A DNA stretch of 64,000 nucleotides from Candidatus Nitrosopumilus sp. SW. Lineage in GTDB: Archaea > Thermoproteota > Nitrososphaeria > Nitrososphaerales > Nitrosopumilaceae. Below the pieces are notes generated by a model. That model saw only the letters and a list, made by a program, of their open reading frames with translations. It ran no database searches and was not told where the DNA came from. Numbering within the stretch: the stretch's first letter is position 1; each line of letters opens with the position of its first letter. The position numbers were made by a program, and so were the translations under genes. Shown piece after piece: positions 1-64,000 of this stretch. The stretch is from NCBI RefSeq assembly GCF_006740685.1, contig NZ_CP035425.1, forward strand, positions 597,687-661,686. The letters are read 5' to 3'.

Positions 1-29
1 GATTAATACACTATAGATAAAAATTTTCT

Positions 30-947
30 ATGAAACTTCCACTTTCAAAATATGTTTGGTTTGATGGAAAATATGTTCTGACAGAAAAAGCACAAGTTCC
101 AATTACAACACATGCAATACATTATGGAACATCTATCTTTGAAGGTATTAGAGCATATTGGAATGGAAAAAATCTACATGTGTTTAGACTAGATGAACAT
201 GTAAAACGATTTAGAAGATCAGGACAATTTTATAATATTTCATTAAATTTTTCAGATAAAGAGATTACAGATGCAATAACAGGAATATGTAAAAAAAACA
301 AACTCAAAAAATCATGTTACATTAGGCCATTTTATTTTGTTGGAGATTATGGAATAAACCTACATGTTACTGAGAAAGCTCCAACAAATGTTGCAATCTT
401 CACATTTCCTTTTGGAGATTTATTTAACAAGAACGGTATTTCAGCAGGAATTGTATCTTGGAGAAAATTCTCAGACATATCAACCCCACCACAAGCAAAG
501 ATGGGAGGGAACTATCTAAATTCAATCATAGCAACACAAGAAGCAAAAAGAAATGGCTTCGACGAAGCTATTTTACTTGATCACAACGGAAATGTTAGTG
601 AGGCGCCTGGAGAAAATATTTTTATCGTTAGAGAAGGTCAAATTGCAACACCATCTTTAGCATCAGCCGCATTAGAAGGCATTACTCGTGATGCAATAAT
701 CAAAATTGCAAAAGATTTGGATATTGAGATAGTTGAAAGGGACATTACAAGAAGTGAACTTGCAATATCTGACGAGATATTTTTAACAGGAACTGCAGCT
801 GAAATCACTCCCATAATTGCACTTGATGGAAAAAAGATGAGTAATGGAAAACCAGGAGACATTACAAAGAAGATGATGGATGAGTATACAGACATAGTAA
901 TGAACAAAAATGAGGATTATTCTCATTGGTTGACTGCGGTGTATTAG
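30..947 (+). CDS. ilvE: Branched-chain amino acid aminotransferase (class IV, PLP)
   Basis: Transfers the amino group between branched-chain 2-oxo acids and glutamate, the last step of Val/Leu/Ile synthesis. The 305-residue length is normal for fold-type IV aminotransferases. The PLP lysine is predicted at Lys157 in the motif QAKMGGNYLNS, and the class IV signature EAPGENIFIV lies about 40 residues further on, followed by LEGITRD. It abuts the next gene with no gap (TAG then ATG), so it is probably cotranscribed with it. A second paralogue lies at 48448-49362 with a different residue set around the lysine; the two may differ in substrate. Membership is clear; the exact substrate is inferred. 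Confidence 0.9.
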   Translation: MKLPLSKYVWFDGKYVLTEKAQVPITTHAIHYGTSIFEGIRAYWNGKNLHVFRLDEHVKRFRRSGQFYNISLNFSDKEITDAITGICKKNKLKKSCYIRPFYFVGDYGINLHVTEKAPTNVAIFTFPFGDLFNKNGISAGIVSWRKFSDISTPPQAKMGGNYLNSIIATQEAKRNGFDEAILLDHNGNVSEAPGENIFIVREGQIATPSLASAALEGITRDAIIKIAKDLDIEIVERDITRSELAISDEIFLTGTAAEITPIIALDGKKMSNGKPGDITKKMMDEYTDIVMNKNEDYSHWLTAVY

Positions 948-1883
948 ATGAGAATAGTACAAATTGGCACAGGAGGTTGGGGAAAGAACCATGCTAGAGT
1001 TTTATCAGAATTAGGAGTACTCACTGCAATTTGTGATAATGATTCAGAGCGCAGTAAAGAATATGGAGAAAAATATTTAGTTAATCATTATGAATCAGTT
1101 GAAAATATGATTTCATCTGAAGAGTTTGACGGAGCATTTGTTGTTACGCCAACATCAACTCATGCAAGTATAGCAAAAAAATTACTTGAGGCAAAAAAAC
1201 ATGTATTTGTTGAAAAACCTCTCACATACAAAACTCAAGAAGGGGAAGAACTTGCAAAATTAGCAGAAAAAAACAAGGTAATTCTAACTTGTGGATATAT
1301 TGAGAGATTCAATCCTGCAGTAGAAGTTGTAAAAAAAATTGTTAAAGAAAAAAAATATGGCGACTTGATTATGCTTGAATTTCATCGAGAAAATAGAATG
1401 CCATTACATATCAAAGATGTAGGAATAATTTACGATACATCAGTACACGATATTGATACTGCAAATTGGTTATTTGATGAAATGCCAAATGTTGTATTTG
1501 CAAGATCAGGACAAATCAAGCACGAGCATGAAGATTTTGCAACAATCATGTTAGGATACAAAGATAACAAAGTTGCAATCATTACATCAAATTGGATTAC
1601 ACCTAAAAGAATTAGAAAATTTTATGCAATTTGTAATGATGCAAGAATTTCATCAGACTTTATCACACAAGAGATCAAAATAGAAAAACAAGAAGAGATT
1701 GAAAACATAGAAAATGAAAAACAAGAACCTTTGTTAATAGAAATTCAAAGTTTTCTTGATGCTATTAAAGGTAAAGATGAACATATTGTTAAAGCACAAC
1801 AAGCAGTAAATGTTACAAAGATTGCCGAAGCTGCACTTTTATCTAGTCAGAAAGGAGTTCCAATATACTTAGATCTGAAATGA
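948..1883 (+). CDS. Gfo/Idh/MocA-family NAD(P)-dependent oxidoreductase
   Basis: A 311-residue cytosolic dehydrogenase of the sugar-oxidoreductase family. The N-terminus has the Rossmann fingerprint GTGGWGKNHA, and the family motif VEKPLT occurs near residue 90, contributing the conserved lysine. The substrate cannot be read from sequence, but the gene is followed by a Trm112-like protein and a hexapeptide acyltransferase. The dehydrogenase plus N-acyltransferase pairing resembles WbpB/WbpD-type enzymes that make acetamido-sugars for surface glycans (inference). It starts directly after the aminotransferase stop and its own stop overlaps the next start by 4 nt (ATGA). Confidence 0.85.
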   Translation: MRIVQIGTGGWGKNHARVLSELGVLTAICDNDSERSKEYGEKYLVNHYESVENMISSEEFDGAFVVTPTSTHASIAKKLLEAKKHVFVEKPLTYKTQEGEELAKLAEKNKVILTCGYIERFNPAVEVVKKIVKEKKYGDLIMLEFHRENRMPLHIKDVGIIYDTSVHDIDTANWLFDEMPNVVFARSGQIKHEHEDFATIMLGYKDNKVAIITSNWITPKRIRKFYAICNDARISSDFITQEIKIEKQEEIENIENEKQEPLLIEIQSFLDAIKGKDEHIVKAQQAVNVTKIAEAALLSSQKGVPIYLDLK

Positions 1884-2149
1884 ACAAAACTATGATGGAC
1901 ATACTAGCATGTCCAATTGATAAAAACCATCCTTTAGAATTGTTCGAGATTAAAGAAAAAGACAATCTAGTATCAGAAGGAGTTTTGTTTTGTACTAAAT
2001 GTTCAAGATTTTACCCAATAATTGAAGAAATTCCAATTATGCTTCCTGATGAACTGCGAGATAAAAAACAAGAGATTGAATTTTTAGAGAATTTCAAAGA
2101 TAAATTGCCTGAAAAAATTATTACAAAGGCAAACCCATGGCATTTGTAG
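1880..2149 (+). CDS. Trm112-like zinc-ribbon protein
   Basis: An 89-residue protein of the Trm112/YcaR family, whose members activate methyltransferases or act as small zinc-binding partners. Visible features are ILACPID near residue 8, CTKC in the middle and YPIIEEIPIMLP just after it. Only three cysteines sit at the expected positions, because the first knuckle reads CPID instead of CPxC. The ATG overlaps the stop of the oxidoreductase (ATGA), suggesting translational coupling; the next gene follows 4 nt later. Being inside a sugar-modification-like operon, its partner need not be a tRNA methyltransferase. Confidence 0.75.
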   Translation: MNKTMMDILACPIDKNHPLELFEIKEKDNLVSEGVLFCTKCSRFYPIIEEIPIMLPDELRDKKQEIEFLENFKDKLPEKIITKANPWHL

Positions 2150-2153
2150 AAAA

Positions 2154-2630
2154 ATGGTTACAAATTTTATTTCAGATAAAGCAAAAATTGGTCAAAACGT
2201 ATCAATTTGGCATTTTACCTATGTTGGAGATAACGTGGAGATTGGAGACAATGTCAAAATTGGTTCCCTTGTTCATATTGATTACGATGTAAAGATTGGA
2301 GAGAACACAAAAATTGAAGGTTCAGCATATATTCCTCCACTTTCAAGAATTGGAAAAAATGCTTTCATTGGTCCTGCTGCAGTATTAACAAATGATCCTT
2401 ATCCAATGTGTGATAAAATGGTAGGAGTAACAATAGAAGATGGTGCAATAATTGGAGCACGGGCTGTGATAAAAGCAGGAGTCACTGTTGGAAAGAATAG
2501 TGTTGTTGCAATGGGAGCAGTTGTAACAAGAGATGTTCCTGAAAATGTCGTTGTGATGGGTTCCCCTGCAACAATTAGAAAGACCAGAGAAGAGTACGAT
2601 AAAAAACAAAAAAAATGGTTAGAAAATTAA
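2154..2630 (+). CDS. Left-handed beta-helix (hexapeptide repeat) acyltransferase
   Basis: A 158-residue acyltransferase built almost wholly of hexapeptide repeats (for example IGENTKIEGS, IGKNAFIGPA, IGARAVIKAG, VGKNSVVAMG), which fold as a left-handed beta helix and trimerise. The C-terminal part VPENVVVMGSPA is typical of WbpD/DapH-like N-acetyltransferases. With the upstream Gfo/Idh dehydrogenase it probably makes an acetamido-sugar or related metabolite; the acceptor is unknown. Its last 4 nt overlap the end of the convergent membrane-protein gene. Confidence 0.85.
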   Translation: MVTNFISDKAKIGQNVSIWHFTYVGDNVEIGDNVKIGSLVHIDYDVKIGENTKIEGSAYIPPLSRIGKNAFIGPAAVLTNDPYPMCDKMVGVTIEDGAIIGARAVIKAGVTVGKNSVVAMGAVVTRDVPENVVVMGSPATIRKTREEYDKKQKKWLEN

Positions 2631-2857
2631 GATTTTATATCTTTTTTAAAAATCCAATTTTTCATTTTTGATAGAATTAAAATCCAAATAATTACAAGAA
2701 TTATTGCAATCACTGCTTTAATTACTGATGCAATAAACCAGTTTGCATCACCATATCCCGTAACTTCTATAGGTCCAAGAAGTGTTACTACGATTCCTCC
2801 ACCAATTAGGATCAAGATCCACATTGAAAACAAAAATCCATAAATTCCAGATTTCAA
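2627..2857 (-). CDS. Small two-helix membrane protein, last gene of the replication operon
   Basis: A 76-residue protein with two predicted membrane segments (about residues 7-29 and 45-63) and a short basic C-terminus. No family was recognised. The start is TTG, overlapping the stop of the upstream MraY-like gene as TTGA. It is the last gene of a five-gene overlapping operon beginning with GINS. A role beside the membrane glycosyl-1-phosphate transferase is a guess from position only. Confidence 0.65.
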   Translation of the reverse strand: MKSGIYGFLFSMWILILIGGGIVVTLLGPIEVTGYGDANWFIASVIKAVIAIILVIIWILILSKMKNWIFKKDIKS

Positions 2858-3846
2858 AGAGAACCACCCATCATAAATGCAGTAATTACGGCCAAGATAC
2901 CTGAAAATATTGCTAGTTTGAATATTGCAAGGCCTACTTGTTTTTCAGACAGTGGGCCTCCAGCTAGAATTAATCTTACCAAAGTCACAGGTGCAGTCTT
3001 ATCATTGGTTGCTTTTAGTTTGAAATCTTCAGTGTGTTCTACAGGTTTTCCCTTGATTTGTCTATGTTCTACTATTTTTTTTACGCTTGAGAGGAACAAG
3101 AATGAGTTAATCACTGCAGGAAGCAATGCAACTGCTGCAATAATTTCTACACCTCCAACAATTGCAATAGAGCCATACATTGCACCCAAAGTCAAAGCTC
3201 CCGAATCACCTGGGAAAATTTTACTTGGTATTTTATGGTATTTATAAAATGCTAATGAAACAAATCCTAATGGTAAACTAACAATTGCAATCTCATAGTT
3301 TTGTACAATAAACAAACAGATAGACAATGAAAAACTTGCTATTACCATAAAGCCACTTGCTACACCATTTAGAACATCAATAGAGTTTATTGTGTTTCCA
3401 GTAATTGGAATCATCAATAGTATTAATCCAAGATATAAAGCTGGAATTTGCACTTCGCCAAATAATGGAAATGCAAGATCAGTATCATATGCACCAAATA
3501 CAATTATTGGAATTGCTGCAATAGCAAGAGTTACAGGTTTAAACCATCCTCCCATAACTTTTCTATCATCTACATATCCTATTGCAAATGCAGCACTAGT
3601 TGTAATAATTATTGCAATGATTTCATTTAGTTGTAAAAATGCATACAAAACAATTTCTGAAGCAATAATTCCTAAAATAATAGATGGCCCACCAGGTCTG
3701 ACAATCATAACATTTTCTTTTTTGTTCATATCTTTTACCGCCATGTTTCGTTTTTGTAAGAATTTGATTAGTGGAGGGATGGTTACAAAAACAACAAAAA
3801 ATGCAACAATACAGGAAACAAATGCTGGGATCACTAAATCAATCAA
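2854..3846 (-). CDS. MraY/WecA/Alg7-like polyprenyl-phosphate sugar-1-phosphate transferase (GT4)
   Basis: A 330-residue polytopic membrane enzyme expected to move a sugar-1-phosphate (typically GlcNAc-1-P) from UDP-sugar to a dolichyl-type phosphate, the first step of archaeal N-glycan assembly. Signatures are YVDDRKVMGG near residue 95, NTINSIDVLNGVASG near 155, and FPGDSGALTLGAM near 215, followed by a basic loop with EHRQ. Around ten membrane helices are visible. It starts at TTG within the Hel308 stop (TTGA overlap), so it is translationally coupled to DNA-repair genes, an odd pairing in functional terms. The donor sugar is not determined. Confidence 0.85.
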   Translation of the reverse strand: MIDLVIPAFVSCIVAFFVVFVTIPPLIKFLQKRNMAVKDMNKKENVMIVRPGGPSIILGIIASEIVLYAFLQLNEIIAIIITTSAAFAIGYVDDRKVMGGWFKPVTLAIAAIPIIVFGAYDTDLAFPLFGEVQIPALYLGLILLMIPITGNTINSIDVLNGVASGFMVIASFSLSICLFIVQNYEIAIVSLPLGFVSLAFYKYHKIPSKIFPGDSGALTLGAMYGSIAIVGGVEIIAAVALLPAVINSFLFLSSVKKIVEHRQIKGKPVEHTEDFKLKATNDKTAPVTLVRLILAGGPLSEKQVGLAIFKLAIFSGILAVITAFMMGGSL

Positions 3847-5972
3847 TATCTAACCCTTCGTAACTCTGTCTTGATGTTATCCGCAATGGTTGAACCAATT
3901 TTATCTATTTCTGCTAATTTATTCACAGGAATCTTTGCCAAATCATCAAGATTTTTGATTCCATGTTTGAATAGAATTCTTGCTCGAATTCTACCAATTC
4001 CTTTTACCTTAACTAGATCAAGCAATTCTTCTCTAATTCCATAAGATATTCTTCTACGTAAATCGCCTAATTCTTCAAGCAAATCTGCTCGTTCAACATG
4101 CTTTGCAATCTCCCTTAGGCAGTAACAAAGCCAATCTCCAGTCTCAGTCATCCTGTGCATGTCTCCAGATTCTATTCCAAGCCTATCTGAGAGACTAAGT
4201 TCGGTGGATTCTGTAATCCAAAACTGAAGAGCCAATAGACTTCTAGAACAATCATATTCAGAAATAGGCTCTAAGAGTTCTGAAGAATTATTTTCTATCA
4301 TAAGACTTGCCGTTTCATAGTCTTTTTGTCTAAGCGAAAATTTTGGAAAAAATTCCTCACAATTTGAAATCAGATGCAAGAATCCAAACGTGTGTTTTCT
4401 TTCTTCAGATACATTTTCAAGTGCATCTCTAAAATAAGTGGCAGTAAGTGGATCAATGTAAAGCATTGATGTTTTTTTACCAAATTCAGTCGCAGCGTAT
4501 CGTTCACCTTTTTTCACAATCAGATATTGACTAGAAAGAAAACGTAATGAAATATCAATTGCAAATTTTATAGTGGGTTTACGTGATTGCATACCACCAA
4601 GTGTTTTTAAAAAGAATTCTAAAATTTCTTCTTTTTTTATTCCAGGATGAGTTACAATAACACTGAGTATATGAGTTCTCAAGGATTTATCATCAGTAAT
4701 TTTTGATTCAATAGGTTCAGGTTCACCATTAATGTAATAATCAATTAGATCATCAGTATTACCATTTCCAACAATGATTGATTCTCCATAATCATCATAT
4801 TGAGGCCTTCCTGCTCGGCCACAAAGTTGTTTGTATTCAAGAATGCTAATCGGTCTATTTGCACCAACTTTTGCATTGTATCTATTAACGTTAGAAATTA
4901 CAACTCTTCTTGCAGGCAAGTTAACACCTGCAGCTAAAGTAGGAGTTGAGGATAATAATTTGATAGTGCCATTTCTAAATTCTGTCTCTATTGTTTCTCT
5001 ACATTTTTGATTTAGTCCAGCATGGTGAAACGCAACTCCTTTTTTTACTAAAAGAGCCAATGTTTTTACTAATTCTGTATGTTCGTTTTCAGAAAGAATT
5101 TTTTTTGAAGTTTTCTCTAATTGAGACATTTCTTTTTTTTCTAAAATTTGAGATATTACATCAGCAGCTTTTGTTGCAAGGGATTTTGAACGAGTTCTAG
5201 TTTCAGCAAAAACTAATGACTGACCACCATCTTTGACTGATTGTACGCCTAAATCAATGGGTGTTCCACGTATACTACGCTCAACTTCAAATGTTGTACC
5301 ATCAGCCATGGTTACTTCTCCGGCATCACAAACACCTTCAGAAAGGGGAACAGGTCTCCAAGTATTTTCAACTAGAGTACATTCAAGCCAATCTGCAAGT
5401 TCATCAGAATTTGTAATGGTTGCACTAAGACCAACAATTTGTGGTTTTGTTTCTAAGAGTTTTAGTTGAGTTAATATCATCTCTAATGTTGGACCTCTAC
5501 TTTCATCACCAATTAGATGAACTTCATCTGCAATCACTAAACCAATTTCATCAATCCATTCAGCACCATGTCGGATTATTGAATCCATTTTTTCATTTGT
5601 TAAAATCAACACGTTATTTTTTTCCAGATTTTTTTCAATATTTTCAAAATCACCAGTAGAGATTCCAACTTTGATTTTATTTCCCAATCCAACTTTTTCT
5701 AATTTTTTAAACTCTGAAAATTTTTCAGCAGCCAAAGCTCTCAAAGGACTAAGATAGATTACTTTGCCTTTATTTTTTGAAAGATAACTCATCATTGCAA
5801 GCATTGCAATCAGAGTTTTTCCACTTGCAGTAGGAGCAGAAACAAGTATACTTTTGCCATCAAGTAATCCAGATTTTACACTGTCAGCTTGTGGAGGATA
5901 TAATTTTTCAAAACCTTGTGATTTTAAAAATTTAATTGCAGATTCTGGAAGTTCTAATTTTTCTATTTTCAT
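3843..5972 (-). CDS. hel308: Hel308-family DNA repair helicase
   Basis: A 709-residue superfamily 2 helicase that unwinds lagging strands at stalled forks. The Q-motif region (LYPPQADSV) precedes Walker A (SAPTASGKT, Lys52). The DExH box reads ADEVHL, SAT is in GLSATI, and motif VI is QLCGRAGRPQYD. The C-terminus holds the Hel308 ratchet and a helix-hairpin-helix region (LVKVKGIGRIRARILFKHG). The length fits the family. Its ATG overlaps the MCM stop (ATGA) and its stop overlaps the next gene, placing it between the replicative helicase and a glycan enzyme. Confidence 0.95.
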   Translation of the reverse strand: MKIEKLELPESAIKFLKSQGFEKLYPPQADSVKSGLLDGKSILVSAPTASGKTLIAMLAMMSYLSKNKGKVIYLSPLRALAAEKFSEFKKLEKVGLGNKIKVGISTGDFENIEKNLEKNNVLILTNEKMDSIIRHGAEWIDEIGLVIADEVHLIGDESRGPTLEMILTQLKLLETKPQIVGLSATITNSDELADWLECTLVENTWRPVPLSEGVCDAGEVTMADGTTFEVERSIRGTPIDLGVQSVKDGGQSLVFAETRTRSKSLATKAADVISQILEKKEMSQLEKTSKKILSENEHTELVKTLALLVKKGVAFHHAGLNQKCRETIETEFRNGTIKLLSSTPTLAAGVNLPARRVVISNVNRYNAKVGANRPISILEYKQLCGRAGRPQYDDYGESIIVGNGNTDDLIDYYINGEPEPIESKITDDKSLRTHILSVIVTHPGIKKEEILEFFLKTLGGMQSRKPTIKFAIDISLRFLSSQYLIVKKGERYAATEFGKKTSMLYIDPLTATYFRDALENVSEERKHTFGFLHLISNCEEFFPKFSLRQKDYETASLMIENNSSELLEPISEYDCSRSLLALQFWITESTELSLSDRLGIESGDMHRMTETGDWLCYCLREIAKHVERADLLEELGDLRRRISYGIREELLDLVKVKGIGRIRARILFKHGIKNLDDLAKIPVNKLAEIDKIGSTIADNIKTELRRVRY

Positions 5973-8056
5973 ACTCGGTTATAATGACCGGGTTTTGATT
6001 CATAAATAGATGCTTCTCTAAGCATTCTTCTAATGTAGTTTCTTGCTTCTTCTTCTGTGAATTTTTCGCTTTTTTCAAGTTCTCTAACAAATGCTTTTTC
6101 TTCAACAGGAATCTTGTTGTCACCTTCCAACCCCTTAAGTACATCCATGAATAGTTGCATCTTTGATACCTCACTTCTTGGCTTTCCTTGAAGTACACCA
6201 AGATCAACCTTTCCAGTATTGACATCAACACCAGCATCTTGAAGCATGCTTTGAATTAGGAATATTGCACGCTCAGCATCTTCTTCTTCAACCTTGTCTT
6301 TCATGAGTAATCTGGCTCTAGCAGTAGAGAGTCGGATAATACCCTCAAGTTGTCTAGGAGTAACTGTAATCATTTCTTCAGATTCGACATTTCTCATTTG
6401 TAGGTAATAATCAAGAATTTTTTGTTCTGCCTCCTTTGTTAGATCAGGGGCTCCACGTTTTGCGTATGAAAGATATTTTGTAAGTAAATCAACATCAACG
6501 ACAGATTTTTTGTCAGTTCCTTGAGGAGTATGCAATTCTATAATGTGTCTTGCAATCTTCTCATCTCTTTCTTTGGTTGGGATATCTCTAACAACAAAAA
6601 TCAAGTCAAATCTTGTTAAAAGAGGAATTGGTAAATTGACATTTTCTGTAATGTTTTTGAATGGATCATATTTTCCATACATTGGGTTTGCTGCGGCTAA
6701 GATAGATGTTCTTGCATTTAGTGTTGCAACAATACCACCTTTTGCAATACTTGCTGATTGTTGTTCCATAACTTCGTGTAATGCACTTCTATCTTCAGGT
6801 TTCATTTTATCAAATTCGTCTATACTTACGAGACCTTGATCACCAAGTACAACTGCACCAGCTTCTAACATCATAATTCCTGTCTTATCCCTTACAACAG
6901 CAGCAGTAAGTCCTGCAGCAGTAGAACCTCTACCAGAAGTATACAAACCACGAGGAGCAATTCTAGAACAAAACTTTAGCATTTCACTTTTTGCAGTACC
7001 AGGATCACCAACAAGAAATACGTTAATGTCTCCTCTAATTTTACTGCCATCACCTAACGATCTTTGATTAGAACCGACAATTAGTAACAGAATTGCTTCT
7101 TTGATTAATGATTGCCCTTGAATATGAGGAGCAAATGAATCAATTAGTCTTTGATAAACATCCGGGCTAGCAGCTAGGGCTCTGATCATTTTTTCTTCTT
7201 CAGGAGAAATTTCTTCTCTTTCAATTTTTCTTGATGTTTTAGATCCACGTCCGCCCAAAAATTCAATATTATTTCCCTCAATTCTCAATCTATACAATCC
7301 ACTATGACCACGTGTAACTCCAGTTACAGATTCCTGTTCGACACGAACTACTCCAGTAAGGACAATTCTATCTCCAGGCCTGGCATTATCTACCAGATCC
7401 TGCCTAATTGTGACATCAATATAGTGAGGAAGTTGTCCGGGAGGAAGATCTTCAGGAAGTTCTTGTAATCTTAAAATTTGAAAGTCAATGAATTTGCTTG
7501 CTTCAGGTTTTAGATCAAATTCCCGATGTTTACAATTTGGATTATCACATACAACTGGAACTTTAACATCCATTCCCTTGATCTGAATAACTTTAGTTTG
7601 ATGTTCATCAGGACAAACAAAGATCAATTCTTTTGCAAGGGGTTTTACTTCAGAAGCTCTAACTACCATTCCTGAGACACTAGTAATAGAACCAATAGTT
7701 TCAGCATTGATTTGTCTGAGACTTCGCTCAGAAGGATAATTGATTAATCTAACACGAACTTCATCTTTAATTTTTTCAGCATAATCAGGAAATCTTGTTT
7801 GCAATGCTTCTTTGATTGCCCTAGAAAACGCATCAAATATTCTATCAGGATTTTCTGAAAAAATTGATATGATTTCTGGTTCAATAATCAAATCATTGTA
7901 ATCAACAATAATGAATTTAGAATTCTTAGGCATCATTTCATCGATTGCCTGTACATACTTGTACTCACCAGTACCATCTTTGAATCTAGTCAAAAATTCT
8001 TTTACTTTATCAGATAATGCAGAATCAGTAAAGGTACTAGTTTGAGCACTACTCAT
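5969..8056 (-). CDS. mcm: Replicative minichromosome maintenance helicase MCM
   Basis: The replicative helicase, expected to act as a hexamer with GINS. The N-terminal domain carries a zinc site of the form CPDEH...CDNPNC. The AAA+ part shows Walker A GDPGTAKSEM, Walker B SIDEFDKM and the sensor/Arg-finger region PIPLLTRFDLIFVV. A C-terminal winged helix follows. I chose the ATG at 8056 (695 aa); a GTG at 8065 would add three residues. A GGTGA Shine-Dalgarno-like stretch lies about 10 nt upstream of the ATG, inside the end of the GINS gene, which it overlaps by 8 nt. Confidence 0.96.
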   Translation of the reverse strand: MSSAQTSTFTDSALSDKVKEFLTRFKDGTGEYKYVQAIDEMMPKNSKFIIVDYNDLIIEPEIISIFSENPDRIFDAFSRAIKEALQTRFPDYAEKIKDEVRVRLINYPSERSLRQINAETIGSITSVSGMVVRASEVKPLAKELIFVCPDEHQTKVIQIKGMDVKVPVVCDNPNCKHREFDLKPEASKFIDFQILRLQELPEDLPPGQLPHYIDVTIRQDLVDNARPGDRIVLTGVVRVEQESVTGVTRGHSGLYRLRIEGNNIEFLGGRGSKTSRKIEREEISPEEEKMIRALAASPDVYQRLIDSFAPHIQGQSLIKEAILLLIVGSNQRSLGDGSKIRGDINVFLVGDPGTAKSEMLKFCSRIAPRGLYTSGRGSTAAGLTAAVVRDKTGIMMLEAGAVVLGDQGLVSIDEFDKMKPEDRSALHEVMEQQSASIAKGGIVATLNARTSILAAANPMYGKYDPFKNITENVNLPIPLLTRFDLIFVVRDIPTKERDEKIARHIIELHTPQGTDKKSVVDVDLLTKYLSYAKRGAPDLTKEAEQKILDYYLQMRNVESEEMITVTPRQLEGIIRLSTARARLLMKDKVEEEDAERAIFLIQSMLQDAGVDVNTGKVDLGVLQGKPRSEVSKMQLFMDVLKGLEGDNKIPVEEKAFVRELEKSEKFTEEEARNYIRRMLREASIYESKPGHYNRV

Positions 8057-8567
8057 CTTTTTCACCTTTTATTTGATTTTCAAATTCTACACTATTTTCA
8101 TAGATAGTTTTATAAAAAATTACTTCTTCAACAGTTAGTTTGTTGTACAAATCTGAATTTAGTTTTATAGAATCAGCTAATTTTACTAGTTTTCCTCGTC
8201 TCATCCTAAACAATTCTAACATCATACTTTCAACTTTATCAAAATCATCTCGATTCAGTTCTTTCATGGATTGTTTTAGTTTAATGTAAAAGTGAGGATC
8301 AAGTGTAGAGATTTGGTATTCCCCAACCATTTTTTCTTTTGATAATGCTTGTTTAAGTTCAGTAATCATATCAGGAGAATCAAGAATTCCTAAATTATTG
8401 TCAGCAAGGATTTTGCCTACCCATTGAGGCATATTATTTACCTCGCCTTGTTTTCCTTCAGTTTTTAGGCCTGCAACATTGAATTTGTAGTCTTGATTTA
8501 TGGTCACTTTAGCATCCTTTAGGCGGTATCCAATCGAGTGTACTTTTTCTATTTTGTCTATTTCCAT
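8049..8567 (-). CDS. GINS complex subunit (B-A domain order, Gins23-like)
   Basis: A 172-residue component of the archaeal CMG-like replisome that bridges MCM and polymerase/primase. The small beta-rich B domain seems to come first (QGEVNNMPQWVGKILADNN near residues 40-55). The helical A domain comes second, with the hallmark MRRGKLVKLADS near residue 122. B before A is the Gins23 (Psf2/Psf3) order rather than the Gins51 order; this call is moderately sure. It is the first gene of the operon GINS-MCM-Hel308. Immediately upstream is a possible broken mini-gene (8574-8674). Confidence 0.8.
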   Translation of the reverse strand: MEIDKIEKVHSIGYRLKDAKVTINQDYKFNVAGLKTEGKQGEVNNMPQWVGKILADNNLGILDSPDMITELKQALSKEKMVGEYQISTLDPHFYIKLKQSMKELNRDDFDKVESMMLELFRMRRGKLVKLADSIKLNSDLYNKLTVEEVIFYKTIYENSVEFENQIKGEKDE

Positions 8568-8573
8568 GTGAGA

Positions 8574-8674
8574 TCACTTTTTGTCTTTTAGATCCTCAAG
8601 TATCGGATCGATCAATTCTGTTAACAATTTAGTGAGATCAATTGATCCTAATTAATTGCAGGCTGATCGCTCAT
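8574..8674 (-). pseudogene. Possible frameshifted mini-gene just upstream of GINS
   Basis: An ATG at 8674-8672 opens MSDQPAIN and meets TAG at 8650-8648. The frame reached by a -1 shift at that point is open for 24 codons more, reading an amphipathic, acidic stretch (TKLLTELIDPILEDLKDKK), and stops at TGA 8576-8574, 6 nt before the GINS ATG. Joined, the two halves would make about 33 residues. This could be a sequencing error, a decayed gene, a programmed shift or chance. The composition of the second half looks protein-like, but there is no homology evidence. Confidence 0.3.
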
Positions 8675-8729
8675 TATTTTATGCTCAAAGGGATTTTAAT
8701 TAGCGGTATGTGACAATAACCAATTCGGA

Positions 8730-8737
8730 TTTATTAG
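8730..8737 (+). promoter_or_regulatory. TATA box supporting the rfcS start
   Basis: The sequence TTTATTAG is centred about 29 nt before the ATG at 8762, the spacing expected for a leaderless archaeal transcript. It favours the ATG at 8762 over a TTG at 8744. Confidence 0.5.
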
Positions 8738-8761
8738 TGGGAATTGCCTCCATGTTCTCAT

Positions 8762-9712
8762 ATGGCTGCAACTGGAATGTGGGTAGAAAAATATCGACCA
8801 ATGAAACTTTCTGAAGTAGTCAATCAAACAGAGATAATTGGTAGTCTTGAAGCTTTGATCAAAGATCCAACAGATATGCCTCACCTATTATTCTCGGGTT
8901 CAGCAGGGGTTGGCAAAACAACTACTGCATTATGCATTTCAAGACAGATTTTAGGAGATTACGCTAAAGATTACACCTTAGAATTGAATGCATCTGACGA
9001 GAGAGGAATCGGAATGGTTAGAGAAAAAGTAAAAAAGTTTTCAAGATATGCAGGTATGGCAGATGTTCCATTCAAAATTATCATTTTAGATGAAGCAGAT
9101 GAAATGACTTCTGATGCGCAAACGGCGCTTAGAAGAATTATAGAAGACACTGCAAAAATTTGCCGATTTATCTTAATTGCAAACAACATCTCAAAAATTA
9201 TTGATCCTATTCAAAGTAGATGTGCAACTTTCAAATTTACATCAGTTCCAGAAGAAGATGTCATAAAAAGACTTGAAGAAATCGCTAAAAAAGAGAAAGT
9301 AAAGGCGGACAAAAAGGGGTTAAAAGCAATTTATGATTATTCTGAAGGAGATTTAAGACATGCAATTAATCTCATGCAAGCTACTGCCAGTTTGGGTTCA
9401 ATTTCTGAAGAAAATGTAAAGTCGTCAGCAGGATTAACAAAAACAACAGATGTTGATGAAGTTCTAAAAATTGCATTATCTGGAAAGATTTTAGAGGCAA
9501 GAGAAAAGATGATTGAATTAATCAAAGTTTATGGAATGTCAGAATCAGACTTTTTGAAATATTTGAATTCTGCAGTATTCAAGTCAAAACATGAAAAATT
9601 ATCAGATATTTTAGAGGTAATTGCAAAATACGATTACAGAATTTTAGTTGGGTCTAATTCAGAAATTCAATTATCTGCAATGCTAGCAGAACTTGCAAAA
9701 ATAGAAAATTAA
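8762..9712 (+). CDS. rfcS: Replication factor C small subunit (clamp loader)
   Basis: An AAA+ ATPase that forms the clamp loader with RFC large subunit and places PCNA on DNA. It starts with MWVEKYRP six codons after the chosen ATG. Walker A is GSAGVGKTTTA, Walker B is ILDEADEMT, and the SRC motif is in IQSRCATF. A C-terminal collar of helices follows. At 316 residues it is of normal length. It is transcribed away from the GINS-MCM-Hel308 operon, so replication genes lie on both sides of a 190-nt region. The large subunit is not in this window. Confidence 0.95.
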   Translation: MAATGMWVEKYRPMKLSEVVNQTEIIGSLEALIKDPTDMPHLLFSGSAGVGKTTTALCISRQILGDYAKDYTLELNASDERGIGMVREKVKKFSRYAGMADVPFKIIILDEADEMTSDAQTALRRIIEDTAKICRFILIANNISKIIDPIQSRCATFKFTSVPEEDVIKRLEEIAKKEKVKADKKGLKAIYDYSEGDLRHAINLMQATASLGSISEENVKSSAGLTKTTDVDEVLKIALSGKILEAREKMIELIKVYGMSESDFLKYLNSAVFKSKHEKLSDILEVIAKYDYRILVGSNSEIQLSAMLAELAKIEN

Positions 9713-9715
9713 AAA

Positions 9716-9799
9716 CGCAGAGAGAGGGATTTGAACCCCCGTATGCTTGCGCACACAGGCTCTCAAGGCCCGCGCCCTACCGAGCTAGGCGACCTCTGC
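9716..9799 (-). tRNA. tRNA-Ser(UGA)
   Basis: A class II cloverleaf read on the minus strand. The acceptor arms GCAGAGG and TCTCTGC pair with one G-U, the anticodon loop is CTTGAGA (anticodon UGA), and the variable arm is long. The T arm is GGGGG-TTCAAAT-CCCTC and the discriminator is G, as expected for serine. There is no intron and no encoded CCA. Confidence 0.95.
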
Positions 9800-9878
9800 A
9801 AAAAATTATGGATTATAGACATTAAAATTTGTTGAGGATGGGTTAATTTGTAAAAATAAGAAAAAAGAAAAAATTTCT

Positions 9879-10415
9879 TTAATCGTGTGCGTGTGGATTT
9901 ACAGAGCTTGATTCCATTTTTACATAAGAGCCATCAGCTTTTTCGTGAAACTCTTGGTAAGATGGTTCAATCAGGATTGCGTGTGTTGGACATGCTTCTT
10001 GGCAAGCCATACATTGTGTACAATCATGTTCTCTGATTGGCATTGATTTATCTGTGTAATCTAGACGTTCATCTTGTTCTGTTAAACCAGTTCCGTCAAA
10101 AGTTGCACCAACTACATCTTTTGCTGGGATATCTTTTTCAGTTCTATACCATTGGAAGGTTTGAACAGGACAGACACTCATGCAAGAACCTGCTGCAACA
10201 CAAGAGTCCCAGTCAACTGCTACAGTTGTACCGTGAATTCCAAGAGGAACTTGTTCTTCGCCTCTTGCTTCATATGCTGCTTTGACATCATCGTTTGAAA
10301 ATGCCTCACCATCAGTTCTGCCGTTACCCCAGATGAAGTGTTTATTTTCACCATCTGAGTGCAATGTCTTTCCAGTGACTTCTAGATTTTCAACAAATTT
10401 CTCATCTATTGGCAT
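9879..10415 (-). CDS. Zinc-ferredoxin-like 3Fe-4S/4Fe-4S protein, copy A
   Basis: A 178-residue soluble electron carrier of the archaeal zinc-ferredoxin type. Cluster motif I is CVAAGSCMSVCP (C-x5-C-x3-CP, only three Cys, predicting a 3Fe-4S cluster). Motif II is CTQCMACQEACP (4Fe-4S). The N-terminal extension has His residues (LHSDGENKH) and a further His in PLGIHG, matching most zinc ligands known from Sulfolobus ferredoxin. The aspartate expected before motif II is replaced (SMPI). Compared with Sulfolobus there is a longer insert between the motifs. Copy B is at 10529-11020; both have near-identical promoter cores. Confidence 0.85.
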   Translation of the reverse strand: MPIDEKFVENLEVTGKTLHSDGENKHFIWGNGRTDGEAFSNDDVKAAYEARGEEQVPLGIHGTTVAVDWDSCVAAGSCMSVCPVQTFQWYRTEKDIPAKDVVGATFDGTGLTEQDERLDYTDKSMPIREHDCTQCMACQEACPTHAILIEPSYQEFHEKADGSYVKMESSSVNPHAHD

Positions 10416-10435
10416 GAAATATTTTATTTTAAAAT

Positions 10436-10470
10436 ATTATTTAAAGCTAGATAAAATTAGTCGTGACTAA
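10436..10470 (-). promoter_or_regulatory. Promoter core and palindromic site upstream of ferredoxin copy A
   Basis: On the minus strand CTAGCTTTAAATAATA gives a TATA box centred about 26 nt before the ATG at 10415. Just upstream lies the inverted repeat TTAGTC-GT-GACTAA (10457-10470), a likely factor-binding site. The same TATA core occurs before copy B. Confidence 0.55.
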
Positions 10471-10528
10471 ACTAGAATAGATCGGTAAAAATCAACAAAA
10501 ATAAAAATTCTAAAAATAGTTTTAGAGT

Positions 10529-11038
<510 letters not shown>

Positions 11039-11040
11039 TT

Positions 11041-11061
11041 ATTATTTAAAGCTAGACTAGC
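11041..11061 (-). promoter_or_regulatory. Promoter core and palindrome upstream of ferredoxin copy B
   Basis: The minus strand has the same CTAGCTTTAAATAAT core as copy A, centred about 27 nt before the ATG at 11020. It is flanked by the inverted repeat GCTAG-A-CTAGC at 11051-11061. Confidence 0.5.
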
Positions 11062-11130
11062 TTAATTTTGTAATTCTAGTCACGAATAGATCCCTTACGT
11101 TCATAACGCTGTACGATCAATTTTTTGGAT

Positions 11131-11796
11131 ATGGATATTATCAAATTTGATGTATACCGTGGCCCAAACATCGGAGTTTACATTAGTGTTAATGATAAAA
11201 CAATTTTGCTTCCAATGGGATTTGCAAAAACTAAAGCAGAAAAACTGGCAAAATATCTTGGAGTAGATTATCTTTTTACATCAATTGCAAATACTAGATT
11301 AATTGGTGCATTATGCATAATGAATAACAAGGGAATTTTGTTACCTAAAACTGCATATCAAAATGAATATGACTTTCTCAAAAAAGAGTTGGATTTAGAA
11401 GTTGGAGTATTAGATTCAAAATTAACCGCATTAGGAAATGTAATTTGTGCTAATGACAAAGGTGCAGTTGTATCACCATGGCTATCAAAAGAAGATTGTC
11501 AAACTATTTCAGACGTATTAGGCGTTGAAACAATTCAGAAAAAAATTGCTGGATTCAATCAAACAGGAGTTGTAATGGTGGCAAATAATTCAGGAGCAGC
11601 AATCCATCCTGAGGCAGATGAGGAAGATATGAAGATATTTTCCAATTTATTAGGCGTAAAAATAGAGCAAAGTTCTATCAATAATGGGATTCCATATGTA
11701 TCATCAGGAATTTTAGCAAACAATAATTGCATTGTAGTAGGTTCGTTGACTACAGGTCCAGAGATTATGATGTTAACTAGAGCTTTTCTAAATTAA
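11131..11796 (+). CDS. Translation initiation factor aIF6 (ribosome anti-association factor)
   Basis: A 221-residue factor that binds the 50S subunit and prevents early joining with 30S. It begins MDIIKFDVYRGPNIGVY, the conserved family start, and shows the repeated five-fold pentein pattern (recurring N-x-x-G turns such as MNNKGILLP, NDKGAVVSP, NNSGAAIHP). I chose the ATG at 11131; a TTG two codons earlier is possible. The 3' end overlaps the convergent hisS by 20 nt. Confidence 0.93.
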   Translation: MDIIKFDVYRGPNIGVYISVNDKTILLPMGFAKTKAEKLAKYLGVDYLFTSIANTRLIGALCIMNNKGILLPKTAYQNEYDFLKKELDLEVGVLDSKLTALGNVICANDKGAVVSPWLSKEDCQTISDVLGVETIQKKIAGFNQTGVVMVANNSGAAIHPEADEEDMKIFSNLLGVKIEQSSINNGIPYVSSGILANNNCIVVGSLTTGPEIMMLTRAFLN

Positions 11797-13060
11797 GAAC
11801 AGAGTTAGGATCCTCAGTTAATTTTTCTAGAGAAATAGTTCCTTCTTTTCCATCTTTCATATCATGTAATACAACATTTCCATTTTCAAGTTCTTGTGGT
11901 CCAACAATTATAGAATATCTTGCATTTCCAGCATTATCCATTTGTTTTTTTAGATTACGTCCTGCAAGATCAATATCAGCTGGAATATTGTTTAGTCTCA
12001 ATAATGATGTGATAGAATGAGCAACTTTTTGCATCTCTTCATTTATGTAAACAACTGCAACTCTATTTTGCAAAACTTCAGGGATTATTTTTTGTTCTTG
12101 CATTGTTAGAATAATTCGTTCTACACCACCTGCAACACCAGTAGCACCAATGTCATCTCTTCCAAATGCTTTTGTTAATGTATCATATCTTCCCCCACCA
12201 GCTAATGCACCAAGTTTTGAGTTTTTATCAAATACTTCAAAAACCATTCCAGAATAGTAATCCAAACCACGAACTATACCAAAATTAATTCGGACATTAG
12301 AGACTCCTCTGTTTTCTAATGAATCAAATAGTTGTTTTAGTTCATCCCATGATTCTAGTTGCGTAGTATCAAAAAATTTTTCAACTTCAGAAATGGTTCC
12401 CTTTACTTGAGAAAATTCCAGAATTTTTTCTAGTTTTGTAGCATCATATCCTTTTTTTGTAAATTCAGTTAGAATTTCATCTTTTGATTTTTTTGCAATC
12501 TTATCAATTGCTCTTAGAATATCTGCTACTTTATCAGTATCACGGGTTTCAAAGATTTTGTTGATATAAGATTCAACAAGATTCCTGTGATTAATGTCAA
12601 TTACAATATCTTTGAGCAATAATGAATCAAACAAACGCGACGTTAATTCGATGATTTCAGCCTCAGATTCTAGAGTTTTCTTACCATAAACTTCAACATC
12701 CCATTGATGAAAATATCGATATCTTCCTTTTTGAGGTTCATCATATCGAAATACTCCACCAAATGCAGAAATTTTTGCTGGGAGTTTCATTGATTTTTGA
12801 GCAGTAGCATACCTTGTCAAACCCATTGTAAAGTCAAAACGTAAAGCAACCTCACGATCTCCTTTGTCTTTAAAATAATAGATTTCATCTCTTATTGCAG
12901 GACCAGATTTTGTTTCTAGTGTTGATAGGGATTCTAAAACAGATGGTTCCATAAATGAAAAGCCATACAAATTAGATAATTTTTTGAAATGATTTCTTAT
13001 ATGCTCAATGTTTGAGTTTTCATTAGCCTCAAAATCTTTCATCCCTCGTGGAAGTTCCAT
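11777..13060 (-). CDS. hisS: Histidyl-tRNA synthetase
   Basis: A 427-residue class II aminoacyl-tRNA synthetase that charges tRNA-His. Motif 2 is visible as GRYRYFHQWDVEVYG, the HisA histidine-binding motif as RGLDYYSGMVFE, and motif 3 around GGGRYDTL and GVERI. The C-terminal anticodon-binding domain occupies roughly the last 95 residues. The length is normal. It starts with ATG at 13060 and is divergent from the DUF1059 gene. Confidence 0.95.
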   Translation of the reverse strand: MELPRGMKDFEANENSNIEHIRNHFKKLSNLYGFSFMEPSVLESLSTLETKSGPAIRDEIYYFKDKGDREVALRFDFTMGLTRYATAQKSMKLPAKISAFGGVFRYDEPQKGRYRYFHQWDVEVYGKKTLESEAEIIELTSRLFDSLLLKDIVIDINHRNLVESYINKIFETRDTDKVADILRAIDKIAKKSKDEILTEFTKKGYDATKLEKILEFSQVKGTISEVEKFFDTTQLESWDELKQLFDSLENRGVSNVRINFGIVRGLDYYSGMVFEVFDKNSKLGALAGGGRYDTLTKAFGRDDIGATGVAGGVERIILTMQEQKIIPEVLQNRVAVVYINEEMQKVAHSITSLLRLNNIPADIDLAGRNLKKQMDNAGNARYSIIVGPQELENGNVVLHDMKDGKEGTISLEKLTEDPNSVLNLEKL

Positions 13061-13142
13061 GATGATTATTTCATAAGGTGTTATGATTTAGATATTTCTT
13101 TATTGTAAAATCAGATAAATATCTCTAAAAATTATCAAAATT

Positions 13143-13322
13143 ATGACAAAAAGCATTAGTTGTTCAGATGCAGGCAAAGATTGTGGATGGTCAGCATCAG
13201 CAGATACTGAAGAAGAATTGATGACAAAAGTTACAGAGCATGTATTAGCAGAACATAAAGAGGTTGAACTTAATGCAGAGAGTATCTCCAGTATCAAATC
13301 TCTAATTAAAGAAACTAGCTGA
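13143..13322 (+). CDS. DUF1059 family small protein
   Basis: A 59-residue protein starting MTKSISCSDAGKDCGWSASA, matching the DUF1059 pattern (short Cys-containing N-terminus with C-D-C-G-W). The pattern continues with a helix TEEELMTKVTEHVLAEH and a C-terminal I-x-S-L-I segment. The function of the family is unknown. A TATA-like ATAAATATC lies about 28 nt before the ATG, consistent with a leaderless mRNA. Confidence 0.8.
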   Translation: MTKSISCSDAGKDCGWSASADTEEELMTKVTEHVLAEHKEVELNAESISSIKSLIKETS

Positions 13323-13416
13323 CACGACTATACAAGACTAGACAGTTTTCAAATTTTTTTAAGAAAATGAACAATTGATTAGTAATTTCTTTTATCTAAT
13401 TATTCTATTATAATTC

Positions 13417-13512
13417 ATGTTTACACAAGAAGACAATAAATTTATTGAAAAATTAGCCAAATGGGCCGAATTGATTGGAGTGAATTTAGACAGGGATCTA
13501 GAACAAGTCTAA
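13417..13512 (+). CDS. Possible 31-residue small protein
   Basis: ATG at 13417 opens a 31-residue frame, MFTQEDNKFIEKLAKWAEL and onward, ending in LEQV. The composition is that of an amphipathic helix. An AT-rich TATA-like stretch (TTTTATCTAA) lies about 25 nt upstream. The stop overlaps the convergent DedA gene by 4 nt. There is no family match, so it is kept at low to moderate confidence. Confidence 0.4.
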   Translation: MFTQEDNKFIEKLAKWAELIGVNLDRDLEQV

Positions 13513-14045
13513 ATCTGACTAGTTGCAAGTCCCATCGCTTCTCCGAAATAATATCCAGATAAAATGGTTCCAGTAGACCAAATGCAAGAGCCTGCAAAGG
13601 TATACAAAAAAAACTTTGGAATGTTCATTTTCAGCAGACCCGCAGGAACTGAAATCATTTCACGCATTACAGGAACCATTCTCCCAAAGAAAACTGCCTT
13701 ATCACCATATTTTTCAAACCAATCTTCAACACGTATTAATTTTTTTTCAGATATTTTGAAATATTTTAGATAACGTAGTAAAACAACTCTCCCAAGTTTT
13801 AGAGCAATAAAGTAAATAGATGAAGTGCCAATAGTAGCACCAATAGCACCTAAAAGTATCATAGGAATTACACCAACTAGTGGAATTCCTTGTTGAGATG
13901 CCAAGAATCCTGCTGTTGGAAAAACAACTAAAGTTGGAATTGGAGGAACCAAAGTTTCGATTAAAGATGCTAAAAATATTCCTTGATAGAGATGATCTCC
14001 AAGAAAATCAGTAATAAATACAAGAAACGAATCAAATGGTTCCAT
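13509..14045 (-). CDS. DedA/VTT-domain membrane protein
   Basis: A 178-residue integral membrane protein of the DedA (SNARE-associated/VTT) family, implicated in lipid flipping and membrane homeostasis. Typical signatures are ETLVPPIPTLVVFPTAGFLA near the N-terminus, and the amphipathic part with FEKYGDKAVFFGRMVPVMR ending in SVPAGLLKMN. Four to five hydrophobic segments are visible. It is monocistronic by spacing. The transported lipid is unknown. Confidence 0.88.
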   Translation of the reverse strand: MEPFDSFLVFITDFLGDHLYQGIFLASLIETLVPPIPTLVVFPTAGFLASQQGIPLVGVIPMILLGAIGATIGTSSIYFIALKLGRVVLLRYLKYFKISEKKLIRVEDWFEKYGDKAVFFGRMVPVMREMISVPAGLLKMNIPKFFLYTFAGSCIWSTGTILSGYYFGEAMGLATSQI

Positions 14046-14111
14046 TTGATTCTCAAAATAAAATCGTACTAAATTACTTTACGAGTAAATGATTAAATTA
14101 GAAATTATTTT

Positions 14112-14504
14112 ATGACTAGAAATTTAGAGAAAAATATGCCACGAGTTTCACATTTTGATATTCCATCTGACAATCCAGAGAGAGCCCAGAAATTCTATAA
14201 AGAAGTTTTTAATTGGAAATTTGAAAAATGGGATGGGCCAATGGATTATTGGATGATCAATACAGGTTCTGAAGAAGAGCCAGGAATTAATGGAGGGTTG
14301 TCAAAGAGAATCCCAGGTCAAATTGGCATAACAAATACAATTACAGTTCCATCAATTGATGAATTTTCAAAGAAAATTATTGATAAAGGAGGACAAATAA
14401 TTGTGCCAAAAATGGCAATTCCAAAAGTTGGATGGTTTTCACAATGTACAGATACTGAAATGAATACATTTGGAATTATTGAAATGGATTCTAAAGCAGA
14501 ATAA
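14112..14504 (+). CDS. VOC (glyoxalase/dioxygenase superfamily) protein
   Basis: A 130-residue single VOC-fold module. It has the characteristic opening VSHFDIPSDNPERAQKFY, the middle GPMDYWMINTG, GINGGLSKR and the end of the second beta-alpha repeat IVPKMAIPKVGWF...DTEMNTFGIIE. The substrate is unknown; such small proteins may be isomerases, antibiotic-binding or metal enzymes. An internal ATG at 14136 (MPRVSHF) is an alternative start that would remove a poorly conserved-looking 8-residue leader. Confidence 0.8.
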   Translation: MTRNLEKNMPRVSHFDIPSDNPERAQKFYKEVFNWKFEKWDGPMDYWMINTGSEEEPGINGGLSKRIPGQIGITNTITVPSIDEFSKKIIDKGGQIIVPKMAIPKVGWFSQCTDTEMNTFGIIEMDSKAE

Positions 14505-14546
14505 TATCAACTAGATTAATAATTAGAAAGAAATCAAAACAAACAA

Positions 14547-14963
14547 TTGAGTTACAAGTTTTTAGATCATGCAACAGATGCAATAATTGAAGTAAAAGCA
14601 AAAGATCTTCATGAAGCATTTTCAGTTACAGCAGATGCTGTAATCAACTTGACACTTGATCAAGATAAAGTGGAAGAAAAAGAAGAGAAAAAATTTTCTG
14701 CTCAGGGAAAAGACTTGAGATATTTGCTGTTTAGTTGGCTAGAAGAGATTCCTTTCTTGCTAATTACAGAGGGGTTTGCAATTAAAAAAATAGAATTTGA
14801 CATCATTCAAGATCAAGATTACAGGATAAATGCAATTGCATATGGCGAACCACTTGATTTTAAAAAACACAATTTCAAAGTGGAAATTAAAGCTCCAACA
14901 TTTTACGATATGGAAATCAAGCAAAATGGAGGAGTTTTTATGAGATTTCTGCTTGATTTGTAA
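14547..14963 (+). CDS. Archease (RtcB tRNA-ligase activator)
   Basis: A 138-residue archease, the cofactor that speeds guanylylation of the RNA ligase RtcB in tRNA splicing and repair. The N-terminus FLDHATDAIIEVKAKDLHEAF is the family signature, including the metal-binding Asp. Middle features are LLFSWLEEIPFLL and a C-terminal AxxxHNFKVEIKAPT-like segment ending in RFLLDL with the acidic residue kept. It starts at TTG. RtcB itself is not in this window. Confidence 0.92.
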   Translation: MSYKFLDHATDAIIEVKAKDLHEAFSVTADAVINLTLDQDKVEEKEEKKFSAQGKDLRYLLFSWLEEIPFLLITEGFAIKKIEFDIIQDQDYRINAIAYGEPLDFKKHNFKVEIKAPTFYDMEIKQNGGVFMRFLLDL

Positions 14964-15042
14964 TTTTTGTAAATATTTCTTTGCAATTCTTTAGAAGAAA
15001 TTATACGTGTTTTTTAAAAGGCTCAAAAACTAAGGAATTTTG

Positions 15043-16683
15043 TTGAGCACAAAATTAGGAATATTTGCAGTATTTTCATTATCTTTACTAATGTTAACGC
15101 CTGCTTATGCAAGCATCACTTCATTATCATTAGACAAGAGTTTTTTCACTAATGATGAGTTCTTTAGTTTTAGTGGAGAACAAGAAGGAAAGGAGATTGT
15201 ATATGTGATAATACGTGGTCCTAATGGAGACTTTAAAGGAATGTTATCCGATGCCCAACCAGAACAAGGTAAATTTTCCGTTATACCCAGACCAGTAGAA
15301 AATTTCTTTCCAATTCAAGGTATCTATAATGCAACAGCATTTACATATTCTGAAAAGGAAGTTAATGGAACTACAATAAAAATTGAATATGATGGAAAGA
15401 AAATTTTTGAGATTCCAGATTTTGTTTTGGAATTAAAACCTATTCCAGATAAAGAAGTTGATGAATTGAAAACAGTATCATTTACTGTTGAAATAACTGA
15501 CAGTTCTGTTGAAGATGAAGTGTATAGTTTAGGATCAGGTGCTCCTAAAGATGCAACAATTAATTCCAGTACAGGTAAATTTACATGGACCCCATCAGGA
15601 TCTCATGGAAATAATCCAGGAGCAGAATATACTTTTGATATTGTTGTAACAAAAGGCAGTCAAACTGATAGAGAGACAATCACAATTACGGTAAATGAAG
15701 TTGATGCAAAAAATCCAGAACCTGAACCAGAAGATAAAACAGAAACAAAACAAACAACATCAGAACCTAAAGAATTAGAAATTCCAGCACCATTTGTGGA
15801 TGAAACAAAAGATCCTCAAAGTTATGTAGATAGATACAATGAAGAAGCAGGTTACAAAAAGTGGTTTGATGACAATTATCCTGAATATGCTTCAATTTAT
15901 CAAGCTGTAGGGCTGGAAGAGCCTTTAGAAATTCCAGCACCATTTGTGGATGAAACAAAAGATCCTCAAAGTTATGTAGATAGATACAATGAAGAAGCAG
16001 GTTACAAAAAGTGGTTTGATGACAATTATCCTGAATATGCTTCAATTTATCAAGCTGTAGGGCTGGAAGAGCCAAAAATGTTAGCACCATTTGTGGATCC
16101 AAATCTTGATCCACAATACTATGTGGACAGATACAATAATGAAATTACATACAAGGACTGGTTTGATAAAACATATCCTGAAATGACAATTTATGAAGCA
16201 GTAGGATTAGAAGAGCCGGAAGTTATAGAGCCAGAGTTTGGAGAATGTGGTGAAGGAACAAAATTAGTAGATGGAAAATGTACAGTTATTCCATCAAAAA
16301 GTAAAGGTGGAGGTTGCTTAATTGCAACTGCAGCATATGGCTCTGAGATGGCACCACAAGTTCAATTTCTAAGAGAAATTCGTGATAATCAATTAATGAA
16401 TACTAGTTCAGGAACATCATTTATGACAGGATTCAATCAAGTTTACTATTCATTCTCACCATACATTGCAGACATGCAAAGAGAAAATCCAATGTTCAAA
16501 GAAATGGTAAAGATCGGAATTACACCATTGTTATCATCTTTATCAATTATGGAATATGCTGAATCAGAATCAGAAGTTCTTGGATATGGAATTGGCGTGA
16601 TATTGATAAACATTGGAATGTATTTTGCAATACCAGCAATGTTGTTTTTTGGAATAAGAAAAGTAAGACGAGTTAGGTTTTAA
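15043..16683 (+). CDS. Secreted or surface-anchored CFI-box protein with tandem repeats
   Basis: A roughly 546-residue exported protein. An N-terminal signal sequence ends near TPAYA-SIT. A beta-rich domain follows (to about residue 120), then an Ig-like domain (He_PIG pattern, INSSTGKFTWTPSG) and a Pro/Glu linker. Three 50-residue repeats come next (IPAPFVDETKDPQSYVDRYN...), the first two identical and the third diverged. Then comes a Cys pair (CGEGTKLVDGKC) and the CFI-box (GGGCLIATAAYGSEMAPQVQ). A C-terminal membrane helix ends in basic residues. Two adjacent TTG codons could start it; a TATA-like TTTTTAAAAG is about 28 nt before the second. Function unknown, probably cell-surface. Confidence 0.82.
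   Translation: MSTKLGIFAVFSLSLLMLTPAYASITSLSLDKSFFTNDEFFSFSGEQEGKEIVYVIIRGPNGDFKGMLSDAQPEQGKFSVIPRPVENFFPIQGIYNATAFTYSEKEVNGTTIKIEYDGKKIFEIPDFVLELKPIPDKEVDELKTVSFTVEITDSSVEDEVYSLGSGAPKDATINSSTGKFTWTPSGSHGNNPGAEYTFDIVVTKGSQTDRETITITVNEVDAKNPEPEPEDKTETKQTTSEPKELEIPAPFVDETKDPQSYVDRYNEEAGYKKWFDDNYPEYASIYQAVGLEEPLEIPAPFVDETKDPQSYVDRYNEEAGYKKWFDDNYPEYASIYQAVGLEEPKMLAPFVDPNLDPQYYVDRYNNEITYKDWFDKTYPEMTIYEAVGLEEPEVIEPEFGECGEGTKLVDGKCTVIPSKSKGGGCLIATAAYGSEMAPQVQFLREIRDNQLMNTSSGTSFMTGFNQVYYSFSPYIADMQRENPMFKEMVKIGITPLLSSLSIMEYAESESEVLGYGIGVILINIGMYFAIPAMLFFGIRKVRRVRF
15775..16073 (+). repeat. Perfect tandem duplication (two 150-nt units) inside the surface protein
   Basis: Bases 15775-15923 and 15925-16073 are identical over 149 nt, giving two in-frame 50-residue units with no substitutions, not even at third codon positions. 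A third unit at about 16075-16215 is clearly related in protein sequence but diverged. The perfect pair suggests recent duplication or gene conversion. Confidence 0.95.
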
Positions 16684-16707
16684 TCATAATACTTTTTGAT
16701 AAATAAC

Positions 16708-16854
16708 ATGGGAAAATTAAGTAGAAATCTTCGGATTTGCGGAGATTGTGGAATTGCATACACATCTGTTAGTTTTACAAAATATATCGATCAATGTCCA
16801 ATTTGTAAATCAAGAAGATTTGAAGCAATTCCAGTAAAATCTGCTGATGAATAA
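16708..16854 (+). CDS. Small zinc-ribbon protein (48 residues)
   Basis: ATG at 16708 opens a 48-residue basic protein with two CxxC knuckles, CGDC near residue 11 and CPIC near residue 30, spaced as in zinc ribbons. It lies between the surface protein and a thioredoxin gene on the same strand. No specific family was recognised. The fixed knuckle spacing makes it very likely real. Confidence 0.7.
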   Translation: MGKLSRNLRICGDCGIAYTSVSFTKYIDQCPICKSRRFEAIPVKSADE

Positions 16855-16898
16855 TTTTTCAATATAGATTTTTTAGTAGAATAGATTTTGATATCATA

Positions 16899-17306
16899 TT
16901 GTCCGAAGACCCAGAAATTGAAAAAATCAAGCAGAGAAAATTAGAAGAAATGCTAAAACAACAAAACCAGCCTAAAGTTGAGCCTGGAATTATTGATTTG
17001 AATGACTCAAATTTTGAGCAGACTGTTTTGGCTGAAAATCCAACCTTGGTTGATTTTTGGGCAGATTGGTGTGGACCATGTAAAATGATGCATCCAGTAT
17101 TTGAGAGTCTATCAAAAAAATATCCCAAAATAAAATTTGCAAGAGTTAATGTAGATAATAATCAAAATATTGCAATGAAATTTGCGGTACAATCTATTCC
17201 AACATTTATTATGTTCAAATCAGGACAAATTGTCGATAAGATGATGGGGGCAGTAGGTGCTCCCGGAATCAATATGATTTGCCAGAAACATTCGCAAGAA
17301 AATTAG
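16899..17306 (+). CDS. Thioredoxin with PDCD5-like N-terminal extension
   Basis: A 135-residue thioredoxin whose active site is WCGPC (Cys58, Cys61), with the cis-Pro in QSIPTF. It is cytosolic, as no signal peptide is seen. The first 27 residues (DPEIEKIKQRKLEEMLKQQ) are not part of the thioredoxin fold. They resemble the N-terminal helix of PDCD5-family nucleic-acid/ribosome-associated proteins; this resemblance is my reading. The start is TTG. The last 4 nt overlap the convergent infB gene. A second thioredoxin without this tail is at 32656-32982. Confidence 0.85.
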   Translation: MSEDPEIEKIKQRKLEEMLKQQNQPKVEPGIIDLNDSNFEQTVLAENPTLVDFWADWCGPCKMMHPVFESLSKKYPKIKFARVNVDNNQNIAMKFAVQSIPTFIMFKSGQIVDKMMGAVGAPGINMICQKHSQEN

Positions 17307-19084
17307 TAAGCATAAGCTGGTTCTTTTTTTCTTTGAATTTCTACTATTTCATTTAGTACTTCCTGTTCTTCAGTACTTAGTTTATGCATGAATTTGTTGA
17401 GGAGCTGTTTTGCTTCATGAGATGGAGGGAATGTGTAAAATACTTCTTCTTCAAAAATTTGTCTTCCAATAGTTATATCCTGAACCGAACAAGCAACTTC
17501 ATCACCTGCTTTAGCTGAAGTTACTGTCTTTTTATCATGTTGAAGTTGGTGTATATTTCCAATTTTACGTCCATCAGAATTCATAAATGGAATTTTATGT
17601 TTTAAGGTTCCAACATCTATTCTAATTCCAAAAACTGCAGGATTATTATTTCTAAATACCATTCCTTTGAGAAAAGTAAATTTAGAGACAGGAGTTAATT
17701 CAGAAAATATTGCGTCTTCTTCATGGGCAGTATCTTCTTCAACCCAAGCATTGTAATTATCAATTAAACTATAGATTACTTTGTCTTCAAAGACTTTGAT
17801 ATGGCTAAGTTCTGATTCTTCTTTTGCATCAGGTAAAACTTTAACATTAAATGCCAAAACAATTCCCAAATGTCTGTCTTTTTCTTTTATTGCCTTTGCT
17901 TCAATTACATCACGTCTATTTACAGGACCAATATCGGCTTTGGCTACAGGTACTTGGGAGCGTCTAAGCATCTCAACTATGGCTTCAAGTGAACCAATAG
18001 TATCACATTTTAGAATAATTCCATTAGTTTCAGTATCTACAAACATGGATTTCATTTCAGATTCTATGAGATTGGTGTATTTTGTAATCTCATCATCATT
18101 TCTTGCAACATAGAGTGTACTTCCTGGAAGAACACCTTCGAGTTCGGGTGAGGCAATCTTTAGTCCAGCTGCCGCATCTACCTGAGGAGTTGGTTTAAAC
18201 TTGTCACGAGGATCACGCATCTCATCAAGGGCTTTTGGCAGTAACAATGCTTTTGGTTTTGTTACAATTACACCATCACGTTTTGCAACAACAATACTGT
18301 CTTCCTTTTTGATAGAACCATCAATTAAGATAATATTTGCAGTTTGTCCCAATCCAACTTCATCTTTTACCTCTAAAACAATTCCTCGTGGATCTTTTTC
18401 TTCTTGATTCAGTCTTTTTTGTAGATATTGTTGAGTCAACCCTACTAAAACACTAAGAAGTTCAGGAATTCCAACGCCAGAACGAGCAGAGATTGGAACA
18501 ATTGCAATTTCAGATTTAAAGTCCTTTACACGATAAAATGCCTCAGACTGATATCCCAAAACAGAAAGTGTTCCTACAACATCATAGATTTTTTGATCAA
18601 GATCAGATTGAATGGACGCATCTTGTTCTTTAATTGCTTGTGAAATAAAAGTAGTGTCAGATTTTCTCCATCCAGAAATTTGATCACATTTGTTTAAAGC
18701 TACAACAAATGGTACTTTTCTACTCTGTAAAATTTTGAGACTTTCGTTTGTTTGTGGTTGAAATCCACGATTAACATCAACAACCAAAATTGCAATATCA
18801 GCAGCAGAACCTCCACGAGATCTAAGATTTGTAAATACTTCGTGTCCAGGAGTATCAATAACTAAAATTCCAGGAACTTTGTTTTCTGATTGTTCAAGTT
18901 TCTTGTATAATGGACCACAAGTTTCTTTGATTGTTTCGGTGGGTAAAAAACTTGCACCAATGTGTTGTGTGATTCCTCCAGCTTCTCTACCTTGAACACC
19001 AGTTCCACGAATTCTATCTAAAAGTGATGTTTTACCAGAGTCTACGTGACCAAGAACTGCCACTATGGGCTGACGAATTTGCAA
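17303..19084 (-). CDS. infB: Translation initiation factor aIF5B (IF-2 family GTPase)
   Basis: A 593-residue GTPase that promotes ribosomal subunit joining and initiator tRNA positioning. G1 is GHVDSGKTSLL, G3 is DTPGHEVF and G4 is NKCD. Domain II and the long linker helix to the C-terminal domain are present, with the conserved tail ending in RKKEPAYAY. The start is TTG at 19084. It is the last gene of the L7Ae-S28e-L24e-Ndk-aIF5B operon, 6 nt after Ndk. Confidence 0.95.
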   Translation of the reverse strand: MQIRQPIVAVLGHVDSGKTSLLDRIRGTGVQGREAGGITQHIGASFLPTETIKETCGPLYKKLEQSENKVPGILVIDTPGHEVFTNLRSRGGSAADIAILVVDVNRGFQPQTNESLKILQSRKVPFVVALNKCDQISGWRKSDTTFISQAIKEQDASIQSDLDQKIYDVVGTLSVLGYQSEAFYRVKDFKSEIAIVPISARSGVGIPELLSVLVGLTQQYLQKRLNQEEKDPRGIVLEVKDEVGLGQTANIILIDGSIKKEDSIVVAKRDGVIVTKPKALLLPKALDEMRDPRDKFKPTPQVDAAAGLKIASPELEGVLPGSTLYVARNDDEITKYTNLIESEMKSMFVDTETNGIILKCDTIGSLEAIVEMLRRSQVPVAKADIGPVNRRDVIEAKAIKEKDRHLGIVLAFNVKVLPDAKEESELSHIKVFEDKVIYSLIDNYNAWVEEDTAHEEDAIFSELTPVSKFTFLKGMVFRNNNPAVFGIRIDVGTLKHKIPFMNSDGRKIGNIHQLQHDKKTVTSAKAGDEVACSVQDITIGRQIFEEEVFYTFPPSHEAKQLLNKFMHKLSTEEQEVLNEIVEIQRKKEPAYAY

Positions 19085-19090
19085 ATCAGA

Positions 19091-19492
19091 TCACTCAAAT
19101 GCTACCCTCGATTCGTGATCAAAACTTTCTTGTGAATCTGATGCATGAATAATATTTTCACTGAATCCTAATCCAAAGTCACCTCTAATAGAACCAGGTG
19201 CGGCTTCAAAAGATTTTGTTGCGCCAATCATTATTCTAGTAGTTGCAATTGCATTATTACCTTCAATAATTGCAGCAACCACAGGTCCTGATGTGATAAA
19301 TGATGTTAGTTCACCAAAGAATGGTTTGTCTTTATGAACACCATAGAAGTTTTCTGCTTGTTCTTGAGTAAATGTAAACATCTTTAATTTCAAAATTTTG
19401 AATCCTTTTCTTTCAAATCTAGAGATAACTTCACCAACTAGATTTCTAGCGACTGCATCTGGCTTTACAATAAATAATGATTTTTCAGTCAA
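19091..19492 (-). CDS. ndk: Nucleoside diphosphate kinase
   Basis: A 133-residue enzyme that equilibrates (d)NTP pools by phosphotransfer through an active-site histidine, seen in [15 protein letters not shown] near the C-terminus. The substrate-binding residues lie in [13 protein letters not shown] and [10 protein letters not shown]. The start is TTG, 2 nt after the L24e stop. The place inside a ribosomal-protein operon is the usual archaeal arrangement. Confidence 0.95.
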
Positions 19493-19494
19493 TT

Positions 19495-19695
19495 CTACTT
19501 CTTTCTAATTCCGCCTTTAACGTATTTTTTTGTCCACTTGAATTTTCTTGGATCACGTTTAAGATCTAGTGCATTTTTTTTGCATTTTGCTGAACAAAAC
19601 CACAATACGGTTCCATCATTTTTTGCAAGCATTGTACCAGAACCTTTCGCAACTGGTCTGTTACAGAAATTACATGGTTTAACTAAAAGACTCAT
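19495..19695 (-). CDS. rpl24e: Ribosomal protein L24e
   Basis: A 66-residue 50S protein with a four-Cys zinc site: CNFC near the N-terminus and CSAKC in the middle ([11 protein letters not shown]). The basic C-terminus ends in GIRKK. It follows S28e by 9 nt and precedes Ndk by 2 nt. Confidence 0.96.
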
Positions 19696-19704
19696 TCAAT
19701 TCAC

Positions 19705-19917
19705 CTATTTGATCTTCTTTGCTTCTCTCTCAGTTTCTCGTAGCATTAGAATTTCTCCTAATCTAACAGAACCTTTGACGTTTCTAGTAAGAATTCTACC
19801 TTTATCTTTTCCAGTAAGAACTTTAACTCTAACTTGAATTACTTCACCGGCAATACCAGTTCGTCCAACAATTTGAATAATTTCAGAGTGAACTACTTCA
19901 TCAGTTGTAGCGCTCAT
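19705..19917 (-). CDS. rps28e: Ribosomal protein S28e
   Basis: A 70-residue 30S OB-fold protein with the signatures [32 protein letters not shown] and a REREA-like end ([11 protein letters not shown]). The ATG overlaps the L7Ae stop (ATGA), so it is translationally coupled. Confidence 0.96.
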
Positions 19918-20300
19918 TGATCAGTCTTTCCACCTTTAATTTTAGCAATTGATGAGACAACTTGGTCTACAATGTGTTGTGCGTCACCAGCATCCAAAAT
20001 TGCTGCAGCGGCAGAAGTAATGTCAATACCTAATGATTTGCCTAATTCTTGTTTGCTTGGAACAAATGCAAATGCTGCTCCTTGTTCTTCACAGAGAATT
20101 GGAAGATGTGCAACTACCTCAGGAGGTTCTACATCTTCAGCAATGACAATTAATTTGCTAGTACCACGTTCGATTGCCTTAGTTGCTTCGTTAGTTCCTT
20201 TCTTGACTTTACCACTGGTAGATGCAACTCTAACAGCCTCCAAGATTGGATTTACGAGGTCCTCTGGCGTCTCAAATTTAACATAATATGCTTTTCCCAT
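19914..20300 (-). CDS. rpl7ae: Ribosomal protein L7Ae (kink-turn binding)
   Basis: A 128-residue kink-turn RNA-binding protein. It is part of the 50S subunit and, in archaea, also of box C/D and H/ACA guide RNPs and RNase P. Signatures are [28 protein letters not shown] and [19 protein letters not shown]. It is the first gene of the five-gene translation operon. Confidence 0.97.
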
Positions 20301-20362
20301 ACTTCGTCACCCTTAGGGTTCATTCTCCATTCTCATCATCGTTACGTTTGGTTTTAAAAGTG

Positions 20363-21712
20363 TTATCTGGAAATGATTGTCTTAACTTTTTGGAGATATT
20401 CAGACATTAAATCGTCTAATTTTTCTTGACTTTGAGCTTCAGCATATATTCTAACAATTGGTTCTGTTCCACTAGGTCGGATCATCACCCAATTTCTGGA
20501 ATCTATATTGATCTTGATGCCATCAGAGGTATCAGAATTTGGGAATTCATCTTTTAGAGATGAGATTAGTTTTGGTACATTTTCAGGGGAACAAGATACC
20601 TTGTCTTTCGTAGTAAAAGATGGAGGGAGATTAGATATTTCATCAAATAGAGAATTAGGAGATGCAGCGAGTAGATCAAGCATTAATGCCAAAGTCATAC
20701 AACCATCCCGAACTTGATTATGTTTTCCAAACATAAACCCACCATTTTCTTCAAATCCAATTATTGCATTAGTAGGAACCATTTTTCTTGAGACTTCAAC
20801 ACTTCCAACTTTTGTACGAATTACTTTAGAACCAAATTGTTCTGCTAAAACTTCAATATTAGAACCAGAATTCAAACAAGTAACAACTAATGAGTTTGGA
20901 TTGTTTGTTAAGATGTGTTTAGTTAACAAGAGTGCAGATTTATCACCAGTTAAAATATTTCCTTGGTTATCACAGAAAATACTTCGATCACCATCACCAT
21001 CAAATGCTATTCCTAGATCAGCATTGTTTTGAATTACAGTTTTTGACAGTTCTGAAAGATTTTGAGGAGTTGGTTCTGAACCACGTCCTGGAAATGTACC
21101 ATCAATATTTTCATTTACAAGAAAAGTTTCACAGTTAATCAAGTTACAAAAAGCAGGTGCTGATACTGCCTGAGCACCGTTCCCAAGATCTAAAACAACT
21201 TTGAAATGTTTTGATTCTATTAGTTTAGAATTAACTTGAGAGACAATTCCATTTAGATAAACATCAATTGCACGCTCTTCTTTTTTTGTAGTTCCATAAT
21301 TTTTAGAATTTTTAATCCAGTTTTTTTGAAGGTAGATATCTTCAATAGATAATTCATCTTCACGAGAGATTTCCACTCCATCACATGCAGCAGGTTTGAT
21401 TCCATTGTATTGTGGAGGATTATGAGAAGCAGTAATCATAATACCGCCCGAATATCCCAATTTCTTTACTGCAAATTCAAGACAAGGTGTTGGAACAATT
21501 CCTGCAACATTGCAATCAATACCTATAGAGTTAAGAGTAGAAGTTACAACTTTACAAATTGTAGGACTAGAATCTCGACCATCATACCCTATCAATATAG
21601 GTCCTTTTTGAAAAAAAGTTCCAATTGCCAAAGTCATATCATGAATAAATTCTAAAGTAAAATCTTCATCAAAGACACCACGAATTCCATTTGTACCAAA
21701 AAATTTTGCCAT
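20363..21712 (-). CDS. Phosphohexomutase (phosphoglucosamine/phosphomannomutase family)
   Basis: A 449-residue alpha-D-phosphohexomutase interconverting hexose-6- and -1-phosphates, a source of nucleotide sugars. It shows all four domain signatures: FGTNGIRG at the start, the phosphoserine loop TASHNPPQYNG, the metal loop DGDGDRS, a sugar loop GFEENGG and the phosphate loop RPSGTEPIVRIY. GlmM versus ManB specificity is not certain. I chose the ATG at 21712; an ATG four codons earlier is possible. Confidence 0.88.
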   Translation of the reverse strand: MAKFFGTNGIRGVFDEDFTLEFIHDMTLAIGTFFQKGPILIGYDGRDSSPTICKVVTSTLNSIGIDCNVAGIVPTPCLEFAVKKLGYSGGIMITASHNPPQYNGIKPAACDGVEISREDELSIEDIYLQKNWIKNSKNYGTTKKEERAIDVYLNGIVSQVNSKLIESKHFKVVLDLGNGAQAVSAPAFCNLINCETFLVNENIDGTFPGRGSEPTPQNLSELSKTVIQNNADLGIAFDGDGDRSIFCDNQGNILTGDKSALLLTKHILTNNPNSLVVTCLNSGSNIEVLAEQFGSKVIRTKVGSVEVSRKMVPTNAIIGFEENGGFMFGKHNQVRDGCMTLALMLDLLAASPNSLFDEISNLPPSFTTKDKVSCSPENVPKLISSLKDEFPNSDTSDGIKINIDSRNWVMIRPSGTEPIVRIYAEAQSQEKLDDLMSEYLQKVKTIISR

Positions 21713-21759
21713 GGTGTTATTCAATAATAGATAAATTTGTGTTTAATGGCAAGTCCGTT

Positions 21760-21844
21760 GCGGGAGTCGCCCAGCCTGGTCAAAGGCGTAGGGCTTAGGA
21801 CCCTATCTCTTAGGAGTTCGTGGGTTCAAATCCCACCTCCCGCA
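21760..21844 (+). tRNA. tRNA-Leu(UAG)
   Basis: A class II cloverleaf with acceptor GCGGGAG/CTCCCGC (7 perfect pairs) and anticodon loop CTTAGGA (anticodon UAG). It has a long variable arm, T arm GTGGG-TTCAAAT-CCCAC and discriminator A. The next three bases are CCA, so the 3' end may be encoded. Confidence 0.96.
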
Positions 21845-21872
21845 CCACATTAATTTCTGTGAATGATTAATA

Positions 21873-22742
21873 ATGAGAAAATCTTCAACAAACAAAGTCA
21901 TGAAAAAAACTGTGGTTGGAATAACAGTTGTTGGTAAGGACAGAGAAGGAATTGTAGCTTCATTTACAAATTTTGCATTCTCAAAAGGTGGAAACATTGA
22001 GAAAGTAAATCAAAATGTAATCAAAGGTCTTTTTGGAATGTATTTGGAAGTTTCTTTTGCAAAAGCAGTTAATGTAAAAAAATTTGATTCAGAGATTCAG
22101 ACTTTAGCTAAAAAAGAAAAGATGGATGTAAGTACCCATCATGAAACAAATTCTCAAAAGAATATTGCAGTTTTTGTAACAAAAGAACCACTATGTCTAC
22201 AAACAATTCTGTCAAAATCAAAATCACTCAAAGGAAAAATTTTAGTAATTATAGGTACTGAAAAGACACTCGAACCACTAGCAAAGAAAGCAAAGATCCC
22301 ATTTGTTGCAGTTGAAGAAAAAAATCAACAAAAAGCAGAAGAGGAAATTATTCAGATTTGTAAAAAATACAATATTGACTTGATCTCACTTGCAAGATAC
22401 ATGAGAATTCTCAGTCCTAACTTTGTTTGGAGATATCCAAATAGAATTATCAATATTCATCCATCATTGTTGCCTGCATTTCCCGGTGCACTAGCATATG
22501 CACAAGCTTATGAAAGGGGAACAAAGATTGTTGGAGTTACTTCACATTACGTAACAGAAAACTTAGATCAAGGACCTATAATTTTTCAAGATTCTTTTAA
22601 AGTGGATCCAAACGATACGCTTGAGAAAATAAAATCAAAGGGACAGAAATTAGAGGCAGATACATTGTTCAAAGCAATGAAGATGCACCTAGAAAACAAA
22701 CTAGATGTTCGTTGGAGAAAGGTTCACATCAAATCAAAGTGA
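21873..22742 (+). CDS. purU: Formyltetrahydrofolate deformylase-like protein (PurU family)
   Basis: A 289-residue protein with an N-terminal ACT domain (VVGKDREGIVASFTNFAF) and a C-terminal formyltransferase domain. The catalytic Asn-His-Asp set is in IINIHPSLLPAFPG and TSHYVTENLDQGP. PurU releases formate from 10-formyl-THF; in archaea the fold may work with another folate or pterin carrier, so the reaction is inferred. An ATG nine codons inside is an alternative start. The next gene starts 6 nt after the stop. Confidence 0.82.
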   Translation: MRKSSTNKVMKKTVVGITVVGKDREGIVASFTNFAFSKGGNIEKVNQNVIKGLFGMYLEVSFAKAVNVKKFDSEIQTLAKKEKMDVSTHHETNSQKNIAVFVTKEPLCLQTILSKSKSLKGKILVIIGTEKTLEPLAKKAKIPFVAVEEKNQQKAEEEIIQICKKYNIDLISLARYMRILSPNFVWRYPNRIINIHPSLLPAFPGALAYAQAYERGTKIVGVTSHYVTENLDQGPIIFQDSFKVDPNDTLEKIKSKGQKLEADTLFKAMKMHLENKLDVRWRKVHIKSK

Positions 22743-22747
22743 ATCAA

Positions 22748-23470
22748 ATGGTAGAAATAAAAGCACAGTTTGATCCCAATCTCAGAAATTCTATTAAAAG
22801 AAAAAAACAAGTTGCAGTCATTCCAATAGGCTCAATAGAGCAACACGGACCACATCTTCCCATCTCAACGGATACAGATATTGTAACAGCAGTAGCAAAA
22901 GAAATTTGTGAAAAAAATGGTTACCTCTTGCTTCCAACTTTATCCTATGGGGTGTCATTTGAACATGCACCATTTTTTAATTTAAGTATCAAGAAGACTA
23001 CCTTACAGACTGTTTTAATTGACATATGCGCTTCTCTTTTAGAAAATAATATCAAAACGGTTTTCATAATTAATGGCCATCATGGGAATCAAAATTCAAT
23101 AAAAAACATTGATGGAAAGATGAAAAAAATATCAAAAAACAAACTTAAGGTATTCCCATTTTCTTACTGGCATTTTATGGGAAGGGATTTTGATCATGCA
23201 GGATTTGTTGAAACATCACTGATGTTAGCAATTTCAAAAAATGTCAAAATGAAATCAGCTAGAAAAGGCCTCATAACAGAAAAAATGACAAAACAAGAAA
23301 TCAAGAGTCTTGGAAAATTAGCAAACAAATCATTTCCAAAAGCAACTAAAAACGGTGTTTGGGGAGATCCTACAAAAGCTACAAAAAGAGATGGAAGGTT
23401 GATTTTAGCTGAAATCGTCAGAAATCTTGGAAAAAAGTGTCAAACTTGCCTTACTGGGCATAGCTCATAG
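22748..23470 (+). CDS. Creatininase-family amidohydrolase (ArfB-like)
   Basis: A 240-residue metal-dependent hydrolase. The family signature IPIGSIEQHGPHLPISTDT carries the metal-binding Glu, His and Asp; further signatures are NGHHGNQ and AGFVETSLML. In archaea this family includes ArfB, the formamide hydrolase of F420 and riboflavin synthesis, which is the leading guess here since F420 enzymes occur elsewhere in the window. I chose the ATG at 22748, just after the PurU stop; the frame is open upstream. Confidence 0.82.
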   Translation: MVEIKAQFDPNLRNSIKRKKQVAVIPIGSIEQHGPHLPISTDTDIVTAVAKEICEKNGYLLLPTLSYGVSFEHAPFFNLSIKKTTLQTVLIDICASLLENNIKTVFIINGHHGNQNSIKNIDGKMKKISKNKLKVFPFSYWHFMGRDFDHAGFVETSLMLAISKNVKMKSARKGLITEKMTKQEIKSLGKLANKSFPKATKNGVWGDPTKATKRDGRLILAEIVRNLGKKCQTCLTGHSS

Positions 23471-23527
23471 TTTCACCAATGAAATTTTAATATAATCCCT
23501 CGATATCAAAGCCAATAAGTGAAATAG

Positions 23528-23764
23528 ATGTCCGTTGATATGGCAGTAAAAGTATTGGATGAGAGTATCAATCAAGTTGTATTGATAAAACTCAAAGGAA
23601 ACAAAACCATTAGAGGTAATTTACTTGGTTTTGATCAACACATGAACCTGCTACTCGATTCTTCAGAGGAGATTCCCTCTGAAGGCGATTCAAAAAGCCT
23701 TGGAACCATTGTAGTTAGAGGAGACAATGTAGTTATGATTTCTCCTCCACCAGCACAAAATTAG
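23528..23764 (+). CDS. Sm-like (Lsm) RNA-binding protein
   Basis: A 78-residue Lsm protein expected to form a ring on U-rich RNA. The Sm1 motif is [23 protein letters not shown] and the Sm2 motif is [11 protein letters not shown]. It is followed after 10 nt by ribosomal L37e, a pairing widely conserved in archaea. Confidence 0.94.
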
Positions 23765-23774
23765 GTGATATGGA

Positions 23775-23942
23775 ATGGTAAAAGGCACAACTTCTATGGG
23801 TGGTTTTACAAAGAAGAAAGTACACATCAGATGCAGAAGATGTGGAAAGAACTCACTTCACAAACGTCATCACCAATGTGCAAGTTGTGGATTCCCAGAG
23901 GCCAAAAGAAGAAAATATTCTTGGATTAAATGGTATACATAG
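23775..23942 (+). CDS. rpl37e: Ribosomal protein L37e
   Basis: A 55-residue zinc-binding 50S protein. It begins [15 protein letters not shown], followed by [10 protein letters not shown] with the first CxxC and CASCGF with the second, then a basic C-terminus ending in WIKWYT. It lies 10 nt after the Lsm gene, and its TAG is directly followed by the ATG of the next gene. Confidence 0.96.
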
Positions 23943-24911
23943 ATGCAAGAAATTGCCCTTATTCTTAGTTCATTAGCAGGTGTTGCTACAGCTGCTGCTG
24001 TACGAAAAATGCCAAGAGACAAAAATCAATTATTAAGCCTTGGTGCCAGCTCACACATCAAAAGTCAGATCAGTTCATTAAAAATTGAAAAGGATATTCT
24101 AACAAAAACAATTTCAAGATTATACCAAGCAGATTCAGAATTTTCAAAAATTCAAAAAGACAAGTTGTTACTAAAATATCAACATCAGCTTGGAATTGTT
24201 TTAGCAAAGTTAGAAAAACTTGAACAAGCAAGTAAGCATCCAGACTTAGGTCCAGTTGGAGACGGGTTAATTACCTTAATGGATCAAAAGTTATCAAAAC
24301 TAGATGATAGATTGTATGAATTATCATCAAAGATGATTACCGCAAAAGTTGAAACACCAAAGGTAAAAGAATCAGAAGTTAAGAAAGAAGTAAAACAATC
24401 TGTAAATTCATTTAAGAACACATTTAATTTTGAAAAACCAAAAGAAGCAAAAACAGAACCAGTAACAATTCCTGCCACAAAATCACGACAATCATTTGAA
24501 TTAACCACATTAACAAATATTTCAAGAAAAGAACCAAAATTCCCATTATTTGAAAAAGAAGAAAAACACATCCCAAAACCAATGCCACAACCAAAAATAA
24601 TTCAAACAGAATTAATCAAGCCAAAAGAAGAGATTGTAAATGAGATTGTTCAGCCAAAACCAATAGTTGAAGACAAAATTGAGATTATTCAAGAAGTTAC
24701 AGCAAAGCCTGAGCCTAAATTAGAAACAAAACCAGACATTAACAAAGAAGTTTCCAAAATCACAGAACATAAAGCACTTCCAGAACCAGAAACCCAAAAA
24801 CCAGAACCAACATCAGCAGATGATGTTGATGATGACATTGATGATTTAGATAAAATCAAAGGTGACATTATGAAAGTTCTATCAAAGCTTGACCAAGCAG
24901 AGGTAGAGTAA
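23943..24911 (+). CDS. Uncharacterised membrane-tethered coiled-coil protein
   Basis: A 322-residue protein of unknown function. Residues 1-21 are hydrophobic (a signal anchor, IALILSSLAGVATAAAV). Residues 30-130 look helical and coiled-coil (IKSQISSLKIEKDILTKTIS). Residues 140-290 are a long Lys/Pro/Glu-rich, probably disordered linker. The C-terminus is acidic (ADDVDDDIDDLDKIKGD) and ends in a short helix. It sits with zero spacing between L37e and rpiA, so it is tightly coupled to both. It may be membrane- or division-related, but nothing proves this. Confidence 0.75.
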   Translation: MQEIALILSSLAGVATAAAVRKMPRDKNQLLSLGASSHIKSQISSLKIEKDILTKTISRLYQADSEFSKIQKDKLLLKYQHQLGIVLAKLEKLEQASKHPDLGPVGDGLITLMDQKLSKLDDRLYELSSKMITAKVETPKVKESEVKKEVKQSVNSFKNTFNFEKPKEAKTEPVTIPATKSRQSFELTTLTNISRKEPKFPLFEKEEKHIPKPMPQPKIIQTELIKPKEEIVNEIVQPKPIVEDKIEIIQEVTAKPEPKLETKPDINKEVSKITEHKALPEPETQKPEPTSADDVDDDIDDLDKIKGDIMKVLSKLDQAEVE

Positions 24912-25586
24912 TTGTCTTACGATGATGCCATTACGGCATTATCAAATAATGCATTAAAATTTGTAAAAGATGATTATGTTATTGGTTTAGGTAGTGGTAG
25001 AGCAGCTACTGCACTTGTAAAATCACTTGGAAAATTGATCAAATTAAAGAAATACAATATCAAAGGAGTTCCAACATCATTACAAATCAAACTCACTGCA
25101 GAAAAAGTTGGAATTCCATTGATAGAAGCTGATCAGGTAAACCATATTGATGTAGTATTTGATGGTGCAGATCAAATAGATTCTCAAAAATTTGTGATCA
25201 AAGGTGGCGGAGGAGCTTTGTTAAGAGAAAATATTTTGTTTAGCATTGCGAAAAAAGTTGTAATAATGGCAGACAAGACAAAATTTGTGAAAAACTTTAC
25301 AAGAACAGTCCCAGTGGAAGTACATCCACTTGCTAGAAATTCAGTAGCAAATTCAATCAAAAAATTAGGAGGAAAATCACAATTACGTTCACTGGATAGA
25401 GGTTATCCATTTTTTACAGAAAATGGAAATATCATACTAGATTGTGATTTCGGTACAATAAAAAATCCAAAATCATTAACACAAAAAATCAAAGGAACCA
25501 CAGGCGTTTTAGAGTCAGGAATTTTCCTTAGAAAACCAGATGTGATCTATAGAGCAAAAACTGGTGGAAAGTTCGATATTTTATAG
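24912..25586 (+). CDS. rpiA: Ribose-5-phosphate isomerase A
   Basis: A 224-residue enzyme interconverting ribulose-5-P and ribose-5-P. Motifs are IGLGSGRAA, VFDGADQID and the catalytic region KGGGGALLRE. The length is usual. The start is TTG immediately after the stop of the preceding gene. Confidence 0.95.
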   Translation: MSYDDAITALSNNALKFVKDDYVIGLGSGRAATALVKSLGKLIKLKKYNIKGVPTSLQIKLTAEKVGIPLIEADQVNHIDVVFDGADQIDSQKFVIKGGGGALLRENILFSIAKKVVIMADKTKFVKNFTRTVPVEVHPLARNSVANSIKKLGGKSQLRSLDRGYPFFTENGNIILDCDFGTIKNPKSLTQKIKGTTGVLESGIFLRKPDVIYRAKTGGKFDIL

Positions 25587-25655
25587 ATGAAATTCTTAAA
25601 TCTAAAAATCACATACATTATGCCTGAAAACAAGCAAGGATCTCAGAAACGATTT

Positions 25656-26726
25656 CTAAGATACAAATTGAAAACGATCTTCTTTGTATCCTTCCTGTAA
25701 TTTTCCTTCTATTGGAATTTTATTTCCACAGAACTTGCAACAATTGTTTTTATCAAGATTCCATTCCCGGATACTGAATCCATAGCGGTTTACAACAATT
25801 TTATTACATTCAGAACAATACGTATGTTCCCACTTATGACCAGGAACATTTCCTAAATACACATACTTTAACCCAACCTCTTTTGCAATATGATAATGTT
25901 TTTCTAATGTTTGAATAGGAGTGCTCGGATAATCCATCATCTTATAATCTGGATGAAATCGTAGAAAATGTATTGGCATTTCTGGTCCAAACTCATCTAG
26001 AATAAACTTTGAAAGTTTTTTTGCATGTTCTAAATCATCTCCAACCTTTGGAACAATTAAATCAGTAATTTCAATATGAATATTGGTTTTATCTCGAATT
26101 TCTAACAAAGTATCAAATATTGGTTGAGGATCAGGAACCCCAATAAATTTTCGTGTAAATTCTTTTTCGGCACTTCCTTTGAAATCAACAGTTATTCCAT
26201 CAAGGAATTGATTCATCATTGAAACGGATTCAGGCGTATCATATCCATTTGAAACAAAGACATTAAACAATCCTTTTTTTCTTGCAGCAATTCCACAATC
26301 TTTTGCAAATTCTATGAAGATAGAAGGTTCATTGTAGGTATATGCAATTCCATGAGCACCATATTTTATTGCAGTGTTGACAACTTCATCAGGAGTCATA
26401 TCAATTCCTTGAACTTCACGTCGTTGACTAATGTCTGAATTTTGACAATATTTGCAAAGCCAATTACATCCGGTTGTAGCAATAGAGTAAACTTTGCTTC
26501 CAGGATAATAATGAATTAGAGGTTTTTTTTCAATTGGATCAACATGCCCAGAAATTACCTTTCCATACGCATAAAGTTGTAGTTTTCCGTTTTCATTTCC
26601 ACGAATCCCACATAACCCGATTTGGCCTTTGCCAATTTCGCAATATCTTGCACATGCAGTACATTTGACTTTTTCATCTGCAAGTTTTTCATATAATTCA
26701 GCTTCTTTACCAATAATTGTAGACAC
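25656..26726 (-). CDS. amrS: AmmeMemoRadiSam system radical SAM protein (AmrS/PflA-like)
   Basis: A 356-residue radical SAM enzyme related to pyruvate-formate-lyase activases. The SAM cluster motif is CNWLCKYC (CX3CX2C). There is an extra N-terminal Cys region (CTACARYCEIGKGQIGLCG) and a C-terminal zinc-finger-like part (CSEC...CCKFCG). Start GTG at 26726. It is divergent from AMMECR1 and Memo, completing a trio that co-occurs widely but whose reaction is not settled. Confidence 0.92.
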   Translation of the reverse strand: MSTIIGKEAELYEKLADEKVKCTACARYCEIGKGQIGLCGIRGNENGKLQLYAYGKVISGHVDPIEKKPLIHYYPGSKVYSIATTGCNWLCKYCQNSDISQRREVQGIDMTPDEVVNTAIKYGAHGIAYTYNEPSIFIEFAKDCGIAARKKGLFNVFVSNGYDTPESVSMMNQFLDGITVDFKGSAEKEFTRKFIGVPDPQPIFDTLLEIRDKTNIHIEITDLIVPKVGDDLEHAKKLSKFILDEFGPEMPIHFLRFHPDYKMMDYPSTPIQTLEKHYHIAKEVGLKYVYLGNVPGHKWEHTYCSECNKIVVNRYGFSIREWNLDKNNCCKFCGNKIPIEGKLQEGYKEDRFQFVS

Positions 26727-26759
26727 ACTTTTTATGTTTATTTTACATATTTAACACGT

Positions 26760-27377
26760 ATGACAAATTTCCAATTTTCAGATTCAGATGGAGTAGAATT
26801 AGTTAAGATGGCAAGAAAAGTTGTAACAGAATTTTTAAAAAATAATTCAAAAATTTCTGATTCAGAATTTGATTCAAAATTTAATTTTAGTTCAGGGGTT
26901 TTTGTCACACTAAACAAAGAAGACGATTTAAGGGGATGTATAGGATTTCCAACTCCAATAAAGAAATTATCTGAGGGGTTAGTTGACGCTGCAATTTCAG
27001 CTGCTACAAGAGATCCAAGATTTAATCCAGTAACTACTGACGAATTAAATAAAATAACATTTGAAGTAACTGTTTTGACACCTCCTAAGGAAATTAAAGT
27101 AAAAGAATATTCAGAGTATTTATCACAAATCAAAGTTGGAAGAGATGGGTTGATTGTAGAAAATAATTTTTCTTCAGGACTATTATTACCTCAAGTTCCT
27201 ACAGAATATGGATGGAGCGAGGAAGAATTTTTAGAACATACATGTCAAAAAGCAGGATTAAGAAAAGATGCATGGAAGGAAAAATCAACAATCGTTTCAA
27301 AATTTCAAGGAGTAATTTTCAAAGAAAACAAACCCAACGGAAATATTATCAGAGAATCATCTAATGATCTTTTATAA
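26760..27377 (+). CDS. AMMECR1-domain protein (AmmeMemoRadiSam system protein A)
   Basis: A 205-residue AMMECR1 protein. The invariant LRGCIGFP motif lies near residue 56, with surrounding helices and the later motif VGRDGLIVENN. It is 32 nt from the divergent radical SAM gene and 20 nt before the Memo gene. The molecular role is unknown. Confidence 0.93.
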   Translation: MTNFQFSDSDGVELVKMARKVVTEFLKNNSKISDSEFDSKFNFSSGVFVTLNKEDDLRGCIGFPTPIKKLSEGLVDAAISAATRDPRFNPVTTDELNKITFEVTVLTPPKEIKVKEYSEYLSQIKVGRDGLIVENNFSSGLLLPQVPTEYGWSEEEFLEHTCQKAGLRKDAWKEKSTIVSKFQGVIFKENKPNGNIIRESSNDLL

Positions 27378-27397
27378 AATAATGTCTAAGATAAGAT

Positions 27398-28225
27398 ATG
27401 ATTAGAAAACCAGTTGTTGCAGGACAATTCTATCCTGGAACAAAAAATGAACTTGAAGAAATGATAGATTATTGTGTTCAACACAAGTATGGACCGGGAA
27501 ATCAAACACAAAAAGATGAGGAAATTTATGGAATTATTTGTCCTCATGCAGGCTATGTCTATTCAGGGCCTACCGCATGCCATTCCTACAAGGCAATTTC
27601 ATCTAAAAACCCCGAACTAGTAATCATTCTGGGACCCAATCATTTTGGGGTTGGAAAAGATGTCGCAACAATGACTAACGCACAATGGGAAACACCATTA
27701 GGACTAGTAGAAGTGGATTCAGAAGCTGCACAAAAAATAGCAAACGAGTCAGAATATATCGAGATTGATGAGTTTTCTCATTCAAAAGATCATAGTTTAG
27801 AAGTTCAAATTCCGATGCTGCAATCAATGCTTTCTAACAAATTCAAGATTCTTCCAATAATTTTACGAGACCAAAGCTTAGAAATGGCAAAAGATGTAGG
27901 AAATGCAGTTGCTCAAATTGCCAAATCAAAAAATACAATGATTGTGGCATCTTCTGATTTTACACATTATGAGGAAAATTCTTTTGCACATTCTCAAGAC
28001 AAATCTTTGATAGAACCAATATTGGAAATGAATGTTGAAAAATTTTACAATGTTTTAATTGAGAAAAGAGTTACTGCATGTGGGTACGGAGCTATAGGAT
28101 CAGTATTGATTGCATGTAAAAAACTTGGTGCCACCAAAGGTGAATTGCTAAGCTATTCAACAAGTGGAGATGTCATGGGAGATACATCATCAGTAGTGGG
28201 ATATGGTGCAATCAAGTTTATTTAA
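27398..28225 (+). CDS. Memo-like protein (AmmeMemoRadiSam system protein B)
   Basis: A 275-residue protein of the Memo family, which shares its fold with extradiol (LigB-type) dioxygenases. Conserved His-containing motifs are present: PHAGYVYSGP, GPNHFG, SHSKDHSLEVQIPML, ASSDFTHYE and TACGYGAI. The metal-binding histidines therefore look intact. It is cotranscribed with AMMECR1 by spacing. Confidence 0.93.
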   Translation: MIRKPVVAGQFYPGTKNELEEMIDYCVQHKYGPGNQTQKDEEIYGIICPHAGYVYSGPTACHSYKAISSKNPELVIILGPNHFGVGKDVATMTNAQWETPLGLVEVDSEAAQKIANESEYIEIDEFSHSKDHSLEVQIPMLQSMLSNKFKILPIILRDQSLEMAKDVGNAVAQIAKSKNTMIVASSDFTHYEENSFAHSQDKSLIEPILEMNVEKFYNVLIEKRVTACGYGAIGSVLIACKKLGATKGELLSYSTSGDVMGDTSSVVGYGAIKFI

Positions 28226-28234
28226 TTAAAAAAA

Positions 28235-29131
28235 TTATTCAGAATTACCATGACGAATTGAGTTCATAAAGTCTCGATTTTCTAACATTAGATCTATCAT
28301 TCGTTCCCGAAGTTCTGGATCATCCATCATAAACCCCAGCATAGGCCCCATCATCTGATCTGACATGCGTACCATATGTCCAGGGTTTTCTAACATAAAT
28401 TCATGCATGTCCTGAGATAATTCATCGTCGATCCACATATGATGCATCATATTCATCATTCTATCAGAATTAGTAAAATCAATATGTGTTTCAAATTGTG
28501 CATGGCGCTCATATTCAGGACACCAAGGACATAATCCAACATTCATTCCTTGATTCATACCATGGCCCATTCCAGAGCCCATCATAGAGTCATGAACAGA
28601 TTCCATCCATCTAGAATGTTCTTTTAACGATTGTTCCATTACAGGATGATCTTTCATATGTTGAATCATTTCTTGTCTTAATTCAGCATCAGATGTAATG
28701 GGTCCCAAAATATTTTTCAAAAATTCAGGATTATCTTTCATCTTTAAAACCCAATCTTGCATAGTGTTTTTCATCATAGTAGGATTATTTTCCATCATTT
28801 CACGCCAATGATTCATTATGGAAGAGTCAGATGCTAAATTTTCCATCAAGTTATTCATCATAGTTGGACGATTCTTCATGATTTTAGAATCAAATTCACC
28901 ATATCCCCTATCAACTAATTTCAAATATGCTGTAGGTGATACACATGCAGGTGCACCATTATTTTTTTGTAACAATACAAGACCTTCTTTACATGAAAGT
29001 TGTTCAATGTCATTGAGTTGTTTCCATTGATGGCGTGGAGGAATTATAGATTCTGCAAATGAGTCTTGTAATGGAATAAATAAAATTCCAATAATAGCTG
29101 AAAATACAAAAAATAAAGACAAGTTTTTCAT
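28235..29131 (-). CDS. Secreted Met/His-rich protein, candidate copper binder
   Basis: A 298-residue exported protein. The signal peptide runs from MKNLSLFFVFS to about DSFA-ES. The mature part has one short Cys-containing domain (LSCKEGLVLLQKNNGAPACV). It then has many helical units with the pattern M-x-x-N-P-x-x-M, and a His/Met/Gly segment (SGMGHGMNQGMN) next to CPWC. Repeated Met pairs plus His suggest Cu(I) or Ag(I) binding, fitting a copper-dependent organism; this is inference. I chose the ATG at 29131 because a TATA-like TATTTATG lies 25 nt upstream; longer starts would overlap the next gene. Confidence 0.72.
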   Translation of the reverse strand: MKNLSLFFVFSAIIGILFIPLQDSFAESIIPPRHQWKQLNDIEQLSCKEGLVLLQKNNGAPACVSPTAYLKLVDRGYGEFDSKIMKNRPTMMNNLMENLASDSSIMNHWREMMENNPTMMKNTMQDWVLKMKDNPEFLKNILGPITSDAELRQEMIQHMKDHPVMEQSLKEHSRWMESVHDSMMGSGMGHGMNQGMNVGLCPWCPEYERHAQFETHIDFTNSDRMMNMMHHMWIDDELSQDMHEFMLENPGHMVRMSDQMMGPMLGFMMDDPELRERMIDLMLENRDFMNSIRHGNSE

Positions 29132-29152
29132 AAAACAAATTAAATTTTTTGA

Positions 29153-29160
29153 CATAAATA
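29153..29160 (-). promoter_or_regulatory. TATA-like element supporting the start of the Met-rich protein
   Basis: TATTTATG on the minus strand is centred about 25 nt before the ATG at 29131, consistent with a leaderless mRNA. Confidence 0.35.
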
Positions 29161-29165
29161 GGATT

Positions 29166-30566
29166 CTAAGAATTTTTACCAATGTTTCTTTTTACAAGGT
29201 GGCCATGTCCAAGTTTTCCTATCACTTCAAAGTCTTCAGATACTAGTTCGCCCCGTACAATTGTTTTAACAGGCCATCCTTTCAGATTTCTACCCTCATA
29301 AACTATGTAATCAGAAAATCCACCAAACAGTTCAGATGTGACCTTTTTTTCTTTTTTCAAATCAATCATAGTAACATCTGCATCAGAATTTTTTTCAAGA
29401 GTGCCTTTCTGAGGGAACATTCCAAAGATTTTAGCTGCGTTTTGACTTGTAAATCGGACGAATTGCTCTAAAGTAATTCTATTTTGATTGATTCCATCAT
29501 TAAGCAATATAGGAAGGACAGTTCCAATTCCTGGGAATCCAGCTAATGCAGACCAAACATCATCACCACCCAATTTGAGTTTGAGTTGATTTGCAACGTG
29601 GTCGGTACCTATGGTATCAATTTGATTAGTAGATAGTGCACTCCATACAGCTTTTTGATCATTTTCAGTTCTTATTGGAGGCATTACTTTAGCAAGATAT
29701 CCATCTTGTTTTTCATAAGATAGTGTCAAGTAATGAGGACATGTTTCAACAAAGATTTTTGTTCCAAGATTTCTTTCTTCTTGAATTTGTTTAAGAGCTC
29801 GTTGAGAACCAATGTGAACAAAATAGATAACACAATCATAATCACGTCCAAACTTTGATACGGTTTTGATTGCTTTTGCTTCAAATTCAGGAGAACGGCT
29901 CTCAGACCATGCAGACAATCCATCTTGTTTTTTCTCTCTCGCAGTTTGTATTCCACATCCACATGATTCATAATCTTCTGCATGAACCAAAACAGGGCAA
30001 CCAAGAGAAGCTGCAGTTTTTACGGTCTGTTCAACAATTTCATCAGTTACATCAACATTGGCTGCAACAAGTTCGGAAGAATCAGGAGGCATATCCATGT
30101 AAACATGACCAATTTCTCCCCCAAGATTCATGTAAATTTTGAATGATGTGATTCCCTTATCCACACAAAAATTCATTTCGTTAATTTGTTGGGGAGTAAA
30201 GATGGATGCATGTATTGCATAATCTACATAATGATTTTGAGATGCAGCATCCAACTGAGCTTGTAGTGAACTAGAAAATGGATCTTCCAATCTAAGCATT
30301 CTCATCATAGTTGTAATACCACCAATTGCAGCTGCATGAGATTCTGTTTTTGCTGCCTCGTTTATTGGAGAATAAACACCATAGTGAACATGAGTGTCAA
30401 TAGGACCAGGAACAGAGATTAATCCATTTCCATTGATTTTGGTATCACATGCAGGAAGATCATGTGTGAGACCAACTATCTTTCCATCATCAATTATGAT
30501 GTTTTTATCAACCATTCCTTGCGGTAGTATAACGTGTGAATCAACAATCACGGTATCATACGTCAT
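29166..30566 (-). CDS. Dihydroorotase/hydantoinase-type cyclic amidohydrolase
   Basis: A 466-residue metal-dependent hydrolase of the dihydroorotase/dihydropyrimidinase/allantoinase group. Metal ligands are visible in GPIDTHVHYG, the carbamylated Lys in TSFKIYMNLGG, His in LVHAEDYE and FVHIGS, and Asp in IGTDHVANQLK. The length is closer to hydantoinases and class I dihydroorotases. It may serve as pyrimidine dihydroorotase, but no pyr genes are near, so the substrate is open. Confidence 0.83.
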   Translation of the reverse strand: MTYDTVIVDSHVILPQGMVDKNIIIDDGKIVGLTHDLPACDTKINGNGLISVPGPIDTHVHYGVYSPINEAAKTESHAAAIGGITTMMRMLRLEDPFSSSLQAQLDAASQNHYVDYAIHASIFTPQQINEMNFCVDKGITSFKIYMNLGGEIGHVYMDMPPDSSELVAANVDVTDEIVEQTVKTAASLGCPVLVHAEDYESCGCGIQTAREKKQDGLSAWSESRSPEFEAKAIKTVSKFGRDYDCVIYFVHIGSQRALKQIQEERNLGTKIFVETCPHYLTLSYEKQDGYLAKVMPPIRTENDQKAVWSALSTNQIDTIGTDHVANQLKLKLGGDDVWSALAGFPGIGTVLPILLNDGINQNRITLEQFVRFTSQNAAKIFGMFPQKGTLEKNSDADVTMIDLKKEKKVTSELFGGFSDYIVYEGRNLKGWPVKTIVRGELVSEDFEVIGKLGHGHLVKRNIGKNS

Positions 30567-30620
30567 CTGGAAATTTTATTGCCTGCAGTCTATTATGCGT
30601 TGAGATAGTCAATCTTTTCA

Positions 30621-30628
30621 AATATATT
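30621..30628 (+). promoter_or_regulatory. TATA box supporting the start at 30657
   Basis: AATATATT is centred about 32 nt before the ATG at 30657, favouring this ATG over the TTG at 30627 that lies on the box itself. Confidence 0.4.
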
Positions 30629-30656
30629 GATTCAAAAACCACATACGACAATAGAT

Positions 30657-30920
30657 ATGACAGAAGATGTATGCGACTTTTGCAAAGGGGTCGGTTCTAG
30701 TGGGTCAAATGTATGTGTATATTGTAATGGTACAGGAGAATGGAATCAAGCTGCACAAGCATATGTAAAAAATCACATCTGTCAATGCATAGTAATGGAC
30801 AGAAAATTTTGTCCAGTTTGTAACAAACCATGTCATCACGATACATCACTTAATCCAAAACAAAAGATTGATCCGGGTTATGGTGGAATGTCAGAAAAAG
30901 AAGTTACTGTTATGACATAA
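30657..30920 (+). CDS. Small DnaJ-type zinc-finger protein
   Basis: An 87-residue Cys-rich protein with CDFCKGVGSSG and CVYCNGTGEW, i.e. two CxxCxGxG-like knuckles as in the DnaJ zinc centre. A second Cys/His cluster follows (CQCIV...CPVCNKPCHH). It has no J domain. Probably a zinc-binding adaptor; role unknown. It is divergent from the amidohydrolase gene. Confidence 0.72.
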   Translation: MTEDVCDFCKGVGSSGSNVCVYCNGTGEWNQAAQAYVKNHICQCIVMDRKFCPVCNKPCHHDTSLNPKQKIDPGYGGMSEKEVTVMT

Positions 30921-30923
30921 TCA

Positions 30924-31199
30924 TTAAGAATTTATTTTCTCAACAAAGTGTTTACCATCAACAGTCCTACATTGTCGTGGATGGGATTCCATTACAGGAT
31001 TACCAGCAGAAACACATTTTTCAAAACTATCAATTATAGAATATTGTTTTTGAAATGATTCAAAAATAGTGATTTTTGGCATTTCGCAAGGTGTAGTAAT
31101 ACAATTAAAAGTTTCAAATTCATCTATTAATGGAACAAAGAATATCACAATAGATACAAAAATTACACTAGCTATAGTTATCACTATATTTTTGATCAC
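30924..31199 (-). CDS. Small membrane-anchored protein with Cys motif
   Basis: A 91-residue protein with an N-terminal membrane helix (residues 4-25) and an extracytoplasmic part. That part ends in the widespread small motif C-x-x-A-G-x-P-V-x-E-S-x-P-R-Q-C, here CVSAGNPVMESHPRQC, followed by DGKHFVE. An upstream CITTPC pair may form a disulfide. The start is GTG. The motif occurs in many secreted lipoprotein-like proteins of unknown role. Confidence 0.7.
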   Translation of the reverse strand: MIKNIVITIASVIFVSIVIFFVPLIDEFETFNCITTPCEMPKITIFESFQKQYSIIDSFEKCVSAGNPVMESHPRQCRTVDGKHFVEKINS

Positions 31200-31345
31200 A
31201 TGGTTGCGTTGAATAGCAGAACAAATATTGTTTTTGATTAATTTATAGAAGACAAAGTAGAATATTAAGAAACTACCAAAAAAGATTTAGTAAAAAGTGA
31301 TTCTTTTTGACTATGATTTTTTAACAAAGACAAGATAGTATGATG

Positions 31346-31450
31346 TTCATTGAGTCAGAGACATCTCGCGGTGTTAGCTGGGGGCCCAAAAGCTCACATA
31401 AACTAGTTAATACATTACAGAGTCTCCATAGTAAAGGAGACTGTTTTTTT
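31346..31450 (+). ncRNA. Candidate structured RNA or attenuator-like leader
   Basis: The 322-nt gap 31200-31521 holds a GC-rich island in otherwise very AT-rich DNA. Visible pairings are GTG/CAC plus AGCT/AGCT (31371-31379 with 31391-31397) and AGTCTCC/GGAGACT (31421-31427 with 31436-31442), the latter followed by seven T. GAGAC at 31358-31362 could pair instead with GTCTC at 31422-31426, competing with the terminal stem. It could be a short free RNA or a 5' leader of the zinc-ribbon gene at 31522. Ends are estimates; an AT-rich TTTTTTAAC at 31316-31324 may be the promoter. Confidence 0.5.
31421..31450 (+). terminator. Stem-loop followed by a T run
   Basis: AGTCTCC-ATAGTAAA-GGAGACT forms a 7-bp stem with an 8-nt loop, then G and seven T (31444-31450). 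It looks like an intrinsic terminator on the plus strand. Confidence 0.6.
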
Positions 31451-31521
31451 CTCTGAGAGAGTCAATCTTTAGCCAAGTCTAGATCCTAAAGTAATTAATA
31501 TTCCAAAAATTGAAGCACAGT

Positions 31522-32049
31522 ATGTCATTTGGTGAAGTTGATACACTAAACATGCTATTTGATAAACTGCAAAGTTTGTTTGATGAGTCACAAGGATACT
31601 ATGAATCATTTCTTGATACTAATAACATGTACAAAAAAGGTCAACTTAGCGACAAGGAATTCTTTCAAAAATTAGGAGATTATACAGTAGCATATTCGGC
31701 ATTAGAGTTTCTAGCAATCAAAGTAATTTTTGAGTTAAAAAAATCAATAGGTTCAGGTTCCGGAGGTACACAATCACCGGGGTTAATGCCAGGTATGGGA
31801 CAACCAGGAATGATGGCAGGAGGAATGCCACCAAGAGCAGGAACTGCACAAAATCCAGTAGGGGGAGGCCCACCAGGAATTGTATCAGCACAAGAAGCAT
31901 TCAATGATGTCGGTACACTACCATCGCCAGATCCGGCATTAATGCCAAGACAAACAGCACCACAAAATAATGGAAACGGATGTTCATCATGTGGTTCAGA
32001 ATTAAGACCAAACGCAAAATTCTGCACAAAGTGCGGAGCTAAAGCATAA
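31522..32049 (+). CDS. C-terminal zinc-ribbon protein with helical N-terminus
   Basis: A 175-residue protein. Residues 1-75 are helical (FGEVDTLNMLFDKLQSLFDE onward), with a Gly/Pro/Met-rich flexible middle (residues 75-145). The C-terminal zinc ribbon reads CSSCGSEL...FCTKCGAKA. No catalytic motif is seen. The ATG at 31522 was chosen over a TTG at 31510. A candidate leader RNA lies 70 nt upstream. Similar C-terminal ribbons occur in the genes at 32065 and 33098. Confidence 0.75.
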   Translation: MSFGEVDTLNMLFDKLQSLFDESQGYYESFLDTNNMYKKGQLSDKEFFQKLGDYTVAYSALEFLAIKVIFELKKSIGSGSGGTQSPGLMPGMGQPGMMAGGMPPRAGTAQNPVGGGPPGIVSAQEAFNDVGTLPSPDPALMPRQTAPQNNGNGCSSCGSELRPNAKFCTKCGAKA

Positions 32050-32064
32050 AATTAAAAAATTAAA

Positions 32065-32424
32065 TTATTCTTGAGTAGTTCCACATTCTGGACAAAACTT
32101 TGCCGTTGCAGAAAGACTAGTACCACATTCTGAACAAAACTTTCCATCAGTTTTTTGTTCAGTGTAAGCATTTCCAATCAATCCAGAGCTCTTAACTGCT
32201 CCAGAGGGTTCATATTTTTCGTCATCAATCAAAACAGGTTCAAAGTCTTGTTCTGTTAGAAAAGTCATCATTCTCGGAATACCTTTTCCATCATTGTTAG
32301 GATCTGGGACAGAGTCTCCTAACCAAAATGCAAACCTCATCAGAGTTAATTCTGGAGTCGAAAAAGCCAAAGTATGTTTTGACATGTATTCTTGTGCTGC
32401 TTTTTTGCCATCAAATACTTCCAT
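32065..32424 (-). CDS. Small protein with C-terminal zinc ribbon
   Basis: A 119-residue protein with an N-terminal alpha/beta region (FDGKKAAQEYMSKHTLAFST, ending around residue 80) and a C-terminal zinc ribbon FCSECGTSL...FCPECGTTQE. It is convergent with the previous zinc-ribbon gene. No known family for the N-terminal part was recognised. Confidence 0.72.
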   Translation of the reverse strand: MEVFDGKKAAQEYMSKHTLAFSTPELTLMRFAFWLGDSVPDPNNDGKGIPRMMTFLTEQDFEPVLIDDEKYEPSGAVKSSGLIGNAYTEQKTDGKFCSECGTSLSATAKFCPECGTTQE

Positions 32425-32467
32425 GAATATAATATTCAGTGTTTATGTATAATAGTTTCTGGAAAAG

Positions 32468-32539
32468 TGGACCGGGAGGGAATCGAACCCTCGACATCCT
32501 CGTTGCGAACGAGGCATTATACCCCTAAACCACCGGCCC
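32468..32539 (-). tRNA. tRNA-Ala(CGC)
   Basis: A cloverleaf on the minus strand. Acceptor GGGCCGG/CCGGTCC contains the G3-U70 pair that marks alanine tRNAs. The anticodon stem CCTCG/CGAGG encloses loop TTCGCAA (anticodon CGC). T arm is GAGGG-TTCGATT-CCCTC and the discriminator is A. No intron. Confidence 0.95.
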
Positions 32540-32655
32540 CTAAACTACTCTCAGAGTTGAGTTTTTATTCATTTATCAAATTGAGTAAACAAAAGATTTA
32601 GAATTGTAAATTGCAAAATTGATGAAAAAATAAGAAAAACGTATTTTTTGAGAAT

Positions 32656-32982
32656 TTATGCTAGGGCTCTATCAATCATATTTTTGTATGATTCTTTAGA
32701 AGCAGCACCTACTTGTTGGCTAACTATTTCGCCCTTGTTAAGGAGAATTAAGGTTGGAATACTAAAGACATTGTATTTTGATGCCAATTCATTAGCCTCA
32801 TCAACATTAACCTTGACAAATTTTACTTTGCCATCATAGTCATTTGCCAGTTCTTCAACTACTGGACCCACCATTCTACATGGACCACACCATTCAGCCC
32901 AAAAGTCTACAAATACAGGAATGTCAGAGTTTATCACATCGACTTCCCAAGACTTTGCATCAGAGATTTGTGTTATTCCCAT
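32656..32982 (-). CDS. trxA: Thioredoxin
   Basis: A 108-residue thioredoxin of standard length with WAEWCGPCRM (Cys32, Cys35) and cis-Pro in FSIPTLIL. It is cytosolic. A general disulfide reductase; the reductase partner is not in the window. Confidence 0.93.
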   Translation of the reverse strand: MGITQISDAKSWEVDVINSDIPVFVDFWAEWCGPCRMVGPVVEELANDYDGKVKFVKVNVDEANELASKYNVFSIPTLILLNKGEIVSQQVGAASKESYKNMIDRALA

Positions 32983-33097
32983 TGTATTGATAATTTATTA
33001 TTCATACCTAAAAACGTTCACCAGAATTACACCATATTTTTTGGGTGGAAAATTAATTCTGATATATACTTAAATGACGTTTTGATAAATCCCAGTT

Positions 33098-33865
33098 ATG
33101 AGTTCGGAGCTTAGGATAAAAAAATTAAGAGGTTCTGGCGGCTATGTAATGGCCCGTGTAACAGATGAACAACAGATGAAAGGAAATTTGGGGGGTCCAG
33201 ATCTATTTTTGGCACCAATTGGTAGATTAGATGCCGATAAAATTTCTAAACATTTTTGCAATACTTGTGAAAAAGAATTTGAAGGAGCTCCAAAAATTGA
33301 ATTTGAGAATCCAAATGAGGAAGTTGCAGAAAATTTAATTCTTGCAGAACGAGGACAATACATCTGCAACACATGTGAATCATCAATTGCAGAATATAGA
33401 GAATTTAAAAAACAAGATGAAGCAGGAGATGTTGGAAATGCAAAACCAATAGAGCCACAAACAGAGACAGCACCACAAGTTGAACAACCACAGCAAGTAA
33501 CAGAGAGCATTCCACAACCAGTTGAACAACCAAAAATAGAATCATCACAAGAAACAGCTACTCGACCAAGTCCTGCAACATCAGTAAGTTCAATCGAAGG
33601 CAGATCAGTGTATGATGAAAATGCTAACAAAATTGGAATTGCAAAGCAAGTTGGAATTGATTCAACACAATCAATGGTTCTAGTAATTACTCAAAATGAT
33701 GGAACAGAAGGCAGCATCCCATGGAAAAATATCAAAAAAGTGGGAGAAGTCATCTTATTAGGAAATCCAGAAGAAATTGCCCCTCCAGGAAAATGCTCAA
33801 ACTGTGGATTTTCAAACAAAGAAGGTTCCAAATTCTGTGAAGAATGCGGGACACCACTTCAATAG
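33098..33865 (+). CDS. PRC-barrel-like protein with two zinc-binding regions
   Basis: A 255-residue protein. The N-terminal module (residues 1-105) holds CNTC twice (HFCNTCEKEF and YICNTCESS). A Gln/Pro-rich linker follows. A PRC-barrel-like domain comes next (SSIEGRSVYDENANKIGIAK ... SIPWKNIKKVGEVILLG, about 165-225), then a C-terminal zinc ribbon CSNCGFSN...FCEECGTPL. PRC barrels often bind RNA or protein partners. A TATA-like TATATACTTA lies about 30 nt before the ATG. Role unknown. Confidence 0.75.
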   Translation: MSSELRIKKLRGSGGYVMARVTDEQQMKGNLGGPDLFLAPIGRLDADKISKHFCNTCEKEFEGAPKIEFENPNEEVAENLILAERGQYICNTCESSIAEYREFKKQDEAGDVGNAKPIEPQTETAPQVEQPQQVTESIPQPVEQPKIESSQETATRPSPATSVSSIEGRSVYDENANKIGIAKQVGIDSTQSMVLVITQNDGTEGSIPWKNIKKVGEVILLGNPEEIAPPGKCSNCGFSNKEGSKFCEECGTPLQ

Positions 33866-33905
33866 TTAGTAAATTTAATCAAGGGCACTATAGGCGATTA
33901 GGTAA

Positions 33906-34613
33906 TTGGGAAAAAAGTCTATTTCAAAAGGAGTTATCAAAGATATTGTTATTGTTGCAGTTGGAGTATTGGTAATTTGGATTGGCCTACAAATTGCATT
34001 TGGAACACAAAATCCATTTTATGTAGTTGCAAGCGGAAGTATGATTCCCGTTTTAGAAGTTTATGATGTTTTGATTGTTTCAGGACATGAACCATTTGAG
34101 GAACTTGAAGTAGGAGATATTATCGTATTTGATCGTCCTTCGGATCATAATAGAGTGATTGTTCACAGAGTTGCGTCTATCTTAGATGAAGATCCCAGAA
34201 CAATTAGAACAAAAGGAGATGCAAATCCAGCTTCAATTCCAGGAACAGATTTTCCAATTACTGAAGAAGAGTATATCGGAAAAGTGGCATACACACTTCC
34301 ACAAGTAGGATATATCACACAATTACTGAAACCTCCCATTAACTATGTCATAATTGCAATTGTGATTGGGATAATGATTGTTAAACAATTCACAAAAAGG
34401 AAAAATGAAAAAGAATTATCATTTACAGATCCTATGGATTCAAAAGATCCGAACACAATTGAAGAATTATCAGATATCAATGAAATTGAAGATGATAAGG
34501 AATATTCTGATCCTACAGAATTAGATAATGTAAAAAATAATGAGAAATCATCTGAAGTTATATCAGATGAGCCTACAGAATCCACTAAATCTAAAGAAGA
34601 GAAGAAAGAATAA
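33906..34613 (+). CDS. Signal peptidase I (archaeal/ER type)
   Basis: A 235-residue membrane protease that removes signal peptides. Predicted helices are at residues 10-30 and 140-160. Catalytic Ser45 is in VASGSMIPVL, His87 in IVHRVAS, and the acidic residues are in GDANPASIPG. This Ser-His-Asp set is the archaeal/eukaryal ER form. The C-terminal 70 residues are highly acidic and probably disordered. The start is TTG at 33906. Confidence 0.92.
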   Translation: MGKKSISKGVIKDIVIVAVGVLVIWIGLQIAFGTQNPFYVVASGSMIPVLEVYDVLIVSGHEPFEELEVGDIIVFDRPSDHNRVIVHRVASILDEDPRTIRTKGDANPASIPGTDFPITEEEYIGKVAYTLPQVGYITQLLKPPINYVIIAIVIGIMIVKQFTKRKNEKELSFTDPMDSKDPNTIEELSDINEIEDDKEYSDPTELDNVKNNEKSSEVISDEPTESTKSKEEKKE

Positions 34614-34625
34614 GTCATTAATTTC

Positions 34626-34678
34626 AGGCAAACAGGTTCACATTATGCCCAAAGGACACAAGATCGTCCTGTTTGCTT
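34626..34678. other. Long hairpin between convergent genes
   Basis: AGGCAAACAGG (34626-34636) pairs with CCTGTTTGCTT (34668-34678) over 11 bp with one G-U. Inside it AGGAC (34653-34657) can pair with GTCCT (34666-34670), overlapping the outer arm, so two folds compete. It lies between signal peptidase and the convergent lysyl-oxidase-like gene. A two-way terminator or a small RNA are both possible; no long T run directly follows. Confidence 0.5.
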
Positions 34679-34791
34679 GGTAGTATAACTATGTGAAAAT
34701 TACTAAAAAAGGATCCTAAGTATTGTTAAGTTTCAAAAGAGTAGGATCACTTAATTAGTAATTTTTAATTTTGAAAAAAAAAGAAAAAGAA

Positions 34792-35670
34792 TTAGTTATT
34801 TCGACTAATTTCTCCACATAAACCAGGTGCATTAGGATTACAGCCAGGAGAATATCCTTCTATTTCTGTAATCTTTGCATTACCATTACTATCTCTTGTA
34901 AGTTCAAATTTCATCCAAGATAGGTTATTTGTTTCATCTTCATCAATGAAACTTCCAGCTGGATTCCATTCGTTTGTTAGATAGTATTCACCAGGTGCAA
35001 GGTTTGTGATAGGTACTTCATTTCCTTCAGTAGATTGATGGTATTGATCCATCCATCCAGATTGAATTCCTTGTTCAGTTACTTCACAATCCCAGTAAGA
35101 TCTTTGTGATGTAGGAGAATTATCACCATTGATTTTGTATACATCAATTATGCAAAATCCCACTTTGATTGATGATGCAGTAACTCCATCAGGCAATATG
35201 ATTATATCACCAGGACCATTTGGTGTTGATTCTCTAACTGCAAATTCACCAATATCAGCAATATGCCAATGGTTATGTACGTCATGGAATTCAAATTCGC
35301 TAACAACTTCTGCCCAAACAAGACTACCATTTTCATCATAAAGTCTTTGTAAGGAATCCTGTGTTTCTGTTTCTGGAGAATCAACTCCAGGGATTATTGG
35401 AAAGAATTCTAAATTCCCGATTCCGGTGTTTCCCCAGGCATTAGTAAATCTCAAAGTTTCAGTTTGTTGAGTATTCTGTACTTGAAGATGTTTTGGGATT
35501 GATGGAATTATGTCTGGCAAAAGAGCAGAATCAGGAACTCCATTACCATTACCATTACCTCCAGGAGCTGCTGCAACATCCAAAAGCATTGGAGTTGTAA
35601 ACATGAATCCTATTGCCAATAGAACAGGAAAGATCGTTGTTTTACGAAAAATCTTTTTCGTGTATGTCAT
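34792..35670 (-). CDS. Secreted lysyl-oxidase-like copper protein
   Basis: A 292-residue exported protein with a signal peptide ending near LLDVAAA. The core is the lysyl oxidase fold signature: copper-binding HNHWH (His132, 134, 136) in EFHDVHNHWHIADIGEF, then the pattern Y-W-D-C-x-x-x-x-Q-G-I-x-x-G-W-x-D-x-Y-H and PGEYYLTNEWNP...DEDETNNL. Lysyl oxidases oxidise lysine amines using copper and a Lys-Tyr quinone; whether the quinone residues exist here is not checked. Probably surface crosslinking or amine oxidation. Monocistronic. Confidence 0.85.
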   Translation of the reverse strand: MTYTKKIFRKTTIFPVLLAIGFMFTTPMLLDVAAAPGGNGNGNGVPDSALLPDIIPSIPKHLQVQNTQQTETLRFTNAWGNTGIGNLEFFPIIPGVDSPETETQDSLQRLYDENGSLVWAEVVSEFEFHDVHNHWHIADIGEFAVRESTPNGPGDIIILPDGVTASSIKVGFCIIDVYKINGDNSPTSQRSYWDCEVTEQGIQSGWMDQYHQSTEGNEVPITNLAPGEYYLTNEWNPAGSFIDEDETNNLSWMKFELTRDSNGNAKITEIEGYSPGCNPNAPGLCGEISRNN

Positions 35671-35762
35671 TGTTCATACCTTAAGAAATTAAGGTTAATA
35701 TGTATGATCTTCAAAAAAATTCAAGCAAAAATGGTCTCACAACAAAATGTCGCAGATAATTT

Positions 35763-37277
35763 TTAGAGAACAGAATCTTTTGTTTTGAAGACTCGTTTAA
35801 AATATTCTGAAGATTCTTTAGGTTCTTCGATATCATTTGTAATTCCAGCAAGATTCTTTGCCAGATTCTTTTTGTAACCTACTTGCATCTGTCTTTGAAT
35901 TTGAATTCTCTGAGCCTGTGGAGAGCCTGCTCCATGCATTGATTCAGTAAGATATCCAACAGCATTTCTACCCATAGTCATATTCTCAATTAATCTTAGA
36001 ATTCTCATTCTGTTTTCAACATCAACACCTTTTCTACCAGCAAGATATTTCTTAAGTAATGGACCTGCTTCTGGATGTCTAAAGTCTTTTTCAGATGGAA
36101 GTGTAACTACCAAACCACCTGCAATATCTTGTGCAAGTCTACTGATCTCATATGGGAATCTAGTAACATTATGTTTGCAAACTTGTGCAAGCATATCGTC
36201 ATTAAGATAAACACCAGATTTCATCTTCTGTCCTTGATGAGAAGATGCAATACCTGCTGCAAAAATTGTTTCATTAAGATGAGTCATTTCGATGATTTTA
36301 TCTTTAATGTGTGAAACTTTTGGTATACCATTATAATCGGCAATTGTTGCTGCAGCTCCAATTAATACATCGCCAAGTCCTGTTTTACAAACATAACTTC
36401 GTCTATGATAACATGTAAAACGTTCTACAAGCATTGATGCAAATTCATATTCACCATGCATGAAGACTTTGTCCCACGGAATGAATACTCTATCTAAGAT
36501 GATTAGTGCTTCTTGTCCACCAAATTTTGCATTACCATCATCAATATCACCTTCTTCCATACTTCTGGTATCACAGGATTGTCTACCGTAAATGTAAGTG
36601 ACACCTTTTGCATCTGCAGGGATTGCACCTACAATTGCCCAATCTTTATCATCTTCTGTAAGTCTGATAGTTGGCATCAAAATAATCCAGTGAGAGTTAA
36701 TACAACCAGTTTGATGTGCTTTGGCACCAGAAACGTAAACTCCTTTTTCATCAGTATCAACAACACGAGTAAACAAATCAGGATCGTCTTGTTCTGAAGG
36801 ACCTTTACTCCTGTCGCCTTTAGGATCAGTCATAGCACCACCAATGACAAAATTTTCTTTTTGAACCATCTTTACAAATTCTAAAAATCTTTTATGGTAA
36901 TCAGTTCCATGTTTTTCATCAATCTCAAAAGTAGTAGAATGTAAAGCATTCATGGCATCCATACCAACACATCTTTGGAAACATGTTCCAGTGTTTTGAC
37001 CCAATTTTCTTTGCATTTTATTTTGTAAAACTAAATCTTCAGCACTTTCTGCAATATGTAAAAATCGGTTAACTTTCAATCCAGAAAGAGATGAGTCAGC
37101 TGATGCTAGTGCTTCTTCACGAACCGCTAAATCATAAGTTTCTGCAACTGCATTAATCGAGGGTCTAATAATTGGATGATCAACATAATTTTCGATTAAT
37201 TCGCCAAAGAGGTAAATTTTGAGATCACGTCCTCTAAGGCTTTCAATATAATCAGCACCAGTCTTAATTTCAGACAT
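35763..37277 (-). CDS. abfD: 4-hydroxybutyryl-CoA dehydratase
   Basis: A 504-residue FAD and 4Fe-4S enzyme converting 4-hydroxybutyryl-CoA to crotonyl-CoA, a marker of the 3HP/4HB carbon-fixation cycle. Cluster ligands are Cys99 and Cys103 (GTCFQRCVG), numbered exactly as in the Clostridium enzyme. His291 and Cys297 (YHRRSYVCKTG) probably match His292 and Cys299, one residue closer together. The FAD region includes IGGAMTDPKGDR. It lies 73 nt downstream of the ADP-forming acyl-CoA synthetase, as in Nitrosopumilus. Confidence 0.95.
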   Translation of the reverse strand: MSEIKTGADYIESLRGRDLKIYLFGELIENYVDHPIIRPSINAVAETYDLAVREEALASADSSLSGLKVNRFLHIAESAEDLVLQNKMQRKLGQNTGTCFQRCVGMDAMNALHSTTFEIDEKHGTDYHKRFLEFVKMVQKENFVIGGAMTDPKGDRSKGPSEQDDPDLFTRVVDTDEKGVYVSGAKAHQTGCINSHWIILMPTIRLTEDDKDWAIVGAIPADAKGVTYIYGRQSCDTRSMEEGDIDDGNAKFGGQEALIILDRVFIPWDKVFMHGEYEFASMLVERFTCYHRRSYVCKTGLGDVLIGAAATIADYNGIPKVSHIKDKIIEMTHLNETIFAAGIASSHQGQKMKSGVYLNDDMLAQVCKHNVTRFPYEISRLAQDIAGGLVVTLPSEKDFRHPEAGPLLKKYLAGRKGVDVENRMRILRLIENMTMGRNAVGYLTESMHGAGSPQAQRIQIQRQMQVGYKKNLAKNLAGITNDIEEPKESSEYFKRVFKTKDSVL

Positions 37278-37350
37278 GTAACAATAATGATTTTGATGTT
37301 GTATAAATATTCTAAATCAATATGAGTAAAATTTTAGGAATAAATTCCGA

Positions 37351-39447
37351 TCAGAGGCCTATTCGGACATCGAGGATTTTGCACCCTTTACCTTTTTCCA
37401 TAACAAGTACGGGATTCATATCTAATTCTTTGATCTCTTTAAAGTCAGAAACTAGTTGAGATAGCCTTTGAATGCATTCAGAGAGTTTTGTAATATCGGA
37501 TGGTTTTTCTCCTCTAACACCTTGAAGAAGTTTTTGGGTTTTAATTGATGCAATCATATCATCTGCTTCTTTGTCAGTAACTGGAGCAAGTTTGAAGGTT
37601 ACATCTTTAAGGACTTCAACATAGATTCCACCCATACCAAGCATAATCACTGGACCAAATCCAGGTTCTAGTTTAGAACCAATGATCAATTCTTTACCAC
37701 CTTTAACCATCTCTACAATCAAAACACCTTTAATCTCAGCTTTTTTGTTGTATTTTTTTGCATTCTTTACAATAGTTTTGAATGCATCCTTAATCTCAGC
37801 ATCGTTTGTTAAATTGACTTTAACACCACCTGCATCAGATTTATGAATAATTTGAGGTGATGCAATTTTCATTACTACAGGATAACCAATTTTCTTTGCA
37901 ATCTTTACTGCTTCTGCTTCATTTTTAGCAAGTGCACTTTGAGGTAGTGGTAAACCATATGCTTTGAGAACTTCTTGACCTTCTTCTTCCAACAAATTTG
38001 GTCTTTTCTCTTTTTTTACTTTATCAAAGATCTTCTTTGCTTTAGCTTTGTTAACTTTGAATTTTGTAATTTTTCCTTCTTTTGTATTTACCCAAATTGC
38101 AAACTTTATCATTGCAGCTAAAGTTCTAATTGCACCTTCAGCATATGTGTAATAAGGAACATCCCCTTTGGATAAAATTTCTCTATTTGTAATACCTTCA
38201 TCCAATCCCATTAAACTTGCAAGCATTGTTTTTTTGTATTTTTTTGACATTGCAACTATAACTTCAGCTAGTTTATCATAATTGAGAGTTCCAGATGGAG
38301 TACACATCGAAATCACAGAACCGACTTTAGGATGTTTTAGTACACGATCTAAAACATTATGGAATCGATTGAAATCAGCATCACCTACAATGTCAACAGG
38401 ATTTCTAGAGCTTCCCCAAGGAGGAATTACTTCATCAATCTTAGAACGAATGCTGTCAATTTTAGCCATTCTAATTCCTGCTTTAGAGCAAGCATCAGTA
38501 GAAATGATTGCAGGTCCACCTGCATTTGATACAATTACTAAACCCCCTGCTGTTGGTAGAGGTTGTTTTGAAAATGCTGTTGCATAATCAAAGAGTTCTT
38601 CCATTGTATCAACTCTAATTGCACCAGATTGTTTGAGTAATGCATCATAAATTTCATCAGAACCCATTAATGCTCCAGTATGAGACATTGCAGCCTTTGC
38701 ACCTTCAGGACTACGTCCAGATTTCAGAACAAGAACTGGTTTTTTGAGTTTTTTTGTAATATTTTTACAAACTTTAAGGAATTCTTGGCCATCACCCATA
38801 TCTTCAAGATACATAACAATAACTTTGGTCTGTTTGTGGTTTGCAAGAATTTTCAGAACGTCAACTTCGCTCATTGCAGCTTTGTTTCCAAGACTGACAA
38901 CTGCAGAAAAACCAATTCCTTGTGCACTGGCATCTTCAACTAAAGCAGCACAAATTGCACCACTTTGAGAAACTAGTGCAATTTTTCCTGACTTTGGTGT
39001 GACTTTAAGAAAAGTAGAATTCATCATTGTCTTTGGATCAAGATTCATCACACCTAGACAGTTGGGTCCAACAACTTGGATTTTGTATTTTTTAGCAATG
39101 TCTTTGATTTCTTGTTCACGTTTTGCCCCTTCTTCATCAACTTCTTTGAATCCAGCTGTGATGATAATTACTCCTTTGATCTTTTTCTTACCACATTCTT
39201 CTAGAACAGGTGCAACCAATGTATTTTTAATAACAATTACAGCAAGATCAATTGATTTTGGAACATCTAAAACACTCTTGTATGCTTTTTTGTAAAATAC
39301 AGTTTCTCTTGTAGGACTGATTGGGTAAACAGTTCCTTTGAAACCATTCATAATATTTGATGTGATAGTAGCTCCAACACTTCCTCTTTTATCAGATGCA
39401 CCAATAACTGCAATTGATTTTGGTGATAAGATAACAGATTCAGCCAT
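37351..39447 (-). CDS. ADP-forming acyl-CoA synthetase, probably 4-hydroxybutyrate-CoA ligase
   Basis: A 698-residue fused ACD/succinyl-CoA-synthetase-like enzyme. The CoA-binding domain starts SIAVIGASDKRGSVG, a ligase domain has VVGPNCLGVMN, and the phosphohistidine is in AKAAMSHTGALMGS. The ATP-grasp domain follows (about 470-690, with YPVVMKIASPQIIHKSDAGG and LGMGGIYVEV). In Nitrosopumilus the homologue beside the dehydratase was assigned as 4-hydroxybutyryl-CoA synthetase (ADP-forming), an energy-saving step. I infer the same substrate from position. Confidence 0.9.
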   Translation of the reverse strand: MAESVILSPKSIAVIGASDKRGSVGATITSNIMNGFKGTVYPISPTRETVFYKKAYKSVLDVPKSIDLAVIVIKNTLVAPVLEECGKKKIKGVIIITAGFKEVDEEGAKREQEIKDIAKKYKIQVVGPNCLGVMNLDPKTMMNSTFLKVTPKSGKIALVSQSGAICAALVEDASAQGIGFSAVVSLGNKAAMSEVDVLKILANHKQTKVIVMYLEDMGDGQEFLKVCKNITKKLKKPVLVLKSGRSPEGAKAAMSHTGALMGSDEIYDALLKQSGAIRVDTMEELFDYATAFSKQPLPTAGGLVIVSNAGGPAIISTDACSKAGIRMAKIDSIRSKIDEVIPPWGSSRNPVDIVGDADFNRFHNVLDRVLKHPKVGSVISMCTPSGTLNYDKLAEVIVAMSKKYKKTMLASLMGLDEGITNREILSKGDVPYYTYAEGAIRTLAAMIKFAIWVNTKEGKITKFKVNKAKAKKIFDKVKKEKRPNLLEEEGQEVLKAYGLPLPQSALAKNEAEAVKIAKKIGYPVVMKIASPQIIHKSDAGGVKVNLTNDAEIKDAFKTIVKNAKKYNKKAEIKGVLIVEMVKGGKELIIGSKLEPGFGPVIMLGMGGIYVEVLKDVTFKLAPVTDKEADDMIASIKTQKLLQGVRGEKPSDITKLSECIQRLSQLVSDFKEIKELDMNPVLVMEKGKGCKILDVRIGL

Positions 39448-39512
39448 AGATATGTTGATTCTAAAGAATTTGTATAATAAAGTTATTCATAGAAATTTCT
39501 GATCTCTGGTTT

Positions 39513-39869
39513 TTAGCTTCCCAACATTTTTCCTGCCAAGTTCTCTTTTCTAGGAATCCATACAATTGAAAGATTAGAAAATTTTCCAATTACCCCCCAA
39601 GCTTCTCTTGCCAGATTACGTAGTTCTTCATTATTTATCGCAAATTCATGATTGAGTTGGTTTACAGTGTTTTTTGAATCACTGTAAATTGTAATTTCTT
39701 CGTCACTATCAGCAAATTTTTTTAATGCAGAAATTATTGCTAAATATTCAGCCTGATTATTAGTAATTTCAGGTTTTTTTTCATAAAATGATTCTCCGGT
39801 TTCTTTTACAAAAAAACCATATCCTCCATTAGATCCTCCCGAACCATCAACATAAACACTAATTCCCAT
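39513..39869 (-). CDS. Ribonuclease HI-like protein
   Basis: A 118-residue RNase H-fold protein. Three acidic catalytic residues are visible: Asp in VDGSGGSNGG, Glu in NNQAEYLAI and Asp in IYSDSKNTV. The fourth Asp, usually in an A-D-x-L motif near the end, is absent (ENLAGKMLGS). Activity may thus be reduced or metal use altered. It overlaps the preceding membrane-protein gene by 11 nt on the same strand. Confidence 0.82.
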   Translation of the reverse strand: MGISVYVDGSGGSNGGYGFFVKETGESFYEKKPEITNNQAEYLAIISALKKFADSDEEITIYSDSKNTVNQLNHEFAINNEELRNLAREAWGVIGKFSNLSIVWIPRKENLAGKMLGS

Positions 39870-40302
39870 CTTTGTACAACCTCGTTATCTTCACACTTAG
39901 ATTTACTACTATCATGTAAATGATTGTAGATAATCCTTGTGATACAATTGATGCCAAATATGGATCATAGTTTAGTACAAGGAAATAGTATTGTAAACCC
40001 CATCTAACTATAGTGTAAACAATTTCGCCAATACCTAAGGAGGTAACTAATTTTTTTAGATCATGTTTTAGTTTCTCTGTATCAGTTTTACCAGTTTTCA
40101 GACGATATTTTTTTCGATTATCAAGATAAAACAATCCACTAAAGACAGAAAAGTAAATGACATAATCAGCAATAGTAGTATAAGTTGTGTTTAGATAATC
40201 AGCTTGATCAGATAAAATTTGTGCAATAATTGCAGAAATTATAATTGATGCTGCAAATGCAATTAGGATATTCTTGTTAAGTTTCAGATATTCTTGTAAC
40301 AT
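39859..40302 (-). CDS. Four-helix membrane protein of unknown function
   Basis: A 147-residue protein with four likely membrane helices (about residues 12-30, 44-62, 85-108 and 116-138) and a basic, charged cytoplasmic loop (DNRKKYRLKTGKTDTEKLK). No family recognised. It overlaps the RNase HI gene by 11 nt, so the two are probably cotranslated. Confidence 0.65.
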   Translation of the reverse strand: MLQEYLKLNKNILIAFAASIIISAIIAQILSDQADYLNTTYTTIADYVIYFSVFSGLFYLDNRKKYRLKTGKTDTEKLKHDLKKLVTSLGIGEIVYTIVRWGLQYYFLVLNYDPYLASIVSQGLSTIIYMIVVNLSVKITRLYKDGN

Positions 40303-40337
40303 GTATTTTAACAGATTTTGTTACAATTAAACTAAGA

Positions 40338-40622
40338 TTAATCCAAAGTGATTTTTAAGAAAATTATCAATCCCACTAATTCAGCAACACCAACTCCTAA
40401 CATGTAGGGGAATATTTCATTAGAGAAAAGATGCTCCATTGAAAAATATGCCATTGCACCAACTACATTATGTAAAAACAACATAGCTGCAACAACAATC
40501 ATTCCAAGTGGAAGTTGAGCTCTTGTTTTTCCATACATATTTCCAAATATAGCAATCAAAATTCCCAATATTCCCATATTGATAATTGAGACAACTGACA
40601 AAATCAGAGAGGTAGGCTCCAT
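40338..40622 (-). CDS. Three-helix membrane protein beside a winged-helix regulator
   Basis: A 94-residue protein with three hydrophobic segments (residues 5-27, 37-57 and 69-91). No family recognised. It lies 25 nt downstream of a winged-helix regulator gene on the same strand, and the pair probably forms a regulator plus membrane-partner operon. Confidence 0.65.
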   Translation of the reverse strand: MEPTSLILSVVSIINMGILGILIAIFGNMYGKTRAQLPLGMIVVAAMLFLHNVVGAMAYFSMEHLFSNEIFPYMLGVGVAELVGLIIFLKITLD

Positions 40623-40647
40623 TTAGAGAAAAACACCTATTGAGCTT

Positions 40648-40950
40648 TTATTTACTTTTATCCAATTTTCCTTCAATTTCTTCAAATGTCTCCATATTTA
40701 CTTCAAGAAAAGTAGAAATGAAAAACATGATACCATATTTTTCACCTGCTTTTGTTATCAAATTATTTTTTTCAAGAACTTTAATGTGATGTTGAATTGC
40801 TTTGTAATCAAGGCCCAACTCATTTGCTAATTGGTTAGTGTTTAATGGATTTTCTTTTAATTTTGAAATAATTTTTAATCTAGTCAGTCCTCCTCGAGAA
40901 CCAGCAAAAATGAACCAGAGTAATCTTTTTGCATCAGGATCATTTGCCAT
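40648..40950 (-). CDS. Winged helix-turn-helix regulator (ArsR/MarR-like)
   Basis: A 100-residue DNA-binding protein. The recognition helix region is LNTNQLANELGLDYKAIQHH, followed by the wing KVLEKNNLITKAGEKYGIMF. No Cys metal site of the ArsR kind is visible. It probably controls its own operon with the three-helix membrane protein downstream. Confidence 0.8.
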   Translation of the reverse strand: MANDPDAKRLLWFIFAGSRGGLTRLKIISKLKENPLNTNQLANELGLDYKAIQHHIKVLEKNNLITKAGEKYGIMFFISTFLEVNMETFEEIEGKLDKSK

Positions 40951-41049
40951 ACGAATGCAAAATCTTCTCGCCTACTACTAAAAGGTATTTTGTGTTAGGA
41001 TAATGAAAGTATAAAAAACATGATTTGCCAAAAACAGATGAAATAAAAA

Positions 41050-41931
41050 ATGATGTTAAATTATGATGCTCCTCTATACAGACCGCCTTCAGAAGCAAGA
41101 TCATTAATTTTTCAGGTTACATTAGGTTGTTCATTTAACGAATGTTCTTTTTGTGACATGTACAGATCAAAAGAATATTCAGAAAGACCATGGGATGAAG
41201 TAAAATCAGAAATCGACATGATGGCAAAATATTTACCAGATACTAGAAGAGTTTTTCTTGCAGATGGAGATGCATTAAATCTTGATTCTGAATATATGAT
41301 TAAAATTGTAAAATACATTAAAGAAAAATTTTCAAAGATTGAAAGAATTTCTTGTTATGCGATGCCCATGAACATTCTAAAGAAAACTTCTGAAGAATTA
41401 AAAAAAATGAATGAAGCTGGTCTTGACATGCTTTACTTGGGAATTGAAAGTGGTTCGGATATTGTTTTAAAAAAAGTGACAAAAGGAGCAATTGGAAAAA
41501 CCATCATTAAAGCAGTTAACAAAGCAAAAGATGCAGGTTATGTAATGTCATGTATGGTGATTTTAGGTTTGGGCGGTAGAAAATATTCAAAAGAACATAT
41601 CAAAGGCACTGCTGAAGTGATTAGTGCTTGTTCCCCAAATTATGTAGGTGCACTAACTCTTTATTTAGAAAATGGAATTAAACAAGAATTTCTTGACAAA
41701 TATGACGGAGAATTTGTAAGAATCAATGATGATGAATCATTAGAAGAATTACAAAGTTTGATTAAACAAATTGACACAAAAGATGAGATTGTATTTAGAG
41801 CAAATCATGGCTCAAATGCATATACCATAAAGGGTACTTTCCCCCAAGACAAACAAGAAATGTTAGATAAGATAGAATGGATGAAGCAACATCCAGAGAT
41901 TATGCGTCCTCAAGGATTAAGAGGATTCTAG
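41050..41931 (+). CDS. Radical SAM protein with CX4CX2C cluster motif
   Basis: A 293-residue radical SAM TIM-barrel enzyme. The cluster motif is GCSFNECSFCDMYR, i.e. CX4CX2C, one residue longer than the common CX3CX2C but usual for a COG1032-like subfamily. Later features are FLADGDALNL, GLDMLYLGIESGSD and VILGLGG. No B12 domain is present. Substrate unknown. Convergent with the His-containing secreted protein, overlapping by 4 nt. Confidence 0.83.
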   Translation: MMLNYDAPLYRPPSEARSLIFQVTLGCSFNECSFCDMYRSKEYSERPWDEVKSEIDMMAKYLPDTRRVFLADGDALNLDSEYMIKIVKYIKEKFSKIERISCYAMPMNILKKTSEELKKMNEAGLDMLYLGIESGSDIVLKKVTKGAIGKTIIKAVNKAKDAGYVMSCMVILGLGGRKYSKEHIKGTAEVISACSPNYVGALTLYLENGIKQEFLDKYDGEFVRINDDESLEELQSLIKQIDTKDEIVFRANHGSNAYTIKGTFPQDKQEMLDKIEWMKQHPEIMRPQGLRGF

Positions 41932-42380
41932 ACAAAATTTTCTTGATTCAGATACACTACTTTGAAAATATTTACTGAGTAATCTCCATCAAAGATCTTC
42001 TTTGTATTGCCATTTTCAGAATGCAATACTCTGAATTTGTATTCGTATTTTCCATCTTCTCCGACATCAGTCTGAGCAAAGTGAACGGCATCATTATTTT
42101 GAAAAATCTGAATTATTACTGGATATCCTTCAACATGGTTTGCAATTTTTCCTTCTACAAATCCCCATGGAAAAGCATTATCTTCAGGTGCATGAAAAAG
42201 AACAGTTGACTTTTCAAGACCAATCATTCCATTTAATGGGATAATTTCTGTTTGAGATTCATGTGTATGACCATTAATCAGGATTTGACCCAAGTGAGGG
42301 TGTGCAAAAACAGAATCCATAGAAAAGGGTAAAAACATTGCAATAACAAAAACACTTGAAAATAAAATAATTTTATTCAT
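41928..42380 (-). CDS. Secreted His-containing protein
   Basis: A 150-residue exported protein with a signal peptide (about residues 1-26, ending SVFA). The mature start AHPHLGQILINGHTHES has four His, which could bind copper or another metal, followed by a single beta-sandwich-like domain (EKSTVLFHAP ... KYEYKFRVLH). It is probably the last gene of the CcdA-YHS-thioredoxin-like operon, 38 nt after the previous gene. Function unknown. Confidence 0.68.
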   Translation of the reverse strand: MNKIILFSSVFVIAMFLPFSMDSVFAHPHLGQILINGHTHESQTEIIPLNGMIGLEKSTVLFHAPEDNAFPWGFVEGKIANHVEGYPVIIQIFQNNDAVHFAQTDVGEDGKYEYKFRVLHSENGNTKKIFDGDYSVNIFKVVYLNQENFV

Positions 42381-42418
42381 ATCAAAAACTCACTATAGTC
42401 CAATTTAAGATTTTTACT

Positions 42419-42670
42419 TTACAAATTATCAATTACAAATTTGAGATTATCAGGTAATTCAGGTAATTCAGTATGACTCTCATTATTTTGGAGAATTTCA
42501 GGACCAATTCTTCGTACTTTCTGAGTCCCTATCAAAGTGTCAATACTCATTTGGATATCTTTTTCTGATAAAATGGATTTTAGATTTTCAATAAGATTTT
42601 CTTCATTTTCATATTTTTTTATTCCATATTGAACAATAATCATTTTTTCATTCATTGAAAAATCTGTCAT
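42419..42670 (-). CDS. Hypothetical 83-residue protein in the thiol/metal operon
   Basis: A small cytosolic-looking protein without Cys, with an alpha/beta pattern (MIIVQYGIKKYENEENLIEN) and a C-terminus ELPDNLKFVIDNL. No family recognised. It is 32 nt after the thioredoxin-like gene and 38 nt before the secreted protein gene. Confidence 0.6.
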   Translation of the reverse strand: MTDFSMNEKMIIVQYGIKKYENEENLIENLKSILSEKDIQMSIDTLIGTQKVRRIGPEILQNNESHTELPELPDNLKFVIDNL

Positions 42671-42702
42671 TGTAAACTACAGATTTTTGCAGTGTAAAAA
42701 CA

Positions 42703-42933
42703 TTACTTGATATTTTGAAGTTTTTTTTCTAGTTCTTCAAATTTTGGAATTCCAATAAATTCTAATTTTTCATTAATGACCAAACCAGGAGCAGTAAATA
42801 TTGGGTATTTTTTTAAAAATTCAGGTTTTTCAGTAACATCAATAATTTCATATTCAATTTTAATTTCATTCAACATTTTTTCTAAAACATTACAATTAGA
42901 GCAACCAGGAGTAGTAAGAATTTGTACTTTCAT
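42703..42933 (-). CDS. Thioredoxin/glutaredoxin-like small protein (CSNC)
   Basis: A 76-residue thioredoxin-fold minimal protein with the redox pair CSNC at residues 10-13 (ILTTPGCSNC), cis-Pro in FTAPGLVI and normal beta-alpha order. It resembles MTH895-type redox proteins. The ATG overlaps the YHS stop (ATGA). It may pass electrons to or from the CcdA-like membrane protein upstream. Confidence 0.83.
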   Translation of the reverse strand: MKVQILTTPGCSNCNVLEKMLNEIKIEYEIIDVTEKPEFLKKYPIFTAPGLVINEKLEFIGIPKFEELEKKLQNIK

Positions 42934-43067
42934 GATTTTGTAAATTGGTCAGGGTTTTGCTCAAAGGCCCATCTACAAGATGCACAACAAAATCGATATT
43001 CTTTTCCATTATGAGTAAATATTTCTCCTTTTTCTCCTACTTCCATTCCACATACTGGATCTTTCAT
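42930..43067 (-). CDS. YHS-domain protein (45 residues)
   Basis: A stand-alone YHS domain: MKDPVCGMEV at the start, then GKEYRFCCASCRWAFEQNP. YHS domains are found in copper ATPases, mercury and other heavy-metal proteins and are taken to be metal sensors or carriers. Both ends overlap neighbours as ATGA (CcdA-like stop before, thioredoxin-like start after), so the three proteins are translationally coupled. Confidence 0.85.
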   Translation of the reverse strand: MKDPVCGMEVGEKGEIFTHNGKEYRFCCASCRWAFEQNPDQFTKS

Positions 43068-44065
43068 GCTACAACTTGGTTCTGGTTTCTCATATTAATC
43101 AAATACCAAATTACAGCAAATCCTATCAAACTAACTAGAATCAAAGGGGTAATCTCTTTTGAGAGATCGCCTTCAACATGTTCATGATCATGCATATGCT
43201 CATCCATCTCAAATTCAGAGGGAATAGGAGTTAACTCAACTAATCTATTCCATCCTTCATGAATGAAAGTTTCTTCATACCACTCATGTCCCTCCGGTAA
43301 TCCATTAATAATTAAAAATGAACCAATTATAATTAACATCCAACCTGTTGTTTTTTCAATTTTTATCTGATTTGTTGTCAAACCTTTTGTTGCATTAATT
43401 CCAATGATTGCAAGCACAGACATTAAGATCAAAGGAATTGCTCTGCCAATTCCATGTACAGCACCTAAGCTAGCACCAATTTCAACACTACCAGTTCCGG
43501 CAATGTAAATTAACAGCCAATAAAATAAAGGATTAGGACAACCAACACCAGCATTTCCTAATAACAATCCCATGAAAAATGATTTTGAATAGTCTCCACG
43601 TTTTTGAATAAATGTTGGAGTTCCAGAATAAGATGGAAGTTTTAATTTTAATAGTTTTAATTGAGATAAACCAAAAATAAATGCTGCAATTCCAGCAACT
43701 AAAAACATGTATGTTGAAATTTGATCAAGTTCTGCTGTTTGGCCAAGTATTCCAACACCTACGCCATAAGCTGTTATTGTAAGTGTTAATCCAACCCCAA
43801 ATAATAATGCCATATAGAGTCCTTTTTTGTGGCCTTTGCCCATACTCAATGGAACAATAATGAAAACCAATGGAAGAGTGCACGGAAGTACAATCATAGA
43901 TAATCCTGAGACATATGAGATAGCAATCCATGACGGATAGGATGGTTCTTGTCCTATATCAACAGCAATTTCGTTAGTTCCAGCATACATTATTCCTAAA
44001 AAAACTAAAGAAAATAGAATAAAACTAGACATTACAAGAATTTTCTTTGGAAAATATGTATCCAT
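43064..44065 (-). CDS. CcdA/DsbD-like transmembrane thiol transporter with His-rich tail
   Basis: A 333-residue polytopic protein. The conserved Cys-Pro motifs of CcdA/DsbD are present: IVLPCTLPLV in the early core and GVGCPNPLFYW in the later half. About eight membrane helices are predicted. A His/acidic segment (DEHMHDHEHVEGD) precedes the last helix, a likely metal-binding loop. It moves reducing equivalents across the membrane. It heads an operon with YHS and thioredoxin-like proteins. Confidence 0.85.
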   Translation of the reverse strand: MDTYFPKKILVMSSFILFSLVFLGIMYAGTNEIAVDIGQEPSYPSWIAISYVSGLSMIVLPCTLPLVFIIVPLSMGKGHKKGLYMALLFGVGLTLTITAYGVGVGILGQTAELDQISTYMFLVAGIAAFIFGLSQLKLLKLKLPSYSGTPTFIQKRGDYSKSFFMGLLLGNAGVGCPNPLFYWLLIYIAGTGSVEIGASLGAVHGIGRAIPLILMSVLAIIGINATKGLTTNQIKIEKTTGWMLIIIGSFLIINGLPEGHEWYEETFIHEGWNRLVELTPIPSEFEMDEHMHDHEHVEGDLSKEITPLILVSLIGFAVIWYLINMRNQNQVVA

Positions 44066-44144
44066 AGATATAGGCTATTTTTGTAAATATTAAACTCATG
44101 GAATTTTTGTTTACATACTTGATTTCAGATTAAAAAATTTGTAG

Positions 44145-44513
44145 TTAATTTTTATCTTGATTTTCATAATATAATCGAATGACTTCATCCACTACAGTAT
44201 TAGTATCGTTATCTTTTTCAGAACTTACAAGAAGTAGGTGATCATCGCCAAGATAAAATGAGAATCGTTTGACCTTATCATATTCACCTAGAGTGTAGAT
44301 AGTTTTTCCAAGCCATTTGGACATATCTTTGCGTGCTTTCCAATCCAATATTGATAGATTTACCAGTTCTTTTTCTGCATGATCTGAAAGCAAATTTTTT
44401 ACCCCTTCTCTCATACCGCCACCTACACGAACTGCCCATTCATCATATACTGTAGCAAATCGAATTTTGGGATCAGTATCTAAAATCTGAGAACAGAATT
44501 TTTCATAATCCAT
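44145..44513 (-). CDS. Thaumarchaeal small protein, roadblock/DUF6659-like, copy 1
   Basis: A 122-residue soluble protein, paralogous to the gene at 44645-44992. Shared features are the start (I-L-x-x-x-P-x-x-R), W-K-x-R-K-x-M in the middle, LG and EYDKVKRFSFYLG. The alpha/beta pattern suggests a roadblock/profilin-like fold. The DUF6659 name is from memory and unsure. The two paralogues are transcribed divergently from a 131-nt gap. Confidence 0.68.
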   Translation of the reverse strand: MDYEKFCSQILDTDPKIRFATVYDEWAVRVGGGMREGVKNLLSDHAEKELVNLSILDWKARKDMSKWLGKTIYTLGEYDKVKRFSFYLGDDHLLLVSSEKDNDTNTVVDEVIRLYYENQDKN

Positions 44514-44644
44514 TACTGATCTATAAAACAGGAATTATTAAAGTAAAAAAATCAAATCAGGCATATTTTTTAAAAAAATGTTCAAAATCAATATTTTAAG
44601 GTAGTTTAGAAAATCTTTATCATCTAGAATGAGTTCTAACAATT

Positions 44645-44992
44645 ATGGAAATTCAAGATGCTGTTGAAAAAATTTTGAAAGTCAGTCCTTCTGTAAGAGT
44701 AGTAAGTGTCTGTGATCTCAAAGGTAAGTTACTATTCTCAGCACGTTCGAAGAAGGTAAATCTTTTGGTGTCAAAGAAACAAAGTTTGGCATCATTAAAG
44801 GCTGCAGCAAAAGATTGGAAGCAACGAAAAAAATTGATGAGAACTCTTGGACCATGCAAATATGTTGTTGCAGAATATGACAAAGTCAAAAGACTAGTAA
44901 TTCCTGCAGGAAAAAATCATATTCTGTATATCACTACAACTGCGTCTCTAGATCATAACAAAGTTGTTAGAAAGGTACGTTCTTTCAAGTAG
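44645..44992 (+). CDS. Thaumarchaeal small protein, roadblock/DUF6659-like, copy 2
   Basis: A 115-residue paralogue of the divergent gene at 44145-44513, with the matching segments DWKQRKKLMRTLG and VAEYDKVKRLVIP. It is notably basic, while copy 1 is acidic to neutral, so the pair may interact. No catalytic motif. Function unknown. Confidence 0.68.
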   Translation: MEIQDAVEKILKVSPSVRVVSVCDLKGKLLFSARSKKVNLLVSKKQSLASLKAAAKDWKQRKKLMRTLGPCKYVVAEYDKVKRLVIPAGKNHILYITTTASLDHNKVVRKVRSFK

Positions 44993-45088
44993 CTTACAAT
45001 CAAAATTTTTTTAATTAGTTTTGTATTTCAATATGTTTAACAAAATCATTTAGGTAATGTACATTCATTGATTAATCGATATAGATTA

Positions 45089-45349
45089 TCAGAGTTTTCT
45101 TTTTCCAGTTCCTCGTCCTGAACTTACCCACATACCTTTGGTGGATCTTGTTGGTGTACTTCCAATATCACCGAATTTGATTTTGCTAGTTCCACGACCT
45201 ACAGTGATATACTTGTCTGAAGATGCTTTTTTTCTTGCATCTTGAAGTTTTTTGAAATCATTTCCTGCCCAAGCTGAATCTTTGTCATCAACTTCAATTA
45301 CTCTTGTACCTCTACCAGTTCGTATTCTTCTTTTTGCCAAAATGACCAC
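45089..45349 (-). CDS. Small basic GRGT-repeat protein
   Basis: An 86-residue basic protein with three GRGT motifs (TGRGTRVIEV, VGRGTSKIKF, SGRGTGKRKL), each followed by a beta-like stretch or basic residues. The start is GTG at 45349; a TTG at 45340 gives MAKRRIRTGRG and is as likely. High Arg/Lys/Gly content suggests nucleic-acid or ribosome binding (inference). Family unknown. Confidence 0.65.
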   Translation of the reverse strand: MVILAKRRIRTGRGTRVIEVDDKDSAWAGNDFKKLQDARKKASSDKYITVGRGTSKIKFGDIGSTPTRSTKGMWVSSGRGTGKRKL

Positions 45350-45389
45350 ATATTGATATCAATTATCATTAATAAGATTTTGAAAAGCA

Positions 45390-45464
45390 TGGGCCCACGG
45401 GGATTTGAACCCCGGATCTTCGCCGTGTAAGGGCGACGTCATAACCGACCTGGACTATGAGCCC
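45390..45464 (-). tRNA. tRNA-Val(UAC)
   Basis: A cloverleaf on the minus strand. Acceptor GGGCTCA/TGGGCCC has one G-U, anticodon stem TCGCC/GGCGA encloses loop CTTACAC (anticodon UAC), T arm is CGGGG-TTCAAAT-CCCCG and the discriminator is A. No intron. Confidence 0.95.
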
Positions 45465-45543
45465 AGAAACCAACGTAGTTAAAAACCATTTAAACTTTGA
45501 GAAAGGTCAGAATCTAAAAATTTGATAAAAAAATAACAAATTC

Positions 45544-46566
45544 ATGGTTACTGTAAATTTTTTTTCCAGCCCCATAGGACTAGGTCACATAACAAGAGAT
45601 ATTGCAATTAAGAATAACTTCCAAAATATTACAACAAATTTTGTTACAGGTAGCGGAGCTGCAAAAATTCTAAAAAAATTAGAGGTTCAAGTGGATGATG
45701 TATACAATCCACCTTCATTTATTGTTAAAAATGGAACGCTGCAGAATCCTGCAAAATGGCTTTGGAATTATTATCAATATTATAAAGATTGTAAAAATAT
45801 ATCACATGAAATTTTGCAAAAATATAATCCAAGAGTAGTAATTAGTGATGAAGATTTTGCATCATTATCAGTAGCTCAAAAGATAAAAATTCCAACTATT
45901 TTAATCACTGATATTTTAGAGACGCATTTTACAAAAGGATTGGCTTCATTAATTGAGAAAAAGATGAATAAATCGATGTTTGAAATTATAAAGAAATGTG
46001 AAGTTGTAATATTGCCAGAAATTGGAAATTCAGAAAATAATATTCAAAGAGTGGGTCCAATAGTACGACGAACAGATTATACTAGAGAGCAATTACGAGA
46101 AAAATTTTTGTTTAATAAAAAAACTATTGTTATTTCAATTGGAGGAACTGATGCAGGTTATTTTCTAATTGAAAAAGCACTAGATGCAATTAAGAAAATC
46201 AATCAAGATATTCAAGTTGTGCTAGTATCAGGACCATCAGTTCAAAAAAAATATGAAAATGTAAAAAATTTAGGATTCGTAGAAAATTTACACGAGATAA
46301 TTTATGCAGCTGATGTTTTAATTTCACTTGCAGGAAAATCAACAATAGACGAGGCTAATGCGTATGGGACACCTGCAATATTCATTCCAATCAAAGGTCA
46401 TTTTGAACAAGAAGATAATGCTAGAGAGCAAGGGTTTGTTTTTGAGGATATAGAAAGACTTGACAAGTTAATTATGTCCAAATTAGAAGAAAAAAGAAAT
46501 CAAATCAATACTGAAGGGGCAAAGAAAGCTGCTAAAATTATTCAAAGCTTAATAGATAACTATTGA
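45544..46566 (+). CDS. MurG/GT28-like glycosyltransferase
   Basis: A 340-residue GT-B fold transferase. The N-terminal loop is SSPIGLGHITRD. The C-terminal domain has SIGGTDAGYFLIEKALD and the donor-binding region ISLAGKSTIDEANAYGTPAIFIP. Soluble or peripherally bound. Donor and acceptor unknown; a nucleotide sugar and a surface glycan or lipid are likely. It ends 16 nt before the aspartate kinase gene. Confidence 0.8.
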   Translation: MVTVNFFSSPIGLGHITRDIAIKNNFQNITTNFVTGSGAAKILKKLEVQVDDVYNPPSFIVKNGTLQNPAKWLWNYYQYYKDCKNISHEILQKYNPRVVISDEDFASLSVAQKIKIPTILITDILETHFTKGLASLIEKKMNKSMFEIIKKCEVVILPEIGNSENNIQRVGPIVRRTDYTREQLREKFLFNKKTIVISIGGTDAGYFLIEKALDAIKKINQDIQVVLVSGPSVQKKYENVKNLGFVENLHEIIYAADVLISLAGKSTIDEANAYGTPAIFIPIKGHFEQEDNAREQGFVFEDIERLDKLIMSKLEEKRNQINTEGAKKAAKIIQSLIDNY

Positions 46567-46582
46567 TTTTTGTTAGAGTACC

Positions 46583-47998
46583 ATGACAAAATTAGTAGTA
46601 GCAAAATTTGGAGGTAGTGCAATTGGTCCAGATGGAGCATCCATTCCAGAAATAATCCAAAGAATTACTAATTTAAAAAAAGATTCCAAAGTTATTGCAG
46701 TTTTTTCGGCTCCATTAACAATGGATAAGGGAGAAAAACGTTCACTTACAGATGTGATGTTAGAGCAAGGAAGAAATGCTGAAAATGGAGTATCGCCATC
46801 ATTAGACATCATCAAATCAACATATGAAAAAATTTTGGAGTTAGTCAATGCCGAAAACAAAGAAAAATGCAGAGCGGTGATTGAACAAAATCTTGAGAAG
46901 GCTAGAAAAGCACTAGATGAAGCATTTGAGAGTAAAGAATTCATTGATGAGATACGTTCACGTGCATTGGCATTCTCAGGTGAAATATTGATGTCACATG
47001 TAATGAACTACATTCTGCGAAGCAATAAAATCAAAACAGAGACAGTTGACTTTGAAGATTGGCCTATCATTACAGATAACAACATAGAATCAACAAATTT
47101 CCTCGCATCAGAATCTCGATCAAGAATGGATAAAACTGCAGAATTGTTAGAACAAAGTGAAGTCGTTACCATAGGAGGATTCATTGGAAAAACAGTAGAC
47201 AATATCACAACTACATATGAGCGTGGAGGCTCTGATCGTACTGCGGCAGATCTAGGAATTTTGTTTCATAAAAATTATGAAACCAGTATTGATTTTGAGA
47301 AAGATAGTGCAGTGGTTTCAGCTGATCCAAAAATAATAGAATCAGGATTAAGAGAAGTTCATCAATTATCATATAATGAAGCAAGACTTGCGGGAATGTT
47401 TGGAATGAAGATTTTAGATCCAATTGCAATTAAAGAAATTGTTGAAAACGGGGTGGATATGCCAATTACAGTTACAAATATGAAAAGTCCAGACAAAGTC
47501 ACCACAATAAAGAGGACATTAGATGAACAAAAGGGGCATCCCATCAAAATTGTTACAGGAAAGGAAAATTGTGCAATTTTCAGAATAGAAACAACATCAA
47601 TACAAAAATTATTGACATCATTGGAGAAAGACAAACGTTACAGTGAGTTTGTTATTTTGTCTCCATTTACTAAAGACGGAATAGAATTTTCAAGAATATT
47701 GTTTTTAGATGGAGACTATGTAAAGAGAAATGAGAAATATCTGTTAGGGTTTGATTCTCTTGCAACAATAACATACAACAGAGGAGTTATCACGTTAATT
47801 GGAGATGAAATGTGGAGAGTTCAACAAGTTGCATCTAGAACAAGTGCAAAGATTGGAGAAGCAGGATTAAATATTTTGAACATGGATGCACAAGAAGAGA
47901 CCTCAAGAATAATTATTGTTGTAGAAGATACAAAAGACAATATTAGAAAAGCAATTAGTGCAATACACCAAGAAATTTCAGAAATTAATTTTATTTAG
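46583..47998 (+). CDS. Aspartate kinase
   Basis: A 471-residue amino-acid kinase that phosphorylates aspartate, the entry to Lys/Thr/Met synthesis. The N-terminal kinase motif is VAKFGGSAIG, the substrate region is YERGGSDRTAADLG, and two C-terminal ACT domains follow (one near EKDKRYSEFVILSPF, one near ITLIGDEMWRVQQVASRTS). The ACT pair predicts feedback control by an end product. Confidence 0.92.
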   Translation: MTKLVVAKFGGSAIGPDGASIPEIIQRITNLKKDSKVIAVFSAPLTMDKGEKRSLTDVMLEQGRNAENGVSPSLDIIKSTYEKILELVNAENKEKCRAVIEQNLEKARKALDEAFESKEFIDEIRSRALAFSGEILMSHVMNYILRSNKIKTETVDFEDWPIITDNNIESTNFLASESRSRMDKTAELLEQSEVVTIGGFIGKTVDNITTTYERGGSDRTAADLGILFHKNYETSIDFEKDSAVVSADPKIIESGLREVHQLSYNEARLAGMFGMKILDPIAIKEIVENGVDMPITVTNMKSPDKVTTIKRTLDEQKGHPIKIVTGKENCAIFRIETTSIQKLLTSLEKDKRYSEFVILSPFTKDGIEFSRILFLDGDYVKRNEKYLLGFDSLATITYNRGVITLIGDEMWRVQQVASRTSAKIGEAGLNILNMDAQEETSRIIIVVEDTKDNIRKAISAIHQEISEINFI

Positions 47999-48006
47999 TG
48001 AAAGTG

Positions 48007-48116
48007 TGGCGTACGGGTTTTTACACCTGTAGCGCCATCAAGGGTTTGTTCTTGGACCATTATCTAGATTCAGTCCGGCGTTACCCTAAACACGCGATAC
48101 TATACTTTGTATTCGC
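48007..48116. ncRNA. Candidate structured RNA with three hairpins
   Basis: Three consecutive helices fit between the convergent genes. Hairpin 1 is 48007-48017 with 48026-48037 (11 bp, one bulge, one G-U). Hairpin 2 is AGGGT/ACCCT (48041-48045 with 48083-48087) enclosing GGAC/GTCC (48054-48057 with 48073-48076). Hairpin 3 is GCGATAC/GTATTCGC (48094-48100 with 48109-48116, one bulge). GC content is well above the surroundings and no protein frame fits. The strand is uncertain: on minus, a TATA-like CTATATAG lies 20-25 nt upstream; on plus, TTTTATTTA precedes it. Not a tRNA or 5S rRNA by inspection. Confidence 0.5.
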
Positions 48117-48128
48117 TACTATTTAGAG

Positions 48129-48146
48129 CTGATCTATATAGATCAG
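48129..48146. promoter_or_regulatory. Perfect 18-bp palindrome with TATA core
   Basis: CTGATCTATATAGATCAG is an exact palindrome directly beside the candidate RNA and just past the stop of the small membrane-protein gene. It can be a promoter/operator for a minus-strand RNA or a hairpin terminator. Confidence 0.45.
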
Positions 48147-48147
48147 A

Positions 48148-48354
48148 TTACATACGCTCAGCTGCATACCACAAAATAATTCCCACTCCAAGAATTGCAT
48201 ACCACTTGAGGTTTCTTTTGTTTGTAAAAATATTGACGGAACCCATTTCCTCATCTCTGTAAGTTGTCTGACGAATCTTTCTCATCTCAAATGCTTGTCC
48301 AATCAAGCCTATTGTTAGAAGAGCAATAGCAATAAAGCCAAAAGTCCATTCCAT
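48148..48354 (-). CDS. Small two-helix membrane protein
   Basis: A 68-residue protein (from the ATG at 48354) starting MEWTFGFIAIALLTIGLIGQ. It has membrane helices near residues 4-22 and 46-64 and a charged middle (EMRKIRQTTYRDEEMG). A TTG five codons upstream (48369) is an alternative start. No family recognised. Confidence 0.6.
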   Translation of the reverse strand: MEWTFGFIAIALLTIGLIGQAFEMRKIRQTTYRDEEMGSVNIFTNKRNLKWYAILGVGIILWYAAERM

Positions 48355-48447
48355 ATGATTTATGCCCAATCGCAGGATATGTAGTTTGATGTTAAAAACT
48401 GCATCAAAAAATAATTCTTTAAATTAGCATAGTTTTTTTCCTCTCCT

Positions 48448-49362
48448 ATGAAAGAAGTTGGAAAAATATGGATGAATGGGAAATTAGTGCCATTTAAAGA
48501 TGCCAAAGTTCATGTTCTAACTCACGCATTACATTATTCTACATCAATCTTTGAAGGAATCAGATGCTATAATACGCCAAATGGTTCTGCCATTTTTAGA
48601 CTCCCAGAGCATGTAGACAGATTCTTCAAATCAGCAAAATTGTATTCTATGAAAATGCAATTTTCCAAAAAAGAAATTTCTGATGGAATTATCAAGACAG
48701 TAAAAGCAAGTGGACTCAAAGAGTGTTACATTAGACCATTAGCCTATTACGGATATGGAACAATGGGTTTAACCCCAACACAAAACAAAGTGGATGCCTC
48801 TATTTCATGTTGGGAATGGAAAATGGGAGAGTCAAAAGCAGGAAAGTTCTCAGGAGCGAAATGCAAAGTATCTAGTTGGATAAAAATTGATTCTAGATCT
48901 CAACCTACACAAGCAAAAGCAGCATCAAACTATGCAAATGCAGCATTAGCTAGAATGGAAGCATTAGAGAATGGGTACGATGAGGCAATTATGCTAAATT
49001 GGCATGGAAAAGTTGCTGAAGGTAGTGCTGAAAATATCTTTGTTGTAAAAGATGACATTATTCAAACACCTCCATTATCTGCAGGAGGACTAGAAGGAAT
49101 TACAAGAGATAGTGTAATCCAGATCATTGAAGAAAATGGCGGATTTGTTATTGAACGGGATCTAGAAAGAGACGACCTTTATGCTGCTGACGAAATTTTC
49201 ATGACAGGTACTGCTGCTGAAGTGAAATCCGTAACACAGATTGACAAAGTAAAAATCGGTAATGGAAAAATGGGCCAAGTTACTAAAGCACTACAAAAAT
49301 CATTTACAGATGTAGTAATGGGCAAAGATGAAAGATTCTTGCCTTGGTTAACATACATCTAA
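48448..49362 (+). CDS. ilvE: Branched-chain amino acid aminotransferase, second copy
   Basis: A 304-residue class IV aminotransferase paralogous to the first gene in the window. PLP Lys157 is in TQAKAASNYANA, followed by EGSAENIFVVKDD and LEGITRDS. The SNYANA sequence after the lysine differs from GGNYLNS in copy one. Normal length. Likely branched-chain, but a specialised role for one copy is possible. Confidence 0.9.
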   Translation: MKEVGKIWMNGKLVPFKDAKVHVLTHALHYSTSIFEGIRCYNTPNGSAIFRLPEHVDRFFKSAKLYSMKMQFSKKEISDGIIKTVKASGLKECYIRPLAYYGYGTMGLTPTQNKVDASISCWEWKMGESKAGKFSGAKCKVSSWIKIDSRSQPTQAKAASNYANAALARMEALENGYDEAIMLNWHGKVAEGSAENIFVVKDDIIQTPPLSAGGLEGITRDSVIQIIEENGGFVIERDLERDDLYAADEIFMTGTAAEVKSVTQIDKVKIGNGKMGQVTKALQKSFTDVVMGKDERFLPWLTYI

Positions 49363-49403
49363 GATTCCACGAAGTTTTTTACCCACAAAAAATCATAGAA
49401 ATT

Positions 49404-49565
49404 ATGGATTCATGTGCCACTGGAGATACACAAGAAATCTGTTGGTTTTGTAGAAAGGGTCGTCATGAAGATTGCATGAAAGAGATTCCAACTCAAGGAA
49501 AATCTGACGGTCCTCACGACTGTACATTTGATACAAAACTCATTCCATGCAAATGTGACCACTAA
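49404..49565 (+). CDS. Small Cys-rich protein (53 residues)
   Basis: A 53-residue protein from the ATG at 49404 with seven cysteines and several His: SCATG, ICWFCRKGRHEDC, PHDCTF and PCKCDH. The pattern predicts zinc or iron-sulfur binding. It lies between an aminotransferase and a methyltransferase on the same strand. Family unknown; the upstream extension of the frame lies in an unlikely leader. Confidence 0.65.
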   Translation: MDSCATGDTQEICWFCRKGRHEDCMKEIPTQGKSDGPHDCTFDTKLIPCKCDH

Positions 49566-49602
49566 CAATTAGTATCAAATACAGCTATATCTCAAAAAAT
49601 TC

Positions 49603-50157
49603 ATGGATTACAAAGATGATTTTTGGAAAAAGTATGCAGATGAAAATGAATCAAGATATAATGAAGAATTTGCAAAATTCACAAAAGATCTGGCAATATC
49701 ATTACGATGTACAAGTGTTTTAGAAATTGGATGTGGTACTGGGATTGATTTAAGATTATTTCCAGACACCTTTCAAATTCACGGGATTGATCTTAATGAA
49801 TATGCATTAGATATCGCAAAAGAAAAATTTTCAGCAGCTAATTTCAAAAAAGGAAGCATCATAGATTTACCATACGAGGATTCATCAATAGATTTTGTTT
49901 TTACTCATGGATTATTGAATTATCTAGATGAAGATACATTAGAAAAAGGGATTTCAGAAATGTACAGAGTGTCAGGAAAATACATCATGAATTGTGAGAA
50001 ATATAACAACATAGAGGAGAGAATTGATGAAAATCAAACATCTCGAAACATGGCAAAACGTTGGATGGATTACAAGGTGAGAATTGTGAGTGATGTAGAC
50101 ATGCACGAAGACATTGAACCTGAGAAAAAACGATTTGTGTTATTAAAAAAACTCTAG
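49603..50157 (+). CDS. SAM-dependent methyltransferase (class I)
   Basis: A 184-residue Rossmann-fold methyltransferase. The SAM-binding motif I is VLEIGCGTGIDLRLF, acidic motif II is HGIDLNEYALDIAK, and the post-motif is DLPYEDSSIDFVFTHGLLNY. The substrate is not evident. It ends directly at the convergent histidine kinase gene. Confidence 0.85.
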   Translation: MDYKDDFWKKYADENESRYNEEFAKFTKDLAISLRCTSVLEIGCGTGIDLRLFPDTFQIHGIDLNEYALDIAKEKFSAANFKKGSIIDLPYEDSSIDFVFTHGLLNYLDEDTLEKGISEMYRVSGKYIMNCEKYNNIEERIDENQTSRNMAKRWMDYKVRIVSDVDMHEDIEPEKKRFVLLKKL

Positions 50158-51942
50158 TTATGGAGTTTCAATTTTTACTTCTTGAGTAAGTAATTTTGGC
50201 ATCTCTATAGTAAAGGTAGTTGGATTGTTCTTTACAGAAATAATTCCCTGATGCTGTTCAATAATATTTTTACAACTTGCCAAACCTAAGCCAGTACCTT
50301 TTTGTTTAGTAGTAAATAGAGGTTCAAAGATTTTATCAATAATATGTTCAGGAATTCCATCACCCGAATCGGAGAATTCTAATTTTACATTATCTTTGTT
50401 TTCACTTATGTTTATGTTAATTTGACCACCACTATCAGGCATTGCTTGAATTGAATTTACTATGAGATTAATGAAAACAGCATCAATTTTTACAGGATCG
50501 CAATTGATGCTTGTATCTTTATCAGAAATAATGATTTCAACATTAGATGGTACGTTAATTTTGTCTATAGAAGTTTTTAGAAGGTCATGAACTGAAAGAG
50601 TAGATAATTTCAAAGGAGAGTTTCGAACATATCCCAAGACATCATCAACTTGGTGAGAAATTCTAGTGATGCTTTTATCAATTAAATCAATTCGTTTAAC
50701 GACATCAGGATCAGAGATTTTTTTATCGGCAGGTTGTTGGGCCAACAAATCTACAGACATTTTCATTACAGATAGAGGATTTCTAAGATCATGTGCAAGG
50801 CGTCCAGATAATTCACCAATTGCAGAGAGGCGTTCTTGTTTTAGTAATTCATGTGTTTTTTCTTCAACAAGGTTTTCTAGATTGTTTTTTTGTTCTTGAA
50901 GTTCTTCAGTACGCATATGAACAAGTTTTGTAAGATTTTTGTTAATTGTTACAATTAATACAATAAAGACACCCAACAACGCAACGATTCCAAGCATAAA
51001 GTTTTGCAGGGAAAATGTTTCTTCATCTTCAAAATATACAGAATGAATCATGGAGATGATAACGACCATAGACACAATTACTAGTGTTAGTGGGACTCCG
51101 AATTTTCCAATAGTTTCAAATTTAATTTTTTCAGAATAAAATATTGTCTGCCTACTATCTGTTTTTTCATTAATGGACTTTAGCCTATTAGATAATGAAA
51201 ATATGAACAAAAGAAAACTGTATAGATACACAAGATCGGTTGGATGGCCATCATAGTAACTACCATCAACTATCACAAACAAGAAGAAAGTATCAGCTAT
51301 AATGTACGAGATAAATCCAAACAACATCAACATCCAAGAATAATTCGTCTCTAGTTTGAAGAGGAACATGATTCCAATAATCGCAGGAACTAACAAAACA
51401 GAGCTAGCAATAGGATATGCCAAAGCAACTGCTGTATCAAAAGGTAATTCACCTTCCATATCGGAGAAAGTAATTGAAAATGAAGGGATCAAAAATGCTG
51501 CAGATAGTGCTATTGCAAAGAATAGGACATTTTTAGAGATTGATTTTCTAGCAGGTTTTAGACTAATCATTAAAAATGCAAATAGGAAAGGATATGCTGC
51601 AATGTAAAATGCATCAGCTTCTGATGGAAATGGTTCACCTTCCCAAACATGGTCATATGCTGCCCAAAGTTGTTCTGCAACAAACCAACATGCAACTCCA
51701 ATTGCAAATAGAAAATATGCTTTAGCTTGATAATGATTCATTCTTTTTAGTTTGATTGCAAGAACAGTTGCAAAAACTACCAAAGTTCCAGGGATTATAG
51801 AATAAGATGGAACAGAAATCCATGCAAATTGAGCATCATCAAGAAATGGTCTTAATTGATAGATTAGAGTAATCCCAACTAGAGCAATTAATACAAAGGT
51901 TAATGATCTATGGTCATTAGTTTTTAATTGTGATTGACTCAT
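50158..51942 (-). CDS. Membrane sensor histidine kinase
   Basis: A 594-residue kinase with an N-terminal sensor of about ten membrane helices (residues 15-330) and a coiled coil (340-368). The phospho-acceptor H-box is SGRLAHDLRNPLSVM (His384). N-box is NLIVNSIQAMPDSGG, G1 is DSGDGIPEHI and G2 is KGTGLGLASC. The membrane sensor suggests a membrane or lipid-phase signal. It is divergent from a stand-alone response regulator across a 144-nt gap with an inverted repeat. Confidence 0.9.
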   Translation of the reverse strand: MSQSQLKTNDHRSLTFVLIALVGITLIYQLRPFLDDAQFAWISVPSYSIIPGTLVVFATVLAIKLKRMNHYQAKAYFLFAIGVACWFVAEQLWAAYDHVWEGEPFPSEADAFYIAAYPFLFAFLMISLKPARKSISKNVLFFAIALSAAFLIPSFSITFSDMEGELPFDTAVALAYPIASSVLLVPAIIGIMFLFKLETNYSWMLMLFGFISYIIADTFFLFVIVDGSYYDGHPTDLVYLYSFLLFIFSLSNRLKSINEKTDSRQTIFYSEKIKFETIGKFGVPLTLVIVSMVVIISMIHSVYFEDEETFSLQNFMLGIVALLGVFIVLIVTINKNLTKLVHMRTEELQEQKNNLENLVEEKTHELLKQERLSAIGELSGRLAHDLRNPLSVMKMSVDLLAQQPADKKISDPDVVKRIDLIDKSITRISHQVDDVLGYVRNSPLKLSTLSVHDLLKTSIDKINVPSNVEIIISDKDTSINCDPVKIDAVFINLIVNSIQAMPDSGGQININISENKDNVKLEFSDSGDGIPEHIIDKIFEPLFTTKQKGTGLGLASCKNIIEQHQGIISVKNNPTTFTIEMPKLLTQEVKIETP

Positions 51943-52010
51943 TTCTAGTCCCTGTTAGTCATTTACGTGCTATGTTTTATAGATTTTCAATTACAATATA
52001 TTAAGAAGTT

Positions 52011-52040
52011 CATATATTAATATTATTTTCATAATATATG
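52011..52040. promoter_or_regulatory. Inverted repeat in the kinase/regulator divergent promoter
   Basis: CATATATTA (52011-52019) and TAATATATG (52032-52040) are exact inverted 9-mers separated by 12 nt. A further AATATATTA-like half-site lies just upstream near 51995. The right arm can serve as TATA box for the response regulator; the left side can serve the kinase. Possible shared operator. Confidence 0.5.
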
Positions 52041-52086
52041 AATAACGTACTATTAATTTATGACCAATGTATCTATGTATATAGAA

Positions 52087-52464
52087 ATGAAAAAAACTAT
52101 TCTAGTAGTTGAAGATGACGATGATCTTCTCATGATTTACAAAGAAATTTTGGAATTGAACAAATTTGATGTACATACCGCAGTAAATGGACAAGAAGGG
52201 GTAGAAAAATTCAAAGAAGTACAACCCTCTCTTGTAATAATGGATGGAGATATGCCAGTCTTAGATGGATATGAGGCCTTTAATCAAATTAAAAAATTAG
52301 ACAATAACGCAAATGTTGTAATAGTTACTGGAATGGCAGAATATGAAAAAAAGAATCAAGAAGCAATCAAAAGAGGATTAATCAAAGTTATTACAAAACC
52401 ATTAGGAATAGACCAGCTTGTTGATTTGGCACGGAAATATTCTGAAATAAAATTAGAAAAATAA
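52087..52464 (+). CDS. Stand-alone response regulator receiver domain (CheY-like)
   Basis: A 125-residue receiver domain with acidic pocket VVEDDDD, phospho-Asp53 in VIMDGDMPVLDG, Thr in VIVTGMAE and Lys in ITKPLG. There is no output domain, so it acts by protein contact. The kinase with its own divergent promoter is the probable partner. I chose the ATG at 52087; upstream ATGs at 52060 and 52075 are in frame. Confidence 0.9.
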   Translation: MKKTILVVEDDDDLLMIYKEILELNKFDVHTAVNGQEGVEKFKEVQPSLVIMDGDMPVLDGYEAFNQIKKLDNNANVVIVTGMAEYEKKNQEAIKRGLIKVITKPLGIDQLVDLARKYSEIKLEK

Positions 52465-52485
52465 TTTTAATTAAGAATTGAAAAG

Positions 52486-52559
52486 CGGGTCTAGAGGGAT
52501 TCGAACCCACGACAGCAGGATTAAGAGTCCTGTGCGCTACCTGGCTGCGCCATAGACCC
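52486..52559 (-). tRNA. tRNA-Lys(CUU)
   Basis: A cloverleaf on the minus strand. Acceptor GGGTCTA/TAGACCC is perfectly paired, anticodon stem CAGGA/TCCTG encloses loop CTCTTAA (anticodon CUU), T loop is TTCGAAT and the discriminator is G. No intron. Confidence 0.95.
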
Positions 52560-52624
52560 ACCAAAAATACTAAGCCTAGAGTTGTTATTAATCTTAAGAT
52601 TTTAAAATAAAGGAAAATTATGTT

Positions 52625-53221
52625 TTATGCTTTAGCTTCAATCTCATTGTATTTTTCAATGATTGCAGTTAGTGCAGTTGAAACTGGAACATCATTCATC
52701 TTTTTCTTTTCGGCAAGAAGTTTTTGGTATGCTTCTAGTGTGATGTATACTGGAATTGAACCATTTCCTTCTAACAAACCTCTAACGTTGTAAAGGGCAG
52801 TTTCCATTCCTCTCTCAGCAGATTTTGCAAATTTTGCTTTATCCATAATGGCTCCTAATGGACCAAATGGCATTTCATAATCTACTGACATTGTAACTCT
52901 TGTGAGGTTATTTCCTAATGACTTGAATTCATTGGTAATTTGCCATTTCTTGAATGGACCTTCAATTTGTTTTGCAGTGATTTTCTCATTTCTAACAAAT
53001 TCGGTTGTCTCACAATCCCACTCTAAACGTTTACCGCTAAAGTCACCGATAATTCTAAAGGTTGTACCTACACCCATTCCTTCCTTGATATCCATAGGAA
53101 CGACTGTCATGCCTACTGCATCAGTTTTGATTTGATCAGAAACATGTTCTGGTCTTGCAAAGTAGGTAAAGACATTCTCAACAGGTGTCTTAATATCGAT
53201 TGATTTTGTTACGAGGGTCAA
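52625..53221 (-). CDS. SRPBCC (START-like/polyketide cyclase) ligand-binding protein
   Basis: A 198-residue protein with the SRPBCC opening VTKSIDIKTPVENVFTYFAR and the later EWDCETTEFVRNEKIT, which line a hydrophobic pocket. The C-terminus adds a helical tail (QKLLAEKKKMND ...). I chose the TTG at 53221 because a TATA-like box (53246-53252) lies 28 nt upstream. A longer frame from 53368 would overlap the divergent gene and its promoter. Ligand unknown. Confidence 0.78.
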   Translation of the reverse strand: MTLVTKSIDIKTPVENVFTYFARPEHVSDQIKTDAVGMTVVPMDIKEGMGVGTTFRIIGDFSGKRLEWDCETTEFVRNEKITAKQIEGPFKKWQITNEFKSLGNNLTRVTMSVDYEMPFGPLGAIMDKAKFAKSAERGMETALYNVRGLLEGNGSIPVYITLEAYQKLLAEKKKMNDVPVSTALTAIIEKYNEIEAKA

Positions 53222-53245
53222 CGATTCAATGTCTTGCCAATAAGG

Positions 53246-53252
53246 ATTTAAA
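53246..53252 (-). promoter_or_regulatory. TATA-like box deciding the SRPBCC start
   Basis: TTTAAAT on the minus strand lies about 28 nt before the TTG at 53221, consistent with leaderless transcription. Confidence 0.4.
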
Positions 53253-53316
53253 GGTTTTGAAGATTTCCGAAGGAATCTAGTTACAATATATTCATCTAAT
53301 TCTAGTATTATTCCAT

Positions 53317-53841
53317 ATGACAAAAAAGCGATCAGTTTTGATTCTATCTTTTTTGGTTCTTTTCGCAATTCCAGGACTAAATAACGCGTTTGGACATTCT
53401 ATGTTTAATTCTGCTGAGCAGTTTAATGCAGGATATAGGGTTCAAGTTGCAACTGCTCCAGAATTTCCACAAATTGATGAGCCATCTCAGTTTTTGATTA
53501 AAGTAACTGAGGGATTTGATTATGAAGAAGTCGACAGATTTACAATGGGAATGAAAATATTCTATAATGGTAAACAAGTCGACACCATTCCACCTACAGC
53601 AGTAGAAGGATCTCATTGGGATTTTGATTATGTTTGGAGAAATTCAGGAAATCACATTGTTGAAGTGTTCTTGTATAATACACCAAATAACGCCGAACCG
53701 CTTTCATTCAAATTTAACATGGGGACTCAGAGCCCATTTGGACAAATTTTCATCATAGCGATTACTATAGGAGCACTATCAATGACAGGGGTGTTTTTGT
53801 ATATCTATGTACCAAAAATTTTCAAAAAGTCTAAACTTTAG
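53317..53841 (+). CDS. Exported membrane-anchored protein next to the oxidase cluster
   Basis: A 174-residue protein with a signal peptide (VLILSFLVLFAIPGLNNAFG), an outside beta-sandwich domain (YRVQVATAPEFPQIDEPSQF ... HIVEVFLYNT) and a C-terminal membrane helix with basic end. It resembles FixH/YtkA-like domains in layout; the family is not certain. It converges on the CtaA gene with an 11-nt overlap, suggesting a link to oxidase assembly or copper delivery (inference). Confidence 0.7.
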   Translation: MTKKRSVLILSFLVLFAIPGLNNAFGHSMFNSAEQFNAGYRVQVATAPEFPQIDEPSQFLIKVTEGFDYEEVDRFTMGMKIFYNGKQVDTIPPTAVEGSHWDFDYVWRNSGNHIVEVFLYNTPNNAEPLSFKFNMGTQSPFGQIFIIAITIGALSMTGVFLYIYVPKIFKKSKL

Positions 53842-54274
53842 TTTCTAAAGATTTACTTGAAATTCTAAATGCAAATATTGCAGTCAACAATACCATTGAG
53901 AACAACAATATTCCAATTCCCAAGTGAATTGCAACTAAAACGGCATGAAGTTTTGTATCAATTACTAGAGCACCAAGGGTAATTTGCGTAATAACAAATA
54001 CGGTTGCAAGAGTACTTGTGATTTTGATTTTTGTGTCAGCTCGTTTGTTGAGAAAGCTTGCAACCATGGTTGCAATAACCAAAGTACCAGTGGTAGCAGC
54101 TGCTAATCTATGAATCCATTCAATAAGATATTCTTCAGATGGCATCACACCATTTGGACATAACGGCCATTCAGGACAAGTTAATCCCAATCCAGCTGCT
54201 GAAATATATCCACCTAAGAACATAAGTGAGTACAAAACTATCATTGTTGCTAATGCAAGATATTGTATTGCCAA
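53831..54274 (-). CDS. ctaA: Half-size CtaA/COX15-like heme A synthase
   Basis: A 147-residue protein with four membrane helices. It has the CtaA features GGYISAAGLGLTCPEWPLCPN (two Cys) and EWIHRLAAA, plus His in AIHLG. Bacterial CtaA has eight helices in two repeats; this is one repeat, like the short archaeal forms, which probably dimerise. It is cotranscribed with the oxidase genes, 2 nt after the cupredoxin gene. Confidence 0.85.
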   Translation of the reverse strand: MAIQYLALATMIVLYSLMFLGGYISAAGLGLTCPEWPLCPNGVMPSEEYLIEWIHRLAAATTGTLVIATMVASFLNKRADTKIKITSTLATVFVITQITLGALVIDTKLHAVLVAIHLGIGILLFSMVLLTAIFAFRISSKSLETKV

Positions 54275-54276
54275 AA

Positions 54277-55230
54277 TTATTCTACTATGAAGTTGCCTAC
54301 CATGCCTTGTAATGCATGTCCAGGAACTGTACAGATGTAATAGTAACTACCAGGAGCACCAGCAGTAAATGTAGTACTACCACTTTCACCAGGTTTTAGA
54401 GGATTAGATGCTGCTGCGATTTCAGAGCCCCAGATTACATTGTTAAAGTCTTCAGGATTTGCAACAACTCCAAATGCATGGAAAGATTTACCGTTATTTG
54501 AAGAAGTAATAGTAACTTCATCACCAGAGTTTACACGAATTTCAGGATTATTTCCATCCTCTCCAGGTAATGCGTTAAATGCTAAAGTTCTAAAATCATC
54601 AGATTCTACAAAGTCTAAAGTAAAGTCATGAGATACTCCTGTTGGGGCTGCTGCAACTCCAGAACTACCTCCTTGTGCGGGACCTACAATGATCTCACCA
54701 ACCATTCCTTGTTCTCTGTGACCTGGAACTGTACAGATGTAATAGTAAGTTCCTTCTTCACCAGCAACAAATTCCGAAGTTCCACTTTCACCTGCCTTTA
54801 GAGGATTAGATGCAGATGCAACTTCACTACCAGGAATAATTCCACCAAATCCTTCAGCGTCTTTAGTGACACCAAATGCGTGGAAAGATTTTCCATCATT
54901 AACTACGTTAAAAATTACTTTATCACCAACATTCATCTCAATTGTTGGGTTGGCTCCAGGTTCACCTATTAATGCATTAAATGTTAAAGACCTAAAGTCA
55001 GCTGATTCAAGAAATGAAAGATCTTGGGTGATTGTCTTTCCTGTTTGAGCAACAGGAGCAGCATGATCATCCCCACCTGCCATCATTGCAACAACTGGAG
55101 CAGGTTCTGAAATCCAATAATCCCAAAGTGAAAAGAAGATTACTCCACCTACAATACAAATTCCCAACATGATTGCCATCATCTTTCCGGTTCTGGCAGG
55201 TGTTGTTAGATAGTATTGATTCTCAGTCAT
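54277..55230 (-). CDS. Membrane-anchored double cupredoxin
   Basis: A 317-residue blue copper protein with an N-terminal membrane helix (residues 17-36) and two tandem cupredoxin domains (about 68-184 and 202-317) that are clearly duplicates. Each has a full type 1 copper set: His117, Cys166, His171, Met176 and His251, Cys300, His305, Met310 (motif CTVPGHxxQGM). Located between oxidase subunit I and CtaA, it probably delivers electrons to the terminal oxidase in place of cytochrome c. Confidence 0.92.
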   Translation of the reverse strand: MTENQYYLTTPARTGKMMAIMLGICIVGGVIFFSLWDYWISEPAPVVAMMAGGDDHAAPVAQTGKTITQDLSFLESADFRSLTFNALIGEPGANPTIEMNVGDKVIFNVVNDGKSFHAFGVTKDAEGFGGIIPGSEVASASNPLKAGESGTSEFVAGEEGTYYYICTVPGHREQGMVGEIIVGPAQGGSSGVAAAPTGVSHDFTLDFVESDDFRTLAFNALPGEDGNNPEIRVNSGDEVTITSSNNGKSFHAFGVVANPEDFNNVIWGSEIAAASNPLKPGESGSTTFTAGAPGSYYYICTVPGHALQGMVGNFIVE

Positions 55231-55242
55231 TTCATTTATCTC

Positions 55243-56769
55243 CTAATGTGATGGGTTCTTTGCCTCAAATGGATAATAGTATTTGCCTCCAACGCCAAAT
55301 GGATCCTCTGTGTTTGCAGGTTCTCCTTTTCCAGCGCTGTAAATCATGTTAACCAAAAAGACCACCATACCTACGCCAATTACCATTGCACCAACTGATG
55401 CAATTTGGTTCATTGCAATCCATTCTGGGATTGGAGGATAGTCAAAGATTCTTCTTGGCATTCCATACAATCCAAGTACGTGTTGGGTGAAGAATACCAA
55501 AATTGTTCCTATGAAAGATAGAATAAAGTGAATCTTACCCATTGTTTCATTGTACATTCTTCCTGTAACATATGGATACATGTAGTAAAGGAATCCAATT
55601 GAACCAAATGCAATGGTTCCCATGACAAATAGATGGAAGTGTCCAACTACCCAGTAAGTGTCGTGAGTTGTAAAGTCTAATGGCATAGCGGCATTTGCAA
55701 CACCACCTGCACCTGCTGAGAAGAATAATGCTATTCCACCAACTGACCACATCATTGGAGTTAAGAATTTGATTCTACCATTCCACATTGTTGCAATAAA
55801 GTTGTAGACGTGCATTGCAGATGCGGGAACGGCTGCAAGAGTTCCTACCATGAATACAGTCTTTTCGGTAAAAGACATTCCAGTTGCATACATGTGATGT
55901 GCCCATGATGAGAAGCCAACAATAGATAATAGCACAAATGCAAAGATACCAGAATTGAAACTGTAGATTGGTTTTCTAGAGAATCTTGGAATAATTTCAT
56001 ACATCATACCAATAGCTGGAATGACAAGAACGTATACTTCGGGATGGAATGTAAACCAGAACAAGTGTGCATATGCAATTGGATCACCACCCATTGCAGG
56101 GTTAAAGAATCCAGTTACACCAAGTCTGTCAGTTAAGAGCATCAACAATGCGGCTGCAAATGTTGGAATTGCAACAAGGATGATTAATGATGATGACAAG
56201 AATGACCAAGCCAATAATGGAACTTGACCAATTGACATGTCAGGGTGTTTACATTTGAGAATTGTAACGATAAAATTGATTGCACCAAGAACGGATGACA
56301 CACCTAAAATCTTTAATCCAAATATCCACATGTCAGCAGCTGGACCTGGAGCACTGATAATAGAGTATGGAGGTGTTGCATACCAAGTAAAGTCTGCAAA
56401 GCCTAACCAGATGAGAGCGCCTGCAGGAGGAATCATCCAAAATGCGATTGCATTAAGTTTTGGATAAGCCATATCTTTGTATCTAACCATAATTGGAACA
56501 AAGTAGTTACCAACAGAAGATGCAAATGGTATGATAAACAAGAAGATCAAAGTGGTTCCGTGAACTGTAAAGATTCTGTTAAAGGTCATTGCATCACCAA
56601 TGATTTGTGCTCCTGGCAAGAACAATTCAGCTCTAATTGCAAGTGCTAATGCACCACCTAAGAACAAGAATCCTAGAGATGTGATAAGATAAAGTAAACC
56701 AACATCAGTATGATGGGTTGAGAACATTATTTGCCAAATTGGACGTGGTTTTTGTAATTCTAGAACCAT
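55243..56769 (-). CDS. coxA: Heme-copper terminal oxidase subunit I
   Basis: A 508-residue catalytic subunit with about 12 membrane helices. Ligands: His70 and His379 for the low-spin heme, His377 for the high-spin heme, and His242, His291, His292 for CuB. Tyr246 in HPEVY is the His-linked tyrosine of A-type oxidases. It reduces O2 to water and pumps protons. Gene order on the minus strand is subunit II parts, subunit I, cupredoxin, CtaA. Confidence 0.97.
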   Translation of the reverse strand: MVLELQKPRPIWQIMFSTHHTDVGLLYLITSLGFLFLGGALALAIRAELFLPGAQIIGDAMTFNRIFTVHGTTLIFLFIIPFASSVGNYFVPIMVRYKDMAYPKLNAIAFWMIPPAGALIWLGFADFTWYATPPYSIISAPGPAADMWIFGLKILGVSSVLGAINFIVTILKCKHPDMSIGQVPLLAWSFLSSSLIILVAIPTFAAALLMLLTDRLGVTGFFNPAMGGDPIAYAHLFWFTFHPEVYVLVIPAIGMMYEIIPRFSRKPIYSFNSGIFAFVLLSIVGFSSWAHHMYATGMSFTEKTVFMVGTLAAVPASAMHVYNFIATMWNGRIKFLTPMMWSVGGIALFFSAGAGGVANAAMPLDFTTHDTYWVVGHFHLFVMGTIAFGSIGFLYYMYPYVTGRMYNETMGKIHFILSFIGTILVFFTQHVLGLYGMPRRIFDYPPIPEWIAMNQIASVGAMVIGVGMVVFLVNMIYSAGKGEPANTEDPFGVGGKYYYPFEAKNPSH

Positions 56770-56806
56770 TAGTTAATTCCCTCCAGTGATTCGGATAAAA
56801 GCGTTA

Positions 56807-57238
56807 TCAAGAGTGTGGTTCCTCCACAATTAATGTTCCACGCATGTTATAGTGAATTAATCCACAGTATTCTCTGCATTGAATATCATGTTCGCCAACT
56901 GCATCAGGTGCAAACCATACAGTGTTAACTCTACCTGGAATTGCATCCATCAAAACCACATAATCGTGAATGTTAAAAGAGTGGTTTACATCAGTTGAAT
57001 GAATTTCAAATTTGTAGGCTTTGCCTTTTTCTACATGTAATTCACCAATTTCTTTAGTACCATCTTCATGTTCAAAAGTCCAGAACCATTGTTGTCCTGT
57101 TACTTTGATAATTTCAGCACCTTCAGGAACATGTTCAACTAGTCTTTCTGCTTCCCATGCTTCTGCACCTACCCAACACATGATAGCGACTACTACGCCA
57201 ACGTAAATCCATTCAGGCCAGTTAGAATGTCCACCCAT
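56807..57238 (-). CDS. Terminal oxidase subunit II, CuA-domain part
   Basis: A 143-residue protein with one membrane helix (residues 8-26) and the CuA cupredoxin domain. CuA ligands are His86 (NHSFNIHDY), Cys121, Cys125, His129 and Met132 (CREYCGLIHYNM). Aromatic electron-entry residues are in GQQWFWTFEH. The ATG at 57238 was chosen (GTG at 57247 possible). The first helix usual in subunit II is in the gene just upstream, so subunit II is made as two proteins. Confidence 0.88.
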   Translation of the reverse strand: MGGHSNWPEWIYVGVVVAIMCWVGAEAWEAERLVEHVPEGAEIIKVTGQQWFWTFEHEDGTKEIGELHVEKGKAYKFEIHSTDVNHSFNIHDYVVLMDAIPGRVNTVWFAPDAVGEHDIQCREYCGLIHYNMRGTLIVEEPHS

Positions 57239-57240
57239 TT

Positions 57241-57501
57241 CTACCACTCAGTCCCCTCATATGGTGTTGGTTTTGCTTTAGGATGAGATTCTCTAAATCT
57301 CCAAACTTGCCAAATCATAGTACCTGATACAACTGCACCTACAACAAATGCAATTGTCATCATTCTAAAGAATAAGTTCCAAATAATCACTCTACGATCT
57401 AAATATTCACCTGGCTCTGAAGGTTCAGCAAATGCATACTCTACAGCTGGAACTATTACCATAACGGCCAATACCAAGAATAACCCGACTATTCCCTTCA
57501 T
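57241..57501 (-). CDS. Terminal oxidase subunit II, N-terminal helix part
   Basis: An 86-residue protein with a signal-like first helix ending AFA-EP, then the helix VIIWNLFFRMMTIAFVVGAV and the tail MIWQVWRFRESHP, which looks like the first transmembrane helix and loop of CoxB. Its stop lies 2 nt before the ATG of the CuA part, in another frame. It is the first gene of the oxidase operon. Split-gene interpretation is inferred from order and content. Confidence 0.7.
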   Translation of the reverse strand: MKGIVGLFLVLAVMVIVPAVEYAFAEPSEPGEYLDRRVIIWNLFFRMMTIAFVVGAVVSGTMIWQVWRFRESHPKAKPTPYEGTEW

Positions 57502-57556
57502 AGTGAATGACTGACGTGACCTTTGATTTCTATTTAAGGGTTTTCAAGATTATTAG

Positions 57557-58180
57557 CTACCAACCTTGATCGAAGCGAGTTGGATGCATTACATTAAGTC
57601 CGGAAATCGAGAACTTTCGTTTGTTCTCCCTAAAGAGATTCAAGGACGCGTTTGCAATGATTAATTCAAAGAGGTTTGTAGGGGACAAGTCTACAACTGT
57701 TGAAAGCATTGCCTTGATCGGATCCATATGAGTTACCAGTACAACATTTTCATCAGGATGGTTTTCAATGACGTGATCAACAATTCCTAAAACTCTTTTT
57801 TTGACTTCATCAAAAGTTTCTACACCATTGTGAGCAATTTCAAGATCACCTTGATAGAATTTCATAAAAACATTTCCATGATCATTGAAAATTTCATCAT
57901 AGGCCATACCAGTGAATTTTCCCATATCAAGTTCAATTAATCGATCATCAATTGTAACATCAAGAGAATTGTGTTTTCCAACAATTTCTGCAGTATGTTT
58001 TGCTCTTTGAATAGGGCTAGAATAAATTGCAGAGATATTCATGTGTTCTAGTAATTCAGCAGTGTGTTGTGCTTGTTGTCTGCCAACATCAGTCAAAGGT
58101 ACACCTTCTGTTCTACCTGCCAATATTCGATCAGTGTTATTTTTTGCCTGACCATGTCTTAGGAAAATTATTTGACCCAA
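57557..58180 (-). CDS. Histidine phosphatase superfamily protein
   Basis: A 207-residue enzyme with the catalytic LRHGQAKNN (phospho-His) near the start, LTDVGRQQAQ, the Glu in ELDMGKFTG and the second His in VLVTHMDP. Whether it acts as phosphoglycerate mutase or as a phosphatase (sugar, cobamide or other) is undecided. The start is TTG at 58180. Confidence 0.85.
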   Translation of the reverse strand: MGQIIFLRHGQAKNNTDRILAGRTEGVPLTDVGRQQAQHTAELLEHMNISAIYSSPIQRAKHTAEIVGKHNSLDVTIDDRLIELDMGKFTGMAYDEIFNDHGNVFMKFYQGDLEIAHNGVETFDEVKKRVLGIVDHVIENHPDENVVLVTHMDPIKAMLSTVVDLSPTNLFELIIANASLNLFRENKRKFSISGLNVMHPTRFDQGW

Positions 58181-58231
58181 TCTAATCGAAATTCAAATAG
58201 AGATAATAATAACATTGTCTGTAGTTATTTC

Positions 58232-58903
58232 ATGAAAGTAGGAATTATTGGTGGAACTGGTGGAATGGGTAAAGGATTTGCATTAAGATGGTCTCAAAAT
58301 CATGATGTAATAGTTGGCTCTAGAGATGCAGCAAGAGCATCAGAATCAGCTACAGAATACACAAACTTGGCAAAAGAAGCATTTGGAGAAATTAAAGGAA
58401 GTATTTCTGGAAATGATAATGTTTCAGTTGCAAAAGAAAGTGATGTTTTGATTTTATCAATTCCATATGAGAACATTGATTCTGTGTGTTCAGGAATACT
58501 GCCAGAAGTTAAAGACAGCTGTGTTGTAGTATCCCCAATTGTTCCAATGACTAAAACAGATGTTGGATTTGAGTGTGTTTCAATTAAAGATAACAAACCA
58601 TTCTCATACAAACTTGTATCAAACCATATGAAGAATAAATCAAAATTAGTATCTGCTTTTCATGTAATTTCTGAAAAGAAACTTGTCAATCCAACTCTAG
58701 AGTTAGATTATGATATTTTTGTTTGTGGAGATGACAAAGAAGCAGTAGGTGTGGTAAATACACTAATTGATGAGATAAAGGGATTAAGATCAATTTACTT
58801 GGGACCAATAGAGTTGTCATATTTGGCAGAAATGTCAACTCCATTGTTACTTAATGCAATGATTCAAAACAAGATAAAAAATCCTGGAATCAAAATTATC
58901 TAA
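58232..58903 (+). CDS. Coenzyme F420:NADP oxidoreductase-like protein
   Basis: A 223-residue Rossmann protein with the N-terminal fingerprint KVGIIGGTGGMGKGFALRW and the NADP-binding GSRDAARA. Later features are DVLILSIPYENID and VVSPIVPMT. This is the Fno/NpdG family that moves hydride between F420H2 and NADP. The ATG at 58232 was chosen; the frame is open upstream. F420 use fits the PPOX-like gene nearby and the ArfB-like gene at 22.7 kb. Confidence 0.85.
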   Translation: MKVGIIGGTGGMGKGFALRWSQNHDVIVGSRDAARASESATEYTNLAKEAFGEIKGSISGNDNVSVAKESDVLILSIPYENIDSVCSGILPEVKDSCVVVSPIVPMTKTDVGFECVSIKDNKPFSYKLVSNHMKNKSKLVSAFHVISEKKLVNPTLELDYDIFVCGDDKEAVGVVNTLIDEIKGLRSIYLGPIELSYLAEMSTPLLLNAMIQNKIKNPGIKII

Positions 58904-58918
58904 GTCTGTTCTTTTATC

Positions 58919-59152
58919 ATGAGCCACGAGTATTATAGGCGAGGTAGAAATTGGTATACTGCCATAGGAGTTTTATTTTCTGTTATGGCAGGAATTGTTT
59001 TAGTCAGACAATTACTGATATGGGGGCCAGAATTTGTTGAAGAATTTTTGTTCAATGGTGAAATCACTAATGAAAAAGTATCTATGGCAATGTTAGCATT
59101 TGGTGTTTTTATGATAGCATTGGGATTTAGAAAACATGAGCAAAAAAGATGA
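58919..59152 (+). CDS. Small two-helix membrane protein
   Basis: A 77-residue protein with hydrophobic segments at residues 12-33 and 52-69 and a basic C-terminus (FRKHEQKR). No family recognised. It follows the F420 gene by 15 nt and overlaps the next gene by 17 nt, so it belongs to the same operon. Confidence 0.65.
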   Translation: MSHEYYRRGRNWYTAIGVLFSVMAGIVLVRQLLIWGPEFVEEFLFNGEITNEKVSMAMLAFGVFMIALGFRKHEQKR

Positions 59153-59537
59153 GTTTCTAAAAACGCAAAAGATTTTGCATCTATCTACTATTGGAAAAAA
59201 TAAAACTCCACATATTGTTCCTGTATGGTACAGATATAGTGGAAAAAAATTCTATATCGGAACAAACACCAAAACTCAAAAGGCAAAAAATCTAAAGAAA
59301 AACAACAGGGTTTCTTTTTGTGTAGATACAGGAGTCAATGCACCAAATATCTATGGGGTTATGGGACAAGGAAAATCAAATTTAATCCTAGAAGAAAAAA
59401 AGGTGAAAATTATTGCAAAAAAGATTCTTTTACGATATTTCAAGACATTGGAGAACAAATCTGCAAAAGAATTACTTGATGACACTAATTGTGTTATAGA
59501 AATTATTCCTGAAAAAATTTCTGTCTGGAGTTATTGA
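59136..59537 (+). CDS. PPOX-class (pyridoxamine oxidase-fold) F420/FMN-binding protein
   Basis: A 133-residue split-barrel protein with HLSTIGKNKTPHIVPVWYR, FYIGTNTKTQKAKNLKKNNR and VSFCVDTG, typical of small flavin or F420-dependent reductases. The substrate is unknown. Its location two genes after an F420:NADP oxidoreductase suggests F420 binding (inference). It converges with the aminotransferase, overlapping by 7 nt. Confidence 0.8.
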   Translation: MSKKDEFLKTQKILHLSTIGKNKTPHIVPVWYRYSGKKFYIGTNTKTQKAKNLKKNNRVSFCVDTGVNAPNIYGVMGQGKSNLILEEKKVKIIAKKILLRYFKTLENKSAKELLDDTNCVIEIIPEKISVWSY

Positions 59538-60706
59538 CTAACAAATTCTTCAATTTTGTTCATTGCAGAGTCTAAAACTTGAAGGCTAGGAAGATAAACT
59601 AGTCTGAAATGACCACTACCATATTGTTCTCCAAAACCAGAACCGTGTACAGTTAGCACACCTTTTGATTCTAAGAGTTTTGTAACAAATTCCTTGTCTG
59701 TTCCAAATCTATTATCTTCAATTTTTGGAAATGCATAAAATGCACCTTTTGGATTGGGGCAAGAGAGTCCTGGCATTTCATTTAGTCGTTTTACAACCAA
59801 GTCTCTGCGTTTTTTAATTTCAGATACAAAATTAGAGATATAGTCTTGAGGTCCTCGCAGTGATTCCAAAGCAGCATGTTGTACTGGAAGGCTTGTTGCA
59901 ATTCTTACTCGGGCCAATTTGGGTAGATTTTCTCGTATTGCATCAAGTTTTGGAGAATTGTTAAATGCAATATACCCAATTCTCCAACCAGACATTAGGT
60001 GAACTTTGGAAAAACCATTTAGAACAATTACTGGAGAATCCCCTGCAACTTTACCAATCCCAACAAATTTTTCATCAAAAATAATTTGATCATAAATTTC
60101 ATCACAAATTATGTAGAGATTATGTTGATTTGCAATATCTACTAGTTCTTGAAGTGATTTTTCATTAAACACGACACCAGTAGGATTGTTGGGACTAATC
60201 AGACATATGGCAACAGTTTTTGAAGTAATTTTTGATTTTATATCATCAATATCAGGAGTAGAATTATCCAAATCAACTGCAAACTCTACAGGGACTCCAC
60301 CATGCAATCTAACATAGGAGGCATATGGAGGATAATATGGGCCTGGAAGTAGTACTTCATCTCCCTCTTCAACAATTGAGGATATTACCATGTCCAGTCC
60401 TTCAGATACACCATTTGTAACTAGAATCTCATCAGCAGAAATTGACAATCCTTTGGTATTTTCTTTTTTAGCAATCTCTTGTCTTAATTCTAATAGTCCT
60501 TCAGAAGTAGAATAGTAATTCTCACCATTGTTAATTGCGTCAATCAAAGCTTGTTTGACATTATCAGGGGGTTGAAAACCAAATTGAACAGGATCACCAA
60601 TATTTAGATAATCTACTTGCATTCCTTGTTGTTGTACTTTTCTTGCTGCAAGAACAATATCTCTAATTGCATACTCTACACCTGCTACTTTTTTTGATAC
60701 CTTCAA
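59531..60706 (-). CDS. Class I/II PLP aminotransferase (alanine/aspartate type)
   Basis: A 391-residue fold-type I aminotransferase. It has NIGDPVQFGFQPP, the N-P-T-G motif in ISPNNPTGVVF, the Asp in ICDEIYDQIIF, the PLP Lys in LNGFSKVHLMSGWR, and Arg in HFRLVYLPS. I chose the TTG at 60706 (MKVSKKVAGVEYAIRD), with a TATA-like stretch about 27 nt upstream. A longer frame to 60763 would run into the tRNA-Arg gene. It resembles AlaA/AspC-like enzymes; specificity open. Confidence 0.88.
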   Translation of the reverse strand: MKVSKKVAGVEYAIRDIVLAARKVQQQGMQVDYLNIGDPVQFGFQPPDNVKQALIDAINNGENYYSTSEGLLELRQEIAKKENTKGLSISADEILVTNGVSEGLDMVISSIVEEGDEVLLPGPYYPPYASYVRLHGGVPVEFAVDLDNSTPDIDDIKSKITSKTVAICLISPNNPTGVVFNEKSLQELVDIANQHNLYIICDEIYDQIIFDEKFVGIGKVAGDSPVIVLNGFSKVHLMSGWRIGYIAFNNSPKLDAIRENLPKLARVRIATSLPVQHAALESLRGPQDYISNFVSEIKKRRDLVVKRLNEMPGLSCPNPKGAFYAFPKIEDNRFGTDKEFVTKLLESKGVLTVHGSGFGEQYGSGHFRLVYLPSLQVLDSAMNKIEEFVSQ

Positions 60707-60750
60707 AGTATCTAGACAGATATTTAGGCCCGTTAAATTCTTACTTGTTT

Positions 60751-60825
60751 GGACTCGTTGCACAGCCTGGATAGTGCGGGCGGCTTCGAACCGCCAGGTC
60801 GAGGGATCGAAGCCCTCCGAGCCCT
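60751..60825 (+). tRNA. tRNA-Arg(UCG) with unusual features
   Basis: A cloverleaf with D stem GCAC/GTGC, anticodon stem GGCGG/CCGCC, loop CTTCGAA (anticodon UCG) and T stem GAGGG/CCCTC. Oddities: the acceptor arms GGACTCG/CGAGCCC have one A3-C70 mismatch; the T loop is ATCGAAG, with A54 in place of the near-universal T54; the following base, the discriminator, is T. A TATA-like ATATTTAGG lies about 28 nt upstream. It looks transcribed but structurally atypical. Confidence 0.82.
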
Positions 60826-60867
60826 TTAGTTTATCTTATTAAGTAAAAAAATTTCCACAAGAACGAA

Positions 60868-61359
60868 ATGAAAATATCATTATTCAAAATTGGGCTGGTT
60901 TTGGTAATTGTTGGGATGGGGTGGATATCAGTAGTTTTTACAGATGTTGAAAAAAATCAGGAACAAACTATTCTAAAACAATCAAGTTCTTTTGAAATGA
61001 AATCACAATTTACAGGTACAGATATTGGATTTTACAAAGTCTACATGTCAGAGTTTTCAGGGGAGGAGATATTCATTCAGATTCTAGATGTAAAAGACAA
61101 TGTGATTCAAGAACAAATCATTCAAACAAAAATGTCAGTAGGATATTTTGATTTTAGTGGAGATGGGTCATACACTGTCAAAGTAACAAACTTGGCAAAA
61201 AATCAAGTGAATTTAGAAGTAGAATTTGGAAACACCAATTCAAAAGAAATGATCCCACCAGGAATAATGATTCTAGTTGGAACTATTTCTATGATAGTGA
61301 TGGCATATCTTAAAATTAAAAATTACAAAATGGCACAGCCTGATGAGAATATCTCATAG
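60868..61359 (+). CDS. Membrane protein with extracytoplasmic beta domain
   Basis: A 163-residue protein with an N-terminal helix (residues 5-25), an outside beta-rich domain (about 30-125, ending DGSYTVKVTNLAKNQVNLEVEF), then a C-terminal helix (PPGIMILVGTISMIVMAYL) and a short basic tail. No family recognised. It converges with the next gene and overlaps it by 37 nt. Confidence 0.65.
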   Translation: MKISLFKIGLVLVIVGMGWISVVFTDVEKNQEQTILKQSSSFEMKSQFTGTDIGFYKVYMSEFSGEEIFIQILDVKDNVIQEQIIQTKMSVGYFDFSGDGSYTVKVTNLAKNQVNLEVEFGNTNSKEMIPPGIMILVGTISMIVMAYLKIKNYKMAQPDENIS

Positions 61360-61916
61360 ACGGGGATACATTGTATTGTGTGTCCAAAAATTAGAATTAG
61401 ATTGAACCCCAACCATATTGTAAAGAACAAAAATGTTACAATTGAAAAAGGCAATAAAAATTTGAGTTTAGTGTGTTCTCTATTTTTTAAAATTAATAAT
61501 CCACCAAGGGAGCCTAGGACTAGTCCCAATTCTAGAGGTTGATGAGACCAAGAAATTAATCCATCAATACCAAATACTTCATGAGATAAAGAATCCCCAA
61601 AGCCAGAAATTATTTGAATTACAGAGCCAATCATTACTAGTTTAACCCCGGTCTTTAGAGAGCGATGAATAGATTTTCGAATTATTAACATGCCACCTAG
61701 TATTGAAGCTACTACAGTCATTGAGACTCCAGAGTATACAATCATGTGAGATGGACTCCAGAAAAATTCAGGTTCTTTTTGAAGATGAGATATTGCATCC
61801 CAAAATCCTGCTGAAACTGTAATGACAGGACCAATAACAGATAGAATGCATATGATATGTACAAGATTATCAGATTTTACAAGTGTCGAGTTTGAAATTC
61901 GTTGAATTAATCTCAT
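61323..61916 (-). CDS. Polytopic membrane protein with His-containing helices
   Basis: A 197-residue protein with about six membrane helices. Conserved-looking polar motifs sit near helix ends: GFWDAISHLQKEPEFFWSPSH, GFGDSLSHEVFG and SWSHQPLELG, each with His or acidic residues, which suggests a metal or quinone site or a channel. No known family recognised. It overlaps the convergent neighbour by 37 nt. Confidence 0.65.
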   Translation of the reverse strand: MRLIQRISNSTLVKSDNLVHIICILSVIGPVITVSAGFWDAISHLQKEPEFFWSPSHMIVYSGVSMTVVASILGGMLIIRKSIHRSLKTGVKLVMIGSVIQIISGFGDSLSHEVFGIDGLISWSHQPLELGLVLGSLGGLLILKNREHTKLKFLLPFSIVTFLFFTIWLGFNLILIFGHTIQCIPVYEIFSSGCAIL

Positions 61917-62034
61917 TTATTCGCACTATATGAAAGGAGTATTTGAAATCTTGTAAAAATATCAAGTTGGAAAAATTTACTTTGTGGCTAATTTTTAGAA
62001 TTAACTATATTAGATAAAACAATCTAGGAATTTC

Positions 62035-62274
62035 ATGAGTCCTGGAATTGGATTAATGAAAAGAAGACTAGAAAAAGAGAAAGATGCCATTGCACTTGCA
62101 ATGTCAGGTATTGCAAAAAAATACAATGTAGTTCCAGATACAATTGAAACTTTAGAAACAAAATATCATGATGATGCAGGAGATTGGTATGTGGCATTAG
62201 GATGGGAAGATAAAAAAGCCATAATTCAGATGGATTCTGTTCAAGGAACAATAACTGAGATTAAAGAAATTTAA
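62035..62274 (+). CDS. Hypothetical 79-residue protein
   Basis: A small soluble protein with an N-terminal basic helix (MKRRLEKEKDAIALAMSGIAKKY), a middle ETLETKYHDDAGDW and a C-terminal beta part VALGWEDKKAIIQMDSVQG. No family recognised. A TATA-like AACTATATTAG lies about 28 nt before the ATG. The SDR gene follows 25 nt later. Confidence 0.65.
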   Translation: MSPGIGLMKRRLEKEKDAIALAMSGIAKKYNVVPDTIETLETKYHDDAGDWYVALGWEDKKAIIQMDSVQGTITEIKEI

Positions 62275-62299
62275 TTATCAAAGAATATTTCAAAATATT

Positions 62300-62947
62300 A
62301 TGACTAGTGCAATTGTTTTAGGAGGATCTAGAGGCATAGGAAAAGCAATATCAGAATCACTAAAATCATTAGAAATTGATGTTTTTGCTGCATCAAAAAA
62401 TGATATTGATACTTCAAATTTAGACAGCGTTAAAGAATTTGTCAAAAATCATAATCAAACAGATATTTTGGTTCTAAATACAGGAGGACCTGCTCCAAAG
62501 CCATTTCCAACAATCACAGAAGAAGATTGGAAATTATATCACAATCAATTATTTTTAGGATTTGTCACAATTTTACAAAATATCAAAATTAATGATGGAG
62601 GATACATTTTTCTGATCAGTTCTAATGTGATTAAAGAACCAAATTCAAAATTAATAATTTCATCAGCATATCGAGCAGCTTTTGCTGAAATTTTCAAAGT
62701 GCTGAGCAAAGAATATGCTGAAAATCAAATTAGTTGTATCAATATTGCTCCAGGACCAATCAACACTGATAGGACTCAAAAATTAATAGAAAATGTTGAA
62801 GAATACAAAAAATCATTACCTATGAAAAGATTAGGAGAGCCCGAAGAGATTGGAAATTTTGTAAAATCAATAATTCAAAATAAAATAAAGTATTTGTCAG
62901 GGGTTACAATAAACTTTGATGGTGCAAACTCAAATTATGTTTTCTAA
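62300..62947 (+). CDS. Short-chain dehydrogenase/reductase with altered active site
   Basis: A 215-residue Rossmann SDR. The cofactor loop is VLGGSRGIGKAI, the middle is LVLNTGGPAPKPFP (in place of NNAG), the catalytic Ser is in LISSNV and Tyr in SSAYRAAFAE. The usual Y-x-x-x-K lysine is replaced (Y-R-A-A-F), so activity by the classic mechanism is doubtful. The C-terminus ends SGVTINFDGANS as in FabG-like proteins. Confidence 0.82.
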   Translation: MTSAIVLGGSRGIGKAISESLKSLEIDVFAASKNDIDTSNLDSVKEFVKNHNQTDILVLNTGGPAPKPFPTITEEDWKLYHNQLFLGFVTILQNIKINDGGYIFLISSNVIKEPNSKLIISSAYRAAFAEIFKVLSKEYAENQISCINIAPGPINTDRTQKLIENVEEYKKSLPMKRLGEPEEIGNFVKSIIQNKIKYLSGVTINFDGANSNYVF

Positions 62948-62949
62948 AA

Positions 62950-63588
62950 TTATTTTTTAAATTCAACGTTTGGTGTGTCAGGTTGACCTGCAATTGCAAT
63001 TAATCCACCATCACGTAATTGTTGTAGTAATTGCATAACTTCTTTTTCAACTTGATTTCTTTGTAGTCCTGTTTGTTGTGCAAAAATTTCAACCAAGTCT
63101 GTAACTTTACGTTGTCCATTACAAGATTTCCAGAAATCAACAATTGCTTGATTAACCATGAAACCTTGATCATGTTCATTTGCCAATACCATAGAGCCAT
63201 CTTCTTGTTGAACTAGTTTTCCAACACCTTGAGGTAATGCAGTTTCATAATTAATTGGAGCGGGAGTGTTCATTCCAGCGCCCATGTTTTTGATTTTGAT
63301 TTTTGCCTCTTCAGACATTTTATCCATTGACCAAGGAGGATCCCATACAATGTCAATATTGACATTATTTACACCAGGAACTTTTTTCACAAATCTTGTT
63401 GCATCAGAAACTAGAGTTTCATGAAGGGGGCAACCCTGAGTAGTCATTGTCATTTTGATATTTACATCATTATTTTCTGCCACATCAATTCCATAGATTA
63501 ACCCCATCTCAACAATGTTTAGAGGGACTTCAGGATCCATACACTGTTTTAATGAATCTTCAATTGTTTGTGGAGAAATTGTACTCAT
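62950..63588 (-). CDS. MIP18/DUF59 (SufT-like) domain fused to PqqD-like domain
   Basis: A 212-residue protein. The N-terminal MIP18 domain has DPEVPLNIVEMGLIYGIDV and MTTQGCPLHETL with the reactive Cys, and helps iron-sulfur cluster insertion. The C-terminal part (about 120-205) resembles PqqD: GSMVLANEHDQGFMVNQAIV, CNGQRKVTDLVEIFAQQ and a winged-helix end LLQQLRDGGLIAI. PqqD-like domains bind peptides for radical SAM enzymes. The fusion suggests a coupling factor for Fe-S protein maturation (inference). Confidence 0.83.
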   Translation of the reverse strand: MSTISPQTIEDSLKQCMDPEVPLNIVEMGLIYGIDVAENNDVNIKMTMTTQGCPLHETLVSDATRFVKKVPGVNNVNIDIVWDPPWSMDKMSEEAKIKIKNMGAGMNTPAPINYETALPQGVGKLVQQEDGSMVLANEHDQGFMVNQAIVDFWKSCNGQRKVTDLVEIFAQQTGLQRNQVEKEVMQLLQQLRDGGLIAIAGQPDTPNVEFKK

Positions 63589-63627
63589 ATTTTTAGAAAC
63601 AATTTGAAAAACAATAAAAACTTTCTA

Positions 63628-63999
63628 TTAATTAGCTGCAAATAATTTTGGAATAGACTCTTCATAGGGTGCTGTAGCCACGCCTTTTTCAGTAATTATT
63701 CCAGAAATTAGTTCGGGAGGAGTCATATCGAATGCAGGATTTATCACTCCTATATCATCAGGAGCAGTTTTTTTATCACCAATTCCAGTTACTTCAGAAC
63801 CTTTACGCATTTCAATAATTACATCTTCAGCCTTTGTTTCTAGATCAATTGTGGATAATGGTGCTGCAACATAAAATGGAATACCATGTTGTTTGGCCAT
63901 TGTGGCTACTTGATAGGTTCCAATTTTGTTAAAGACATGACCTGTTTTTACAATTCTATCTGCTCCAACTACGACTTTGTTTACCAAACCATTTGCCAT
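63628..63999 (-). CDS. MtnA/eIF2B-alpha family isomerase, 5'-truncated by the window edge
   Basis: At least 123 C-terminal residues of a protein of the methylthioribose-1-phosphate isomerase/ribose-1,5-bisphosphate isomerase/eIF2B family. Visible are [21 protein letters not shown], with the conserved Asp, then [15 protein letters not shown] and [13 protein letters not shown], the usual MtnA ending. The start lies beyond base 64000 (the first Met shown may be internal). MtnA is the likeliest, for methionine salvage. Confidence 0.85.
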
Positions 64000-64000
64000 A

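Follow-up and report, generated by a model that had tools for sequence, protein, structure and literature searches.

Do the five genes that follow one another on the minus strand at positions 41928–44065 of a 64,000-nt stretch of archaeal DNA (hereafter, the window) form a single pathway that loads or detoxifies metal across the membrane? An earlier note on this DNA had proposed as much, and all five open reading frames were found where it had placed them. They encode a CcdA-like membrane thiol carrier (43064..44065, 333 aa; Pfam DsbD_TM, 9.6e-11), a stand-alone YHS/TRASH protein that putatively binds metal (42930..43067, 45 aa; Pfam YHS, 3e-13, and TRASH_HVO_1752_C, 3e-10), a CSNC thioredoxin/glutaredoxin-like protein (42703..42933, 76 aa; Pfam Thioredoxin_3, 2.2e-14), an 83-aa protein with no Pfam match (42419..42670), and a secreted beta-sandwich protein with a His-bearing N-terminus (41928..42380, 150 aa; no significant Pfam match). 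The ATGA overlaps reported between the CcdA and YHS genes and between the YHS and thioredoxin-like genes are both present in the sequence; we refer to these three genes as the triad. The host genome consists of one contig of 1.5 Mb, and its relatives are Nitrosopumilus-type archaea. A convergent radical SAM gene (41050..41931, plus strand; Pfam Radical_SAM) lies outside the system and is the first gene of a conserved chromosomal context. The same context includes a minus-strand gene for an ArsR-like winged-helix protein (40648..40950; Pfam HTH_5, 5e-11), which has no established tie to the triad.

The conservation of the gene order was assessed via homologues of the carrier. These were found at high score in 12 of 37 genomes of the same genus and in 83 of 400 genomes of the class (E ≤ 1e-10), all from the window's family except one from the same order. 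Three more distant genomes of the phylum also had homologues, two of them with CcdA followed by the thioredoxin-like gene and no YHS gene. The non-redundant set comprised 76 carrier loci, of which 72, almost all from Nitrosopumilaceae, had enough downstream sequence to be read. YHS directly followed CcdA in 58 of these 72, and the thioredoxin-like gene lay downstream in 55. Six loci had YHS without the thioredoxin-like gene at CcdA (L064, L068, L197, L198, L207, and L215), and four had neither nearby (L199–L202). The triad of CcdA, YHS, and CxNC thioredoxin is thus a conserved unit, far beyond chance, and to this extent the proposed synteny held. Gene calls in the fetched loci were mechanical open reading frames labelled by purpose-built profiles, and many of the genomes are drafts; tests of co-occurrence across genomes are indicative only, as the genomes are related and some are incomplete. 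A search of plasmids gave no match. Several contigs filed under bacterial names probably represent archaeal DNA placed in the wrong bins: triad-type archaeal contigs L052, L061, L065, and L075 came from bins named Amylibacter, Planctomycetota, Saprospiraceae, and Shewanella, and are most likely misbinned Nitrosopumilales DNA.

The synteny did not extend to all five genes as one unit. Of 61 relatives, 31 had the 83-aa gene. Many Nitrosopumilus genomes of the genus sample that have no triad carry this gene and the secreted-protein gene next to the radical SAM gene, and four genomes whose triads lie elsewhere (G013, G031, G032, and G034) keep the pair there too. Conversely, triads at other sites lacked the pair, and in five loci the 83-aa gene was divergent from the triad. 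A functional pathway made up of all five genes is therefore very improbable, even though in the window they share one strand, with gaps of only 32 bases between the thioredoxin-like and 83-aa genes and 38 bases between the 83-aa and secreted-protein genes. Two further observations speak for a link with the triad. In 24 of the 26 cases where both genes point the same way, the 83-aa gene starts 376–396 bases after CcdA, and an element upstream of this gene, conserved in genomes without a triad, is missing where a triad precedes it (positions 42671–42702 of the window). This near-constant spacing and the missing element make it plausible that the pair is co-transcribed with the triad in the window genome. 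We nevertheless rejected the five genes as one system, since the pair occurs independently of the triad. Given the tree, and since distant lineages also have CcdA at this site, loss or relocation of the triad in some Nitrosopumilus is as likely as its insertion before the pair.

The secreted protein had been described as beginning with four His. These are not consecutive: the predicted mature N-terminus is HPHLGQILINGHTHE, with four His within 14 residues. This N-terminus (HPH...HTHE) is conserved, with its conservation limited to close orthologues. The protein belongs to a family of secreted beta-sandwich proteins; its AlphaFold2 model is all-beta (pLDDT 78), and a fold search with the model gave no significant match.

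The carrier was assigned to its family on a score of 41.8 bits against the curated Pfam cut-off of 27.1 for DsbD_TM, a domain found in 20 of 20 homologues (E ≤ 0.01). Cys62 (LPCTLP) and Cys176 (GCPNP) were invariant in an alignment of 20 sequences; across the larger set, the Cys62-type motif was present in 69 of 76 homologues and the Cys176-type motif in 76 of 76. These are presumably the two active-site cysteines of CcdA, each next to a proline, and their helices would correspond to core TM1 and core TM4. The protein probably has eight transmembrane helices. The His/acidic loop claimed by the earlier note was confirmed at residues 257–302 (EHMHDHEH; EFEMDEHMHDHEHVEGD), and an HxH in the same tail recurs in 63 of 76 homologues. 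From the alternation of Lys/Arg-rich (positive-inside) loops and from helix prediction, we infer that this loop lies outside the cell and the C-terminus inside. The AlphaFold model is all helical (pLDDT 74) and had no significant Foldseek match. In the family tree, the window CcdA has a long branch (0.53 changes per column), which makes its position unsure; the nearest sequence is 73% identical.

The two small proteins of the triad have no signal peptide as judged by eye, and we take them to be cytosolic. The YHS protein has four conserved cysteines (DPVCGM...FCCASC). The active site of the thioredoxin-like protein is CSNC, its family being mostly CxNC, and its solved relatives are 1fo5 and MTH895 (1ilo). 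Sequence searches of the PDB with the YHS protein and with CcdA gave no useful match. A second stand-alone YHS protein is encoded in the window genome (G000:C1:1498329-1498454; L257:10321-10458), beside a DUF6659-like gene and without CcdA.

Next to the homologues of the triad, genes of copper type recur. The loci fall into two main settings. In setting A, the window type, the triad precedes the radical SAM, ArsR-like, and RNase H genes. Setting B is an island with genes for plastocyanin-like, trypsin-like PDZ protease, and Met-rich proteins, often a multicopper oxidase, and a regulator combining an AsnC-type HTH with an archaeal TRASH domain (Pfam AsnC HTH and Arc_trans_TRASH). A ZIP-like gene of the islands is named from its motif only and has no Pfam match. 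In setting B, a DsbA-like gene (CPNC, CSNC, or CPSC) of the same orientation precedes CcdA by about 67–112 bases; such island genes stand beside the triad in, for example, L030, L035, and L061. The 15-kb island of L246 combines the triad with genes for CopA, a multicopper oxidase, plastocyanin-like, Met-rich, and DsbA-like proteins, and an Lrp-TRASH regulator.

A full-length Lrp-TRASH regulator was found within 3.5 kb, in three orientations, in 18 of the 58 loci having both flanks; of the six full-length Lrp-TRASH genes in the Nitrosopumilus sample, five lay within about 3.3 kb of a triad. The regulator also occurs at setting-A loci: in sister genera, at the same chromosomal site as in the window, it is divergent from CcdA (L226, L228, L230, and L231, genus g24) or lies within the operon (L211), which ties the window's own site to the regulator. 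P1B ATPases with a CPC motif adjoin CcdA in L037, L197, L198, L209, and L210; in L208, the distance is 3.7 kb. A YHS motif starts the CPC-type P1B ATPases of L197, L198, L208, L246, and L248 (confirmed by Pfam for L246), where it replaces the usual heavy-metal-associated domain. No copper marker was nearby in 31 of the 58 loci having both flanks. In the window genome, a search for a full Lrp-TRASH regulator returned only matches to the HTH part, and no P1B copper ATPase or close CopA was found at E ≤ 1e-60. No DsbA-like gene lies beside the window triad; the genome has four such genes elsewhere, and the relative of the island protein is 59% identical, has the motif CHQC, and lies away from the triad. 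As the Lrp-TRASH regulators, CPC P1B ATPases, plastocyanin-like proteins, and multicopper oxidases all stand beside homologues, the metal linked to the triad is most likely copper, and the neighbourhood suggests a copper-handling module. Of the proposed metal pathway, then, the link to metal stood, by way of the copper-type neighbours, while the 83-aa and secreted proteins dropped out as members.

We consider it fairly probable that the triad is a copper-linked relay of thiol reduction across the membrane, which would keep the cysteines of copper sites reduced, with the YHS protein as a partner that binds Cu(I) in the cytosol. Thioredoxin reductase probably recharges the cytosolic CSNC protein; this protein would reduce the carrier, and Cys62 and Cys176 would hand the electrons outward, as expected from the CcdA/DsbD family. 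A DsbA-like thioredoxin outside the membrane would then be reduced. This partner could keep plastocyanin-like proteins, multicopper oxidases, or the terminal oxidase ready for copper loading by holding their copper-ligand cysteines in the reduced state, and could mend disulphides made by copper. The YHS protein may bind Cu(I) much as archaeal CopM does, and CcdA may have an extracytoplasmic metal site in its His loop. Published work is in keeping with this: CopR/CopT combines Lrp and TRASH domains and CopM is a TRASH copper chaperone in archaea (PMC7830388), ScsB holds the copper-binding ScsC in a reduced state (PMC8900818), and TlpA reduces ScoI and COX II during copper-site assembly (PMC6696091). 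Support also comes from the DsbD-family genes (arCOG02398) of Nitrososphaera viennensis, which are upregulated under copper limitation, although no DsbD-family response to copper limitation was seen in the marine N. maritimus (PMC7785015).

The triad may work like the bacterial Scs system or like CcdA with TlpA, and we filed it as neither. Scs (ScsB–ScsC, suppressor of copper sensitivity; PMC8900818) likewise uses a DsbD-type carrier to reduce an exported thioredoxin-fold protein in a copper-tied context, and the likeness extends to the copper islands, which carry a DsbA-like gene directly upstream of CcdA. The window carrier (333 aa), in contrast, lacks the alpha and gamma periplasmic domains, matching only DsbD_TM and DsbD_2, and has no ScsC-type DsbA-like gene alongside; the triad adds the cytosolic CSNC and YHS proteins, and its regulator is of archaeal type. 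With CcdA and its TlpA-type reductant and Sco (TlpA/Sco part: PMC6696091), the triad shares the CcdA core and the two active-site cysteines, and reduction of copper-ligand cysteines is a plausible outlet for it. No TlpA or Sco gene was recognised adjacent, however, and the triad has extra terminal helices, a His loop, and a YHS partner.

The archaeal cop cluster (CopR/CopT, CopM, CopA; PMC7830388) also includes a small TRASH/YHS protein, and many homologous loci have an Lrp-TRASH regulator, some of them a CPC ATPase as well. In the triad, CcdA and the CSNC thioredoxin replace or accompany CopA, and the window copy has no adjacent regulator or ATPase. The window copy was thus placed under neither Scs nor the cop cluster, as the defining features of each (periplasmic domains and adjacent ScsC; regulator and ATPase) are missing. 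The DsbD-family genes of N. viennensis (PMC7785015) resemble the carrier in encoding a CcdA/DsbD-type protein of an ammonia-oxidizing archaeon in a copper context, but carrier matches beyond the window's family were only weak or rare. No description of CcdA joined with YHS was found in the open-access literature searched, and one may exist elsewhere; the triad is thus a CcdA-family carrier in a gene combination for which we found no description.

Other readings of the same genes were weighed against the relay. The triad could serve general maintenance of extracytoplasmic thiols, acting on DsbA-like proteins under oxidative or nitrosative stress, with copper genes nearby only because copper stress oxidises thiols and with YHS as a redox or zinc protein. 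The numerous DsbA-like genes, the four of the window genome included, would fit such a role, as would the 31 of 58 loci without a copper marker, and gains of Dsb and Trx genes among these archaea have been interpreted as adaptation to stress (PMC7554672). We hold this to be rather unlikely, since the copper-type regulator (in three orientations) and CPC ATPases are recurrently adjacent and the YHS module also forms the N-terminus of CPC ATPases. Detoxification of mercury or arsenic, in a MerH-like or ArsEFG-like manner, is far less likely still. The ArsEFG organoarsenical system does pair a small thioredoxin-like protein with a permease of the CcdA superfamily, and archaeal mercury operons also contain small TRASH proteins. 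The window's thioredoxin-like protein matched the MTH895/ArsE model and its CcdA matched ArsG, but both fell short of the curated cut-offs (36.1 against 62 bits for ArsE and 28.9 against 200 for ArsG), and identity with ArsEFG was rejected on these scores. Moreover, the annotated neighbours are of copper type, and reading by eye turned up no mercuric reductase or arsenic gene among them.

Another reading makes the carrier itself a transporter or sensor of Cu(I), as a conduit partly replacing CopA where this is lacking. The outer HxH loop would receive copper, the membrane cysteine pair would reduce or relay it, and the YHS protein would take up Cu(I) inside. The recurrent HxH of the tail, the missing close CopA in the window genome, and the several lineages with CcdA–YHS and no thioredoxin-like gene are in keeping with this, and Cu(I) binding has been reported for ScsB (PMC8900818). 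The thioredoxin-like gene downstream in 55 of 72 loci, however, indicates a redox use, and CopA and CcdA occur together in several genomes. Both the conduit and this copper-sensing or copper-passing route therefore seem to us quite doubtful. If the latter were true, a redox carrier would replace a copper ATPase in ammonia-oxidizing archaea. We know of no CcdA-family member that is established as a metal carrier.

The relay that we favour bears on the copper economy of these organisms. Copper enzymes underlie nitrification in ammonia-oxidizing archaea, and the acquisition, loading, and tolerance of copper are poorly understood (PMC7785015). A conserved three-gene unit beside copper regulators and pumps is a concrete, testable candidate for copper handling in this group. 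As the triad is missing from many Nitrosopumilus genomes, the copper enzymes of these organisms can do without it. Variants of the carrier were also encountered. In L037 (8555-9964), L209, and L210, CcdA is 464–469 aa long, with an extra domain in the C-terminal loop, and adjoins a CopA ATPase and a divergent YHS–thioredoxin pair. The distant CcdA of L243 (4869-6343) has a loop rich in Cys (ECCIEPPCKTC), and the small secreted protein encoded after it shows a similar arrangement of Cys.
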